Shown here: piece after piece, positions 1 through 64,000 of the stretch
How positions within the stretch are numbered: the first letter of the stretch is position 1
How the letters are laid out: every line of letters begins with the position of its first letter
From: Cadophora sp. MPI-SDFR-AT-0126
Lineage: Eukaryota; Ascomycota; Leotiomycetes; Helotiales; Ploettnerulaceae
DNA: 64,000 bases
Reading direction: 5' to 3'
NCBI GenBank assembly: GCA_020747065.1
Contig: JAGMVK010000002.1
Location: forward strand, 1,240,001-1,304,000
Position numbers and translations under genes: made by a program
Notes under the pieces: generated by a model
What the model was told of the DNA's origin: nothing
The model's input: the letters and a program-made list of their open reading frames with translations, nothing else
The model's database searches: none

Positions 1-909
1 CCTGCAATCATCCTCCCCCGTCATATCTGATCTGATCACCGTCCTCCATTTGTCTTTGTACCTACTGGTCGTCCCATCCCCTTCTGAACCTTGATCCAAA
101 ATATTAAAGACGTAACTCACTCGCTTCCGCCATTAACATACCCGGAGACGTAGGCAGTTATGATTATGCTCCGGACTTGATTTCGCAGGTCGTCGACCAG
201 GCTCGCCTATTAGTTGCGAGTCAACAAAAGGCTGCTTCCCTCGCCGTGCGGAAACCCCTGTTGTAAAATTAGCGGGCACTTTCTAGTGGCATGCCAGAAT
301 GGAGACCATTTCAGATTCAAATTACAATCTTACAATCTGTGATAAGGCCTTGCAGACCTTCTGGATGCAGATTCCTGTCACCTCAAAATAGGGGTAAGCT
401 CGCTAACGAAACACGCACTAAAACATACATTTCGACACTACTCTTCACTGGGCGAGCCTAGACTCATGATATTGCTCTCTCAAATAGCTCGGAAACCTAT
501 TTTTTCTAATCGAAGAGCATTTCGAGACCTGCTGCGGCAGTTGCGGGAATTGCGGGCACTTCCCCCTCCACGTGATACGGGTATTCCATTGACTGCAAGG
601 GTCGCAAATCCCCCGCATGTGGGGAGCCGATGTCAAGACCCGGCTGACGAGTAAACCCCAAAACATTGACAATCACTGACAAACATTGCACCAACCCCAA
701 CTTGTTACCTTTAACTTTAGCAGACTTCCCGACAGTAAAATTCACAACTCCTCAGCTCCTTACTAAATTTCTTCGGATCGGAAAACGCGGAAGTGGTGTT
801 GATGTCCAACATTTAAATACTCCTTTGACCCCGCGTTCGACCCCGCCATCCTCGCACTCTTTCTCTACTTCAAACATCCAAGACATATCGACAGCAATTG
901 AAGTTCAAA
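1..909. other. Intergenic, upstream of dioxygenase gene
   Basis: No coding region is supported here. Open frames are short, overlap on both strands and lack family resemblance. The last 100 bp before 910 are pyrimidine-rich, as expected for the leader of the dioxygenase gene. Confidence 0.5.
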
Positions 910-2008
910 ATGGCGTCCGAAGAGATCAAAGTACCTCCTATGAAGGACTTGAACATCGATAATATTACAGAAAATACAGTTATCATCAATTCCCAGTCTT
1001 CAGACCCACGCCTTACTTATGTGATGGAAAGACTGGTTACGCATCTCCATGACTTCGCCCGGGAAACGAGGTTAAGCACTACTGAATGGATGGCAGCATT
1101 GAATTTCCTCGTGAAAGTTGGACAGATCAGTACAGATGTGCGCCATGTAAGTCTGGTCCCTGCTTCAATCCTTGTTATTTACTGACTAGCAGCCACTAGG
1201 AATATATTCTGCTCTCCGATATCCTCGGGCTCTCCCTCCTTGTCGACGCAATTGACCACCCAAAGCCACCTGCGAGTACAGAGGGATCGGTTCTCGGTCC
1301 ATTCCATACACACGAAGCGGAGACAATGAATCATGGAGACCTCATGTCGCAAGATACGGAAGGAGAGCCTTGCTTGGTCCTCTGCACAATCAAAGATGTA
1401 AACGGGAACCCAATTGAAGGCGTTAAAGTGGATATCTGGGAGACAGACAGTACGGGCCATTACGATGTACAACATGCCAACAGAGATGGTCCAGATGGAA
1501 GATGCGTGATGAAGAGTGACAAGGATGGAGTGTTCTGGTTCAAGGCGATTGTGCCAGTACCATATCCAATTCCACATGACGGACCTGTAGGACAGCTGTT
1601 GAAGCTACTGAAGAGGCATCCATGGCGACCAGCGCATATGCACTTCATGTTCGAGAAGCCTGGCTGGGATCATTTGATCACGTACGCCTTTCTGATACTC
1701 CACAATTGCGATATCATGCTAACAACCTCATTTGCAGTGCATTATACATTCGCGGCGACCCATACGAGACATCCGATGCAGTTTTCGGTGTCAAACAGTC
1801 TTTGATTGTTGACTTCAGCCCTGCCGATGCGAAGACGGCTAAGGAATACGGAGTGAAGGAGGGTAGTAAGGTGCTGAGACATGATTTCGTCTTGGTCGAT
1901 GAGAAAGAGACTGAGAGATTGAGAGATGAAAATGCTCTGAAGGCCCTGAAAGCGCTTGGACGGAAAGTGAAGCTGCTAAACCATCTACCTGTCCCTGATG
2001 TGGACTGA
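910..2008 (+). CDS. Intradiol ring-cleavage dioxygenase (hydroxyquinol/catechol 1,2-dioxygenase type)
   Basis: The product (329 aa) should be a cytoplasmic non-haem Fe(III) enzyme that opens catechol-type rings between the two hydroxyls, feeding aromatics into the 3-oxoadipate route. Exons are 910-1146, 1200-1681 and 1738-2008; the introns are 53 and 56 nt with GT-AG ends and matching phases. The N-terminal dioxygenase domain is followed by the catalytic core with the family's four iron ligands: Tyr167 (GHYDVQ), Tyr201 (VPYPIPHDG), His225 and His227 (RPAHMHF). Length is normal for fungal hydroxyquinol dioxygenases. The ATG at 910 is the first in frame and sits behind an A-rich stretch. Substrate choice (hydroxyquinol, catechol or another diol) is inferred from overall similarity and is not certain. 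Confidence 0.93.
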
Positions 2009-2545
2009 AAATCTAGCTATTGGGGGAACTCAGCCAAGTATATATTATCTTGAATATAAACATGCAATGTTACACTCGTGAAATGATGCAAACGCACACT
2101 TTCGTTTTATCAGTAGAAAGGAAGACTGTTCCAGCTTGCTGATGAAGAATAGCCCCATGAGTGTGTAGATCTGTTATCTCTTGAAGAAATTGCAAATCAG
2201 GTGGGTGCATAGAAAGTAAACATGGGAAGAAAGCGATACAAGTAGTAAGCGAGAATCCGATAACTTCACTGAATTCGAAGCCAAATTTTCCGTGATGCTA
2301 AAAATGGAGACTTCGAACTATGATAATACTAGTACTTTAAACAGTAAAGTTCAAAGTGCAAGACGAAAACTACATGTTCCCTTATGAGCACATATCATTA
2401 AAGATTCTCAAATTGAATTCACGAATAGACACCACCATAGCAAGAAAAGTTGTTGCAGACGATGTTCCAGGAAAGTCCCAAATGCAGATATACCTGCCAA
2501 ACAGCACCAAAACTAGTAGCTCATTCGATTACTTGACACAGCTCC
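2009..2545. other. Intergenic between convergent genes
   Basis: Intergenic between the 3' ends of the dioxygenase gene and the convergent membrane-protein gene. One 66-codon frame is present but has no supporting features. Nothing else seen. Confidence 0.5.
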
Positions 2546-3451
2546 TCATTTCATAGCCTCAGCTTCTCGCTGAGTTGCTCCAAGCGACCTCATCCTCGTA
2601 TGCTTGGTGCGCTCTACCCGTAGTCGAATGCCATGCGTTGCAAGTCCCACAAATGTGAAAGCAATAACAACAATCAGTTCCATCAAAAAGCTCAGGCCAA
2701 TTTTCAATCCTAATGACCCACTGACGGGATTGAGATCTCTGGAAGGCGAGAAAATTGAAATGACACTGTACATCAGCCGGACAAAGACAAATGGCAGAGA
2801 GAATAGCACAGCGTAAAGCAGCTAAATATGTTAGCATCAAGTTCACTTGCTGTTGCACCAAGAGAGGACCACTAACCTTTGAGCCGTCGATAAAGATGGG
2901 TGCGTGGCGGTTACGTTGACTTGGCAGAAACGAGATGAGAGTCGAAGCAGCGATGAGTATCCATGCGACGACCAGGACCATGACACCAGTCTTGATGAGC
3001 ATCTCATCATTCTTGTTCTTCCCGTCTTGGGCTCCGAAGGAACTGGCGCCCGAAGCTATCAGTGCCAGACCTGTCGTGACGATAAGGTGAATAACGATAA
3101 CGAGAGCCACTCGATCGTATTGCTGAACTTTGGACTACGGTAGTGACGACTATGATTCAATGATTAGCATCGCTGATTCTATTGATTGAAGAAAATCTCT
3201 TACGTTTCGTGAAGGATCCCAACTATGGCGAGAAGAAGAGGGGACAGGCCTATGTTGGAGATAATAGCTGTAGATAAGCTTTTGGAGCCGTTGATCAAAG
3301 ACATAGCACTGCCAATGATCCGGAGTGAACAGAAGGCAAATAGGAACAGCCATCCGAGAAAACCTGACCAGCCATGGCGGGCAAGTATGTAGAGGAGGGG
3401 GATGGCCAAGATACTATAGATCACTAATGAGGCTACTTCGAGACCGCTCAT
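2546..3451 (-). pseudogene. DUF7702-like fungal integral membrane protein with apparent one-base frameshift
   Basis: This encodes a small hydrophobic protein resembling fungal DUF7702 membrane proteins, whose function is not known. Exons are 3204-3451, 2877-3149 and 2546-2821; the introns (3150-3203 and 2822-2876) have GT-AG ends. Several transmembrane helices can be read, for example in the segments starting MSGLEVASLVIYSILA and VALVIVIHLIVTTG, followed by the motif GSKLLYAVLFSLPFVFVRLM. Exon 2 begins in one frame (RHYRSPK) and must shift by one base within about 3122-3136 to continue as VQQYDRVALVIV; no splice site explains the shift. A real frameshift allele or a sequence error would both give this. 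ATG 3451 was chosen over an upstream non-ATG extension because the first helix starts right after it. Confidence 0.62.
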
Positions 3452-4477
3452 TGCTTGTACTTGAATAGATGTTCGATTCGGACGGAGTGATATTCGTCGT
3501 AGTCGTCGGTGCTGGGAATTTCTGGTTCGCCTTTGGCGGTATTTCCCCAATTTTGACGTCTGAGGGTTCGGATCAGATAAAGCTCGTCTCGTTTGGCGTC
3601 GAAAAATAATCGAAAGTAACGAAGAAGATGAATTAGAGAGGAGCTCTACGTGTTGAAAGGACTCTTATTCTTTGACGGTGTACTTGGGCTAGAAACGACG
3701 CAACATACGGGCTGAATGGAGATGACGAAGAAGCGTAGACAAATGTGGTGCGAGAAGCGTTGCTTTATGGGACCGCCCAAAGCCTGGCAATAGCAAAGGA
3801 GGTTTACAAATTAGACTAAACCCGGTCAACAAGACTATCAGCAATTGGCTACGCAACAGCATAGCCAAAGTCGCAGAGTTGATGCTGCCGAGCAGAAGTA
3901 GTATTTCAACAGTTGGTATCTCGCTTACCTGCAGATCGAGATATGATTGGTAGAGAGGTTAGACAAAAGCAGAACTCTCAAACGACCCCTGTCTAAACGA
4001 TACCGAGAATCACACCCTGCTCCTATTCCAGAATAAGCGAGTGCGGAATATAGGCCTGCGCCACGCCTAGATGCGTGAGCGTGAGTGTACTCGGCCATTT
4101 ATGATGGGACTGGCTTAACGGGCCTTCGTTTCCTCCAGCAGTCACCATCCTCTGTGAATGGTGCAAATGAAAGTAAATCATAATCTATACTTTTTTATTC
4201 TCTTTCAAGACAGCATCAAAGAATAATCCGTCTGAAGACAAGTCATGCTGTTGGATGGAAGCCCCGAAGCAGTATAAACCAGCAGCAAAGAGTAGGTAAC
4301 GGCAGGTACTCCTGGGCTGAGTATACTCATAGTCATTCCTTCCGAACAGACACAAGCCCCACTACAGTGTCACTTCGGTATCGTTCCCATCACCATACCT
4401 ACAAGCTCATGAAACGGAAATCGGACGAATAGCACAGCTTGTCTGCTTCGGTATCGGCCAGGCAGCTCCCAGTTACA
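3452..4477. other. Intergenic between divergent genes
   Basis: About 1 kb between the divergent membrane-protein gene and the Zn2Cys6 gene. It contains no supported coding region and presumably carries both promoters. No repeat or RNA gene was recognised. Confidence 0.45.
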
Positions 4478-5997
4478 ATGGAGAAGAAGTCCAATCCTAC
4501 ACAAGGCTCGTCTGTTAACTCCAGGCGTAAGCACTCGGAGGTTTCAACTTCGATCAAGGTTCCACGTCTGTATCATACCAAGAGTAAGACCGGTTGCAGC
4601 AGATGTCGAGCCCGAAGAGTCAAAGTGAGTTGAGCGTCTTCGTACATTGAAAGGACATGGTTCTCCACCGTACATGTGGTATTGACTTGTGAGCAGTGTG
4701 ATGAGCATCGCCCGATATGCGGGAGCTGCTGCCGTCATTCCGTCCCTTGCCAGTATACCGAATCGCGGCCAAAGTCATCCAATCCTTCCCAACAAAGCGA
4801 TGAGAGGGAAGGTAATAATCATTCTGAACCTACAAGCTCGACCGGCACCTCAACCGTGCTCGAAAGTGAATGTGATGAAACCCAGGAGTCTTTGCACCTG
4901 ACCGGAGCCGCAAATTCTAACTCCTTGGATCTGCCGGAATCCAAGTCACGTCGTCTGCTCGAACTTCATCTCTTGCAGAACTACATCCAAAATACCAGCG
5001 CTACCTTGCCCGCGTGTCACAATGAGAATGTCCAGCATGCGTGATCAGTCGACGTGCCCAATCTTGCTTTCGAAAACGACAACCTCCTTTACGAGATATT
5101 CTCAATGTCCGCACTCCATCTCCTGAAATCCGACCCCACCAACCCTGAACTGCTTGTCGCTCGACAAGAGTATCTGGGGCTATCATTACGAGAACACCGC
5201 AAGGCGGTCGGCGGACTGGACTCGAAAAGTGCCGACGCAGTGTGCTTTGCATCAAGCCTGATTCTGATAGATTCTTTTGCATCCTTGCAGGATAGATCTC
5301 TGGATCCATACCACCCTCCAATGGAATGGCTGCAGATGGCTCGTGGAGCAGGGCCGGTATTCCGTATCGCTTTCAATGCATTGGAAAATACCGAGACTGC
5401 AAAGATCATGACGATCGCTAGAGCACGACCTTTTCTCGCTGACGGGGATGTCATGTTTGCTGAAAGTAATCGGGAAGGGCTAGCAGACTTGCTCGACCAG
5501 AATATACCTGGGGATGTTTGGGACGTGGAAACCGTGCAAGCTTATGAGAGGACGTTGAGCTATGTTGGTATGTGTACAGAGCCTCAAAGCCCCTATTTCT
5601 CTCAGAGACATCTTGTCAGAAGAAGGAAGAGTAACTGTCCAATTACACCTATCAGAGCTACACCTTTGTGATTCCCTGAGAGTTTGTTCACTGACGCGGA
5701 AAATTAAATGACAAAGGCTGCATTCAGCTCGCACTGAAATCAGGTGAGCATCAGATGGGAATCTGCAGACGAATGATGGCATTCGCTCTTCTTGTCCCGA
5801 GGAGGTTTGTCGAATTTGTCGAAGAGAAACGGCCAAGGGCACTGGTTATCTTAGCGCATTTCTTTGCACTCGCATCCGGGATGGAAGACATCTGGTGGGT
5901 TGGGGAGACCGCGAGGAGAGAGGTTCGTGGTATCTCGAAAGTGTTACCCACAACATGGCAACGCATGATGATATCGCCTCTGGAAAGAGTAGGCTAG
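4478..5997 (+). pseudogene. Zn(II)2Cys6 transcription factor with in-frame stop
   Basis: A fungal-specific transcription factor, nuclear by family. Exons are 4478-4624, 4697-5567 and 5717-5997, about 432 codons. The binuclear zinc cluster spans intron 1 and has the ideal spacing C-x2-C-x6-C-x6-C-x2-C-x6-C, preceded by a basic stretch. The rest resembles the Fungal_trans_2 domain (PF11951-type), with segments such as NLLYEIFSMSALHLL and, after intron 2, IQLALKSGEHQ. An in-frame TGA at 5042-5044 interrupts the gene just before the ...VPNLAFEND segment, where relatives usually have tryptophan, so a TGG-to-TGA change is the simplest reading. The frame is open on both sides for hundreds of bases. 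It is either a recent nonsense allele or a sequence error; no intron that removes the stop was found. Confidence 0.75.
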
Positions 5998-6532
5998 CAA
6001 CGGGAAGGGTTTTTCTAAATAGATAAAATGAAAATAACACGAGAGAATAACTTATTTTGGCGCTATGAACTTGTTATCATTCGTCAGAGGGTAGGTGTAA
6101 TGAATGCGATCAAATGAGACAACGAGAACTGTGAAACTCAATCAACCATCGGCAGCGTCCGCCCAGAGCAAACATCACAGAGACAAAAACATAGCACTTT
6201 GCAATCTTCTAACAATTATACTCATTGCAGTGCAGTACATATTACGATAGCAAAGAACCGTTCGGATCGGGAAGAACATAGTATACGCAAATTCTGGAGC
6301 TTTCGTCCTCTATTTATGGAGCCACTAGGCGGGCTCAATGATCAACGCTGCGGGATCTAGGATATGAATATCAGTGACTTCTCCTTTCTCTGCGGAGCGC
6401 GAAATCTACAATGCTCGTACATATTGTCACACCCTTTCCCACAGTAGTCAAGCAACTTGTCAGGCTCAGATCGAGGGATTTGTAAAGCTGTATGACAGAT
6501 CAGTAGCAGCACCATTGAACTCCAAGCTAAGT
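5998..6532. other. Intergenic
   Basis: AT-rich spacer between the 3' ends of two convergent genes. No gene, repeat or RNA was recognised. Confidence 0.45.
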
Positions 6533-7042
6533 CTATTTACGCTCACGATAAACAACGCCGTTTAAGACTGGAACCAACACCTTGGTGAGGACGTTGAAAA
6601 GGCATTGATCCTCAGCCATCCAAGTCTGGTTCCTCGCCAAAGACTTTGGGTCTGGGAAGGCTCCACACACCACTGCTGTTCCCTGTGGTAAGTCCTCGAA
6701 GTAGATCAAGCACGACATGCCATTTAGAGTCGTGAGCTTGCCGTTCGTGAGGTTGAAGTTGGTTTTATAGTGGGTCTTGGAGAGGACAAGGACATCGCCG
6801 TTACCGCTTGTAGCAGCTGCTGATGGCGGGGGAAAGTACATGAAATGAGTCGGCTTGGTGGAATGGGTGTCTTTGATTGTGTCGGCCACTGTGAGGGAGA
6901 AGAGGCCGTTGAGCGAAGAAGATGAGCTGTTAATTGGGATGCAAAATTTGGCCCGGGGAGCTGGGGAATTGGATCGGATAGACATAGCTGGAGTTGAAGT
7001 GATAAGTGCAATGGCTATTGCTAGGAAGCTTAGTCGACTCAT
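6533..7042 (-). CDS. Orphan secreted protein, 169 aa
   Basis: Single-exon gene. The N-terminus MSRLSFLAIAIALITSTPA is a clear signal peptide (basic residue, hydrophobic core, small residues before a likely cleavage near residue 19). The mature part has four cysteines (FCIP, MSCL, VVCG, DQCL), enough for two disulphides, and N-glycosylation sequons at NSS, NLT and NQT. No family was recognised. Size, secretion signal and few cysteines fit a secreted glycoprotein or candidate effector, but this is inference only. It is convergent with the Zn2Cys6 gene. The start at 7042 is preferred because it opens the signal peptide. Confidence 0.72.
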   Translation of the reverse strand: MSRLSFLAIAIALITSTPAMSIRSNSPAPRAKFCIPINSSSSSLNGLFSLTVADTIKDTHSTKPTHFMYFPPPSAAATSGNGDVLVLSKTHYKTNFNLTNGKLTTLNGMSCLIYFEDLPQGTAVVCGAFPDPKSLARNQTWMAEDQCLFNVLTKVLVPVLNGVVYRERK

Positions 7043-7614
7043 ATCTTCAGATAGAATGGGGAGGAGTCGAGCCGGATTAGGTCACGTATCTGCTGAGAAT
7101 CAACAAGCCAGAAACTAAAGCACTGAAGTGTCAGAGAATATATAAATCTAACAGTAGCTGCCGCAGAACAAAGTGCTTGGTTGGACAAGCATGTCGAGCA
7201 CAGTGCAAAGTATCAGCGAGATGATCTGGACAGCTCAGCGGCCTTGCTAGTCCTCTTCACGGTCTGGAGAAACGTTGTACTTGTCAAAATATGTTGTGCT
7301 CATAGATATTGAGTCCAAGAACACACCTGTGTGCCATGACAATATTTTATGGTATGGAAATGGAATGTCTAAATGCCAAATGTCGGACAAGTAAGAACAG
7401 ATATCGAATGAAAAAGACCAGCATGAAACACATTATTCGCATTCATCCATAAAGCGTAGGAGCACTCGCTCCTTGAACGTCCTAGCTACAATCAGCTTGG
7501 CCGTTAGGCAGTCTATTATAATACAGAAATTCCAAGAACTAAAATTTCAGTGACCTGTGCCCCCTGATCTTGCCTTTTTATGCACGCCCCCGGCCAATAT
7601 TTACCAAATTCCCG
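7043..7614. other. Intergenic
   Basis: Promoter side of the secreted-protein gene and 3' side of the UPF0303-domain gene. No supported feature. Confidence 0.45.
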
Positions 7615-8973
7615 TCAATAGTACAACTCGCGTATCACCTCCACGATTACACCATGATCCTCGCTCTGTTTCAATCCACTCACGACGACAACGGCGACGA
7701 CACCTTCGACCCCAGTCACCCTGATTGGAACACCCCCACCATGTATGGCATACTCCCCCGCGCTATTGCCCAGGCCATATTTCTCCCTGAAGGCGACCTC
7801 ATCACCATCGAATTTGCAGTGCATGTACCACGTCGAACAACCCCATCGCAGAACGGTTTTCCGTTTCCTCGAAACCCAGCTGTCGTTGTCGGGCATTACC
7901 CCGGAATGCGTACATGAGTGGAAGAGGATTTGGTTCTGATTCGCAAGGGAAATATTGATTACGACTGGCGTAGCGATGGGCAGCAGACGATTGCGCAGTG
8001 CAGAACCAAGTTCCCAGGCATCGTCCGTGGTGAAGTGCTCGAATACAAGGGATTTGTCGATATAAGCTATCGATTCGAGCTTTTGAGACAACACATTAGC
8101 TTCTTTTTAGCCACAGGACCACAAACAATTCGCCAGATCAACTCACATCTCTCGGCGGCGCCGCAATAGGACGCGGTGTCTCTGGAGTTCTCCTGCCGGA
8201 CATGGACGACATCTTTTCCCTGTATTGCTTCGAGATATGTCCTGGGCTGGAAAGGTGTTCCACAAAGCGAGTTCTTTTCACACGAGATCTTATCACTCGC
8301 GGCTTTCTTGGCGCCTGCTCGGGAACGGGAGTGAGGGGCTGTTGTTCTCCCTCTTCGTCGTCTCTTCGACTGGCACTATCGTCAAGACTCTCAAGAATAG
8401 TTGAAAGCTGGTCTTCTCGCGCCCAGTCAAAGTTGGCAGATGGTCGATTAAGAAGGCTCTTTCGCTCTGAATCGATTGGCTCGCGACTGACGTCAAGGTA
8501 ACCGGGATCGTGGGTTTCGTTTACAAGCACTGACTTTTCCTTGCCCTTGCCCTTTTCCTTGTCCCTCTTTTCCTCTCGTCTCGGACGCAGAGGCGGTGGG
8601 TGATGGGTTCTGCGCAAGCCGCACAAAGTCGACATTGAGCATTGTTGGTACTGTTCGCCGTCAAGTTTCTTTCCTCGAGAGAGTTGTAGGCAGTCGAAGC
8701 CGAAATGTCCAAACCCTTAACGCCAGCGCATATTACTCTATCGTCTGGTCTTTGAGGATCATATTTCGGAGGAATCCACCAATATTTGGCCAGGCCCGCA
8801 AAGCTGGGAACATGAACATGGACAGGTCTCGCATGCGAGTAAGAAGGATGGTGTGTATCATGCAAAAGCAGCTGCCAAGCGTCGAGATAGATTCCCGAGT
8901 TGCCCGAGGGGCGGAGTTGCTGGTATGTTCCTTGTGGAAAGGCTGTTGAAGATGGTGCTGGAATCAGACTCAA
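7615..8973 (-). CDS. UPF0303 / haem-degrading-like domain joined to a disordered N-terminal region (5' end unresolved)
   Basis: The last exon (7615-8079) encodes a nearly complete UPF0303-type (PF03928-like) domain with the hallmarks DDAWELGSAL, GVMPDNDSWVSRK, an HGGG motif and a C-terminal VSGLKQSEDHG. The biochemical role of eukaryotic members is unclear. Upstream, an intron (8080-8146; donor GTGAGT, branch GCTAAT, acceptor AAAAG) joins it in phase to 8147-8650, a charged, low-complexity, probably disordered region rich in Lys, Glu, Arg and Pro. A second intron (8651-8736) joins this to 8738-8973, which contains LAKYWWIPPKYDP. No ATG exists in that exon: the frame continues upstream to a TAA at 8980-8982, and an ATG at 9054 lies in the same frame beyond it. 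Two separate genes are an alternative, but the UPF0303 part has no convincing ATG of its own. Confidence 0.58.
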
Positions 8974-9054
8974 CTTCGATTATCCTTGTGGGCTAAAATT
9001 GCTTTTGCCTGTCATTATGATGACAGCAGTCCGAACAACTGGAACGGGTGCCAT

Positions 9055-10537
9055 AACCTGCCTGTGCGACCTACTTGTTTCACGCTTGAGAATGTCTGTA
9101 AGCGTAGATTGCCAATGTCCTTTTACGACTTCGTACGATTGTCCGAGTGAGTATCTCTGCCAGCGAGCATGAAGAGTCAAGTTCAATTAAGATAGCAGTC
9201 GAAAAAGTCTTCTTGTTGACTTTCTATTCGCGGCAAAGGTCATCTCGCTATTCACAACTATTCAACAACCAGAATCCCATTCTGAATTGCACCACTTAAG
9301 TACCTGACCGGAATGCGGAATTCCCATCTTGACTTTTCCTTAGGTCTTTTACTTTATACAAGCTTTGCCAGCAATTGAGCCCACATGGAGAGTGGGATTA
9401 GTGCAACTTCCATCGAGTTAGGTTGTTTTTTTTATCACAGTTCATCACTCAAATGGTCCACATAAAGAGTTGCGGCTAGAACCGAATTGTGGTCCATTAT
9501 TGAATGACAGGCACATATTCAAACCCCATAGATATAGCTCAAGGCTCTCTTGTCACAGATCATGTTAGAGCCTGGTGGTAGTCTTTGTTTGTGGAATATA
9601 AATGGATGCATTGTTCCCCACGATATAGTCGGCAGTCCCTGGATAATATGATCTGCTCATCCCTTACAGCAGTTGGAAAGCAGTCGGACATCCATCCCAG
9701 CGTCCTACAAAAGAGAAGCGGGCCTCTTCCACCGTTCCAGCTATTCGGTCTGCTCAACGACCTCAAACAGGGCACAATTTGTCCTCTCGTGACTATCTTC
9801 TTGCCGAGATCGCCACAACCTCACTGTCCGTAGTCACTGATCCACGACTGAACCCAATCGTATGGTCGATGTTCATTAACTGCCGGAGGATATAGTTGAG
9901 TAGAAGCTCCGTTTCCCTGTTTCTCAACAGCCTGATGGCGGCCAACGAGTGCGCGAGGCTGGTTTCCCAGATACGATCTGGAACACCAAGCATGGGAGCG
10001 ATTTGCAGAGCATTGTATCAATAAAGGACTCGTGAACGGTTAATGATATCATCTCCCCATCTCGACGAGCAAAAGTGCGAGGCAGGAAACCAGTGCAGTT
10101 GCGGTTGGATGCTGACACTTTCTCGGACCGTATCTCGATAGAAGCTGAACGTCCATCACTGACACTGTGGTTTGTGTCTCGATGTAAAGCGATTGAAGCA
10201 GTTCCTCGAAAATATTCTTAATTCTTGTACGCAAGGATCTTCTCATTCCAACGGTAAGGTCGGTCCCTCGTAAGCCCATGTATTCGCCTTCTGGGAGTCC
10301 GGCTTGAATCCGACAAGGGTAGCCTCCATTGTTCGTGCTGTTCCTGACTGATGAAAGCTTTCAATACCTCACATAGATCTGGTATATCTCCAGAGGAAGC
10401 TGAGCAACATCGAGCCGGACTTGACTTCGATCGCTATTAGTCCTGATTGCGGCTGCAGACCAAGATTCCGTCCGTAGCTCTCGCCATCGAGCTTCGTTGA
10501 TCCAGCATTTATATATCAGCCCTCTCTATTCGGACCA
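9055..10537. other. Gene-poor stretch with scattered minus-strand open frames
   Basis: Several 60-80-codon minus-strand frames (for example 10049-10279 and 9793-9993) have protein-like composition but cannot be spliced into one reading frame and match no family I recognise. This could be a decayed gene. I see no functional model. Confidence 0.3.
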
Positions 10538-10891
10538 TCACCGTCTCCTCTCCTGCCCCTGCATACTCTCCTCCCTCGTCGCGCCATTAGCCCTCATCTC
10601 CAGCTCCTTTATCTTCCTTTCAAGGCCCAGTCTCTTAGCAATCAAGCCACCACGTTGCTCCTCGAGCTGTGCGATCTTCTCAGCAGGTGTAGCCTCGCGC
10701 CGCTTTTCTATTTCCTGCCAGTTTTACGTTATTACCATAGAGCCGTCTGGTGGAAGGAGGAAAAAAAAACGTACCTGCTTGAATTCAGACCTTGTCTTCA
10801 AGCCCGCACCATACCATGCTCCGGTAGCTGTCACCGATGCAATTGCTCCAGTCCAGACTAGCCTTCGAATCTTTTGCTGCTGGGCTGACAT
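10538..10891 (-). CDS. Small membrane-anchored coiled-coil protein, 97 aa
   Basis: A two-exon gene: 10775-10891 and 10538-10714, with a 60-nt intron (donor GTACGT, acceptor GGCAG) and phase 0 on both sides. The product begins MSAQQQKIRRLVWTGAIASV and has a short basic N-terminus, then one hydrophobic, glycine/alanine-rich helix of about 18 residues, then a charged helix from about residue 40 (EIEKRREATPAEKIAQLEEQ) that looks coiled-coil and runs to a basic tail. Basic N-terminus plus a single helix suggests an organelle membrane, perhaps mitochondrial, but no family was recognised and the location is inference. It was found by joining exons; neither exon has a long open frame alone. Confidence 0.72.
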
Positions 10892-11819
10892 TCTGCTTTC
10901 TTTAAGCCATGCGCGGCTTGTTGAGAGAGACGTTTCTTTCGATAGATGTTATCAAAGGTGACTCGGCTAAAAGATGGACCACAGCTTGTCTGACTCATGC
11001 TCGTGCCTCGGTTTAGGGACCTGAACCATCGACAACATCCACCAAGTTCGTCGCTCTACTCTACGCCTTGCTTTCACGGCAGATCAAGTGATTCATCTCT
11101 CCAATGTCTAATGTTCCTACACGGGATGCAATGACACCTGCGAGCGACCTAAAGAAGGGATGTCACAGTGTCACGTCGAGATGTGCAATTGCCTCTTTCG
11201 ACAACGGAACATGCCGCTTCTCAAACCAGGACTTCCCAAAGAGGCAAATCCAGAATGCGACGTGCATCAAAAAGTCCCGAGAAATTCCTGTTTAGGATGT
11301 CAACCTCACTCCAGGATCTCGTTCATGATTCGGACTCGCAGCTTCCGGTGTCTCTGATACGATGAGGCGACGATTGATAAGTTTCTCGAATTGGCAATTG
11401 CACTTTGCGATGTGCAACAAAAGCATGTATTGACAGCTTGTGATTTGTTTTGGATAGAGATCTAGTCTTCGATGAACCACTCCTAGACTCTGGTCACTTC
11501 CCCGGGATCGAGTTGACTGGACTTTGGTAGCAATTAGCTAATGCGGAGCTTCGGCTGCCACCATGGAGCAGAGCAGTATCGACGGTCATTTGAGCAAGTC
11601 AGAGTCCCAGATGTCCTCCTTGGTGCAATGTTATATATCACTTAGCTGTGATTATAGCCATCTTGTTTCTGCTCGTCTCAACTTCAGTCTCTATTACTGA
11701 AGCTGATGAGCGGAAATATAAGGCTACACCACATTTCGACAGATGAAAGCCTCCGAAATAACTAGATTCCAGATGTCATCACGACCACTTCCATGATTAT
11801 CATTTCGCAAGAGAAGCAA
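10892..11819. other. Spacer containing outlying core-motif copies
   Basis: No complete gene is supported. The stretch 11180-11423 carries three copies related to the repeat core of the 51-55 kb array and is listed separately. The rest holds nothing recognised. Confidence 0.4.
11180..11423 (+). repeat. Three outlying copies of the D-V-Q-Q-K core motif
   Basis: Copies of the core seen in the 51-55 kb array: 11180-11194 (partial, gat gtg caa ttg), 11259-11273 (gac gtg cat caa aaa) and 11409-11423 (gat gtg caa caa aag). All are on the plus strand with the same implied frame. The third is preceded by an open, protein-like segment (DKFLELAIALCDVQQK). Spacing is 79 and 150 bp, shorter than in the main array. 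No gene model joins them. Confidence 0.55.
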
Positions 11820-12887
11820 CTACAACTTCGCCCCTTTAGCAAAGAAAACACTCCTCTCCATCTTATTCCCACCACCCTCGAACACAACACCTTTCCCTAT
11901 AACCTTGTAATCGAAGCTAGCGCCCACACCAGCGTCTTCGAACATCTTCTTTACTGTCTCCTGCGAGAAGCCCATGTGTGTGATAGTCTTGGCGGCTTTG
12001 TGGCCATGCTCATCATCCGCTCTGCTAATAGTCAGACAAGTAACTGGAATCTCAACTGACAGCGGAACGCTCAGATGGATGAATAGAGAGGACAACTGGA
12101 AATATACTTACGGAAGGTGCTTATGTGGCAAGAAATCTACAATGAACAATACACCCCCTTTCTTTAATCTCTCCGCCAGTCTCTTTGCTGCCAGCGCCGG
12201 ATCGTCGAAATGGTGAAACCCCAATCCAACAGCCGCAATTTCGAAGTCATAAAACTCTTTGCCAGCTAGAGCTGGAGGATTCGGGCTGTTAGCATCGATG
12301 AGGTTTCCTTGCACAGCCAACATCTCTGCTTCCGAGATGCCTTGGTTGCGAGCTGAGGTGTTGTATTCTTTCACCATGCCTTCTGTAAGGTCGATACCTA
12401 TGCTTTGCGTGATATATGGTGCCAACGCCTATTAAATCCATCAACTCATGCTTCTTTCTTGCCGGCTGGAGTGGCCGAATGGGCAGGATATACTCACACG
12501 TGACACCAGTCCAGTTCCGCAAGCATAATCCAGCAATCGGACAGTTTTCTTTGGTGTTGCTGAGGAGCCCTCGTCCTCGCTATCAGACTCCTCTGCCCAG
12601 TCTACGCCGAGCCATTCGTGGTGTTTTTGGATCTCGTCGATGATTTGTTGGATTGTCTTGGCGAATTTGGAATTGTATGTAGAAGCGGCTTCACTATGCG
12701 AGAGTCAGTTTGTAGAACTCACCATTTGTAATTATCATAGTAGAATCGAAGCTGAGAGGTTCTTCAACGACATAAACCGCCTCTGCTTGTCTAACCCGCC
12801 CAACGAAAGATCGAGGAATGCTTACTTCCAATGTGAATGATTCTTATCCGTATTCTCAGAATGGTGGTGATGAGTATGATCAGACAT
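11820..12887 (-). CDS. SAM-dependent class I methyltransferase
   Basis: A 258-aa protein from four exons: 12826-12887, 12498-12693, 12112-12428 and 11820-12021, with all phases matching and introns of 132, 69 and 90 nt. It starts with a His-rich leader (MSDHTHHHH). Motif I, the glycine-rich AdoMet-binding loop, is LLDYACGTGLVS; the following acidic position is IGIDLTEGM; the motif IV/post-IV region is AAVGLGFHHFDDP, followed by GGVLFIVDF. These mark a UbiE/Methyltransf_25-type fold that transfers a methyl group from S-adenosylmethionine. The substrate cannot be told. A His-rich leader is common in this fungal subfamily and may bind metal; that is speculation. Probably soluble and cytosolic. 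Confidence 0.9.
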
Positions 12888-13345
12888 ATTGTAGAGATTT
12901 TGAGCTGGATTGATGAGTGTTTGGAGGGGCAGGACTGACTGGTATTTGTAGTGCCTCACGAAGCTCCGGAGACATTTCGCCTACTTTTGAACTTCCTTCA
13001 GCTAGCCAATAAGAGGAGAGGAAAAATCCAGGCTAGGCATGTCTCCGAACAATGGAGCTTGACTGCGCGAAGGATCATCAGATTCTCCATATATGCATTT
13101 CCCGGAGACTTTTGGGTGCTAGGACTACCCATATCAATATCATTAGATTTCAGTTATTTAAAGCGGCGTTTGTCACGGGCGTCAGGAGGAAACTGCAGTT
13201 CCGTTAGGTCAGCAACGAAAGAAAGTCTATTTGCTCTCTGCTTCCTCCAATTCTCTATCAAGAACATGCCGCACCGCTTTTGCCCCACGCCTCAACTCAA
13301 CGTAACGCCTCGCAATGCAAACATTCCTTAATACATCATGACTAC
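12888..13345. other. Intergenic
   Basis: Promoter region of the methyltransferase gene and 3' flank of ubp6. A 126-codon plus-strand frame here lacks any protein-like feature and is not called. Confidence 0.45.
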
Positions 13346-15151
13346 TTATTCAGCAGTACCCTCTGCAGATGGCAGAGGAATAGCTCTGTAAAGCAGAATC
13401 AAAGCAGAATGTGACTCTCCACCGCCAGAGAGAGTCACGATCTTTTCTGCCTCAACCTCGGAAACTTTATCGTCGTTGAACCACCACCACTTTCCATCCT
13501 CCTCACCGCGCTTTCCAGTCTTGGGGTCAAGTGGTCCTTGCTTCTTCACATACGACGTGTAATGACCACTGTCTGCGCTGGCACCTTGATGTGTGACAAT
13601 ACCGCGAAGCTCGTAGAGGCCAGACTTGTTTGATCCCTCATCCTTCAATAGCTCAGGATTGATCAAAGCATGAAGCTCTTTCTTTGCCTCGAGGATGGCT
13701 GCGGCTTTCTCGGCATCGATCTCGGCATCGGTCTTGTAGACGACATCCTCCATCGCAACATCCCCGGCGGCATCTTTACCATCTTTCTTGACATCTTTCT
13801 TCTTGTCGTCTTTCTTGTCGTCGGACTTCTTCGATTCACTTACAGAGTCAACAATACCTGCAGCCTCATCTGCAGCTGCTTTGTCATGGATCTTCTTTTG
13901 TCTCTTGCGGGCACGCTCGATATCCTCCTCATCCTTTCGTACCTCGCGAACCTTGTCCCGGACTGGGATCAACATTGCCTTGAGTTCGTCTGTGCAGAAC
14001 TCGACCACATCCAATTCATCAGGGAAGGTGACCTTTCGCATAATCTTTGCTTTCTTCTGGGCCTCGCGCTTCCAGAAGAATCGAACGAAGTGGACAGTGA
14101 GATACTTTGGTAGCCGTGCGATCTTCGATTTCTTGGTGTAAATCGCATCTCGGTCGAGAACGTCTGATCTCTTCTCTATCTTCTCCTCCAAACCAGCCAA
14201 AATGCCATCTCTGAGATGATTCGTTGTACCACTGATATGGCAATCCAGCTTCAGGAAGACATCCTCGCCCTTCACTGGCTCTTCACCGAGATCCTTAGCA
14301 GCCTGCTCATCACATTCGGTGACGGACGAGAATCTTCCAGCCATGTATTTGTCAACAAAAGTTGTATCCTCGTCATTATCACCCTTTCCCTTAATTCTGA
14401 GCTTCTGTCGCAACTGCTGGACAATCTGCGACCAAGCTTCCTCGGCGTCTTGTTGCGCATAGCCATGACCGGTCTTTGACTTCTGGGCGAATTGTGGGAA
14501 TGCGGTTCGGAGGGCGTTCAAGAAAGCCAGTGGCGGAAAACCTTCTTGCGTTTGGCCCATCTGCGAGTACAGATCTCTCAGAGCTGCAGTCAAATCTGTA
14601 GAGGCTCCAAGACCATCAAGTCCAAACATGCTAAGGTCTCCAAGAGCAGATGAACCGGCGCCGCCACCAGGAGTTGGCGCAGCGACGTATCTGGACAATT
14701 CTTGTTGCAGCTCTGGAACAGCTCGTAGTGTTTGCAATGCGGAATTCATATAACAGGTGTTCCCAAGGTTCTGTAGACCAGCCGGTGTAGCGCCCACTTG
14801 TTGTGCCGCTTCTGCTTCAGTCATGTCCTCCACGAACTTGACAGCCTCTTTGGGTCGCTGGAGATCACCGGTCCCAGACGCTGTGCCCATCATCATGAAT
14901 GTCTGACCTGGCTTCGCGCCGAGTTTTGAGAGGTCGGTGTCATCTTTAAGTTGGCCACCCTTCACGAGAATCTTTTGTCGGTCTGGCTCAACACCAGTCA
15001 AGGAATAGAGCTGGAATTTGAAGACTTCGCCGAGGGAGGTAGGGTCGAGTTCGACATCGTATTTCTTGCCCTGATGCTTGACAATCACTGCAGTAATTAG
15101 TATATCATGTAGTATCTCATAGGTAGATTACAAACCTGGGATGGTAGCCAT
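13346..15151 (-). CDS. ubp6: Proteasome-associated deubiquitinase Ubp6/USP14
   Basis: A 585-aa ubiquitin-specific protease that sits on the 26S proteasome lid/base and trims ubiquitin from substrates. Exons are 15136-15151 (only MATIP plus one base) and 13346-15087, split by a 48-nt intron. Residues 1 to about 75 form the ubiquitin-like domain that docks on the proteasome (ILVKGGQLKDDTDLSKLGAK). The catalytic Cys box GLQNLGNTCYMNSALQ places the nucleophile at about Cys117, and the His box GHYTSYVK at about His514. A lysine/aspartate-rich insertion (KSDDKKDDKKKDVKK) interrupts the catalytic domain near residues 420-445. It is divergent from the ARPC4 gene, with only 329 bp between start codons. 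Confidence 0.96.
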
Positions 15152-15480
15152 GGTTGTGGCGGGGTCGAAGCGGTGGAGGGAAAGCTCTTGTGATGAGCTA
15201 TGGAAGCTTTGCATGGAGGTTTCTTAAAATTCTCACAGAAATTAGTCTCTGCCTCTACCTCGACAAGAGTGTGAATTTGATAAGGTGTCGAAGTGGTGAA
15301 GAAGTTGAGGAACAGAAAAGAAATACCCAGTAAACAGAAGAAGAGCGGCGGCGGCTCAACTAGCGCGCTTGCGAGTCCCGGGGTGCCTGAGATCCAACCC
15401 CACCACAGCCCGGAACGACCATCCCCCACATCACAGTCGCAGTCGAAGCTGGACGGCTTTACGACTCACGAACAGACATC
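15152..15480. promoter_or_regulatory. Shared bidirectional promoter of ubp6 and ARPC4
   Basis: The 329 bp between two divergent start codons must hold both promoters and both 5' leaders. No clear TATA box was seen. Sharing is inferred from the spacing only. Confidence 0.6.
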
Positions 15481-16198
15481 ATGGTAAGACGTTCATGGCC
15501 GTAGGGGAAATTATTGCTAAATCAATATTCTAACGCTCTGCAGTCTCAATCATTGCGACCATACCTTCAATGCGTCCGGAGCTCCCTGACAGCAGCGCTC
15601 TGTCTCTCGAACTTCGCATCGCAAACCTCAGAACGGCACAATGTACCCGAGATAGAGGCCCAGACATCCCCCGAAGTTCTGCTGAACCCTCTCACTGTTG
15701 CCCGAAATGAGAACGAGCGAGTTCTGATCGAGCCGAGCATCAACAGCGTGCGGATAAGCATCAAGATCAAGCAGGCAGATGAAATTGAGCATATCCTGGT
15801 TCATAAGTTCACAAGATTCCTGACGCAAAGAGCGGAGGCCTTCTTCATCTTGCGGAGGAAACCGGTCAAGGTTGGTGCCAGGACGTTGATTTGGGTGATT
15901 TGGATGCTGACCATGACAGGGCTATGACATTTCCTTCCTGATTACGAACTTTCATACCGAGGAGATGCTGAAGCACAAATTGGTGGACTTCATCATCCAG
16001 TTCATGGAGGAGGTAGACAAGGAGATATCGGAGATGAAGCTTTTTGTAGGGCTTCACTAGCATTTGCTTCCAGATTCATGCTAATTATTGGACAGTTGAA
16101 TGCCCGTGCTAGATTTGTAGCGGAATCTTTCTTGACACCTGTGAGTTATACCCGAGATCGAATTATGTGTTTTTACTGACATAGCATAGTTCGATTAA
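15481..16198 (+). CDS. arc19: Arp2/3 complex subunit ARPC4 (p20, Arc19)
   Basis: This is the 20-kDa subunit that, with ARPC2, forms the structural core of the Arp2/3 complex nucleating branched actin at endocytic patches. Five coding exons: 15481-15483 (the ATG alone), 15544-15870, 15920-16045, 16096-16140 and 16190-16198, giving 169 aa, the usual family length. All junctions are phase 0. Conserved segments include [26 protein letters not shown]-like [27 protein letters not shown] and the C-terminal [10 protein letters not shown]. The first coding exon being just the start codon and the last only nine bases makes this gene easy to mis-annotate. Confidence 0.95.
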
Positions 16199-16645
16199 GC
16201 AGCATAGCAGGAAGTAGTGACTACATAAAGTTTCGTGGCCTCAGGTCTGGCATCGAGTGGAAGATCAAGCTGGCGTTTGGGAAGCACAAAAGACTGTGTC
16301 ATTGACGAAGTAAAGATGACGACGACTTACACCTGGCAGAATCAATCAAAAAGGACTGTTCTCCATCCGACTTCTTGTGTGCTACTGATTGTGCGAATGC
16401 AGACTTCGTTGTGATTCTCCCACTCGACACTTGATGGCAAATGGCAAAGCGGAAAGCGGAAGGAACCAGGAGTGATTCGATCCAAGCTAATCCTACAAAT
16501 GCGATTCTTTCGAGGGTTCCCCGTCCCATGCCTGAACAATAGTCCCGTGCGCCGTTCTTGAACCCATATTCCATCTCGTGACGTATCTCCTCACTCGTCC
16601 ACAATGCTCTGCGTCGGTGTTTCTCAGGCATCTTGCATCACTCCT
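16199..16645. other. Intergenic between convergent genes
   Basis: Spacer between the 3' ends of ARPC4 and the hydrophobin-like gene. A 110-codon minus-strand frame (16299-16631) is present without domain features or a supporting start and is not called. Confidence 0.45.
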
Positions 16646-17245
16646 CTAATCCTCAAGTGTGTCCAGGAGTGGTCCAACAACATCTGGCTTCTTGGATTCG
16701 ATATCGATACTGGTAAGAGTGGAGCCTTGACACTTGTAGAGAGACATTGTTGGCGTGACAATTGTTGCCTTGAAGCATTAGCATCGGTCTAAATGAAGAT
16801 CACGGAGAAGAGGGCTTACATTGGGAGAGCAGCAGGCTCCTATTGTATTTTTCTGCTTCACTTCATTGATGATCATTGGGCAATCGAAGGTAATGATCTC
16901 CTCCAAGAAGTTTGCGATCAGAGGTGTAGCAATATTGCCTCCACAAGTCAGCCAGTCATGTCGGAGAGCAAGGACAGCGGGAGAACACTTACAGCCCATG
17001 CCGACACCATCCTTGGTCACGGTCTGGCAGCAGTAACCATTCATCTCAGCTCCCATTCCGCACTGGAAGATCTCAGCCTTGTATTCTGGGAGCATTGGTG
17101 GGAGGCTCAGTCGCGATTCTGCGGTTGGCCGTGCTGCTTCGGTTGCTCGTGGCCATCTGGTGTATTGGGCCGGATTTGGATTCATATTTCCGTACTTTTG
17201 GGCGATGACAGATCCAGCGGCTACGAGTATCAAGAAGAAATGCAT
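16646..17245 (-). CDS. Hydrophobin-like cysteine-rich secreted protein
   Basis: A 164-aa secreted protein from exons 16993-17245, 16820-16938 and 16646-16768. Intron 1 (54 nt) is a multiple of three with no stop, so an unspliced reading stays open but would add an extra cysteine-containing stretch. The signal peptide is MHFFLILVAAGSVIA. After splicing, the mature protein has eight cysteines in the order C-CC-C-C-CC-C with spacings 9, 11, 18, 15 and 15. This is the hydrophobin cysteine order, and the first two spacings match class II hydrophobins, though the later ones are longer. A surface-active wall or spore-coat role is plausible; an unrelated cysteine-rich effector is the alternative. A chitin-binding secreted gene lies next door. 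Confidence 0.72.
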
Positions 17246-17933
17246 GATGTCGGCGGTGAAGCTCTCTCTTGAATACGTGCTTGCTAAGTTAAGGATGTTA
17301 GCTATGTCTCTAGAAGACCTTGACACATCCAGAAAGGGAAATTACGTGATGCACAATACCTACAGTAATCAATCAAAGGAAGTTGTTGCAAGTGATAATG
17401 TATTTGGATCGTAGTATCGATGGTGGATGGGATTGTGTGCGATTCCAAAAGATGATGCTGGATGATGTGAAGAAGAGGTAGAACCTTACGAAGAAATGTC
17501 TATTTTGAATAGGGAAGAGATACTGAAGACGAATAAGAAGGAGCCAACGGCACTGATCCAAATTTGATCATCAGCGCATTTTCCTGCCCCCCAAACAATT
17601 ATACTGGTTTGGCAAGCGCAAGTCGCCCCTCGCTTAGCCACCAAGCGAGATCCCATTTCGTGGTAATAGAACAACAAACAAATCCACATGCATACGGAAC
17701 AATATCAATTCGATAGTACTTTTCGCGATAAGGCCATCAAATGGGTTCCCATCACTGATACGACTGCACTCACGACGCATTGGATAGTTCACGAGCAGGT
17801 AATTTCAGTCAGATCACATTGATCTTGTTAAAAAATGCACCAAAACTTCAATTTCTGCTTATTACTTGCGAGACCTCATCCATTCATAAAACGATTTTGA
17901 ACTCTACAGTTTTTGCCAAAAACCCGTCCATAT
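17246..17933. other. Intergenic
   Basis: Promoter region of the hydrophobin-like gene and 3' flank of the chitin-binding gene. Nothing else recognised. Confidence 0.45.
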
Positions 17934-18341
17934 TCATCCGCAGTATTCTGGGCCGGTGCCACAATATCCCCACTTCGATCGACACATTCCAGCCGGACAA
18001 GAACCTCCCGAAGTAGAGCTTGGAGTTGGTGCCGTGGCAATGCCGCTGCCACCACCTAGAGAAAGGATTACACATCAGCATTAAATAACGAAGGCGTTTT
18101 TAGAGAAGCTAAGCCTAGGACTGAAGGAACATATCGTGAACAGGCGGTGATGCTCTCGCGCTAGGCACTTACAATACTCAGCACCCGTTCCACAGTAACC
18201 GTATTGAGAGCAACACATTCCACCTCCGCAGTCACGAGCACTGCGACAATTTCCCTGGCGTTCGGTGAGCGATGGCGTGGCAGCTGCTAGGGCAGTGCTG
18301 AGAAGAAGGGCGACAGCAGCGATGGAAGACTTGATATACAT
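17934..18341 (-). CDS. Secreted protein with two hevein-type chitin-binding (CBM18) domains
   Basis: A 96-aa protein from exons 18173-18341 and 17934-18055, joined across a 117-nt intron that splits a cysteine codon. The signal peptide is MYIKSSIAAVALLLSTALAAA. The mature protein contains a first hevein-like domain (NCRSARDCGGGMCCSQYGYC followed by GTGAEYC), a short Ser/Thr/Pro linker, then a second, shorter one (SCPAGMCRSKWGYC, GTGPEYCG). Aromatic residues in the QYGYC and KWGYC motifs are where hevein domains stack on N-acetylglucosamine. Related fungal proteins bind chitin in their own wall or shield fragments from host chitinases. Which applies here is not known. The second domain has fewer cysteines than the first and may be partial. 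Confidence 0.88.
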
Positions 18342-20629
18342 CGTTGTGATAGAATGAAGAGCCTAATAGAGTGCAATGTTGTGCGTGTGATGTTAATGTG
18401 GTCTTTCGTGATACTGGGTGTCCAGCACATCATTATTGGGGATATTAGGACCCTTCTTATAAGTTTCAAGCATCAGGTTGGCCGTCAACTAAAGCATCAG
18501 TTTTGCAAAGCAGATGGAATCGTGACTCGACACGGGAAGCCCAACCATTGCACAGGCAGATACAAGTATTTTGCCAGATTTGAGAAATCGATTACAATCG
18601 AAATTCAAGACCTGGATCTTATAAGAGCTACCAATCCGTAAGCAAGTTTTTACCTTTGAACTCTATACGAACGCAGTGAGAAATGTAGAATTCAGGCAAA
18701 ACGATCAACAGCGGACAGATTTACTCCCGTCGACAAAATCCAGCAACAAGGTCACGCAACAATTACGGCTTGTACAGTTTGCAGATATGACATTACAGTT
18801 TTCACAAGAAGAATTTGTGGTTATCCAGAGAAGGATTTCCTGCAGTGATACTTCAGATGCGGACCTATATGAAATTTTGATATGCGTTCTGGACCCCAAC
18901 TGCGGGGAGAAATTTGAAAGGATTCTGCCGCTATTGTATAAAGTTTCTGCAGTAGCATGTAAGGGTTAGGAAGCGAGCACAATATATTTTCCAGACGCAG
19001 TAAGATTGAGTAAGCTGCATTGACTGAACATGGCGTGCTGGTGACCGCCGGTTAATTCGATTACGGTGGTGCAATCTATGTCATTGAATGAAGACAAGAC
19101 ATTGAGAAAAGGTATTTTCAGCATAACTAGCTCATAAATCCAGACGAATGTAATACTAAACCATGAATCTTCGACTTGCATATATTGGCTAAATCAACAA
19201 GCGCCGACACCACTCACAAAATCCAAGTCAACATTCGGAACGTGCCACAATTTAAGCGAGGCAGACAGAGCAATCTAACAATCGTGTACACTTTAGTCCT
19301 GTCTACTCGAGTACTGATGTCCACATGTAACTTAGAAGCACAGCTGATCATATGGCTATAAACGCAGATGGAATTGCCAGCACAGCAGTGGGAGCGGGGT
19401 CCTAATAGTTTTCTGAGTGGAACAAGCATCGTAACGGTCTTTGACCGTGGTAACTAGATGTTGGGAGTGGCGATATTACGAAAATTCTCGATCCCAATTT
19501 TTTTGACAAGATGGCAAAAAAGATGATGAACAGAACTTATACCCCCAATACTTGGGAAGAAGTGCATGGATGTCATCAACGGGTGAGAAGTCAGCTTCAG
19601 CAATGCCACTTCCCGGTTGTACGACAGCGGATAATCAGTATGCCTAGAGCAATTACAATCTCAAACGAATCTAAGGTTGAGTGTTGTGATCGTTATAGTG
19701 AGAGTCGAAAGCTTTGTATGAGGAGATTCTGCAAGATCCCCTTTGTTGGCTAAAATTTGCTTCTGAATTGACCACTGGTTGAGAATGAGACGGGTAATTT
19801 TGTTCTGGCTTAGATTTGGAATTCAGCTCAGGCAGTTTTCGGACCATTTAGACAGGCCCATTTGATTCTGACACAAATTTTAGGAAGTATCGTTGAGAAG
19901 CCAGACCTGGATACCATTCAGATGAAGTCCTGGTTAGCTCCTTTTAGTTGGCTTTGAGTGCAACTTCATGATCACTGAGGCAAGTGTAGGCGAAATCTTA
20001 TATCGAACGCCAACATATGAAATAACTGATGAGAGATCGAGAGAAAAGCTTCAAGGAACGACGACTAAAAAGAACGTGATGTGGTTGACGGTCACGTGGC
20101 GGAAGCCCGAGTCGAGAAGTTGCAGTCTCTCGTGAACGTCCTCAGAAGAACTCGCAGCATAAAACTCGTTAAGTGCAAATGCAGAATTACAAGCATGCTC
20201 ATCACCAATGACCATCCTAATCTCCATCACAGCTGAAAAGAATGTCTCCGTTAAAATGTCTCCAACCTTGGTTTAAGTCACGAGCCTGAAAGGTTACCTT
20301 GCTTCAAGCGAACCTCGGTGTACTGAACGTACATCCTTTGCTTAGTGAATTCGGCTGTCGACTCGGAATACCATACCACCTCGATTCTTTCTTTGACCAG
20401 TCAACTGTCTGTCCTCTACACGATTCCCACTAAGTATCCCACGAACCAATGAGATCCATTCCAGGACGCAGGTGAGATTCCGACTCACCGCGTCGCCCAT
20501 CGACAAGGGCCATTCTTACTCCGAGGCATCTCTTCACTTCTCTCCATATTGTACCCCAATCCCTCAAAGAGGAAAATTTACTCAAGTCTTCTAACAACAA
20601 TCCCTTCTGTCACTAGAATTCTGGACAAT
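18342..20629. other. Gene-poor, AT-rich stretch
   Basis: About 2.3 kb without a supported gene. Open frames are under 100 codons and mutually overlapping. No terminal repeats or transposase fragments were recognised. The last 100 bp are the CT-rich leader of the carboxylesterase gene. Confidence 0.4.
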
Positions 20630-22329
20630 ATGGATTCCATCCAGCACCATTGTCCAAGCTTATCAGCAGACCTGGTAGCTGCAAAAGATACCGAAGCGGA
20701 TCTTGCACTCTTCAGAGGTATACCCTACGCAACCGTCTCCAAGAGATGGACCCAGAGCCAGATTCAAGACTCGATAACCTCACCGTTCGACGCTACGAAG
20801 TTCGGGCCAAGATGTCCACAGCCGCCTCATGTATCCTTGATAACGGCGACTGCGAAAGTCCCTGATCTTGAGGAAGACGAGTTCGCATGTTTGAATCTGA
20901 ATATCTCTGTTCCGTTAGACGCTTTACCGAAGCCAATGATTGGTAACTCGAAGTCTCTATTACCTGTGATGGTTTGGATACATGGGTATGCTTCAGTCTT
21001 ACTTCTTCTCTTCTTCTTGAGATATATAAACTTCCTTGAGAGTCTCGTTACTCACAGAATATCAGAGGAGCATTCAAAAACGGCTCAGCCTCAGACCCTC
21101 GCTTCTACCCCTCAGCACTTAGCACCCTCGCCTCAAGTCACAACCATCCCGTCATCATCGTCCAAGTCTCCTACCGTCTAGGGGTTTTCGGCTTCGCAGC
21201 ATCCTCAGATCTGCTTTCAGAACAAACATCCACCTCTCCCTCTCCATCAGAAGACTTCGCCAACTTCGGACTCAACGACCAACGGACAGCGTTCCAATGG
21301 ATCCAATCCCACATCCAGGATTTCGGTGGCGATCCAAACAACGTAACAGCCTTCGGAGTCAGCGCCGGCAGTGCAAGTCTACACATGCACATCCTCTCCG
21401 GACAACCTCTCTTCGATCGTGCAGTTCTCATGTCAGGGTGTGCCCCAACAATGGGTCCATTTCCCCTCCCTCTCCTCGACAAAAGCTGGAGTAAGCTCTG
21501 TCAAAAATCTGGAGCCGACACATTAGAGACATCTCAACAGCGTCTAGAGAAACTCCGTCTCCTCACCCCCGAAGAAGCTATAGCCAACAACGGACTAAGT
21601 ACCACCCTCGCGCCCCTCGCAGACGGATCATATCTCCCTGCCTCGTGGAAACTGGGCGACGCCCACCCTCCCGCACGATGCAAAGAAATGATAATCGGCA
21701 ACACCCTCGTCGAAGCCATCATCTTCGACATCCTCGCCAAGCTCCTCCCCCAGCCCGTTTTCCACTCCAAACTCCTCGCCGCATTTCCAAATCCAGAAGA
21801 CAGCACTCGCTTCATCGAGCTCTTTGGCTTCGATTTCTCCGAAGGGAAACAGATGGATCCAGAAGCCTACAGAGACGCGCTGAGGAGATTCCTCTCAGCA
21901 GTAATCTTCCACTACCCCTCCCTGATCGTCGCCGAGTCGTTCTCCTCGATACCGTCCCAAACAAAATCATATCTCTACCGCTTCAGCACGCCCTCCCCCT
22001 TCCCGGGCCCCTCGTACGGGCTATCTGCACACGGTCAATGCGCGATATTTCTATTCAACAACGATTCCGGCTCCTGGCCATCCGAATGCCGAGTCATTTC
22101 GAAAGAGATGGCGAGGACTTGGACAGCATTCGCGCACGGCGAGAAGCCATGGGAGGAATTCGTTTCGGGTGATGAAGGCAAGGTCATGAGTTTCGGGAAT
22201 GGAGTATTTGGCGCGAGAGGTCTAGACGAAGGAGAAGATGAGGGTTGGGGAAGGGAGGATGGAACGACTGGTTGGCTTCGGGCACATTTCAATGAAGCGC
22301 TAATGTTTGTGCTTGGTTTGATAGGATAA
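20630..22329 (+). CDS. Type-B carboxylesterase / lipase family protein
   Basis: A 539-aa alpha/beta hydrolase from exons 20630-20985 and 21066-22329 (80-nt intron). Conserved features are the N-terminal RGIPYA motif, the oxyanion-hole VMVWIHGGAF (formed across the splice), SYRLGVFGF, the DQRTAFQWIQ segment and the nucleophile elbow GVSAGSAS with Ser218. The segment SAHGQCAIFLFN carries the likely catalytic histidine. No signal peptide is seen, so it is probably intracellular, unlike secreted lipases of the same family. It should cleave carboxylic esters of unknown identity. The first ATG in frame is 20630; the frame upstream has no ATG. Confidence 0.9.
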
Positions 22330-23269
22330 GGTAGGCATAAAGCCTCTCCAAAGGTAATCTCGCGGGGAAATTTAGACACTAGCTTCCACGAGCGTTTCCT
22401 TTCCACTGTTGTCAAGCGAATATCACAATTTTCGTAGACCACTTTCGAGAGACCTCAGCATTGATAGCTGCTATGTTTGAGTGCCATCAAGACAACCTCA
22501 AAGCTTGCAAGACTGGCCAGTCAATTCCTACCCAGCACTACTCACGTCCAACAAGCAAGTCATGCCATCTCTCTATAGCTCTCACTCATCACTCCCCAAG
22601 GATCAATCAACCTATTCCCCCTTCCTTCCCCTCCGTCCTCCTCATGAACATCAAGCACAACCATCTCGGCAGCCTCTCTATCTCATACACCCACACACTC
22701 GCAAAAGGAACATGACACCGACGCCCATAACCATGCCTCTTGTGCTCCGCTTCCCCAACCGAACGACGGCCTTCCCCTAATCTTGAATGTCAATTCAAGA
22801 AGTCAAGATTTGGCGCTGTTTACTTGGCCAGAGAAGCAGAAGCCCGTCATACCTTTTGTAAAATTACGTCCAGAATACATCCTTTACTAGCTCATGTCCG
22901 AGAAGTATGGACCATGTAGTATTGATTCACGATTCCTATTAATTCATAACAATTTTTGCATTGTCGATTGTGTGTATTGATTCTAGCGAATATGTTGTGT
23001 AGCAAAAGGAATATCTCTAACCATATGAACCATATGAGAATATCCCCCTAATTATGTAGCAAAATGGGTATCTTATCCATCAATCATCCCTCATGACCAT
23101 TCATCCATAACTCCATCTCAAATCTCCAAGCAATATCCGGTGTAGCAAATGTTCCTCCACTCTGTGTTCGTCATATCCATCATCCTCTTAACCCGCAATC
23201 AAGTTCATCGAAAAAAACACAGGACTCAAACAATCGAACCAGCAAGACGAAGCTCTCACGATCAAAGGA
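22330..23269. other. Intergenic between convergent genes
   Basis: Spacer between the carboxylesterase and rec8 3' ends. Several AT-rich stretches near 22900-23100 resemble 3' flanks. No gene supported. Confidence 0.45.
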
Positions 23270-25704
23270 TCAGACAACACCGATTCTGATCTCCCCAAAT
23301 GGAGACAACATCTCATCATCAATATCCTGCTCAACCCATATCTTTCTCTTCGTCGCAAGACTCAAGATATGGTAGAAAGCCTGAGCAGCAACAATACAAG
23401 AGTTCTTCTCTGGAACGAACAGCTCTTCGAAGGTTACAGTCTTTTGTTGTGGCTCGGCATCGTCCTCATCCCCAAGCTCATCGGTAGACTTCTCCTCAAT
23501 AGTGTTCTTAACGTACTCAAAGAAGTTGTTACTCTCGCGGTCCATGACATCCTTCATCCATTGGGAGCTACCTGCGGTTTGGGTATCGACCCCTGCAGCG
23601 GCACCGAAGATCTCGAAATCGTCTCCTCCACCAGTCTGACTCGATGTACGCATGCCGCCAGCGTGAAAGCCCGAGGCTTGACTTGCACTTCCCAGGCCAT
23701 CGTCTTCACGACCATACATCACCATGTCATCATCCATCAATTGAGAGAACTGCTCAAGGTCACCAGGGATCGTTGAGCCACGACCCACAAGTGGTGAAGT
23801 GAGACGTCGACCTGTCACCGATCCGACTTGTGAGCCAAGAATACCAACACGTCCTTGGATGGAAGACGAGTGACCGCGTTGATGGGAGTGAAGAGATGAT
23901 GAGATATTCCATGGCATTGCAGAAGGTGGGTGATCAGCCAAAGCACTTGCAGCATCTCGGCCCACCTCGACACTTTTCTCGTGAGAGTGCGGGTATTGGT
24001 CGTCCTCCAGGTTGAACATCATATCGTCCTCATTGTTACCCCGTCCAACTTCACCCTCTCTAGCTCGCTTGTTAGGAGTCTCCTCTTCGTCTTCTTCGTC
24101 AGCTGCAAGAGCACGTTTCGTACGCTTTTTTGATATCACCTCCGGTATTGGTGTTCCGGTAATCTTAGCCATCAATTCGATGCCGGAAAATATTGCCAAC
24201 GGGTTGGCGAACTTTCCTGCTCCGATACAATCTCCAGCACCATTGAGGCCAGAACCGTAAACGTAATAGAACGCGTTCTTCTTAGCTTGAGTAGCGGCGC
24301 GGTGTTTGATTTTTATGCGAGCGCTTGCTGTCATGTTCTCAGGATATTCTTTGATCCATTGGCTGAGAACTGCGTTACGAATCTCGGTGCTAGCATCAAC
24401 AACTGGGCCCTTGACCTTTTTCTTTCTCCGCTGGGGAGCTTCAGCTGACACAGAAGACTCGTCGGAAGCTGACATGACGCGATCCTCATCGGACAAATGT
24501 AACGGTCTGTCGCCGCCACCAAGCCCACCAGTCATGAGTGGAAATGGCTCAACATCTGGAAGTACTGGCATCTCCTCATCGTACAGAGGCATATCGAAAC
24601 CGTCATCTCCATCAACACCTTGAATGCGACCAACAAATGCATCTTTGTGTTCCTTGCGAACGCATCCAATTGCGACAGAGTCACTTCCGAGACGATGTTG
24701 AGGGTTGATGCTAAGTTGTCGACGAGTGTTACGCTCACTCATTGGGATGTCGCGAAGTTGTCCGTCGGCATCGAAGCCAAAGAGGTCGTCATCCTGCAAA
24801 ATCAAATCTTCTTCGTCATTGAACATGCCAGGGCCAGTTCCAAGGGGTTTCTGCCCAGATGAGTCACCAAAAGGATCAAGTAACGGAAGCTGGTATGATC
24901 CACCATTGCTTGAAGGGATGTTGAAGCCGAGGATCGACGACGCAGAGGCCTGGGATACCACGGAGCCGCTGCGACCACGAATGGAAAGCATAGATTGTGA
25001 AGAACGTTGAGAGTCGCCTTTGGGATTGAGTTCCATGTTGGTGAAGTCGAAATCGAGAGGAGGAGCGGGCATGTCGATTGCAAAGGCAGGATCATCCATC
25101 ATGATCAGTTGATCGGGGCTAAAACGCGTCAGTACATACCTCTTTGGACAAGATAGGAGACCTACTGAGCTTTCATAGCAGTCGCGTCAAGTTCGGTACT
25201 GCGCGCAATCTTGATAAGTGTCCGCATGGTATTCTGAGCTGTCTGCGTGTCGAGGAGAAGATACTCCCATTGCTGGTTATAAACTTTGGAAACGCCATAT
25301 CTATCTCGTCAGCCACGCCTGTGCGAGGGAATACAAATTACATACAAAAGATTGCTCTGGAGTCTCAATGCCATTGGTGCCTCCGGCTCGATAATGGTCT
25401 CGCAAGCCTTCTTGACATTGACATCGAGGATAGCCTTCTTCGTCACTTTCTTGGTGTTTGATTTTGCGCCGAGTGTGGCCACCAACCTATACAATCAGTC
25501 GCCGCTCATCAAATCGCTTTCAACTCTTCTGTAGTATCGAACAATGGACATTTGCAATGGTCTGACGCGTCAATGAACAGGTGATAACGTACCAGATGGT
25601 TGCAACGCCATACTTGCGGCTTGTCAAGACTGCGAGGAGTATTAGCATATTGCCTTCCTTCCTCTGAAGGTCTACAAGTACTCACTCTCATGGCTATAGA
25701 ACAT
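23270..25704 (-). CDS. rec8: Meiotic cohesin alpha-kleisin Rec8
   Basis: Rec8 closes the cohesin ring in meiosis, linking the Smc1 and Smc3 heads, and is cut by separase at anaphase. Exons are 25686-25704, 25593-25629, 25346-25486, 25166-25300 and 23270-25118, giving 726 aa with every phase matching. The N-terminal Rad21/Rec8 domain starts MFYSHEILTSRKYGVATIWL and continues with ATLGAKSNTKKVTKKAIL and the APMALRLQSNLLYGVSKVYN helix. The long middle is acidic, Ser-rich and disordered. The C-terminal winged helix includes VTFEELFVPEKNSCIVAAQA and ends EDIDDEMLSPFGEI-like (QDIDDEMLSPFGEIRIGVV). The N-terminus is closer to Rec8 (WLVATLG) than to mitotic Rad21/Scc1. Introns sit only in the first 400 coding bases. 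Confidence 0.9.
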
Positions 25705-26608
25705 CTTGACTGTCCTACGCGTTGAGGACGTCTCAGATTGGCCCGGCACTGCTCAGAAGCAGGTCAACTTGGAGGATAACGAGAGACTAATAACGACACC
25801 AGAGACGGTTCCTAGGAGAAGACAGGGGAAAGGGAGATGGGCGTGGAAATGGAAGGACTTGACAAGTTGCAGAAATGATTAGACGAGTGAGGTAGAAGCT
25901 TGCCGGCGTAATGTGGTGGAAGTGAAAGTGAAAGTGAACTTCTCGCTTCCGGGTGCTCCCAAAATGGCAAGAACGATACACGTGGAAGTAGCAACTCACA
26001 ACGGTTCCTCGATGTCCATCCCGCATTTTCGTAGCTACGTACATGAGTCCAGTATCATGCAGAGCAATCCCACAATATAATCATCACATCTGAAGCTTAG
26101 CAGTAGCATTTATCGATATACCTGCCAGTGATGAACACCATGCATGTGACGAAAACATCAATAAAGTCAACACGGAAAACCTGGAAGGCTTGAGAAAGTA
26201 TGAAATTGTATTGTAAGGGACGAATCTGCCATTCACAAGAAACACTCGTGTTTGTCTGTTTGCTAGACCTGCAACATGCCTTGATCCGCAGATCACCTAG
26301 ACGCCGGCTCATTTCCGTCAACTCCATCCCATCCAAATGCAAGAATCAATTACAACGCGTTGGAGCCGCTGTATGCGTGCTTCATCCAGCGTCAATGCAA
26401 GAATGCAAATGCAAGCTCCAGTCTAGCAGAGAACTCCAGGCCACCGACCACTTGTAATAGGGCAGGCCGACCGCAGTGAACAAAAGAAATTAACGCCTAT
26501 GCTGTGCAAGAGCCGAAGGTCCCATTCTGGTTCCTTGCTATGTATACCCCCTTCCCTATTTATCTACTCCTCTATTCATGGTCTCGTAAACGTCAATCCT
26601 CCTCGTGG
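25705..26608. other. Intergenic, rec8 promoter side
   Basis: Promoter and leader region of rec8 and 3' flank of the Flc-like gene. No supported coding region. Confidence 0.45.
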
Positions 26609-29453
26609 TTACTCGGCAGAAGCGACGCGTTGGTTTTGATATTGTCTCTGCTGTTCTCTCGTTGGTGTCGAAGGACGTAAGCTGGTATGGGATGGCTGTG
26701 GTCGGACAAGTGGCATTCCGGAAATCGAGTTGTTGACAGTATTGTGCCCGCTAGCATGTCTCGATGGGGTGTTGAGTGGCGAAGCTCTACCGTTGTCCTC
26801 CTGCCAGTTCTGGAAATCGCGAGAACTCCAACTTGCTCTATGAACTCGGGCTCCATATGGCACGTTACCATAAGCCGAGTAATGACTTCTCATGCTACCT
26901 GCCATGGAGTTGGCTCTGCTGCCACGAGGACCAGCTAAGGAGTGTTGCGAAGCTGCTGGGTTGAAGTCGGTCATATCCGGAACAAAGTCAACGTCCTCAT
27001 CTTCGATCTTAGGGGCACGGCGAACGTCCTTTACTGTGAAGTATGGCTCCTTCGGCTCCTCTGGCGCCGGGGGCGGTGGTGGGGGAACATCCTTCTCCTT
27101 GTCCTCGAGGTGCCCGAAGTACTTGAGGCGGATGTCTGCCATGCCATGTGGTCTGAACTCCTCGCGATTACGCATGACAGACATGTAGCTGGAGATGGCG
27201 CCCAACACGATGAGAATCAGGACGCCAATGACGAGGAATCCTTGGATCACAATGATAATGATACCAATAATCGTCGTTGGAATTCGGGCAAGATTGAGCT
27301 TGGGCAGGAAACCAATTGAGAGACCAGCTGTTGCCACCTTGCTGAAACCAAGCATCCAGACAGCCAAAACAGTATTACGTCGTCCCTCGAATGGCTTGAT
27401 GCAAATGACTGCAATGAAGGCGATGATCTCCCAGATGAAAAGGCCGATGACTTGAGCAGTTGGATTGTTGCGTGCACCACCGACGAAGCAAGCGCGAATG
27501 AACTGGTAGATGACCCAGAAGGAGAAAAACCACCAACGCGTGCGTCTGTATCGAGCTGAAAGCCATCCGAAGCGCTTAGTGAAATTGGTGTTCTGGTGGA
27601 CGCTTTGTTGTTCCTGGTCGTTGTCTACGAACTTGATTTGGAAGAAGGACACGGAGCCAGCGGTCTTCGTCTTGTCTTCCTCATCCAAGGAACTCTCGCG
27701 GGCCGTGCTATACCATGGAATGAACTTCAGAACCTTCTTGCGTCGGAAGTGGATTCGATCGGGTGAGGACTCGTACTTTCCAAATCGAACTCGGTAGAAG
27801 CAGGCGTAATAGCAAACACCAAATCCACCAACGAAGAAAATAAGGAACACGATAACGGCGATTGCGATCGGCCCTGCCTTGCCTCCGTAGGAGAATTGGT
27901 ACAGAGCCAGGGTCGTCATCATGAAGAAGGCAATGAACAGGGTTCGGAGAACGATAAGCCCGATGAATCCAATCCAGTGCTCTCTGAAGATGACAAAGCG
28001 GTCCTTCTTCATCATGTTGATGGCGCTCAGTCCCTCAAGCAACCACTTGAAAGCAATTGTGGCCCCAATCAGGATAGCAATAAGAATCAGTAGCCATAAA
28101 AACCCTACCATGAAGGCGTCAGCAGCTGGGACGTCGACGTGCGAAAGTGATCCGGCAAATCCAGTCCAGTCTCCAGGTGTTGGCAATCCAGGAGAAACGG
28201 GAAGACCGGCCCATTCGTACAGTTTTGCTGATTGAGTGCTGTTCCCTGCTGCTCGCTTGTACAGGTGGCTAGCAAGTTGCTCACCCTTTTGAGCGATCTC
28301 TAAGCTGCGTTGAAATATTGACCGTCCGTAAATTTGTTGCTGAAGTCCACCGTTGTTGTTCAATACTGTGGATCCAGCACCTCCAACTTGGCTTGAATTT
28401 CCAGAAACTCCGGTAAAGCTATTGATAGAACTGATGAGGGACGGAGTTGATATCATGCCAGCTGACCAAGCGAAGTTGCTCCAGAAAGCGGGTAAAACAC
28501 TTGGCCAGTTCAAGGAAAGTGCTCCGGAGAAGAATATCGATTGGAAGACTTCGAAGATGACCAGGACAGACAAGGAGTGAGCATAGTGGGTTCGCATATG
28601 AGGTATGCTGACTCCGTAAATTGCTGTAAAGAACGATGCCATGAGTGCAATGAGTGTGAAGACGCCTAGAGTGGATCCAACAGCTGCTGGATGTGCAAAA
28701 CTTGCTCCATTTCTCATGACAGCTGAGAAGCACGCGATCTCAGTCTTCGAAGAATTGGAGAAAAATCTCAGCATCAGGGTTCCTTCGAAGTCCGGGATCC
28801 CCAGAGCAATGGGTGGGATTGCTGAGACATCTGAACTTGATACTGGAATGACAGCTCCGCCGGTGATAGGAACGCTGGCGTTCAATGGACACAGACTGAG
28901 CTTGTTAGAAGTTGCGTCTCTCCGGGTGTTTGAAGAACTGACCTGCCAAAGTTTGCATTACATGGATTGAAAACCAGATCGAATCTATCCTCTCCATCTG
29001 CAAATCATATCAGTATTCTGTTTCGTTCCGTTTTTCGAATTGCTCTTCTTACAGGCATAAACTGAAATATACACTGAGATCAAGGTCAGCCACAAGCCAC
29101 GAATTAAAGGATCAACTGATCAACGTACACATTAAGGACTCGTTTCTGAGGTTGGTCGTGCCTGCGAGATTAAACAGAACGGTCATATTATCGGCATAAT
29201 AGGCCCCATCGAAAGACGTCAAATTGAGCAAGCTCTGTCCTCCCATACAGTCTCCAAAGTCCCCGCTGTACAATGCCGGGTATCTGTCCACCAGTAATGT
29301 GGTTGTTTCGCCAGCTCCATTCGTGCCCTGTATCGTCTCGAGACTGCTATCACCTTGGGCTCGTACCGAAGGAATGAACGTGTTGAAGATCGCGAGGGAG
29401 GAAACGATCGCGGTGGCCCATGTCGCGGGCCGGAACGAAGGGAAACACGCCAT
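26609..29453 (-). CDS. TRP-like membrane protein of the Flc/Pkd2 family
   Basis: An 895-aa polytopic protein from exons 29129-29453, 29053-29073, 28943-28997 and 26609-28895. Exon 2 is a 21-nt micro-exon (LYISVYA). A signal peptide opens the protein; an ML-like lumenal/extracellular TRP_N domain follows (residues about 30-190, with paired cysteines, NPCNANFGSLCP). The TRP-like domain has about nine transmembrane helices (GVFTLIALMASFFTAIYG, FMVGFLWLLILIAILIGA, and others). The C-terminal tail of about 200 residues is cytosolic, Pro/Ser-rich and disordered (KDVPPPPPPAPEE). Yeast Flc proteins are linked to FAD transport into the ER, calcium homeostasis and wall integrity; which role applies here is not known. 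Confidence 0.9.
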
Positions 29454-32013
29454 TGTTGAAGGAGGGTATTATTTTATTGTAAGACTGAATTCGAGGAAGG
29501 AAACGGGGCAAGCCCGACAAAAGTTGATGTTGTCTCTCAGATCGAAAGGGAGGTTGGAATCCTGTGGAATTGTTTGATGCAGCCAAAGGCTCAGTGACGT
29601 GAGCTTCCTTCCAGTTCGTCCAGCGTCCAGATGAAACGACGCAACCGTTGTTTGGAAACTTGGGCAGGCTTCTCCAATGTTCGGTCGCAGATGGAAACGA
29701 GTGTCGCAGATGGTATGTGGTCGACCGGTCGCAAGTTGAAGATGGGAATTGTTTGCTCGAATTATTCTGGTTGTTTTAAGATAGCGTCGTTACTTGGGTG
29801 GCTGGCTGGCGTATTTCGAAGGCGAAAGCCACCAAGTATTTGGCGAGTGACGGCAGGATTAGAGATTATAACCACGACAGCTCGATCTGCATCCTCCTAG
29901 TTTGCGTGTCGTCGTGGTAGAGATGCGAGAGCGACAGTGAAGTCCTGGAATTGTCGACGACGACGAGGATGGGGGGTTATGTTGAGGAGAAACAAACGAA
30001 TGTCGTGCCCTGGAAATGGACCTGGGATGAGGGAGATAAAGAAAGTGGATGAGCGCTGTCCAGCACCAGCGGATGTGGATACAGCTCGAGAGGCCGAGCT
30101 CTTGGGCACTCAGTTGGCGCTACGCTAGTACCCCCTAGGCCTTTAACAGCACAACCACCCAGCAATTCACAGCCGCTTTTAGAAAGTCAAGAATCATATA
30201 TTTCTAGTCTCTAGGCATTACATGCTGGAAAACAAAGCTGGTCAGTTATTGAAACATATGTGCTCATCATCATCATCAAGGGAATAATTGATAGGAAAGG
30301 GATCTTGTGGTTTTAGATGTACCAAAGGAGGATGTATTCTCCATCAGAGCAAGGAACTCAGTCGGACGCACGTCAATTTACGAGTGATGCAACCTTTGCA
30401 TAAGAGCGATAGTTACAAAGTTATGCCAGCAGATCATACAGGAGTTTCCTCAAGTGCTCACACCTTTGGACAGACAGCACAAATCAAAGCAACGCATCTG
30501 GAACAAGCCCGGCGATTCCCATGTCGATCGTGTTTACACCTCATTAGCCGAGCTGGGTCTCTCAATCATACGAAACAATTGCCCCAATTGGCCGTGTGCA
30601 TGACACTGTAAAACTCATGATATCCAATGTGAATGAAAATTCTGCTCTACAAATGCAGTTTAATTTACTTGTCAGTGGTGCAAATTGGGTTCTGCCTCAG
30701 CTGTAAGTCTGCAAGGGCATGATTCGATAGGGTTATCCTTCCCGGACTAATTATCACCGGCACGCAAATACCTTGCATTCCAGCCTTCAAGCCCACCTTG
30801 CCCCGGGCCATATGGCCCGGATCTTACATGCCTGGGATGTTATGCCATTGCCATCTCTATGTCAGCAGCCACAGCAGCCTGCATCTCATCTCATCTGCAT
30901 CGGGAAGGCTCATAACATTTCACTATCTCTTCATTAAAGCCAGGAATCCAACCCTGTAATCACAATCACCCATCAGCCATTACTGTCTTCTCGCCCTCAC
31001 CCCATCGCCAAAAACATGAGATCAAAATCCTATCCTCCAAAAAGAAAATTACCTGTTTCCCCTCACTTCCAAGCTTCCAAGGCTTCTCGCAAAACACCAT
31101 CAGCAAAAATTCCCAAGAAACAGGGCAGGTAAGTGCTCCCGACTTGGCACACATCCATGCATCTACCGATCGTACGCGCAAGATCGCTCGCTCGCTCCCG
31201 GCATCTTCGAATGCGGATGCATCGCAGATGAGAGACATGGCAGAGTAGCGTGTTGTGGTGGTGTGGCTGGAAAACCTGCACCAGCCCCATGCACGCACGC
31301 ACGCACGCACACGAACAAATACTGCGTATTGAGTACGAGATACGATGGCCAAGAATCACGATAAGGATTTCTTTGAGGATATCAAATTCAAAAGTCACTA
31401 AAGCATGTCCGTACTCCTATGAAGTTACAACAAGCAACACTTCAAATACCCTCTCGATAGACATTTATCTTACCGCTGTCATGAAACAAAGACCATCGCT
31501 TTTTCTCTCTCTACACCGCTCGTGAATGTGCAGCTAAAATTTTGAACCAAGCCAGTCCCAACCTCTTCCCTGCCAACTTCACCCCATCACCAATAACACC
31601 GTCACCAGTCAGATGCAGAAGCTAAGATCCCATCAGATCTACCGCAAAGCTCGAACGGACTTCCAGAATACGATCGCCTTGCCAGGATAGCAGATTCTTA
31701 CCCCACAAAGCGGCAAGATCGAGAGCTTGTCTTGATCATCTTTGAAGCTAAGCTCCAGCCATCTCTACTTTCCACAGCTTCAGACTTCCTCGATCCAAAT
31801 CCAAATTCCGAATGCAGAATTGGACGCAATCCTACCCGTGATTTATAGAACAAGAATTTAAACACCTAAAAAATACCCAAGCCAAATGCCCTTTTCTGAT
31901 CTCAAAATCAACATCACTCTCATCCTCCCCAGCCTCCATATCCCCAAATAACCCTCGCTTCAACATTCGCTTCCGAACATCCACTCGCTAATCGACTCAA
32001 AGCCATCGAAAAA
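29454..32013. other. Gene-poor stretch of 2.6 kb
   Basis: Contains the promoter of the Flc-like gene and, at the right end, an AT-rich then CT-rich leader before the small ORF at 32014. No other coding region is supported. A GCAC tetranucleotide tract lies at 31291-31312 and a short CAT tract near 30266. Confidence 0.4.
31291..31312. repeat. (GCAC)n microsatellite
   Basis: Five to six tandem copies of the tetranucleotide GCAC inside a gene-free stretch. Simple repeat, no function implied. Confidence 0.85.
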
Positions 32014-32301
32014 ATGACGGCGCCTAAGCAAGTCACTCGACTGAGCTCAATTCGTTCCAATACTAGCTACTCTACACCCAGTAAATCCAATCCGATCAAT
32101 TCAATCGAATACAAGCAAAAAAAGCCCCAAACATCCGTCCCAACCCCAACCCCAATCCCTACTACTTCCCTTCGCCGCAATCCAGTACTCCGAGATAACT
32201 CTCCAAAAGCCACTCAAGCTCCTCCACAATCCGGTGTTCCAGTAGCCGGGGAAGAATTTCAAGGCCAAGGAAGACAGCCTAGGCCATCAAGGCTAAGCTA
32301 A
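32014..32301 (+). CDS. Small basic Ser/Pro/Thr-rich protein, 95 aa
   Basis: Single-exon frame beginning MTAPKQVTRLSSIRSNTSYS at an ATG preceded by AAAAA, a favourable fungal start context, after a long pyrimidine-rich leader. The product is rich in Ser, Thr, Pro, Gln and Lys, with the pattern TPTPIPTTSLRRNP, and is predicted to be disordered. It has no signal peptide or membrane helix. No family is recognised. Supported mainly by its start context and coherent composition; it may be a conserved short protein or chance. Confidence 0.42.
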   Translation: MTAPKQVTRLSSIRSNTSYSTPSKSNPINSIEYKQKKPQTSVPTPTPIPTTSLRRNPVLRDNSPKATQAPPQSGVPVAGEEFQGQGRQPRPSRLS

Positions 32302-32772
32302 GATGTTGACATGTATGCGTCTCCATTATTGTACTGGATCAAGCATCGCGGTGTTATGATCAAGAACCAAGAACTTCGCTATGAGCAGAGAGGTGGATCT
32401 GGATCCGGCCCGGACTCGATCGTGTTCATTAGTCAGTCACCAACCTCGTATGGACAGAGGTTCAGGTAGGGTAGAGAGACCCAAGACAGTCGGATTTCTT
32501 GATTGGCTTGATCAGTTGTACAATATATGTCGACTAACTTCAATACCACTGTCACGACTCGGATATGCCACTAGGGCTCTAGAGGGTAAAAAGAGACAGT
32601 AGCATTCATGGCACTATTCATTCATCAGTTCTAGCAATACGGAGAGTAAGAAAGGACATCCTGCTACAGGAAGTAACGGCAGTCCAACGGTCCACTTCCA
32701 ACTCATTATCGATAACAGGACGGTCCCTTACTGGTATAAGACTTTGCAACAACGTTACTCTGCTATGAGGCC
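32302..32772. other. Intergenic between convergent genes
   Basis: No supported feature. Confidence 0.45.
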
Positions 32773-34238
32773 CTACGGTCCGTTGACGATATTGATCCAC
32801 TCCGATAAACGCTTCAATCCACTTGAAGCAACCCGCCACGATGAAGCGACCTCTGCCGTTCTTGCCTCATCCCCAACACCATACACGCCAGACATCTTTT
32901 CATCCCACTTTGCAAGCTCTTCAGCCGGGATTGGCGAGCCATACTGCTCCATCAGTTGCAGAAACCAAAGTCGATTCTCAAGCTGCCTGCCATCATCGAA
33001 TATGCCAAGTGCATACTCGAAATATGGTGCAAGTTCCTTGAAGAAGGTGATCTTCCAGGTTCCTTCTTTTCCACCATCTCTGGCTGACTCAACAGTTACA
33101 TTGCGAAGATGATCCTTCAGTTGTCCGAGCGTAAGCATCATCCCTTCTCTGATACCCGACCACGGATGTGGTGATGGGAGAAAGACATGATTTGGTATGG
33201 GGTAAGGCACGAGTAGCTGATCAATTATGATCTTCTCCGGCCCGGCGAAGGATACCTCACCCCTTTCGATTTTCTTCCAACTCTCAACAGTCACATCGTA
33301 ATGTCTGATATCATAGCACATGATATTTGCTTTGAGCCAAGTATCCATGTCGCTCCGTAGAATTTCGATAGCATGCTTGTTGGCGTTCATGCACTCCTGA
33401 ACGATACTGACATTAAGTGTTGGCGACACATTTTCATCATTGTCCTGGCAGGGAGGCTTGTTAAGCAACGAAGGGTCAGTATCTGTCTGCACCCCAAGGT
33501 CAATAGTCGTTCAACTAAAACTCGAAGTGCCAAGAATGTCTCGAGACATGAGGGAACAAGCGCTCTCACCGATATCTTGTTACCACTTTGTGCCATCGTT
33601 GGCTCCTGGTCGGCGTTCCTTGCAGATTCATCTTCCACATCATTGTGATTGACCGACAACATGTCATTTTTCTGAACAGGAGCCCCGTCTTCTGCTTCTC
33701 TATCCTCTTCAGCTTTCTTGGCAGCCTCAGCTTGCTTCTCATAGAAATTCCTACGTTTCTCGCCCATTGCTTCCAGAAACTCCCTCGTTGTATGCATCTT
33801 TCCTTCAGCTCGTCTGCGAGCATCATCACCCGGTGGAGCTGGTCCCGGCTTCATATCCTCATACCTGTCCTTCGCATCTCCTGTCAGCCTTTTTGCCTCC
33901 CTGGAAATTTTCGCATTTAAAGTATCTTGGCCCTCGTCGGGTTTTGGGCGTCCCCACAATTTCCGTTCTATCTTCACTTTTGGTTGTCGGATAGTTTGTG
34001 TCCGATATTGGCGTGCTGAGCCATCATTATTATTCTGGTCGGGACGACTGCGATGTGTGCCTGTGCCATTGCTGAAGTGATCCTCGACTTCGGGGGTTCT
34101 GTTGACAGCATTGGATTCATCATTGGCGGCTTTGGGGGTTTCTACTGGCTCATCCTTGTCCGGAGAACTTGGCTGCTGTCGGGGACGTGCTGGGCCATAG
34201 AAGTCATCTCCTTGCTCAGAAGAACATGTAGTACCCAT
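32773..34238 (-). CDS. Orphan protein with possible N-myristoylation start, 460 aa
   Basis: Two exons, 33570-34238 and 32773-33486, joined in phase 0 across an 83-nt intron. The start MGTTCSSEQ has Gly2, a small residue at position 6 and a Cys at 5, the pattern of dual N-myristoylation and palmitoylation, so membrane attachment is plausible. Residues 10 to about 220 are charged and mostly disordered with one Lys/Glu-rich helix (MGEKRRNFYEKQAEAAKKAE). The C-terminal 190 residues look folded, with aromatic-rich segments such as IREGMMLTLGQLKDHLRNV and ENRLWFLQLMEQYG, but match no family I know. The cytosolic face of a membrane is the inferred location. Confidence 0.75.
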
Positions 34239-34926
34239 GGTAAGGAGCGAGGCTTGGTTAGGTGGGTTGATGTTGTATTGATGCTGCTGGTTGTAGACAG
34301 TATTTCACGTTAAGTTATTCGGAGAATGATAACGGCATCCAAAACAAGAATGAGCAAAATAGAATACTGCTAGCGATGTTGATGACGATGATCAGTGATG
34401 GATGTTTTAATGTGGAGAAGATAGTGAGGGGAAATTGGTATTTGTTTACTAGTCTCGCTAAAAGTGGCAGGCACATCTTGTGCTTACTTACGTCCCGAGG
34501 CAGGAACGTTGGTGCGACTCTCGCTACAATAAGTAATGAGTGAGACGATTTGTGCCGTTGGACTGTCGGGATTCTTCCATTATCATTCTCTTGAACTGCA
34601 CATATATCACGGCCGTCGAGGGAAAGAAGACATGAGAGTTCTGCTATTGAGATACATCTCACTTTACACTACGTCATACGCGCTTTTTGAGCTTTAGGTA
34701 GGATAAAGAGATATCTCACACGGAGGAAGCATTGAAACGGGAGCCCAGGAATAGAAGCTCGTTTGCTCGCTGCAGAGATATCCTATCTATCGCTGTATGA
34801 AACGCTATCTATCCACTAACATTGCCTAGATGAAGTTGATTATCATAAAGCATTAGAAGTCGCTCATTAAACCACGCAGCCTTCCTACATACGCACCTAC
34901 CACCGAGTGGTAATCCCTGAAGATCC
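34239..34926. other. Intergenic
   Basis: Promoter of the orphan gene and 3' flank of the choline kinase gene. A 115-codon minus-strand frame is present but unsupported. Confidence 0.45.
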
Positions 34927-37431
34927 CTAGTACTCTACAATCTTCACCTTCTTCAGCAGCTCCTCCGGCAACTCCGCTTTGTCAACAATCCCCAAAGAGA
35001 TGACATCCCCCCAGAAAAACATAGCTCTATCCTGCGCGTACGCCAGATAGTCGAACTCTTCCTCTTCATCTCCCTCAGCAGCTGTTTCTCCATTATCCTT
35101 GGTCTCTGGCACCTCTGAAGCAGTCGATTCACTTGAGGTTTCCTCTCCGGGAGCATCCGACACTTTGCTTTCATCAAGACCAGGGACAACGGCTTGAACG
35201 ATTCCCCATGCAACCCACTGAGCGCTATTGGCCACACGCCAAATTCGCACTTCCTTGAGTAGCTCTTGAACCTGTCGCTCTGTTTCTTGTTCTCTTCTGG
35301 CCTCTTCTTCGACATAGTTTGAACTTTGCAGATCAACTGTGCTGCCGCCTGGAGTTCGCGAATCAAGATAGAAATCAGAGATACTGTTCCTGCTGGAGCT
35401 CTCAAGTGGATGCATCTTGGGAGTTGCAGACGCCCTTGGGTTGAACTGTGGGCGGTGATTGAGGTATGAGCGTATGAATGTCATTTGTTGCTCTAGGGAT
35501 GGATAGCACTGAGTATTGCAAGCCCACGACCTTGTAGCATCATGATAATTGTAGCACCACTCCGTGAAATGGTTAGCGAATTCCAAGCCTGGGGTATTTG
35601 CTGAAGCATATTCAAAGTCAATGACTATCAATTGCTTATGTCTGTTCTCAGGTAGCAGAAGAGGCGATGGAGCTGATCCTTCGGTTGGCTTCTCGGGGAC
35701 GAGGCGCAGGATATTTCCGTATTGGGTCTGTAAAGCATCAGTATCTAAAACTTCGATTCGCAAGAGTCAACCTACATCATTGTGAGCAAAGACCAATCTT
35801 CTATTAACGCCGCCCTTTCCATAGTAGCTATCCAGCCACTTGCGGTACTTGTCAATGGCAGCTTTGAATTGAGGCCATTCAACTCCGCAAACCAAGCCCC
35901 TAGATCTCCATAACTCGTCCTTCGATTCCTTGCCGCTGAGGATCTCCTTATCGAGATAAGTGATGACCTTTTCGCAAGTCTTGACCCATTTGTCCCAGTT
36001 CAACCACACGAACGGGCCATCTTCTCGTTCGTTCTCAAGGAGATCAATACCATCATGTAACTCTCGCATACGTTTTGCAATTTGTTTGCTTGTGCTCTCC
36101 ACTCGCAGATCGTCAAATGTCAAGGTTTCCGCATTGAAAAACTCCTCGAAGCGTCCGTTTCTGAAAGTCCCCAGAAGTCTTGGGCCAATCTTCTTGCGAG
36201 CCAGGCGGCAGAGGATAGAGAGCTCGTTTTCACGATCGATGAGATGTTCGACTTGAGGCCCGTAGATACGGAGTAGGAGCTTGGGGGGTGGCTTTGGCGT
36301 GTATGGTTTGCCATTCGAGTTCTGAATCGGTAAATCTTTGGGCGGTGAGACAACGTAGACTGCATTCGTGAGGGCGCCGCTCAATCTCTTCACTTCAATA
36401 TCTCCACCACGTTCCAGCGGCACACGTCTCCAACCCTTCAGCCTCAAAGTATGCGCTAATCTCACAATCTCGTTCTTGAATGTTAGCCATGCCTTTCGCT
36501 CTTTTTCGGCCTTCTTGCTGGTACTCAATGTGACCGTTTCGGTAGCTGATTCTGATGCCCCTCCCCCGTACGACATAGTTTTGGAATTATCAAGCACAAC
36601 ATCGCACGAAGGCACTACGACATCACCATCTTGGTATTCTGTATCCGAGCTTCCAACGTACATCTTTCTCACAGACGAACGTCTTCTCTGGCTCTGACCT
36701 GGACGGCGCGCTTCAGTTGTTGGAGATGCCACAGGCAAGCTATCGAGTCCAAAGGAACTCATGTTATCCTCCAAGATCTGCTGAAGCTTCTCTAGAGAGA
36801 TAGCGCTGCCGTCTGAGCTCTGACTAGCAGTGCGCGGCCGAGATACATGGCTGGCTTCATTATCCTCCAGCTGATCACCTCTCTTGTGTGCCTTCTTCGC
36901 AGCTCTCTTAGCTTTCTCTGCTTGCAACCACTCGGCGACTTGCGACAGGAGTTTGTCGTCGCGATGTTCGTGGTGACCATGGTGCAATGGGCTATGATGT
37001 TTATGATGTACCCCTGGAGCTGGAGAAGACGCGTCCGAGGCGGGCACGGGATCATCGATGCTGCTTTGACTGAGCATTGAGAGCCTCGAGGAGCTTGTTG
37101 GAATACTTGGGCGACCCGTCATTCTTCTTTCGCTGACGCCTGCTCTGAATTGTTTTGGTCGGGACGAATCTTCGGAGCCGGAAAGGGGAGTGATGCTCTC
37201 AGGCTCTGCGATCGAGACGACTATTCTTGGTTAGCTTCAATTTGTTGGTTATTGAACAAAGAGTAGGGAGGAGATTGGGAAGTGTGGGGTGAATCGATAA
37301 CAATCAACCACCCCACGCTCACATCATGCCTTACCCTTTACTGGGCCACTCTTTGGGCTCGCAGGCTGCTCGTCCTTGAGAGCTGGTCGTAGAGGTAGAG
37401 CTGAGCCATTTTCTGAGGGTGTGAACGACAT
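34927..37431 (-). CDS. Choline/ethanolamine kinase
   Basis: A 780-aa cytosolic kinase that phosphorylates choline (and probably ethanolamine), the first step of the Kennedy pathway to phosphatidylcholine. Exons are 37335-37431, 35776-37220 and 34927-35727. Residues 1 to about 220 are a long disordered, His- and Ser-rich extension. The kinase domain follows: SGALTNAVYVVSPP (phosphate loop), KLLLRIYGPQVEHLIDRENE, GPRLLGTFRNGRFEEF. The Brenner catalytic motif VFAHNDTQYGN spans the second splice (HND at 512-514, Asn519), and the metal-binding Asp is in VIDFEYAS at about 551. The choline-kinase hallmark FANHFTEWCYNY is present. An acidic insertion lies between the last helices. It is longer than yeast Cki1 because of the N-terminal extension. 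Confidence 0.94.
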
Positions 37432-39911
37432 AATGGCGGTCTGATTCCGATCCTGGTTGGAACCCTTTGTCCACGTCCAGCCTTGCTCGTCGTACCTCGG
37501 TATGGTTGTCTGGTCCCGGCGCTTCAATTTGTCTATGTTGCGATAACAGCAAGATTGCTATGCCCCTTTTTCTTGCAGTATCAAGCGTAATCAAGCGGCT
37601 ACTGTCCCAGTTCGAAGTTGTCCTGTCCCAAAGAAGATGTGGCTATGAGACGATTTTAGACCGCTGTTCCCCGCTTCTGGTCTGCGCCGTTCAATGGGGA
37701 GTCCGTGCAGAGGAGTTGATAGACAGGGGATCTCGAGAGAACGATTGTGTCGATGTCAACAATATTGTTGACAGGAGGGGTGAAAGTAGGGTTTACCAAA
37801 TGTTGACCAGGCAGAATTATGGATTTTCCAGAAGACAAACAAGCAACGCGCTATTGCAGTCCGACCTTGCTGATCGCAGGCAGGCTCAAACCAGGGTCTC
37901 ACAGATGACATCGAGGGGCATGGATTCAGAGACTTGGCCGACGAATCATGGACTGCTATTTCTCTTATCAGAGGGCTGTTTCTAACTCAATCAGGATAAC
38001 TGTGGCTCAGCTGACATGTGATTGATATGATACGTGGTGTGGCGGATACTACAGATCTGCCAAGCTTCGACAAATTCCTATCCTATTTCAACGTCACCAG
38101 ATCAGATATTGTGCGAAATTATCGTCATTGTGCTGCCGCAGTTTCTTGGGTGTTGGATACGGGGGCAAATGCTTGAAGGATTCAGTGTAAACCTCTTTTT
38201 TAGCCGAGGCTCCTCGCTAAGTGGCGAGTCAATAACATCCATTTGGGAGTCAGAAGAGAGGAGTCCATTCAGTAGAGTACCTTCGTCCCTGCACAAGATG
38301 TCTTACCTTCAATGTCACAGAAGGATACACAGGTAACGTGTTCCATTCTATAATGTGCTCTCGCACTGCTTTGCATTAGTCCAATGGGGATACATTAGAT
38401 TTCCAGGGATGGGTGGCCTGGCGCAATGTACATAATACTCAAGATCACATTAGCATTGGACTTAATTTTACCATAACTACCATCAATATGGCACAAAAGT
38501 TGTACTGCTAAGTGTTCTAGTTGCTTGTATCGTTTGCTGGCTGCCGTGCTGCGTAAAGACTTAGCTCATGGATGTAGTAATCCTATATCTCCGCCTACGA
38601 GAATCATCCTCTGCAGAAAATAACATTTCAAATTCCTGATGATTTCTGTATTGAAACGTATATCCAGCTTTACAACAGCATCATAATTCCCACTTCTATA
38701 TTTCAAGTACGCAAGACACAGAAACAACAAGCCAGAAACAGCAAGGAAGAGCATATGCAGCGTGCACACCTCGTCCGTTATTCAAGATGGTGGAATTTGA
38801 ATTCAGAGCATGTTTTTACCGGGCAATGAAGCGGACAATTTTGGAACTCAAGGATTTGAAGAAGTTGCCATCAAATCATTGTAGAGAACATTACCGTAAT
38901 GAGTGGACAAATGTTTACCTCCTGCATAATAACCTTGATATATATGTGGAGATACACGTTGCCCAATCCTTAATTCTCGAACATTCCTAGTCATCACCTA
39001 GACGTTCAATAAACATATACCTAGCACATAGCACCAATTTGAACATCAGAGAGCATGCACCAAGAGAAGCCAAGGTCACATATATCATGTTTGCGACACG
39101 ATTCTATGGACACGATTGGGGTTCGAGTCTAGCCGGCCAACACTTGGGATAGCTACTCGGCAGTGAGCCAGAATTGAGGAGCAGGCTGTGTAAGTGGAAT
39201 CACTGAAGTCACGTCTGTGCAATTCAAAGGAGGGCGGGACGATTCAGCTTCCCAATTTCGTTTCTTTTCATTTCATGTACCTCCTCTCACCCATCAACCA
39301 TCCAGTCTCGGTATACGCAGGTCCATCTTCCACCTGCCATGTATGCTACAAGAGCGCGCCAGCCATGCCACGCACTTCATCTGTCTACGGCCCTTCCCTC
39401 CCCCATCTCAATCTTTACACCCTACTCCCGATGCCCCACTTTCATCTTCACACCTCAATTCATCGCAACCATTCTCATATCCTGTCCAACCCTCATTCCA
39501 CTCATGAGCCCATCTCCCAACGAAGAAGGAAAGAAGAGACATGTACGTATGGGGCGTGTATTTGTGACATGAAACCAACAAAGAAAAAGAAGCCACCCGA
39601 AACCATCCGCCCCACTCTTATCCACACGGTTTCGCTGAAAATGCATGTATCCATCATCGTCCCGTCGTCCATCATCACTCATCATCCATGCAAGCCGTCA
39701 TCATAATCATCGTCGAAATGGGCCGGTTGCGCATTCCGATCCTATTCGTTCCTACGAACAAAGGAGAAGACCGAGTGGAGATCTCATCTGGGACGAAAAA
39801 AGCTCGAACGAAAATTCTCGATATCCATCCATCGGGAGGTCACTCTTATTCTCCTGGGCAGAGGCAGATGAGGTACCGTGACAGAACGATCGAAGAGCAG
39901 GCCAGCTTACT
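37432..39911. other. Gene-poor stretch of 2.5 kb
   Basis: Promoter side of the choline kinase gene and 3' side of pbs2. Overlapping frames up to 172 codons (37467-37985 plus; 39194-39706 plus) have low-complexity or shadow character and no conserved features. No RNA gene recognised. Confidence 0.4.
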
Positions 39912-41937
39912 CTAAGCTTCTGGTGTCACAGCGGGGCTTACAGTATCTAGAGGCGCGGCATGAAGAGCAGGCTTAGCGGCCTCGCCCATCAAGCCACTCT
40001 TCTTACGCTCCATAGCATTCTTAACCCATTCTGCAACCTCCTCATCTTCGGTTCCACGCCCAGCACCCATCTCCTTCTTTGGTGCTTCTCCGTCGGCGAA
40101 TCCTGTAGGTAGCTCGGCTTCTTCATCCTCGTCTTCTTCGGAGATGGTAAGAGGTTTAGAGAGGCCTGCTAGCCAGGGATGGGCAAGGAGCATGGAGTAG
40201 GTAGGGCGGAGTTTGGGGATCTTGTTGAGGCAGCCGTGGACGAAGTCACGAGCTGTTGCGGAATATCCTTCTTCTGGGAGGTCTGGTGGTTCGCCATCCA
40301 CGATTGCCTATGAAGCATTAGAGTAGGATACCGAGATTTGGAATAGAGGAACTTACGCTTAATTGCGAGAAGATGTTGTTATAGGTCTCTGGTGGGTATG
40401 GATATCTTCCCATTGCACACTCGATAATACTTAGACCCAAACTCCAGATATCGCTTTGAACGCTATATGTTCCACCCGCTCCTCCAGCTTGTGACATCCC
40501 ACCTCCAGATATCCGTTCGGGAGCCATATAAGACTGGCAACCAATATTTGTCTTGGCAATACTGGCGACCAGGTTGCCACTGACACCAAAATCGCAAATC
40601 TTCACTTGTCCTCTCGTGTTGACGAGAATATTGGTAGGCTTGACGTCTCTGTGAATGATATTGTGGTCATCCTTTAGAGTTTTCAAACCTTGTGTTGTTG
40701 CATAGGTAATCTTCCTCAGTACATTCTCCGGGATACCATCCCCATAGATCTTGTCTATCGAGCCACCATCCATAAACTCGATACAGATGTAGACTGCACC
40801 CTCTTGGAAAAAAGCACCGTAAAAGTCGATGATGTATGGACTTAAGCATCTGTGCAAGATGTCGAGTTCCATAATGATATTGGCAAATTTAGCCTCGTCA
40901 AGCTCTAGTCTGATCTCCTTCATGGCCATGACAACGCCACTGGTGTTTCCACTGGACTTGGGTGATGTTTCTGACATGACGGAATCATTTAACGAGCTGG
41001 TCGACATCGAGGATGATTGTTTGTTCCCGGCCAATCCAAGTCCTGGTCTTCTCATCCTAGGTCTTGAATGGCGGACTTTGTAGACAGTACCATAGTTTCC
41101 CTTGCCTAGCTCCTCCAATGTATCAACTTCGTCTAACGATATGCTGAAAGTACTGCCAGAGCTGAAATCGATTCCGTTCCCATGAATGACTGCCTTGTTC
41201 TTGAATTTCAGAGTACCGTTCTTGGCATCGAGAAATTCCGAAAATTTGTCGAACATTGACTCGGGTTTCTCGCCCTTCGTACTGCTCGGAGTGTCACCGT
41301 TGAGGTTGGGCGCGCTCGGACTATCCGGAACTGCACCTGGCAGGCCTCCTGGGAGCTTCATGCCTCGTCTTGCGCTTAGCCCACCCTTGACTGGAAGCTT
41401 GGGGACTGCTGGAGCAGAGACAAAGTTATGGGGTGGCGGGCGCATGTTTGGTGGCAGCCGTAATCCTCCTGGTAGACCTCCCATAGCTGGTCCACCAAAC
41501 TTGGGTTGATCTGGCAGAGGACCAGCGCCTGTTGATAAGGATGCTCCTCCAACACCTGGGCGCATGGGTGGCGTACCCTGTCTCGAAAGATGGAACGCCT
41601 TCATCTTCGCCTCCATGCTTTGTGGTAACTGTTGTGAAGCCTGTGCTGTTCGAAGTCCCGACATACTGGATGGTGGTTGGACTGGTCTTCGTGCGTTTTG
41701 TAGCAGGCCTAAGGGTGTTGACGAAGCAGTCATAGGAGCAGTTCCTTGGGAGTCGGATTTGAGGGAGGGGAGGCGTAAAGGATGGGTATTTGAGGATTCT
41801 GGTATAGGGCTTGCCAAAGGGGACTCATCTTCTTCGTCTGAAGTGGAGTCTGGCGACTGTGGACTTGCAGCGAAATCAATCGCCTCGATCGAATCGTCGT
41901 GGGGAATTTTAGGTGCGGGGGCTGGCGGGGAAGCCAT
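39912..41937 (-). CDS. pbs2: HOG-pathway MAP kinase kinase Pbs2
   Basis: This dual-specificity kinase phosphorylates the Hog1 MAPK in the osmotic and oxidative stress cascade. Exons are 40357-41937 and 39912-40307, giving 658 aa. Residues 1 to about 265 form the long Pro/Ser/Gly-rich scaffold region typical of Pbs2 (with RRGMKLPGGLPG). The kinase domain follows: Gly loop GKGNYGTVYKV from 278, ATP lysine Lys340 in VVMAMKEI, HRDVKPTN at 429, DFG at 449-451, and the MAPKK activation segment SIAKT with phospho-acceptor Ser459 and Thr463. A 45-residue basic/Ser-rich insert separates beta-strands 2 and 3 (residues 289-334), as in filamentous-fungal Pbs2. The C-terminus is acidic and disordered. ATG 41937 fits better than an upstream in-frame non-conserved extension. 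Confidence 0.95.
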
Positions 41938-44900
41938 GGTTGTTCCAATTTTTCTATCTTCGTGGCATGAGCAGATCAAGGATGGTCCAGTTGAAGAGAA
42001 CTCTAGAAGAGTGGAAATTGGAAGTCCGCGATATCTGTTTGTAGCGCATAGTCAGCAAAAAAGGTGCTTGGCAATTGGGATCGAGAAGATTAGGACCGAC
42101 TTTTGCTATCAAATGCCGCACGCTCCGGTTGGTTCTGCCGCTGTTGACGAGCTGCAAGTGGTAAAGGAACGTGGTAGCGGGAGGCGCTTCGACTAAAAGT
42201 GCGACTGGTTTGGGTATCGTGGACTGCCAAAGGGGAGCTGGACCGTAAATTTGGAGTTGTGGAAATGGAAGGGTCTGGATACTTGGAGGGGAAAAGTGGT
42301 TTGGTGAGCACGGCGGGCAATTCTCACCGGGCTGGGGCTCGCTGGGGTGGTTCGTGCGGTACCTGAGGCTGTGCAGCTAAACGATGACTGGATGGGCTGG
42401 ACAGCTGGAGAGTCGATTAGGCGCGATTTGAGGATTATGCGGGACGATGGCCGCATCGATCGAGAGAGACTGAGTAGTAAAGAGACTTTAGTCGTGGAAG
42501 CGTGATGTATCTGACTCTGGGCTAGGTGAGACTTTGGATCAGGAGCAGAGGCAGAAGCAGATGCATCTGATCTCAGGGCTAGTGTAAATAGCGTGGCCGA
42601 GGACGAGACGTAACAAGACTGACTGGGCCACTCTATTGTCCTTAGTGACAGGCAGCTAGCGGTTTATATGTCAAGATGATGGGACGGAAACGGTAGGATG
42701 GAATGAACCGAGTGATGTCTGCTATTGCGTCGATACTGCTCATCTCCTATCTTGTCCTTGTGCTGCAGGGATATTGGTATTTTAAGAAGCCTGCTCACAA
42801 CTCGCAGCTCTCCTTGGGCAATCCAAACGTATCAGAGGCTTGCAAAGAGGATAACGATAGTGACGCTTCAGGAGCCCGTTGGCTAGGTATGATCCATCTG
42901 CAGGGTAGCGCAGCTCACACTCAGGACATTCTTGTGGTCTTGGAAAGAATTAAGGTGCAGATGGATATGGAGATGGAGATGCAGAGCGGTATGTGCGATG
43001 ACGTTGCTGCCATTCTTTTTTGCCAGCCCTCTCCTTACACTTATCATGGAGGGGCAGACGAGGGGAAGGGGAAGGGTTCGACGAGGATGCTGCGCATTGG
43101 ACTCGCTTTGGGAGTGGAATTGGCCTTGGCAGTCGTGGCTTGACTTCGATATCTTCTCCTCTCCCCCCGCTATGAGTGGCTGTTGATATCAAAACTGGAC
43201 CCGGAAGCAGTTCTCACATCCAAATCCGAACGATTCTCCGCCCGCCCCGCAAAAAGTCATTCAGGGCAGAGGGAATAATTGTGGTCTTGGTTTCAAATCC
43301 GGGTAACTTGGAGGGCAAGCCACAGTCGCCATACCATCTCTTTGAGTGGATAATTTTCCTGGGACCTGAAAGCCAGGAGGTCACCGCCGGGATGCAGTCC
43401 AGCAGTGAGAACTTCTCGAAATTCCAGCTGGCCCCCATTAACTTGCTTGGACCTTCCTGAATCAGTCGTTCGCCATCCCAACCTGCAGGTCAGCTCTGAA
43501 AAAGGATTAAATTTAGATTCTATCAGTACGTTTTCAAGGTTTGAAGCTTTTCATTGTGGCTATGAACTTAGAATTGTTGCTGGCCGGAATAACTAGATTC
43601 AGGGAGTGTCGCCGTTTCTATTGCATGTTGAGAAAATGGCAGTTCAAGGCACCGATTGGTCAGTTGGATGAGGAATATCCTGGGCATACCAGCTAGTGGA
43701 GCATGGAGACAACTTCGGGCTTTGTCGTTGGTAGGGTGTGGACGCCACAAAAGTAAAGTTTTGGTTGTCTTTGAGATCAGGCCACTTCTTCTACGTAGCT
43801 ACGAATACGCTTTTTGCGTGCTGATCTTGTAGAAAGTCGTGGTACGGGATTTTTGCCTTTCAGTGACATCAAATCGCGTAATGTAGCCCTAGGTGTACAA
43901 GAAACAATACAGACGCAAGCCTTTGATCAACAGTCTATGACCCTCTTTGCTAGACCCCGGGATCCTCAGACAACAAAGAAAGATCCGAACAGATTCAACC
44001 ATCATGTTACTTGCCCTCAGAAGCTAGGCGAGGGGAATAGAGAAGATCACAACACTCGTCCTCAACGGAAAGAACGCGGTCCCATGGATTTCATTGGCGA
44101 CTCTCTGTCCCTCACCTGTCATTCTGAAGTCAGGTCTCCTACATAGAGAAGCCAAGTCCAAACCAGGTGGCTCGTCAAGTTGCTTCCAAGGGAGACACTA
44201 ATGCTGGAGATCAGAATCCCGACCTGCCTATAATTGAACAAGCAAACAACATGTAACGTTTCTGCATTGCTTAAATGTACTGATTCATGATTAGCACCGT
44301 CGATCTCAAAAGATTTCGACCGCAAGACAGAGATTTGTCGAATGGGAACTGGACCATGTCCCTGGAGGTATGGGGAAGGCTTGGGCTGACAGACGGCGAG
44401 TGATGGGATGGAACGGGCTTTACCCAGGAAACCAAGGCACCTCCTAGTGTACCATGAAAAGAAATATGAGGTAGCCCAGTGTTTATGCTCCATGAAGGTT
44501 TACGCCAATACTTGTAGTTCTATTTGGGTTCTAGATTGGCAGTTGAGTGCCGAAACGGGGATATTGGGAGGTTCATGGCCAAGTTGAACGACTGTGACTA
44601 CTGGCTTCTGTCAGGGCCAAGAAGCTGGGAATATAGCTCATTACTACCTTAGGAGCTTGATGGTACCTGTCCTCTAGTAGAAGATTGGAAATGGAAGTTC
44701 TTCACGATTTCAGGGACCTAACGAGGAACGGCTGTTTCGAGGGGACCACATCGTTGCAAGTCAGGGATATTTTGCTCTGATTGGTGAATGCCGGTAGGGC
44801 TTTCGAGGGAACCTGAAGCTAAGAAGTATGCCTCGTACATGAGTAGAGGCACCAAAAGTAATCCTTTAATGGTCGTGTGTGTAACAATTAAATTCAACTT

Positions 44901-45821
44901 GATTGAAAATGAAAAGTCGAAAGTCCTCGAGAAGGCAAGGGGCAAGCAAGTGAAGCGAATGGCTGACTCTTGGTGGAGCTCGACAAAAAAAACAGGAACA
45001 TACCACGTCATGATGTGGCTGGGTGCTCCCTTCAGCCACAATTTATGAATTCGACGGGGTTTGACGTTGACAGCGGAAGACTAGAAAGACGCCAGTGGCC
45101 TTTAGGATTGCGTACTTTTGAGCGGTGATCGCTGATAAGGGTTGATCGCGATAGCACACCTCTTCATGATAGCAGAAGAAAAGTATTCGTACCGACCATT
45201 GACATATTAATGGCTCCAAAGTGGCCGCTCTAGCGTGGGCATGAGAGACATTCGAAGCGCCACGACTCTCCACCAAATAGGCAATGTATTGCGTCTTTTG
45301 TGACTTGTCGAATCGCTTCCAATCACTGAAAACCACAGCTACACGGGTTGCGTAGCTCTCCAGGTTGCACAGCGCAAAGGCCAAGGCACGAGCGAGAAAC
45401 ACGCAAGACCAACTCTGCCATCCATCACAACCCACCTGATTTTGAAGCAAACACAAACAGTCCTTTGTCCTTCTTCTCTGCTTCTTAAAACTCATCACCA
45501 GCATCAAGGGAATCCACAGAAATCAAGAATCGATCCCCAGGCAAAAAGGAAGAACTCGTGGGTGTTTACCAAGTAGTTCTACAAGATAGTGTATCCCGTC
45601 CAAGCCCAAGCCCCAGCCACCTCAGCTCTTGCCTTGCTTTTTTCGCGTGGGCACGCCGCTTATCAGATCGGGCCGCCCTCTCTCGCGCTGACAGGGCAGT
45701 GGCATCTTCTGAACTCCTCAATCCTCAGCAGTTCGTTCAAGTATAATAACAACAACAAGAGGACATCTTCGTTCGCTCACATCCCCTCACAACGGTCGAG
45801 GCCGTCAATCCTCACCCCGAA
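41938..45821. other. Gene-poor stretch of 3.9 kb
   Basis: The largest gene-free stretch apart from the repeat array. Its left end is the promoter and leader of pbs2, its right end the CT-rich leader of the transporter gene. A 146-codon plus-strand ORF at 42703-43143 starts at an ATG with a hydrophobic N-terminus, but its codon content looks random. No repeat or RNA gene was recognised. Confidence 0.4.
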
Positions 45822-47695
45822 ATGGGTTTCTTCACCAACCCTACATCCTACCGTCTCAATGCAGTTGCTGGCAACTATGGCCCTCCCGTCGCCACCACCA
45901 CGAATTTCTCCTTCCTCTCTATCCGCAACGACCATGATTCGCATCCGCCGTTGGGCCACCTCATCCTCCTCGTCTTCGAGGCGGTGATGGAGGTCGTGTG
46001 TGTCAGTCTGCCGGGTTACATCGTCGCAAGACAGGGCATGTTCGATGCGGACAAGCAGAAGTTCGTAGCGAACTTGAATGTCGCTTTATTCACACCATGT
46101 CTGAGTACGTGCCATTGTGGTTGAGGGATCCGGGATACCGTACTGACTGGAAGTAGTTTTTACGAAATTGGCGAAGCAATTGACTGCGGAGAAGTTAGTT
46201 GAACTCGCAGTCATTCCAGTCATCTTCGTTGTTCAGACATTAGTTTCATACTTGGTCTCGGTGGCTGTTTCCAAAGGATTTGGATTCAAGAAGCGACCTG
46301 CAAACTTTGTGACTGCTATGGGTGTAAGTTTACCAAACTTGAATTATTTGTTCCATTGTCTAAGTGATGCAGGTATTCGGAAACTCGAACTCCCTTCCCA
46401 TATCACTCGTTATCTCGCTCGCCCAAACACTTCGCGGATTACATTGGGACAAGATTCCAGGAGACAACGACGATGAAGTGGCAGCGCGAGGCATTCTTTA
46501 CTTGCTGGTCTTCCAACAGCTAGGACAGCTTGTACGATGGAGTTGGGGATACCACGTCCTGCTTGCACCACCCGAGAGTTACGAAGAGGAGGAAACATCG
46601 GACATCGAAGGAGGCAGATACAGAGATGAACCGGAATTGATTCCTGGCCTTGATGGTAACGCACCAGAGGAGTACCAAGTACTCAACGGCAATGGCTCTT
46701 CCTCGACTGTCTCGTTTGAGTCTGGCGGTAGGACTCCAGTCACGCATGCCCACTTCGCCAACTCCATGGATTCTGACGACGATGATGATATGAAGGACGA
46801 TACCACAAAGAAAGTACAACCTACGCCTACAAATGGTAACGCTTTTCCTCATGTTTCGAACGGCAATATGACTTCTTTCCCAAGCATCCGTACTCCTACC
46901 CCTGGAGACGACTGGGAGATTCCGGATGGCGTCAGAGGAATTATTCCCACGATCCAACTGAAGTCGAGACGTGGGATCTTCTACATTACCCATAGAATCA
47001 AGAGAACTTCCCAGAAAGCTTTCGGGGCTCTTCCTACCCCAGCCCAGAATGTACTCGCAAAGGTCTATTCAGTTCTGAGCAACTTTCTCGCCGGTCTTTG
47101 GGAGTTCATGAACCCACCGCTTTGGGCCATGCTCCTCGCTATCATCGTAGCTTCGATCCCCAACCTCCAACGTCTCTTCTTCGAAGACGGCTCCTTCATT
47201 GCCAACTCAGTCACCCGAGCTATCAGTCAATCAGGAGGTGTTGCAGTTCCTCTCATTCTAGTCGTTCTGGGCGCCAATCTCGCACGCAACACTCTCCCTA
47301 AGGAATCTCTCGACCCAGACTCTGAGGAGAACCAAATCGGTACCAAGCTCATGATCGCATCTCTCATCTCGCGAATGTTGTTGCCTACCATCATCATGGC
47401 GCCTCTCCTCGCCCTCGCAGCAAAATACGTCCCAGTCAGCATCTTGGACGATCCAATCTTCGTCATTGTCTGCTTCTTGCTTACCGGTGCACCGAGTGCT
47501 TTGCAGTTGGCACAAATCTGCCAGATCAATGGTGTCTACGAAGGAGTGATGAGCAAATTGCTTTTCCAGAGCTATGTTATTTGGTATGTCTATTCTCCCT
47601 CGCACTTTTGAACATGACTAACAAGGAACAGGATCCTACCCTCCACCCTCATCCTCGTCATGTGTGCCCTCGAAGTTGTTGAGTGGGCAGCATAA
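45822..47695 (+). CDS. Auxin efflux carrier (PIN-like) family transporter
   Basis: A 574-aa membrane protein from exons 45822-46104, 46157-46323, 46373-47583 and 47632-47695, all phases matching (introns 52, 49 and 48 nt). The family (PF03547) has two five-helix halves. The N-terminal half includes LILLVFEAVMEVVCVSLPGY, VIPVIFVVQTLVSYLVSVAV and the conserved FGNSNSLPISLVISL. A central loop of about 190 residues is acidic and disordered (DSDDDDDMKDD). The C-terminal half has NPPLWAMLLAIIVASIP, LILVVLGANLA, LTGAPSALQLAQICQ and a final helix ILPSTLILVMCALEV. Fungal members are ER or plasma-membrane proteins of unknown substrate; auxin transport should not be assumed. Confidence 0.92.
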
Positions 47696-48322
47696 ACCTT
47701 GTGAATATATACTTCACCTCGTCCAAAACACACGGACATCTATTTCCCTTACGATTTTACCGTCCCTCTTGATGTTAGGCTTTGCCGCGAAACGCGCGGG
47801 GCTTGCCATTGATGTATTGATACTCCATCTCATTTTACTTCTTCATTGGTCTTGGAATGAGACGAAAAATGGGTTGGTCTTTGGCTATTCTTTAGAAATA
47901 CGCAATTGTATGGACTGGACAACAGTAGCACGGCGTTTCGGCTGAATTTGGGAACAATTGTGTTGATACTGATACCGATACTCCTCAACAGCACGAATAA
48001 GGCTAGCACAGTGAGCAGCAAAAAATGTAAATACCGTATACATGGCTTTGATTCTTTTGTGATTCTTGAGTGTCATTGCAGCTAAGGCGAAAAGTGTGGT
48101 TATGATTGTGAAGAGAATTGGCGAGCTACTGCGCTGTCCGTAAACAAAGACACATTGTCATAGGCGAGCTCTTTCATTTGTAGGCTTCAAGTTCCTGACT
48201 TGGTATCCGTAGGCCTGTCCGTCATCTAAGCATCAGACATACCACCACCACCACTAGCAAGTCAGTGCTTATTACCACTCCATTACCACTCACCACCTCT
48301 CTCTCCTTCCCGATTCAAGTCC
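47696..48322. other. Intergenic between convergent genes
   Basis: Spacer holding the 3' ends of the transporter and Rad51-like genes, with a short CAC-repeat near 48241. No gene supported. Confidence 0.45.
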
Positions 48323-50311
48323 TCAAACCCTCCTCCCACCAAACCCCCAAATCTTAGCCACGTTCCCCACCCCAGCACTCAATCCCTCCTCTATATTCAT
48401 CTTCACCCCTCCACCACTACCACCACCCTTCTGAGGCTCAGCAAACGCACAAACAAGGCCCATCCCGTCACTTCTTACATCAACAGCCGTCCATCTCTGC
48501 TCTCGGTACGCGAATCTCTTTCTTGCGCCTCCGCCTCCTCCCTCCTCATCATCATCATCGTCATGAAGACTAGGGGCTTCATCTTTAAGGACTTCGATTA
48601 CCGTGGTGTAGCGTACACCTCCTCTCTCTCCTCCTCCTGCTCTCTCCCGACTATCATCTTCAGCAAAAGGATCTCCAGTAGCGTCACCGCCATACAATAT
48701 CTCCGCATCTCTCCTCCCCCTCGGCAGCGCATGGACGAGGAGGTGTACATCGGGGAATTGCGCGAAGATCTGTCCGAGAGCGGGTTTGTGCGTGGCGGAT
48801 GAGAAGATGGAGCGGGATTGGAGGGGTCTGGGTTGGTTGTGGTTGTGGCGGGGATTTGGGGGCGGATAGGATGTGTTGGTGCTGGTTGTTGATGGGTTTG
48901 TGGTGTTGTGCAGGATGGTGAGGATGTTGTTTGTTTTGGAGAGGGTGTGGAGGGTTGAGGAGAGGAGGGTTAGGAGGGTGTGGGCTGGTTGTAGGTGTTA
49001 GCTTTATATCATTGTATTCCTCGCCTTGTGTTTTTTGGTATGATTGTAGATATAAGGTGGTTTCTGTTGGGAAGGTATGGGCAAGGGGGAAACGTACCGT
49101 CGCTCTTCTCCTTCCTAGCAAATAATTCGTTGATGATATGCGTCATGTTATCCACGATGATGATTTCGATGCCTTCATCTTCACTCGCATTATCTCCTTC
49201 CTCTTTCGAGGTTGATGATGGACTATCGCTGGGTGGCGAGGTATCTTCTTCGCTGTCGAGAATTTCAGGCGTGCTGGGTCCAATGTCTTGCTCCGCCGCT
49301 GGTAACTCATCCGTAACGTTGAAAGCTGCCTTTTCGGTCCCATTCTTGCCATCCAGTTCAGAGGTCAACGAAGACTCAACATGATCTACCTCCCCAATAA
49401 CCTCCCATAAACCCTCGATGTCGAAAACGCGGCTAATCGCTACCATCTCCAAACATTGCTGGACTTGCTCATCAACAAACTCTTTGTCCTTCCCATCTAT
49501 CCCAGCCCCGGACTTAGTATTTTTAGGTTCCTGAACAGCATGATTACCGGTTTGTACTGCATTTTGAGCAGAAAGAGAACGTGCTTCTAAGAGCCGGGAT
49601 TTCAGGACCGAAGCGAGGAGAGCAAGCGGAAAGGATCCCGCTGTGTCGATTATTGTTGCTTTTGGCTTTGCTGGACGGGATTTGCTCGTTGATGGTAATG
49701 AGAGACATGGGAGGAGAGTTGAGGCGAGAAGGTGGAGGGAGAGCTGGTTTCGTTAGCTGTGCGTTTCGGATGCTTCTGAGAAACGAAGAAGACACAGAAG
49801 ATAGTCGTATGAACTTGAAGACAGAACACAGCGAATTCGATCAACCGACTCGATACATAGACAGCGTGAAGCAAGAAGTTTCAAGCAACAACAACTCGGC
49901 ATGGACAGCGTGAACGAGAAGAATGGATGCAACGTAACCAAATGAGTATATCCGCCTCTCACTCCAGCACCACTCAGTCTCCTCCGCATACACGTCTATG
50001 ACATTACCGACCTCAAATATATCCCGAAATCAAATGAAAATAACGAAGAAGGAATTACTCACCAACCTCCCCTCCCTCGCCTCGACAGACGCACTAATCC
50101 CCAGCACAACACCCCTCTCAGTACCATCTCCACCAAGCACCTCATCAAGCTCCCTACATCCCGTACTCAGTCTCTCCGGCCGTCCATGACGCGCGAATCT
50201 TTTCCGTTGCTGCTCTTCTAGCTCGAGGAGATGAGAGGCTAGGATTGGAAGGGCGGGTTCTGGAGGTGATGGAGTGGCGTTGGGGAGGAGTGAGTGGTCT
50301 ATGTGTATCAT
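48323..50311 (-). CDS. Rad51-like recombination/repair family protein with degenerate P-loop
   Basis: A 518-aa protein modelled from exons 50063-50311, 49098-49743 and 48323-48984 with phase-compatible GT-AG introns of 319 and 113 nt. The order of features follows RecA/Rad51 paralogues: a helical N-terminus, RLSTGCRELDEVLGG, RGVVLGIS..., then a Walker B-like ATIIDTAGSF, a MVAISRVFDIEGLWEVI helix, IEIIIVDNMTHIINELF, and a later LHTLSKTNNILTILHNTTN segment. A normal Walker A (GK[ST]) is missing: the position reads GREGRLLSL-like. The 319-nt intron is long for this window, so a missed exon is possible. The acidic insertions (EEDTSPPSDSPSSTSKEEGD) are disordered. A nuclear repair role is inferred from similarity only. 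Confidence 0.75.
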
Positions 50312-51022
50312 TGCGACGTTAGGTGCTTGATTGATTTGTGGAGAGGATAGCTGGATGCGAGATGGTTGGAATGGGTAATGAGTGGATTTTGGATATCATG
50401 AGATTGGATGAGATGAGAGAGAGGTACAAGTCTGAGGCAGGATGGACCCAGAAGAAAAGTTGATCTTTTGAGGGGGAAGAGAAAATGAGAATAATCCTAT
50501 CTCATGCCGTAAAGAGGCTACATAATTTTCGGTGCTTCGTAGAAGCTGTGTTCTCTGCTTTACTTGACCTGATAAGATACCGTAGTGATGTTTGTTCAAG
50601 CTCCAGTCAAGGTTGATGGCCAATTGAGAAGCGAGCTTCCACCCTTGGAGAGAAGCGAACGAGCCCAACCAGGGTCAGTTCATGCGTGACAATATTCCTG
50701 TGCACCTTTATCCTTTGAACGGAAAGACATAATATATATCATGGTGCCCTATTCCTTCGATGAATGTGTATGTATTGAATTAAATCAGCAGTCGTCTTGA
50801 CATTCCACGAACTTTCCAGCCAGCCAGCCAGCCAGCCAGCCACGTGTTAAACACATGTCCAACACGTGTCTCACCCCTACAGTACCTGCACTGAAGATCT
50901 CAAGATCCCGCGGTCTAGACCCGGCGATAAATGCCCCCAAATCCTGAATATCCTCCTCCCTTCAATCCACCACATCCGACCGAATCCGACTTTGAACTTG
51001 GCGAGTGAAAGATCGTCCTCGC
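50312..51022. other. Intergenic upstream of repeat array
   Basis: Promoter side of the Rad51-like gene. It contains a CCAG tetranucleotide tract and two CACGTG boxes (listed separately), then a CT-rich stretch at 50950-50970 that resembles a transcript leader on the plus strand. No coding region is supported. Confidence 0.45.
50816..50868. promoter_or_regulatory. CCAG repeat followed by two CACGTG E-boxes
   Basis: Six tandem CCAG units end directly in CACGTG (50841-50846). A second CACGTG follows at 50863-50868, with ACATG between. CACGTG is the palindromic core bound by bHLH factors. The site lies between the Rad51-like gene and the repeat array and could serve either; function is inferred only. 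Confidence 0.45.
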
Positions 51023-54000
51023 GGCGTGCAACAAAAGGTCGACTCCTGCCAACAAGTTCTCTCTCTTGCTGCCTAATCTAAAGACTTCATACCATCGTTT
51101 CGTCGGGCGGAGTAAGCGTCTGCCCTCTGTTATCCGGCAAAGCCACGATGGGAAAGTCCAGTCTAGATTCCAAACGCGCCTATTTCCGACCCATAGAAGC
51201 CGCCAGCCAGCTCTTTGCAGATCAGCAAAAGTGCGACGTGCATCAGAAATTCAAACAGATTGCTATGCTCTCTTATTCCTGCTGTTTATAGATTGGTAGG
51301 GGTCCTCCTGTTGGGCGTGGATAAAGTAGCCTGGAAACAGTTGGGTGGGAACGAGCCGGTTATCGTGGGGTGGAAGGGGGGGAGCTTGACGCCAATACCC
51401 CAAACTCTACGGTCTGGATTGCTCCAGTTGGTTCCTAAACGGGAAGCCAAAATGTCGCTCATTTTGCGGTATGCAACAAAGATTCGCTTCTAAGGTTTGT
51501 CTTGTTGTGATTTGATTGCTTCGAATGACCTGCCGCTGGGCTGGCTTGGGTTCGGCTTGGAATGGGGGAATGGGATGTTGGATTTCCTCTTTCGGACGGT
51601 CTGGACGACCAAGAGTCTTCTTGGCAACCGGGCGATCTCTCAGATATGCAACAAAAGAATCAGTTGAAAAGCATGAGGCTTTTCATTTGCCTTTGAGGGC
51701 ATGGCAGGAGTCAAAACCTTGAGGGTTCTGCGCAAGAAAAGAGCACTGTTGGTTTGTGGCTGCAGCCACAACAGGATCAGGCGAAGCAAAGAGATTACCC
51801 AAAACTCTAAACGATATGGCAGAAAGAGACTCGAACGCTCCATAAGTGGACGCTAATCTTGCAGATCTCTGTAGATGTGCAACAAAAGTTAGAAGTATGT
51901 GCTGCTTCGTGGATTTGACTCTTGAACGGGACTGTTCGGATGCTTCGGTCAGGGGAATTACCTCGAACGGTGGCTGATGCAGATAGCCGTGCCTGGGGGT
52001 GGAATCAGGATGAGGTTGACGATCTCTCACGCCATAACCGCCGTCTGGACCGCTCGATTTCTTTGCAGATCCCATCAAGATGTGCAACAGAAATTCAGAA
52101 CATCCAGCTCCTCTCAAATGATTCGTTGCCAACTTACAGGCGGCCCGTTGCTTGCTTGGGGTCGCCGTGCGAATTTGACAGCTGATGCTTGTCTATCGCT
52201 GGAAGGTTCCTGAGGCCAGACAGTCAAACAAAGAGAAGAGAAAAAGGGAACCCTCACACAACAACGGTCAACAGCCACATTTTGTGCTCCAGTTATTTGC
52301 GACGTGCAACAGAAGGGCACTTCATCTCTTCTGTGTAACCTTCCAGCTTTGATCTCGTCCGCCCAAACCTGCAACGCTTTTCCTCTCGACATCCCGTGCA
52401 TAGTAGTCGCCCATGTGAGAGGACCCCGAACATCCCGCATGGGCATGGGGTAAATGGAATCGATGACCTGCAGGGTCGTGCATCAATCTCGAACGCTCCA
52501 AAAGCCTTTCCAATTCCTTGGATAGCTGGGCCTCTATTCAGATCGTGCAACAAAAGATGAACATTACCCTTTTTCACCCTTCCTACTGGATCGTGAGAGT
52601 CGTGACCAGATCCTTTTTTCCTTGGAAACTGTAATGCGCCGCTGCATACGCCCGAATGCAATCAAAGATACAGTCCAGGCACAACAGCCACATCATTCTA
52701 GACCGGAAGATCCTTCGATGCCGGCGTGCAACAAAAGATCTCATCCTTCTCGTCGCCGAGCAATCAGGAGCGAGGAGCTGACTCTTGATGCTTGGTTGTA
52801 ATCACTCGAACCTCGGGCAACGAATCAAGGTCAGCTGGTCTCAGCAATCTGGAACATCCCTTCGTCTGAGACACCAGGAAAATACTCTAAATCGTCCATC
52901 TCCGCTCTCCTGCATGAAGGGTGCGATTTGCATCAGAAATTCTTTGCAGAAAGACGAAAAGAATGTGACTCGAAGTCAGCTGAGCTGAGTTGAGTCAGTC
53001 GAGGACACCATACCCCTTTCTCAGCCCTATCAAGGGTCAGTCAACATTCTTACGACGTCTACCCTCCCGTACACGACATCATCCCCACCAGACCAGGGAC
53101 TCGGTGTCGGTGAACGCTTCCGAAGCAAACCCGCCAACAGAGTTGCCAGCTAGCTCCGGCACTTGGGAGGGCTTCGGGCGGGCTTCCAAGACCCTTCCAA
53201 GCCATGTAGACATGCAACAAAAGCTGCAAGCAGCTGTTGTTCATCTCGCTGAGGCTTCTGCTCTGCAGGAGACGAGAAGGATGGCTGCTTCCGAAGTCAA
53301 GGGTTTGCTTGGTCTGTTGGATGGTGACATTTCTCCTTGGGACCAAGCGAAATAGGGGATGATTCTTTTGGCTCTCGCTAAATCTAGGCTCTTCTTGTTT
53401 GTTCTTGGAAGTGGACGGGAAAACACATCTCTTCTGTCTTGCTCATCATGAAGTTGAACCGACAATTGTTGGGTATGAAATACCATAAATCAGCTTTGAG
53501 ATATTCTAAAGACGGTTCTCTATTTTTTCATTTCAAAACCAAGCCTATCCCCGATTCCCATTGACAGCGCCTTGTTACCGTAGATATCAGGCAAGCGAGA
53601 TCCATTTCCATCGCGTTTGCCCAGAGCAAAATAGACTGCACCGTCCCGCCCATACATCACTAGTTCCTCTTGGACTTTTTGTAGACATGCATCAAAACCC
53701 TCTTCCCACTCCTCCTATCTCTTCAATTCGCCATAGTTCTCAAGCCAAGCCCTATCTTCATCGTATGTTCACCGGGGCACTCGGGCGTCGCCGACTCGCC
53801 CGCTGTTCGCTGCTCGGTACGGCGTCGGCATTGCATCACTAAGTCTTGGGCTTGGCTACAGTCAACAACATGCATGCGGCCGGAACTTTACATCCCTTCC
53901 CTTTTCTTGTGCATGTTTGCGGCTACAGTCATCAACACCAAGAGCCTTCTAATCGAACGCCCAGAATTGTAGATGTGCAACAGAACTCTATTTCTTTGAT

Positions 54001-55508
54001 TATTCTGTGGACGGGCTTTTTTTTTTCGCGTGAAGGTGGAACGAACGGCTGCTGACCTGGTCTGCTGCTGTGGACGTGGTGGATGGGAAGGGTGACGTCC
54101 TTGGCTGACGAACTCCTCCTTTGACTCCTTACGACCTATTTCCATTTATTTCCTAGCCCTGGCACTCACTCCCGAGACGGCGTGGCTTGGAGGTTTCTGA
54201 GATGTGCAACAGAGATTTTTCTTCTATTTAGTCTCGGCTTCTGATTCGTCGTTTGCAACCGTGGTTGGAGCTTTTGACTGACCCCTGAGTTGAGGCTGAC
54301 GATGGGAGATGCGACATGTCGAGGCTTGGCTGATGAGAGGTTTATTTCCACATCGATGCCATGCCTTGGTATAGAGTGCGATGTGCGACAGAGATCTATA
54401 TGGGAAATTCGAAGATTAATGACTTATTTCTTAAAATCTCGTCATGATCGCATCCCAGAAGATCTTTCGTTTGGTGTTGACTACAGACAATCAAACGATA
54501 CTTCTTGGCGAGCGAGAATTGTCAACATCAACCACTGCTCTAAAATCTTAAATTTTCTCAGGTTGTGCGGATCGCAAGGAGACAACTTCGTTGCAATCCG
54601 TGTAATCGCTGTGCACTTGTAATCTCCCTTCAAAAGACGCACATACTCTGCCCATACTCTGCCCGCTCGACCAAACCACAAAAACGAGAAGAAAGAAGAA
54701 TCTCAGATCCTTGGCAGTCAGTAGTCAAAAATTCCAAAATTTCTGACTACAGCACACACACCAATACCCACCGACTCTCAAGCCAAGAAATTGGCAAACC
54801 GTACGACTTGCAACAGAACCCACCAAGATCTGACTCCATTGGTGATCTTGTACTATTGTTACTCTTGGCTTTACGAACGTACTTTGTATTCGAGTACCGT
54901 AGAAAGAGAAAGATCGGTTTGGTAGCTTGGCGGCGCTATCAAGTAAGTTAGCGAAAGTGGTCCGTTTCTTTACGATAGCATTTTCAAATGCCGACGGCTT
55001 CAATTTTTCGCTGCCAAGGGATTGGCAGGGTCTATGATGTGCAACAAAATAGATTCAAGAGTGAATTGATTGGTGGTATCGCGCTGTTTTTACTCTTGAC
55101 GTACTGGAGTGCCGGAGAAAGAGAGGTTAGGTTGGAAAAGTATTGGATACCTTGGCATATGCAACCTAAATGGGAATTTTCCACCTCCCTCATCGAAAGC
55201 CTCGGATCACAATCAATACTTCGTTTATTCACAGCCAACGAAATATGCTTTCATTGTTCGTGTGTGGTATTCATCCCAGGTGTTCAAGATGGACCAATAT
55301 TGGCATACAGTGACATAAAACAGCGGGCGTGAGCTCGCCGTGTTCATTTATCTACGGTGACTTTCACAGAGGCAGATATTAGACGATGCTTTTATGTTTC
55401 CCTTGCGTAAGAGCCTCTCGAAATCTATTACTCGTCCCATTTCCTCATTCCCCTTAACCCATTTTCTCCGACATGATGACACAGCACCTTATGCGTATGC
55501 AACAGCAG
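51023..55508 (+). repeat. Quasi-periodic array of a 15-nt exon-like core (D-V-Q-Q-K)
   Basis: Copies of GAY RTG CAW CAR AAR start at 51023, 51235, 51468, 51643, 51874, 52079, 52301, 52542, 52723, 52925, 53209, 53684, 53972, 54201, 54380, 54805, 55036 and 55494, with a weaker one at 55156. All are in plus orientation. Spacing is mostly 175-290 bp, with gaps of 425-475 bp where units may be lost. Read in one frame, the core encodes Asp - Val/Met/Leu - Gln/His - Gln - Lys/Asn/Arg, and substitutions fall mainly at third positions or swap similar residues, as for coding exons. The residue before Asp is often Cys, Tyr or Val. Flanks differ, stops interrupt most frames, and no single gene model joins the units. 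Units at 54805 and 55036 share a longer segment. Function unknown. Confidence 0.7.
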
Positions 55509-56440
55509 GACGAACATGAAGAGGACGTCTCCAGGATCTTCAAGAATATGCGAAGAGGATGTGAAATTCAGGAATGACAAGAAGATGCCTGAAACCTACT
55601 GACAGGAAGAGAGAGAGAGAATGCAAGCTCAGCTAAGGTCACTAAATACCTAGAATACAAAGGCCAAAACTTCAACTGCTGCCGCTTACCTAAATTCACA
55701 GCATATCGTAGTATTATCCAAGAATGTTATAGATCATGGATACGCAAGTTTCAAGTTGGCTTCTCAACCCCAATCAACGCCAGAATCGACGGTCAAAGAG
55801 GGACATCTTTCCGCTGGTGATGGCTCTGGAGTTGTAGGAGTGGAAATAGGTAAGGTCATTGCTTATTGGTACGAAATATTTCAGCAATACTAGAATCGAG
55901 TGAGGAAATGGCACCTGCAAGATGAAAGTATCGACAAATCGTGGAGACTCCAATGCAATGGGAAGAACTTGAGAGCAAACAGGGGCTTGTGCTCTAACTT
56001 ACATCGACTTGAGTTCAACGGCTCTCGAGGTACCTCTCCAAAGTGTCTTGATCTTGATATTACGGCCTCGTACATTAATAGCATGCGGTCTAAGCGCTTA
56101 GTATTAAAAAAGGAACTGAACACTGGCGCAGAAACTGGGAAAGAAAAGAAAGAACACACATGAAAATGCAAGACGTCTATTCGGCTCACATCTATACAAT
56201 AAGTTATGCTTATGCTCGAGGGAAAATGAATCGAACGCCTCTGGTCTCCCGGTTTAGACAGCTCGTCAATTCATTATGCCCAAATCAGCCACCCAAAATC
56301 CCGACATGTAGATCCGACATATTAGGAAAATCGTCCGCTCTCCTTGATATCTTTCCCTCCTCCTTACGTTCCAGACACGAGCATGAGAGACATGGTGCTG
56401 GAATATACCTCGTATCATTTCATCTGGAAACCTGCTCAGT
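55509..56440. other. Intergenic, right of the repeat array
   Basis: No supported gene. A (GA)n run lies near 55609-55622. Short frames only. A possible extra 3' exon of the neighbouring minus-strand gene could lie at about 56300-56390. Confidence 0.4.
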
Positions 56441-57671
56441 TTACGCACTTACCGCCTCCGCCTGCGCAACAAGCCTCGCCCTCCAGCCATTACACACCTC
56501 CTCGAACCCGCCCACAACATCCCCACAAACCCCCGCACACTCCCTATTCCCCAACCTTTCGCTCCAATTATGCCTCTTCAACCACCTCTCTCCCTCCTCC
56601 CTCGCATCCTCCTCCTTGCGCATCTCGGCTACTAATTCCCTCGCGCTGCGCAGGCGCCGCGTAGCTGTTGTAGTCGTCTGCCGTGACATGTGCAAGGTAT
56701 CGGAGAGGTAGTTCAGCGTTTGGACGAGGTCGGCTGTTAGGCCGTGGAGTTGGGTGAGGGAGGTGAAGGCTGCGGTCGTGGGCCGGGGCATGGAGTCCCC
56801 AATGGTGATGAGGAGGGGCATGAGGTCGTCGATAAATTCTTCGTCTGGGGGAAGGGATAGAGGGGAGAAGAGGGGGTAGGCGAGGGATTGGAGGAGGCGG
56901 GTTTGGTGAAGGATATGTGTCGAGAGTGCTGAGTGAGCAGTTATGAGTCTATAAATTATGTTAGAGCTCGAAAGTCATGGTAGGTTTTTGATTTCAGATA
57001 GGCAGGAGAACGAACCTCGTAGCATTACCCTCAACACCAGATTGTCCCCCCAGATCTTTCAACCCGTCTATTACTCTCTTCACAACACCGTCTCTGTCCG
57101 TCCCATTATTCTCCGTCCCCCTCCTCGCCAAACTCTCCACCATATCCATCCTAGCCACCAACCCCGGCGGCATACCAGGAGATTCCAAATCTGAGTCTCC
57201 CCCATAATCGCTCCCGTCATACTCGCTCGGCTGTCTCCTATGTCCTCTTCCCAGCATCAGAGTCGGCGGTGTCAGATTCGCTGATTTCAGCTGTGCTTGT
57301 ACAGGCGAAGATGTAACATCCACACCACTATCCCTCGTCGGTTCTCTACCCTCCTCCCCTCCCTCTTGGAAATTCATATCCGGTTCATAATCCTCGTCCT
57401 CCTCCTCTTCACCCTCCTCCCACGCATCCGCTAACTCATCCGCTAGATTCCCTAGCCCATTTGACTGGGCAGCCGGTCCACCACTACTAAAGACATCTGC
57501 GCCGATGGAGTCGGATCTGTTGAGACTGTGCCTGTTGGGAGTCGTGGGTGTTGTGAGGCTGCCTTTTGAATGTCGCCGGGGACTTTCGTTATAGGAGAGG
57601 GGCGTGGCGAAGGAGAGGTCGATGGCGGATGGTCCGCGACTATGCTGGGGCGTCCGCGGCGAGGTAGGCAT
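56441..57671 (-). CDS. Uncharacterised conserved-looking coiled-coil protein, 387 aa
   Basis: Two exons, 57016-57671 and 56441-56948, joined across a 67-nt intron (donor GTTCGT, acceptor TTATAG) in phase. Residues 1 to about 190 are disordered and Ser/Pro-rich with an acidic run (EEGEEEEDEDYEPD) and a motif PSAIDLSFATPLSYNESPRR. The C-terminal half is helical (DDLMPLLITIGDSM, LTADLVQTLNYLSDTLHMSR, ARELVAEMRKEEDAREEGER) and ends with ERLGNRECAGVCGDVV and GFEEVCNGWRARL. I do not recognise the family. The final codons read GAG GCG GTAAGTGCG TAA: the GTAAGT is a perfect donor, so splicing to a further small exon may replace the last three residues. Confidence 0.75.
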
Positions 57672-58538
57672 CGCGAAAGTATGCGTGAAGGAATGGTAGT
57701 CGTCCAGCTTGAATGTTGTCTGCCTCCTTACTCTCTCCTCAACTCAACTCCCTAAATCCCAAGTGCCAAATCCAAGCCGAACCAAAATACCGTGCCGTGC
57801 AAGTCCCTGGGATCCTTTGTCCTAAATTTCCTCGAAAAGTCTCAAGCCTGCGTCTTGTCTTCCTTCTTCTTTCTGAACTGCGCTCCGTATTGCCTTCTAT
57901 CGTTTTGATATCCGTATACAGAGCAAGACAACGCGTCAACAACAAACTCGTCCTGTTGTTCCGGTGGCTGTTTTTAGTTGACTTTGATGTGGTTGACAGG
58001 ACAGGGTTCAGGCTGTCATGCTTTATTATTGCGTTGATGCAGCAGCCAGCAGTTGTCATACAGTAAAGTAATAAAATACTCTCCTGGTCAATAGTATCGC
58101 GGCTCCTGGATTCGCGATTGGCGGTGGGAGAGACCCCTGTCGTTGAGATTACGGCAATGCAATGCAAAGCGATGTTGGATGCGTTCCAGTATTGCCAAGT
58201 TGTGTTTGCTTTTGGAAATCACTGTGACTACGTCGATATGTTGGTATGTAGTTCAAGGATCTCCGGTTTGTTGTCTACTTTATTCATTATTCCGCCTGTT
58301 TGTTTGCTAAAAATCGAGATTTGTTGTCGTTCCTGCATGCCCGGCTAGGATCTTAGACATTCCCTCCTTTGCCGAGACTCATCCGGAGATTTATAGTCAA
58401 GCTTCACTCTGTCACAACATGCGAACTAAGAAACATCCCGCTCCCGTGCCGTCACCTCGTGCTATTAAATCGCAAGACAAATCTCAGTCAAACCTCGGAC
58501 GATATAACAATTGGTCATACGACTTCATACTTGTCAAA
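57672..58538. other. Intergenic between divergent genes
   Basis: Contains the promoters of the coiled-coil gene (left) and the NatB gene (right). The frame at 57739-58167 on the minus strand has no protein-like features. Confidence 0.45.
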
Positions 58539-59290
58539 ATGACATCGCTCCGCCCTTTCCACGCAAGCGATGTCTTCAAATTTAATCCCACCAACCTCGA
58601 TCCTCTGACCGAGACATACGATCTGAATTTCTACTTCTCGTATCTTGCCCGCTGGCCGCATTTGTTTAATGTCGCTGAGGGACAAGATGGTACTATTGAT
58701 GGATACAGTAAGTCCACGAATACATGAATTTTACCCCATCAGGACCCTTGTCTGTTCATTCATATTCATTCTTTCAACTACATCCTCGGGTCGAGGGGTA
58801 ATGGAGGGGGCACAAAACCAAAATTTATACATATAGCTAACGTCCCCCTCTAGTGATGGGTAAACTCGAATCCTCGCCCTCCTACTACATCTCTAGTCCC
58901 CACTACCTTCCCTTCCACGCCCACATAACAGCCCTCACTGTCTCGCCCTACGCTCGCCGCCTCGGTCTCGCCCGCACGCTCTCCTCATCCCTCGAAGTCG
59001 CCGGCGACGCCTACGACGCCTTCTTCGTCGACCTGTTCGTGCGAAAGAGCAACAAGATCGCGCAGGCGCTGTATAAGGGGCTCGGGTATAGCGTGTATAG
59101 GGTTGTGAAGGGGTATTATGTGGATGATTTGAGTGGGGGGAAGGGGAAGGGTGGTGCTGGAGAGGAGGAGGATGAGGGCGACGGAGAGGATGCGTGGGAT
59201 ATGAGGAAGCCCTTGAAGAGGGATAAGGATCGTAAGCATGTGAGGAGTGACGGGGAGATGCATGAGGTGCAGCCGGAGGATGTGTGGTGA
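58539..59290 (+). CDS. nat3: NatB N-terminal acetyltransferase catalytic subunit (Naa20/Nat3)
   Basis: This GNAT enzyme acetylates nascent proteins starting Met-Asp, Met-Glu, Met-Asn or Met-Gln on the ribosome, acting with Mdm20/Naa25. Exons are 58539-58707 and 58854-59290 (146-nt intron), 201 aa. The start MTSLRPFHASDVFKFNPTNL and the segment LDPLTETYDLNFYFSYLARW are near-universal in Naa20. The splice makes GYMMGKLES. ITALTVSPYARRLGLARTL contains the acetyl-CoA-binding R-x-x-G-x-A loop, followed by DLFVRKSNKIAQALYKGLGY. The last 45 residues after YYVDDLSGG are a charged fungal extension (GAGEEEDEGDGEDAWDMRKP). The ATG at 58539 is preferred to the in-frame upstream region, which has no conservation. 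Confidence 0.96.
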
Positions 59291-59784
59291 GGTGTTGGGA
59301 CATGATGGCATGAAAGGAGAATTCTGGTTCAGAAGGGACGGATGGAAGACGATGCTTGAGCGAGCATTTCGGCCTTGCCTATGCCATCTTTATGGTCATT
59401 TGGCAACGCTGTGCATTTGCTGAAGTATGCCCATGAGATGGCATACGACCAAGAAGCAAAGCTCAGGAGATCAACGATCATCGGATATCGTATATCTCAA
59501 GGTACTCGGGTGTTCGTGGGCTCTCTCTCAATCTGGAGAAGTGCAATGTGGCTCGAGACAGAGCGATTGTTTCATCAGAAGGGAGATCTCGGTGCCCGAG
59601 AGTCCAGTAGGTAGAAAGAAACCAATATCAGGCAGGTGTATGAAAAGCACTGCTTGAATACACTCATCAATTAAATTTACTCCATCCAGAGCAAAGGTAA
59701 TCCAAGTCCATTACAGTCTGATCGAGCCTAATCTAAACCGCTTCCAAAAGATTCTCCAATGCAACTCTATGGTTGAGTGAAGGT
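59291..59784. other. Intergenic between convergent genes
   Basis: No supported feature. Confidence 0.45.
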
Positions 59785-62700
59785 TTAAGAACCAAAACTC
59801 CTCGTGTCAGCAATCAACTCACCACCTGTCCAACTCTTAATTTCAGCAACCAAGTCCTTTCTCTCAGCAAGATGAACCAGGATTGTGATACCCAAGATTC
59901 CCAGATCTTTCTTTTCAATCTCAGTTCTGACCGTTTTACTGGTACAAACATCTTCAAACCTCTTCTTCCAAACACAATCATGTTCATGCTCCATTACCAA
60001 ATCCTCCATCACAACCTCATCGACACTCAAGTTATGTTCTTTGCCCGACACTTTAATCCTCTTGAATACATTATCTTCCTCTTCCCCTTTGTTCTTCCTC
60101 TCACTCTCACCGCCCTGACTGAAATCCATCCAGCCAGATGTAGCCGTCGAAACAGACGGCATAGCCTTATAGCTCTCCCTCTCCTTGTCACTGAGCACCT
60201 CATCATCGCTCAAGCGATGCTCCTCGCCGCCCTTTTTCCTCCCCTCCGGATTCCAATCCACAAGTTTCAACTTCCAGTTCTTCTTCTTACTGCCTGTACT
60301 GCCTCTGCTGCAAATACTAGGCGTACGAGTGACGCGGTAAGGATCATCAAGGCCCTTTTTGGCTTTTTGTTCGATTCTCTGAGCAAGTTCCGCAACGCCG
60401 TTGGGGGCCGAGAGAGTTGTGCAGTCTTGTTGGATCTTCTGGAGTCCTTCTTGGTTGGAGAGGAGTTGTTGTTTGAGATTTTCGACGGGGGGTCGATCCG
60501 TTTGCTTGAGCGTGGAAGAGAGTTTGCAAGTGGCTTTTTCGAAGTCTGGAGGCGTGGTTTGGTTATGAGTTCGAGGACTGATAGCACCTGTCATTTTTAT
60601 CTCGTGGTTCTGTATACCTAATGAGTTCTTTCTAGATGGGGGACAACTATTCCTCCGCTCGTGAATATGATCATGTTCATGAGGAGAGGGGATTGTTAAC
60701 CATGTTCCATCTGTGGGCTGGGCACTGGCTTCGAAACTTGAATGCTCTTGAGGTGCGCGTTGAACAGTAGGAGTGCTCTCTTTCGATCGTGGTCTCACAA
60801 ATTGAGAGACTATCTCCTCATTTTGCTCGAGATTGGTGGCTTTCTTGTCGTTCGTGTCCCGGTGAGTCGTTACAATCTCAGCTGGTGGTTTTGACACTGG
60901 AGAAGCCAATTTGGGTTGTTTAGGTTTTTCCTTGGAACAGGCTGGCTTATGAGATTTCTCGTACTCTTTGACGTGTGTCTCCAATTCATGCTGTCCATTA
61001 GAAGAGTGCACTTGAACTGGTTGCTCATGAGCACGCGATGGAGGGTTGCCAGCCTTTAGCGGAACGTGTTCTTCAGAACATTCAATTGCGACTACCTTTC
61101 GAGGCGTGTGATGATGATGCACAATTGTCTGGTGATCCGTGTGTACGCAGCACCGTACACTATGGTGCGTATTCTGACAAGCTGCACACTGACAGTCATC
61201 AAGACAGTGTTGACATTCACCAACAACTCCCGAACTGACAGGACTGCCATGCCGAGCATGACCTGTACGAGGATACCCACGGCAGTCGACATATTCTGGG
61301 ATATCGTGGGCCGAATAGTCGGTTTTCATAACATGAGAGCTGCACGAGTCCGGTCCAGATGAGCTAGTAAGACGAGAGTAGCCCAAAGCCATCTGTTGTG
61401 CAAGACGAGGATCAGGCTTCGACGATGGAAAATTGCATCTAGATGGGAAATAGACTGCATCATCGACCCGACTCGTATCTGCAATGTAACCGTTCTCGGT
61501 ATCTTCAGGAACACGCTGCTTCGGTTTCTTTCTCGGGCAGGCAGATGCATGGTGAAATGGCTGATGACGGTGATGCGTTTCACAGCAGGTAGCATTGTCA
61601 CAGATAAGACTTCCTGATGGTACCGTGGATGCATAATTGACACGCCGATGGTGCTTGGAGTGGTGATTGTGGTGATTGTGTGCGGTTTGATATGTCTCGC
61701 CTAGCCCGCCAGAGGGAAGCAATCTAAGGGACTGGCTTGGTGATTTCAAATCAGCAATCACAAAAGGAGAATCCTTTACGCTGGTTGTGGTCTTGCGTCC
61801 ACGTAGGAAATGTACTGGTTTTGGATCCTGGCGGCTTACTTGCACTGGAGAAATCTTCCTTGGGGATCTCTGGGGATTTGGAGGATCGTAGAAGTCAGGA
61901 AACTTGATGGGCGGACTTGAAGGCTTCTGAGTCCCCTTTCTTGACTGCAAAGGAGTCGGGTCTGGTCTAGCCCGATGTTTCTTCACAGGATTATGTTCGA
62001 CTCGATTCTCCTTTGGTTTTGGTATTGCTTTGTGGTATCCTTGCCAGTGCTTGGTGGACATTTCAACATGATCCAAGGTTTCTTCTTCCTGAGTGGGAGG
62101 CAACTGAGAAGGGTGCTCTTTGCATTGCGTGCAGAATTGGTGGCTGCATCTCATGCATTTGATTGAAGTACGGCTGTTGCTCCACGAGCATACATGACAA
62201 AAGGTCCGCGTATTCGACATATGTGTCGACTCGCCCATGTCCTGCGAGACCTCCCTAGAAGCAAGTCCTGCTGGCCTCTGTATTCCATAGTCACGAAATA
62301 GATCTCGTACGTTCTGCCGTCGAATTGTAGAAGATGTCGCAATAGAAGCTTCCGAATCAATGAACTTTGGTCGGTATGGGGGCACTTTGTGACTGTACAT
62401 GCCGGCATTATCCTTCTTGCCAATGCTCGGAAATCTCGAGGATTGTGCCGTCAACTGTCTATGATTTCCCGACCAGTCGATTTCTTGCAGGGCATCAATG
62501 TCTGTACTGTAGTCGCAACGACTGGCACGTGGAATTGATTTGGTCCTGGGGAGAGCACCCCATGGGTATGCAGCGTCGTACTGTTTCCTTGCATCTATCT
62601 CCCGCTCACTCTGTCCGTTTCTTCCTGGAGATCGGGTGTACTGTACGACCTGGTCGGTCAAAGCATGCTCTTCTTCATGATTAGTCCGGACTGGATTGAG

Positions 62701-63033
62701 ACCAAGGAAGGAGTGTCTACTTTCGACTCGAGGCGTCTCATCAGGCTGGGCACTCTGAATTGCAGGATTACCGAATCGGCGGCTCACGCGACGACCAAAA
62801 CCGGAACGTGAATCTTCTCGAGTGCGTTTTGGAGCAGGGGAGACAGGTCTCGTTGGCTGTGGTTCCCTAAGGCTTTGTAGAAGTTTGACGCGTGATGCCA
62901 CAGCTCCATTGGGAATGACATCTCGTGAACGTCTCCGAATTCGAACGGTGCACGATGGTCTTGGGGATAATCGGTCGTATTGGTATGATGTTGAAACAGG
63001 TGGATGTATTCGACGTGGACTTATGGCGGCCAT
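59785..63033 (-). CDS. Large orphan protein with Cys/His clusters, 1082 aa
   Basis: A single open frame with no intron seen, starting at ATG 63033 (MAAISPRRIHPP). Most of the length is disordered, basic and rich in Ser, Pro, His and Arg. Near residue 270, FCHVCSWSNSRTSIKCMRCS followed by HQFCTQC gives C-x2-C-x11-C-x2-C-x4-C-x2-C, a plausible zinc-binding finger. A second cluster near residue 590 (CQHCLDDCQCAACQ, then HHSVRCC and a run of His) could also bind metal. The C-terminal 130 residues look more ordered (EHEHDCVWKKRFEDVC, LGILGITILVHLAERKDLV). No family is recognised. The long uninterrupted frame is strong evidence that it is coding; its role is unknown. Confidence 0.85.
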   Translation of the reverse strand: MAAISPRRIHPPVSTSYQYDRLSPRPSCTVRIRRRSRDVIPNGAVASRVKLLQSLREPQPTRPVSPAPKRTREDSRSGFGRRVSRRFGNPAIQSAQPDETPRVESRHSFLGLNPVRTNHEEEHALTDQVVQYTRSPGRNGQSEREIDARKQYDAAYPWGALPRTKSIPRASRCDYSTDIDALQEIDWSGNHRQLTAQSSRFPSIGKKDNAGMYSHKVPPYRPKFIDSEASIATSSTIRRQNVRDLFRDYGIQRPAGLASREVSQDMGESTHMSNTRTFCHVCSWSNSRTSIKCMRCSHQFCTQCKEHPSQLPPTQEEETLDHVEMSTKHWQGYHKAIPKPKENRVEHNPVKKHRARPDPTPLQSRKGTQKPSSPPIKFPDFYDPPNPQRSPRKISPVQVSRQDPKPVHFLRGRKTTTSVKDSPFVIADLKSPSQSLRLLPSGGLGETYQTAHNHHNHHSKHHRRVNYASTVPSGSLICDNATCCETHHRHQPFHHASACPRKKPKQRVPEDTENGYIADTSRVDDAVYFPSRCNFPSSKPDPRLAQQMALGYSRLTSSSGPDSCSSHVMKTDYSAHDIPEYVDCRGYPRTGHARHGSPVSSGVVGECQHCLDDCQCAACQNTHHSVRCCVHTDHQTIVHHHHTPRKVVAIECSEEHVPLKAGNPPSRAHEQPVQVHSSNGQHELETHVKEYEKSHKPACSKEKPKQPKLASPVSKPPAEIVTTHRDTNDKKATNLEQNEEIVSQFVRPRSKESTPTVQRAPQEHSSFEASAQPTDGTWLTIPSPHEHDHIHERRNSCPPSRKNSLGIQNHEIKMTGAISPRTHNQTTPPDFEKATCKLSSTLKQTDRPPVENLKQQLLSNQEGLQKIQQDCTTLSAPNGVAELAQRIEQKAKKGLDDPYRVTRTPSICSRGSTGSKKKNWKLKLVDWNPEGRKKGGEEHRLSDDEVLSDKERESYKAMPSVSTATSGWMDFSQGGESERKNKGEEEDNVFKRIKVSGKEHNLSVDEVVMEDLVMEHEHDCVWKKRFEDVCTSKTVRTEIEKKDLGILGITILVHLAERKDLVAEIKSWTGGELIADTRSFGS

Positions 63034-63379
63034 CGTCAAGTCCTCTGCTGGAACGGAGACATTGGAGCTGCTGAAATGGATCGCAAGTAGTAATTATGAA
63101 AGCAAGTGATATAAAAAGATAATGACTGGTATGCAATCGCCGAAACAGTCTGTCCGACGATTACTGGTAATGCCGAGAAAAGAAGTGTAAACTCAAGACG
63201 CGAAATGAAATCTAGTGCGAGGTCCAGACTATGATACCTAATACGGGAGGAGCGACTCTTAATCACAACGACAAAAGGAATTCAACGTAACAGTTCCGTG
63301 GTATGCATTCAAGAAACAATGATGTACAAAGCCGCTACCTCTATAAGTCCGTCGTGCCCAGCTAGAACCCAGGGTACTT
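63034..63379. other. Short intergenic, promoter of orphan gene
   Basis: 346 bp between the orphan gene start and the atp16 stop, both on the minus strand. No other feature. Confidence 0.45.
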
Positions 63380-64000
63380 TTACTTAAGAGCAGCTTGCAA
63401 GCTCTCCAAAACCTACAGTCGTGTTAACACCAATCATGCACATGGTTTTTTCAAAATTCTTACCTCGAGCTCAATCTTCGCCTCCGCAATATCCTGCTCG
63501 CTCCCGCTTCCACCTGCTATCTTCTGTGCCTCCGAGATTTGCGAACGAACATTCTCGATGCTGAAATCCTCCAATGGGAAACCTTCGACGGCATTGATGC
63601 TCAATTCCGAGTTTGGCTGCACAGTTGCGAAGCCTCCAGAAACTGTAGCAACAGAGTTTAGCTAAGAACACCTGTTGAGGGGTCGCTGGACCTTACGAAA
63701 GAACTGCTTGCTGGAACCGCTCTCCTCAATAACCTCAACGAGTCCAGGCTTCAGTTGCTCAATTGAGGGAACGTGGTTGGCGAGAACACCCATCTCTCCG
63801 GATTCGGCCGGGATGTTGACTTGGACGACTCCTTGCGATTTGTAGATGGACTGTCGATGCCCGTCAGTTGGGATGTCCTGCCTCCTTCATTCATCCGTCC
63901 TCAACACCTCCAATCCATCCGCTCTGCCTCCAAGACTTCCACCGTTTCATTTGAATTATCCGTAACGCAATTCGAACGTACCTGATGGGGGAGAACCAAG
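63380..64000 (-). CDS. atp16: Mitochondrial ATP synthase subunit delta (Atp16), 3' part
   Basis: The delta subunit of the F1 central stalk, orthologue of bacterial epsilon, couples proton flow to catalysis in the inner mitochondrial membrane. Only the 3' part is in the window: exons 63982-64000 (incomplete), 63697-63850, 63464-63642 and 63380-63412, separated by introns of 131, 54 and 51 nt with matching phases. Readable product: VLPHQ, then SIYKSQGVVQVNIPAESGEM, GVLANHVPSIEQLKPGLVEV, SGGFATVQPNSELSINAVEG, and a C-terminal helical hairpin ending ESLQAALK. The NIPAESG...GVLANH segment is the family signature. The N-terminal targeting sequence lies beyond the window edge. The last exon is only 33 nt. 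Confidence 0.95.

Follow-up and report, generated by a model that had tools for sequence, protein, structure and literature searches.

The window analysed here, a 64,000-nt stretch of the Cadophora sp. MPI-SDFR-AT-0126 genome, contains ORFs with eukaryotic domains, including a fungal TRP-type channel and a choline kinase with 92% identity to its Cadophora gregata counterpart. Between two minus-strand coding regions lies an array of a short one-way motif with no host gene model, as the first-pass annotation had stated. The array and its neighbours are listed below, together with two strong sites elsewhere in the window; the array is defined by pattern matches and by a 21-column weight matrix, seeded with the core, whose scores are given in bits.

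48350..49674, minus strand: left neighbour, coding segments with their 5' side towards the array (no Pfam match for 48349-48994)
51023..55050, plus strand: whole array, 16 full sites and one partial copy
51020..51040, plus strand: site 1 (core 51023), 22.0 bits
51232..51252, plus strand: site 2, 27.5 bits
51465..51485, plus strand: site 3, 22.6 bits
51640..51660, plus strand: site 4, 21.4 bits
51871..51891, plus strand: site 5, 23.2 bits
52076..52096, plus strand: site 6, 23.9 bits
52298..52318, plus strand: site 7, 26.7 bits
52539..52559, plus strand: partial copy, right half TGCAACAAAAG retained and GA of the left half missing, 3.1 bits
52720..52740, plus strand: site 8, 18.2 bits
52922..52942, plus strand: site 9, 26.1 bits
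53206..53226, plus strand: site 10, 20.8 bits
53681..53701, plus strand: site 11, 18.7 bits
53969..53989, plus strand: site 12, 22.0 bits
54198..54218, plus strand: site 13, core directly preceded by TGA, 25.9 bits
54377..54397, plus strand: site 14, 21.6 bits
54802..54822, plus strand: site 15, 23.9 bits
55033..55053, plus strand: site 16, 19.4 bits
56994..57671, minus strand: right neighbour, 225-aa ORF with its 3' end towards the array (no Pfam match)
11256..11276, plus strand: strong site outside the array (core 11259), 27.6 bits
11406..11426, plus strand: strong site outside the array (core 11409), 150 bp beyond the previous one, 28.4 bits

With up to two mismatches allowed, GAYRTGCAWCARAAR has 21 matches in the window; 100 shuffles gave 3.71 on average (sd 1.89, largest 9). 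Seventeen of them fall at 51023-55050, all on the plus strand and 175 to 475 bp apart; 16 of these score 18.2-27.5 bits, and the copy at 52542 only 3.1. About 18 copies had initially been reported over 51023-55508, in a single orientation and at quasi-regular spacing. The array is real, and its orientation (17 of 17 copies) and spacing were correctly described, but it is slightly shorter: the supposed last copy near 55494 scores -6.7 bits and is not a member, so that 16 good sites and one partial copy are left. A further weak copy lies outside the array at 36937 (16.1 bits). The array is directed away from the closer of its two neighbours, whose 5' end is 1.3 kb distant, and towards a 3' end at a distance of about 2 kb. 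A CCAG microsatellite of 6.8 copies is found immediately to its left, at 50816-50842.

Searches for known element types gave little. A tandem-repeat search found no tandem array within 50.9-55.6 kb, and thus none of the head-to-tail whole units of a minisatellite or satellite. There were no Rfam matches in the window at gathering score, and the three obtained in a permissive search of 50500-56000 (up to E 10) are at chance level; a tRNA search returned nothing that would explain the array. RNA folding of sites with their flanks, on both strands and for the first 110 qualifying sites, gave mean z values of -0.33 to -0.01, with no strong structure.

Read as codons, the core varies at its first and fourth codons in a way that looks synonymous, and this wobble had been taken as a sign of coding sequence, either a many-exon gene or a set of decayed exons. 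It fails at the two codons between. Swaps to synonymous (or His) codons were searched for with fresh patterns, because the weight matrix had been seeded with the core: replacing GTG at codon 2 by GTT, GTC, or GTA gave nine matches in the genome (control 1), and replacing CAA or CAT at codon 3 by CAG or CAC gave four (control 2), versus 106 for the motif itself. Codon 2 is instead GTG, ATG, or TTG, and codon 3 CAA or CAT. The ORFs of the window use CAG 81 times versus 106 for CAA, and GTC or GTT more often than GTG. The conserved positions just upstream of the core read TGC and TAC but also TGA and TAA and are not a codon; at some sites a stop codon stands directly before the core. Open frames around the copies are of ordinary length (median 66 codons, versus 55 elsewhere in the region), and neither free synonymous exchange nor a longer-than-background open frame around each copy was found. 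The array is noncoding, and exons, living or decayed, are scarcely credible as its origin. The third candidate put forward at the outset, a binding signal that mimics wobble, was in our judgement rightly seen; a degenerate DNA site can look like codon wobble by eye.

The motif is abundant well beyond the window. In the whole genome (53,960,497 bases, 38 contigs) the exact 15-mer has 106 matches and the same pattern read backwards, as a control, four, so the check for genome-wide enrichment that the first-pass annotation had proposed came out positive. The looser and shorter core GAHDTGCAACARA has 358 matches versus 22 in the reversed control, and sub-patterns searched separately give the same total. 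In an alignment of 90 distinct copies, conserved columns extend from -3 to about +17 relative to the core start, with no further reliable column at a fixed distance; one at -82 passed the cut-off and was taken as noise. The 15-mer is contained in a one-way site of 18-21 bp which, refined on 134 sites, has the consensus TGCGAYDTGCAWCARAAR followed by a weak pyrimidine tail. It is long, gap-free, internally degenerate, and non-palindromic, an architecture that would suit a multi-module DNA binder. Coding segments were detected around just six of 176 sites, the other 170 lying outside them. No title on such a motif appeared in the literature searched by motif words, a search that leaves out subscription papers.

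Cluster and pair statistics cover 352 of the 358 places. Of these, 189 are dispersed single copies and 163 fall into 49 clusters (gaps of at most 1500 bp); there are 83 neighbour pairs less than 500 bp apart, against about 1.1 expected at random. Members of such pairs are on the same strand in 80 of 83 cases, and in 62 of 65 when the three largest clusters are left out, in contrast to only 57 of 108 pairs more than 100 kb apart. Among loci fetched for closer analysis, mostly picked for holding sites or clusters, spacing has a mode of 150-250 bp, which takes in 42 of 105 same-strand spacings below 1 kb (weight-matrix sites, locus L055 excluded). The window array is one cluster in a genome-wide, orientation-coherent set of noncoding sites. 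Local tandem duplication is evident at L055 and, with shorter units, at L050 and L051; by itself this would co-orient neighbours, and part of the co-orientation may be explicable in this way. Co-orientation persists, however, where flanks have no detectable similarity. No similarity was found between arrays at different places, except for a repeated unit of contig C26. On this contig and on C28 the exact motif recurs at one copy per 10.3 kb (C26 at 4007, 14308, and 24611; C28 at 15443 and 25748; loci L029 and L030). One guess is that this is an rDNA spacer, which would suit a terminator or a fork barrier.

Duplication history does not account for retention of the core, as seen at L055 (contig C37). 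Here the tandemly repeated unit is about 148 bp long and contains two motif copies; the repeats lie at 1785-2520, with 76% identity over 614 bp. Among sites of the first and of the second type, identity is 0.91 and 1.00 in the core (columns 4-12) and 0.56 and 0.65 in the flanks. All ten periodic positions are included, although the core of one is damaged; a joint alignment of both types is out of register and was excluded. The comparison covers one array only, in which the site itself helped to delimit the units. Because the core is 91-100% identical there and the flanks 56-65%, the site seems to be under selection.

Gene surroundings were mapped in 51 site-bearing gaps, with gene calls made from codon scores rather than annotation. 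Loci L029 and L030, L012 and L019 (which overlap others), and L015, L016, L023, L025, and L073 (weak, or in coding sequence) were dropped beforehand. In 17 of the 51 gaps no gene was found. The gene ends facing the gaps are 3' in 31 of 44 cases and 5' in 13, and the ten gaps with genes on both sides comprise six convergent, four tandem, and no divergent pairs, compared with five, 13, and four among gaps of the window. In 26 of 34 gaps, the nearest gene lies in the direction in which the first site points (p ~0.003). In a random draw of eight loci, of which L071 is without a gene and L073, a weak match within coding sequence, was left out, three point to the nearest gene and three away from it, while 3' ends face the sites in seven of ten cases. 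Since the random draw is evenly split and the array in the window is directed away from the closer neighbour, the preference for the 3' side is no more than a trend, and the relation of site orientation to gene direction is weak. At 110 of 130 individual sites the downstream gene is on the opposite strand, a tally that was not used because members of one array are not independent. Some sites are upstream of genes, 0.3-0.9 kb before the gene start in L020, L024, L026, L035, L036, L037, and L049. The array-flanking proteins covered by a Pfam search have no function in common.

Base composition changes across the site. From +20 to +140, the motif strand is G+T-rich at 111 of 163 sites and 36 of 46 loci, which the nearest gene does not explain; before the site there is a weaker, opposite bias (A+C-rich at 91 of 163 sites, 27 of 46 loci). 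This switch is present at single sites as it is in arrays. Loose G-quadruplex patterns occur after the site on the motif strand at 53 of 163 sites and on the other strand at 14, versus 39 and 31 before it; for strict patterns the numbers are seven and none after, four and three before. A similar but weaker skew extends over about 100 bases after stop codons, and the reverse is seen before start codons, which are preceded by C-rich rather than G-rich sequence. A search for a second motif around the sites recovered mainly further copies of the core. A few k-mers are modestly enriched near sites (AAGTA, 26 vs 9.4; ATCTCG, 19 vs 5.1), as are 5'-splice-site-like ones after them (GGTATG, 13 vs 3.4; GTATGT, 11 vs 2.9). 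Counts of splice signals and terminators around the sites gave no clear excess.

Several known systems share part of this arrangement. The Sal-box arrays of rRNA genes, with sites of about 18 bp bound by TTF-I or Reb1, serve as Pol I terminators and replication fork barriers. Like them, the Cadophora sites are about 18 bp long, several in a row, in a single orientation, and in part on the 3' side of genes, but the sequences are not similar (620 of 4000 column shuffles reach the observed likeness) and the Cadophora sites lie genome-wide beside protein-coding genes. CENP-B also has a one-way box, of 17 bp, that recurs across repeats. Read on its reverse strand, the motif beats 3994 of 4000 column shuffles against the full CENP-B consensus, and the genome encodes Abp1-like proteins with a double HTH; at the essential NTTCGNNNNANNCGGGN positions, however, agreement is no better than chance (861 of 4000 shuffles are as good), and the Cadophora sites are dispersed in gene-bearing regions. 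The CTCF sites of animals are likewise long and directional, and share an orientation within arrays, a likeness of arrangement; CTCF is not known from fungi. Sap1 sites of fission yeast are polar fork barriers (PMC5371812); like the present motif they are non-palindromic, and their orientation matters. Similarity to the Sap1 consensus does not exceed chance (801 of 4000 column shuffles).

The CENP-B-type HTH family PF03221 has 27 matches in the genome and PF04218 none. Proteins encoded at L061 (1225-2568) and L062 (1177-2532) combine HTH_ABP1_N, HTH_Tnp_Tc5, and DUF3425, the last replacing the transposase domain. The same three domains are present in 31 of 42 matches to the L061 protein; named three-domain relatives are from Cadophora, Sclerotinia, Botrytis, Oidiodendron, and Leptodontidium, plus one Fusarium; the type is found chiefly in Leotiomycetes. 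These two Abp1/CENP-B-like proteins are candidate binders, nothing more. The ends of Tc5/pogo-type transposons were also considered as a source of the motif and rejected: ten of the 27 HTH loci were fetched, three of them with inverted repeats, and none has a site of at least 15 bits. Beside two related Tc5-type HTH loci there are weak motif-like sequences below the cut-off (L064 at 815, 10.5 bits; L065 at 2368, 10.3 bits).

Such a motif is most simply read as the binding site of a protein, and we infer that this protein recognises it as double-stranded DNA. An ordinary form would be a regulator acting on nearby promoters from long intergenic regions, with co-orientation left over from tandem duplication. 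A motif of about 20 bp in noncoding DNA, the local duplications in three arrays, and the seven loci with sites shortly upstream of a gene start would all fit. It is less easily reconciled with gene ends that face the sites mostly by their 3' side, with co-orientation among dissimilar flanks, or with the lack of a common function among the searched proteins beside arrays, and this explanation is somewhat doubtful. If the sites were instead neutral tandem repeats with decayed flanks, the motif being a remnant of transposon ends, the tandem units of L055, L050, and L051 would fit; but the core resists decay, more than half of the places are dispersed single copies, and the ten HTH loci fetched have no site of at least 15 bits. 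A relic of this kind is improbable.

Two further explanations would have the site act through RNA. Each site could start or mark a short or antisense transcript, as a promoter or processing element, and an array would be a row of RNA units. Co-orientation at transcript scale, the switch from A+C-rich to G+T-rich sequence, and the 5'-splice-site-like k-mers that follow are all consistent with this, while the absence of Rfam matches at gathering score in the window, of strong folding, and of any column conserved at a fixed distance argues against it, as does the C-rich sequence before start codons in this genome; it is considered unlikely. Alternatively, transcripts holding arrays of targets might pair with a small antisense RNA some 20 nt long. 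The length, the single orientation per array, and several degenerate positions (Y, R) compatible with G-U wobble suit such pairing, but one A/T position is incompatible with wobble, the strongest positions are central and not in a seed, and the spacers would have to be transcribed. Small-RNA targets are thus very improbable.

The explanation tentatively preferred, short of an even chance, is that the sites are bound by a sequence-specific protein and act as polar roadblocks at the edges of noncoding spacers, the mechanism being chosen by analogy. A putative protein, for which a CENP-B/Abp1-like factor is one candidate, would bind each one-way site, and a run of sites would stop or slow polymerases leaving a gene, as read-through at 3' ends or as divergent transcripts at 5' ends; alternatively, it would stop or slow replication forks arriving from the other direction. 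The 18-bp Sal-box terminators and the Sap1 or Reb1 sites of other organisms (for Sap1, PMC5371812) are the precedent. In a more far-reaching version, which is distinctly unlikely, several hundred one-way sites in oriented, nucleosome-scale arrays would form a directional boundary code. A domesticated transposase of the CENP-B/Abp1 type would read them as polar barriers, and these would keep transcription apart from replication between genes.

In rDNA, in fission yeast, and in animals, transcription or replication is known to be ordered by directional DNA sites. A long and strongly enriched motif of coherent orientation across the genome of a filamentous fungus would give a direct handle on how neighbouring genes are separated, and the arrays make the idea of a roadblock testable by deletion or inversion.
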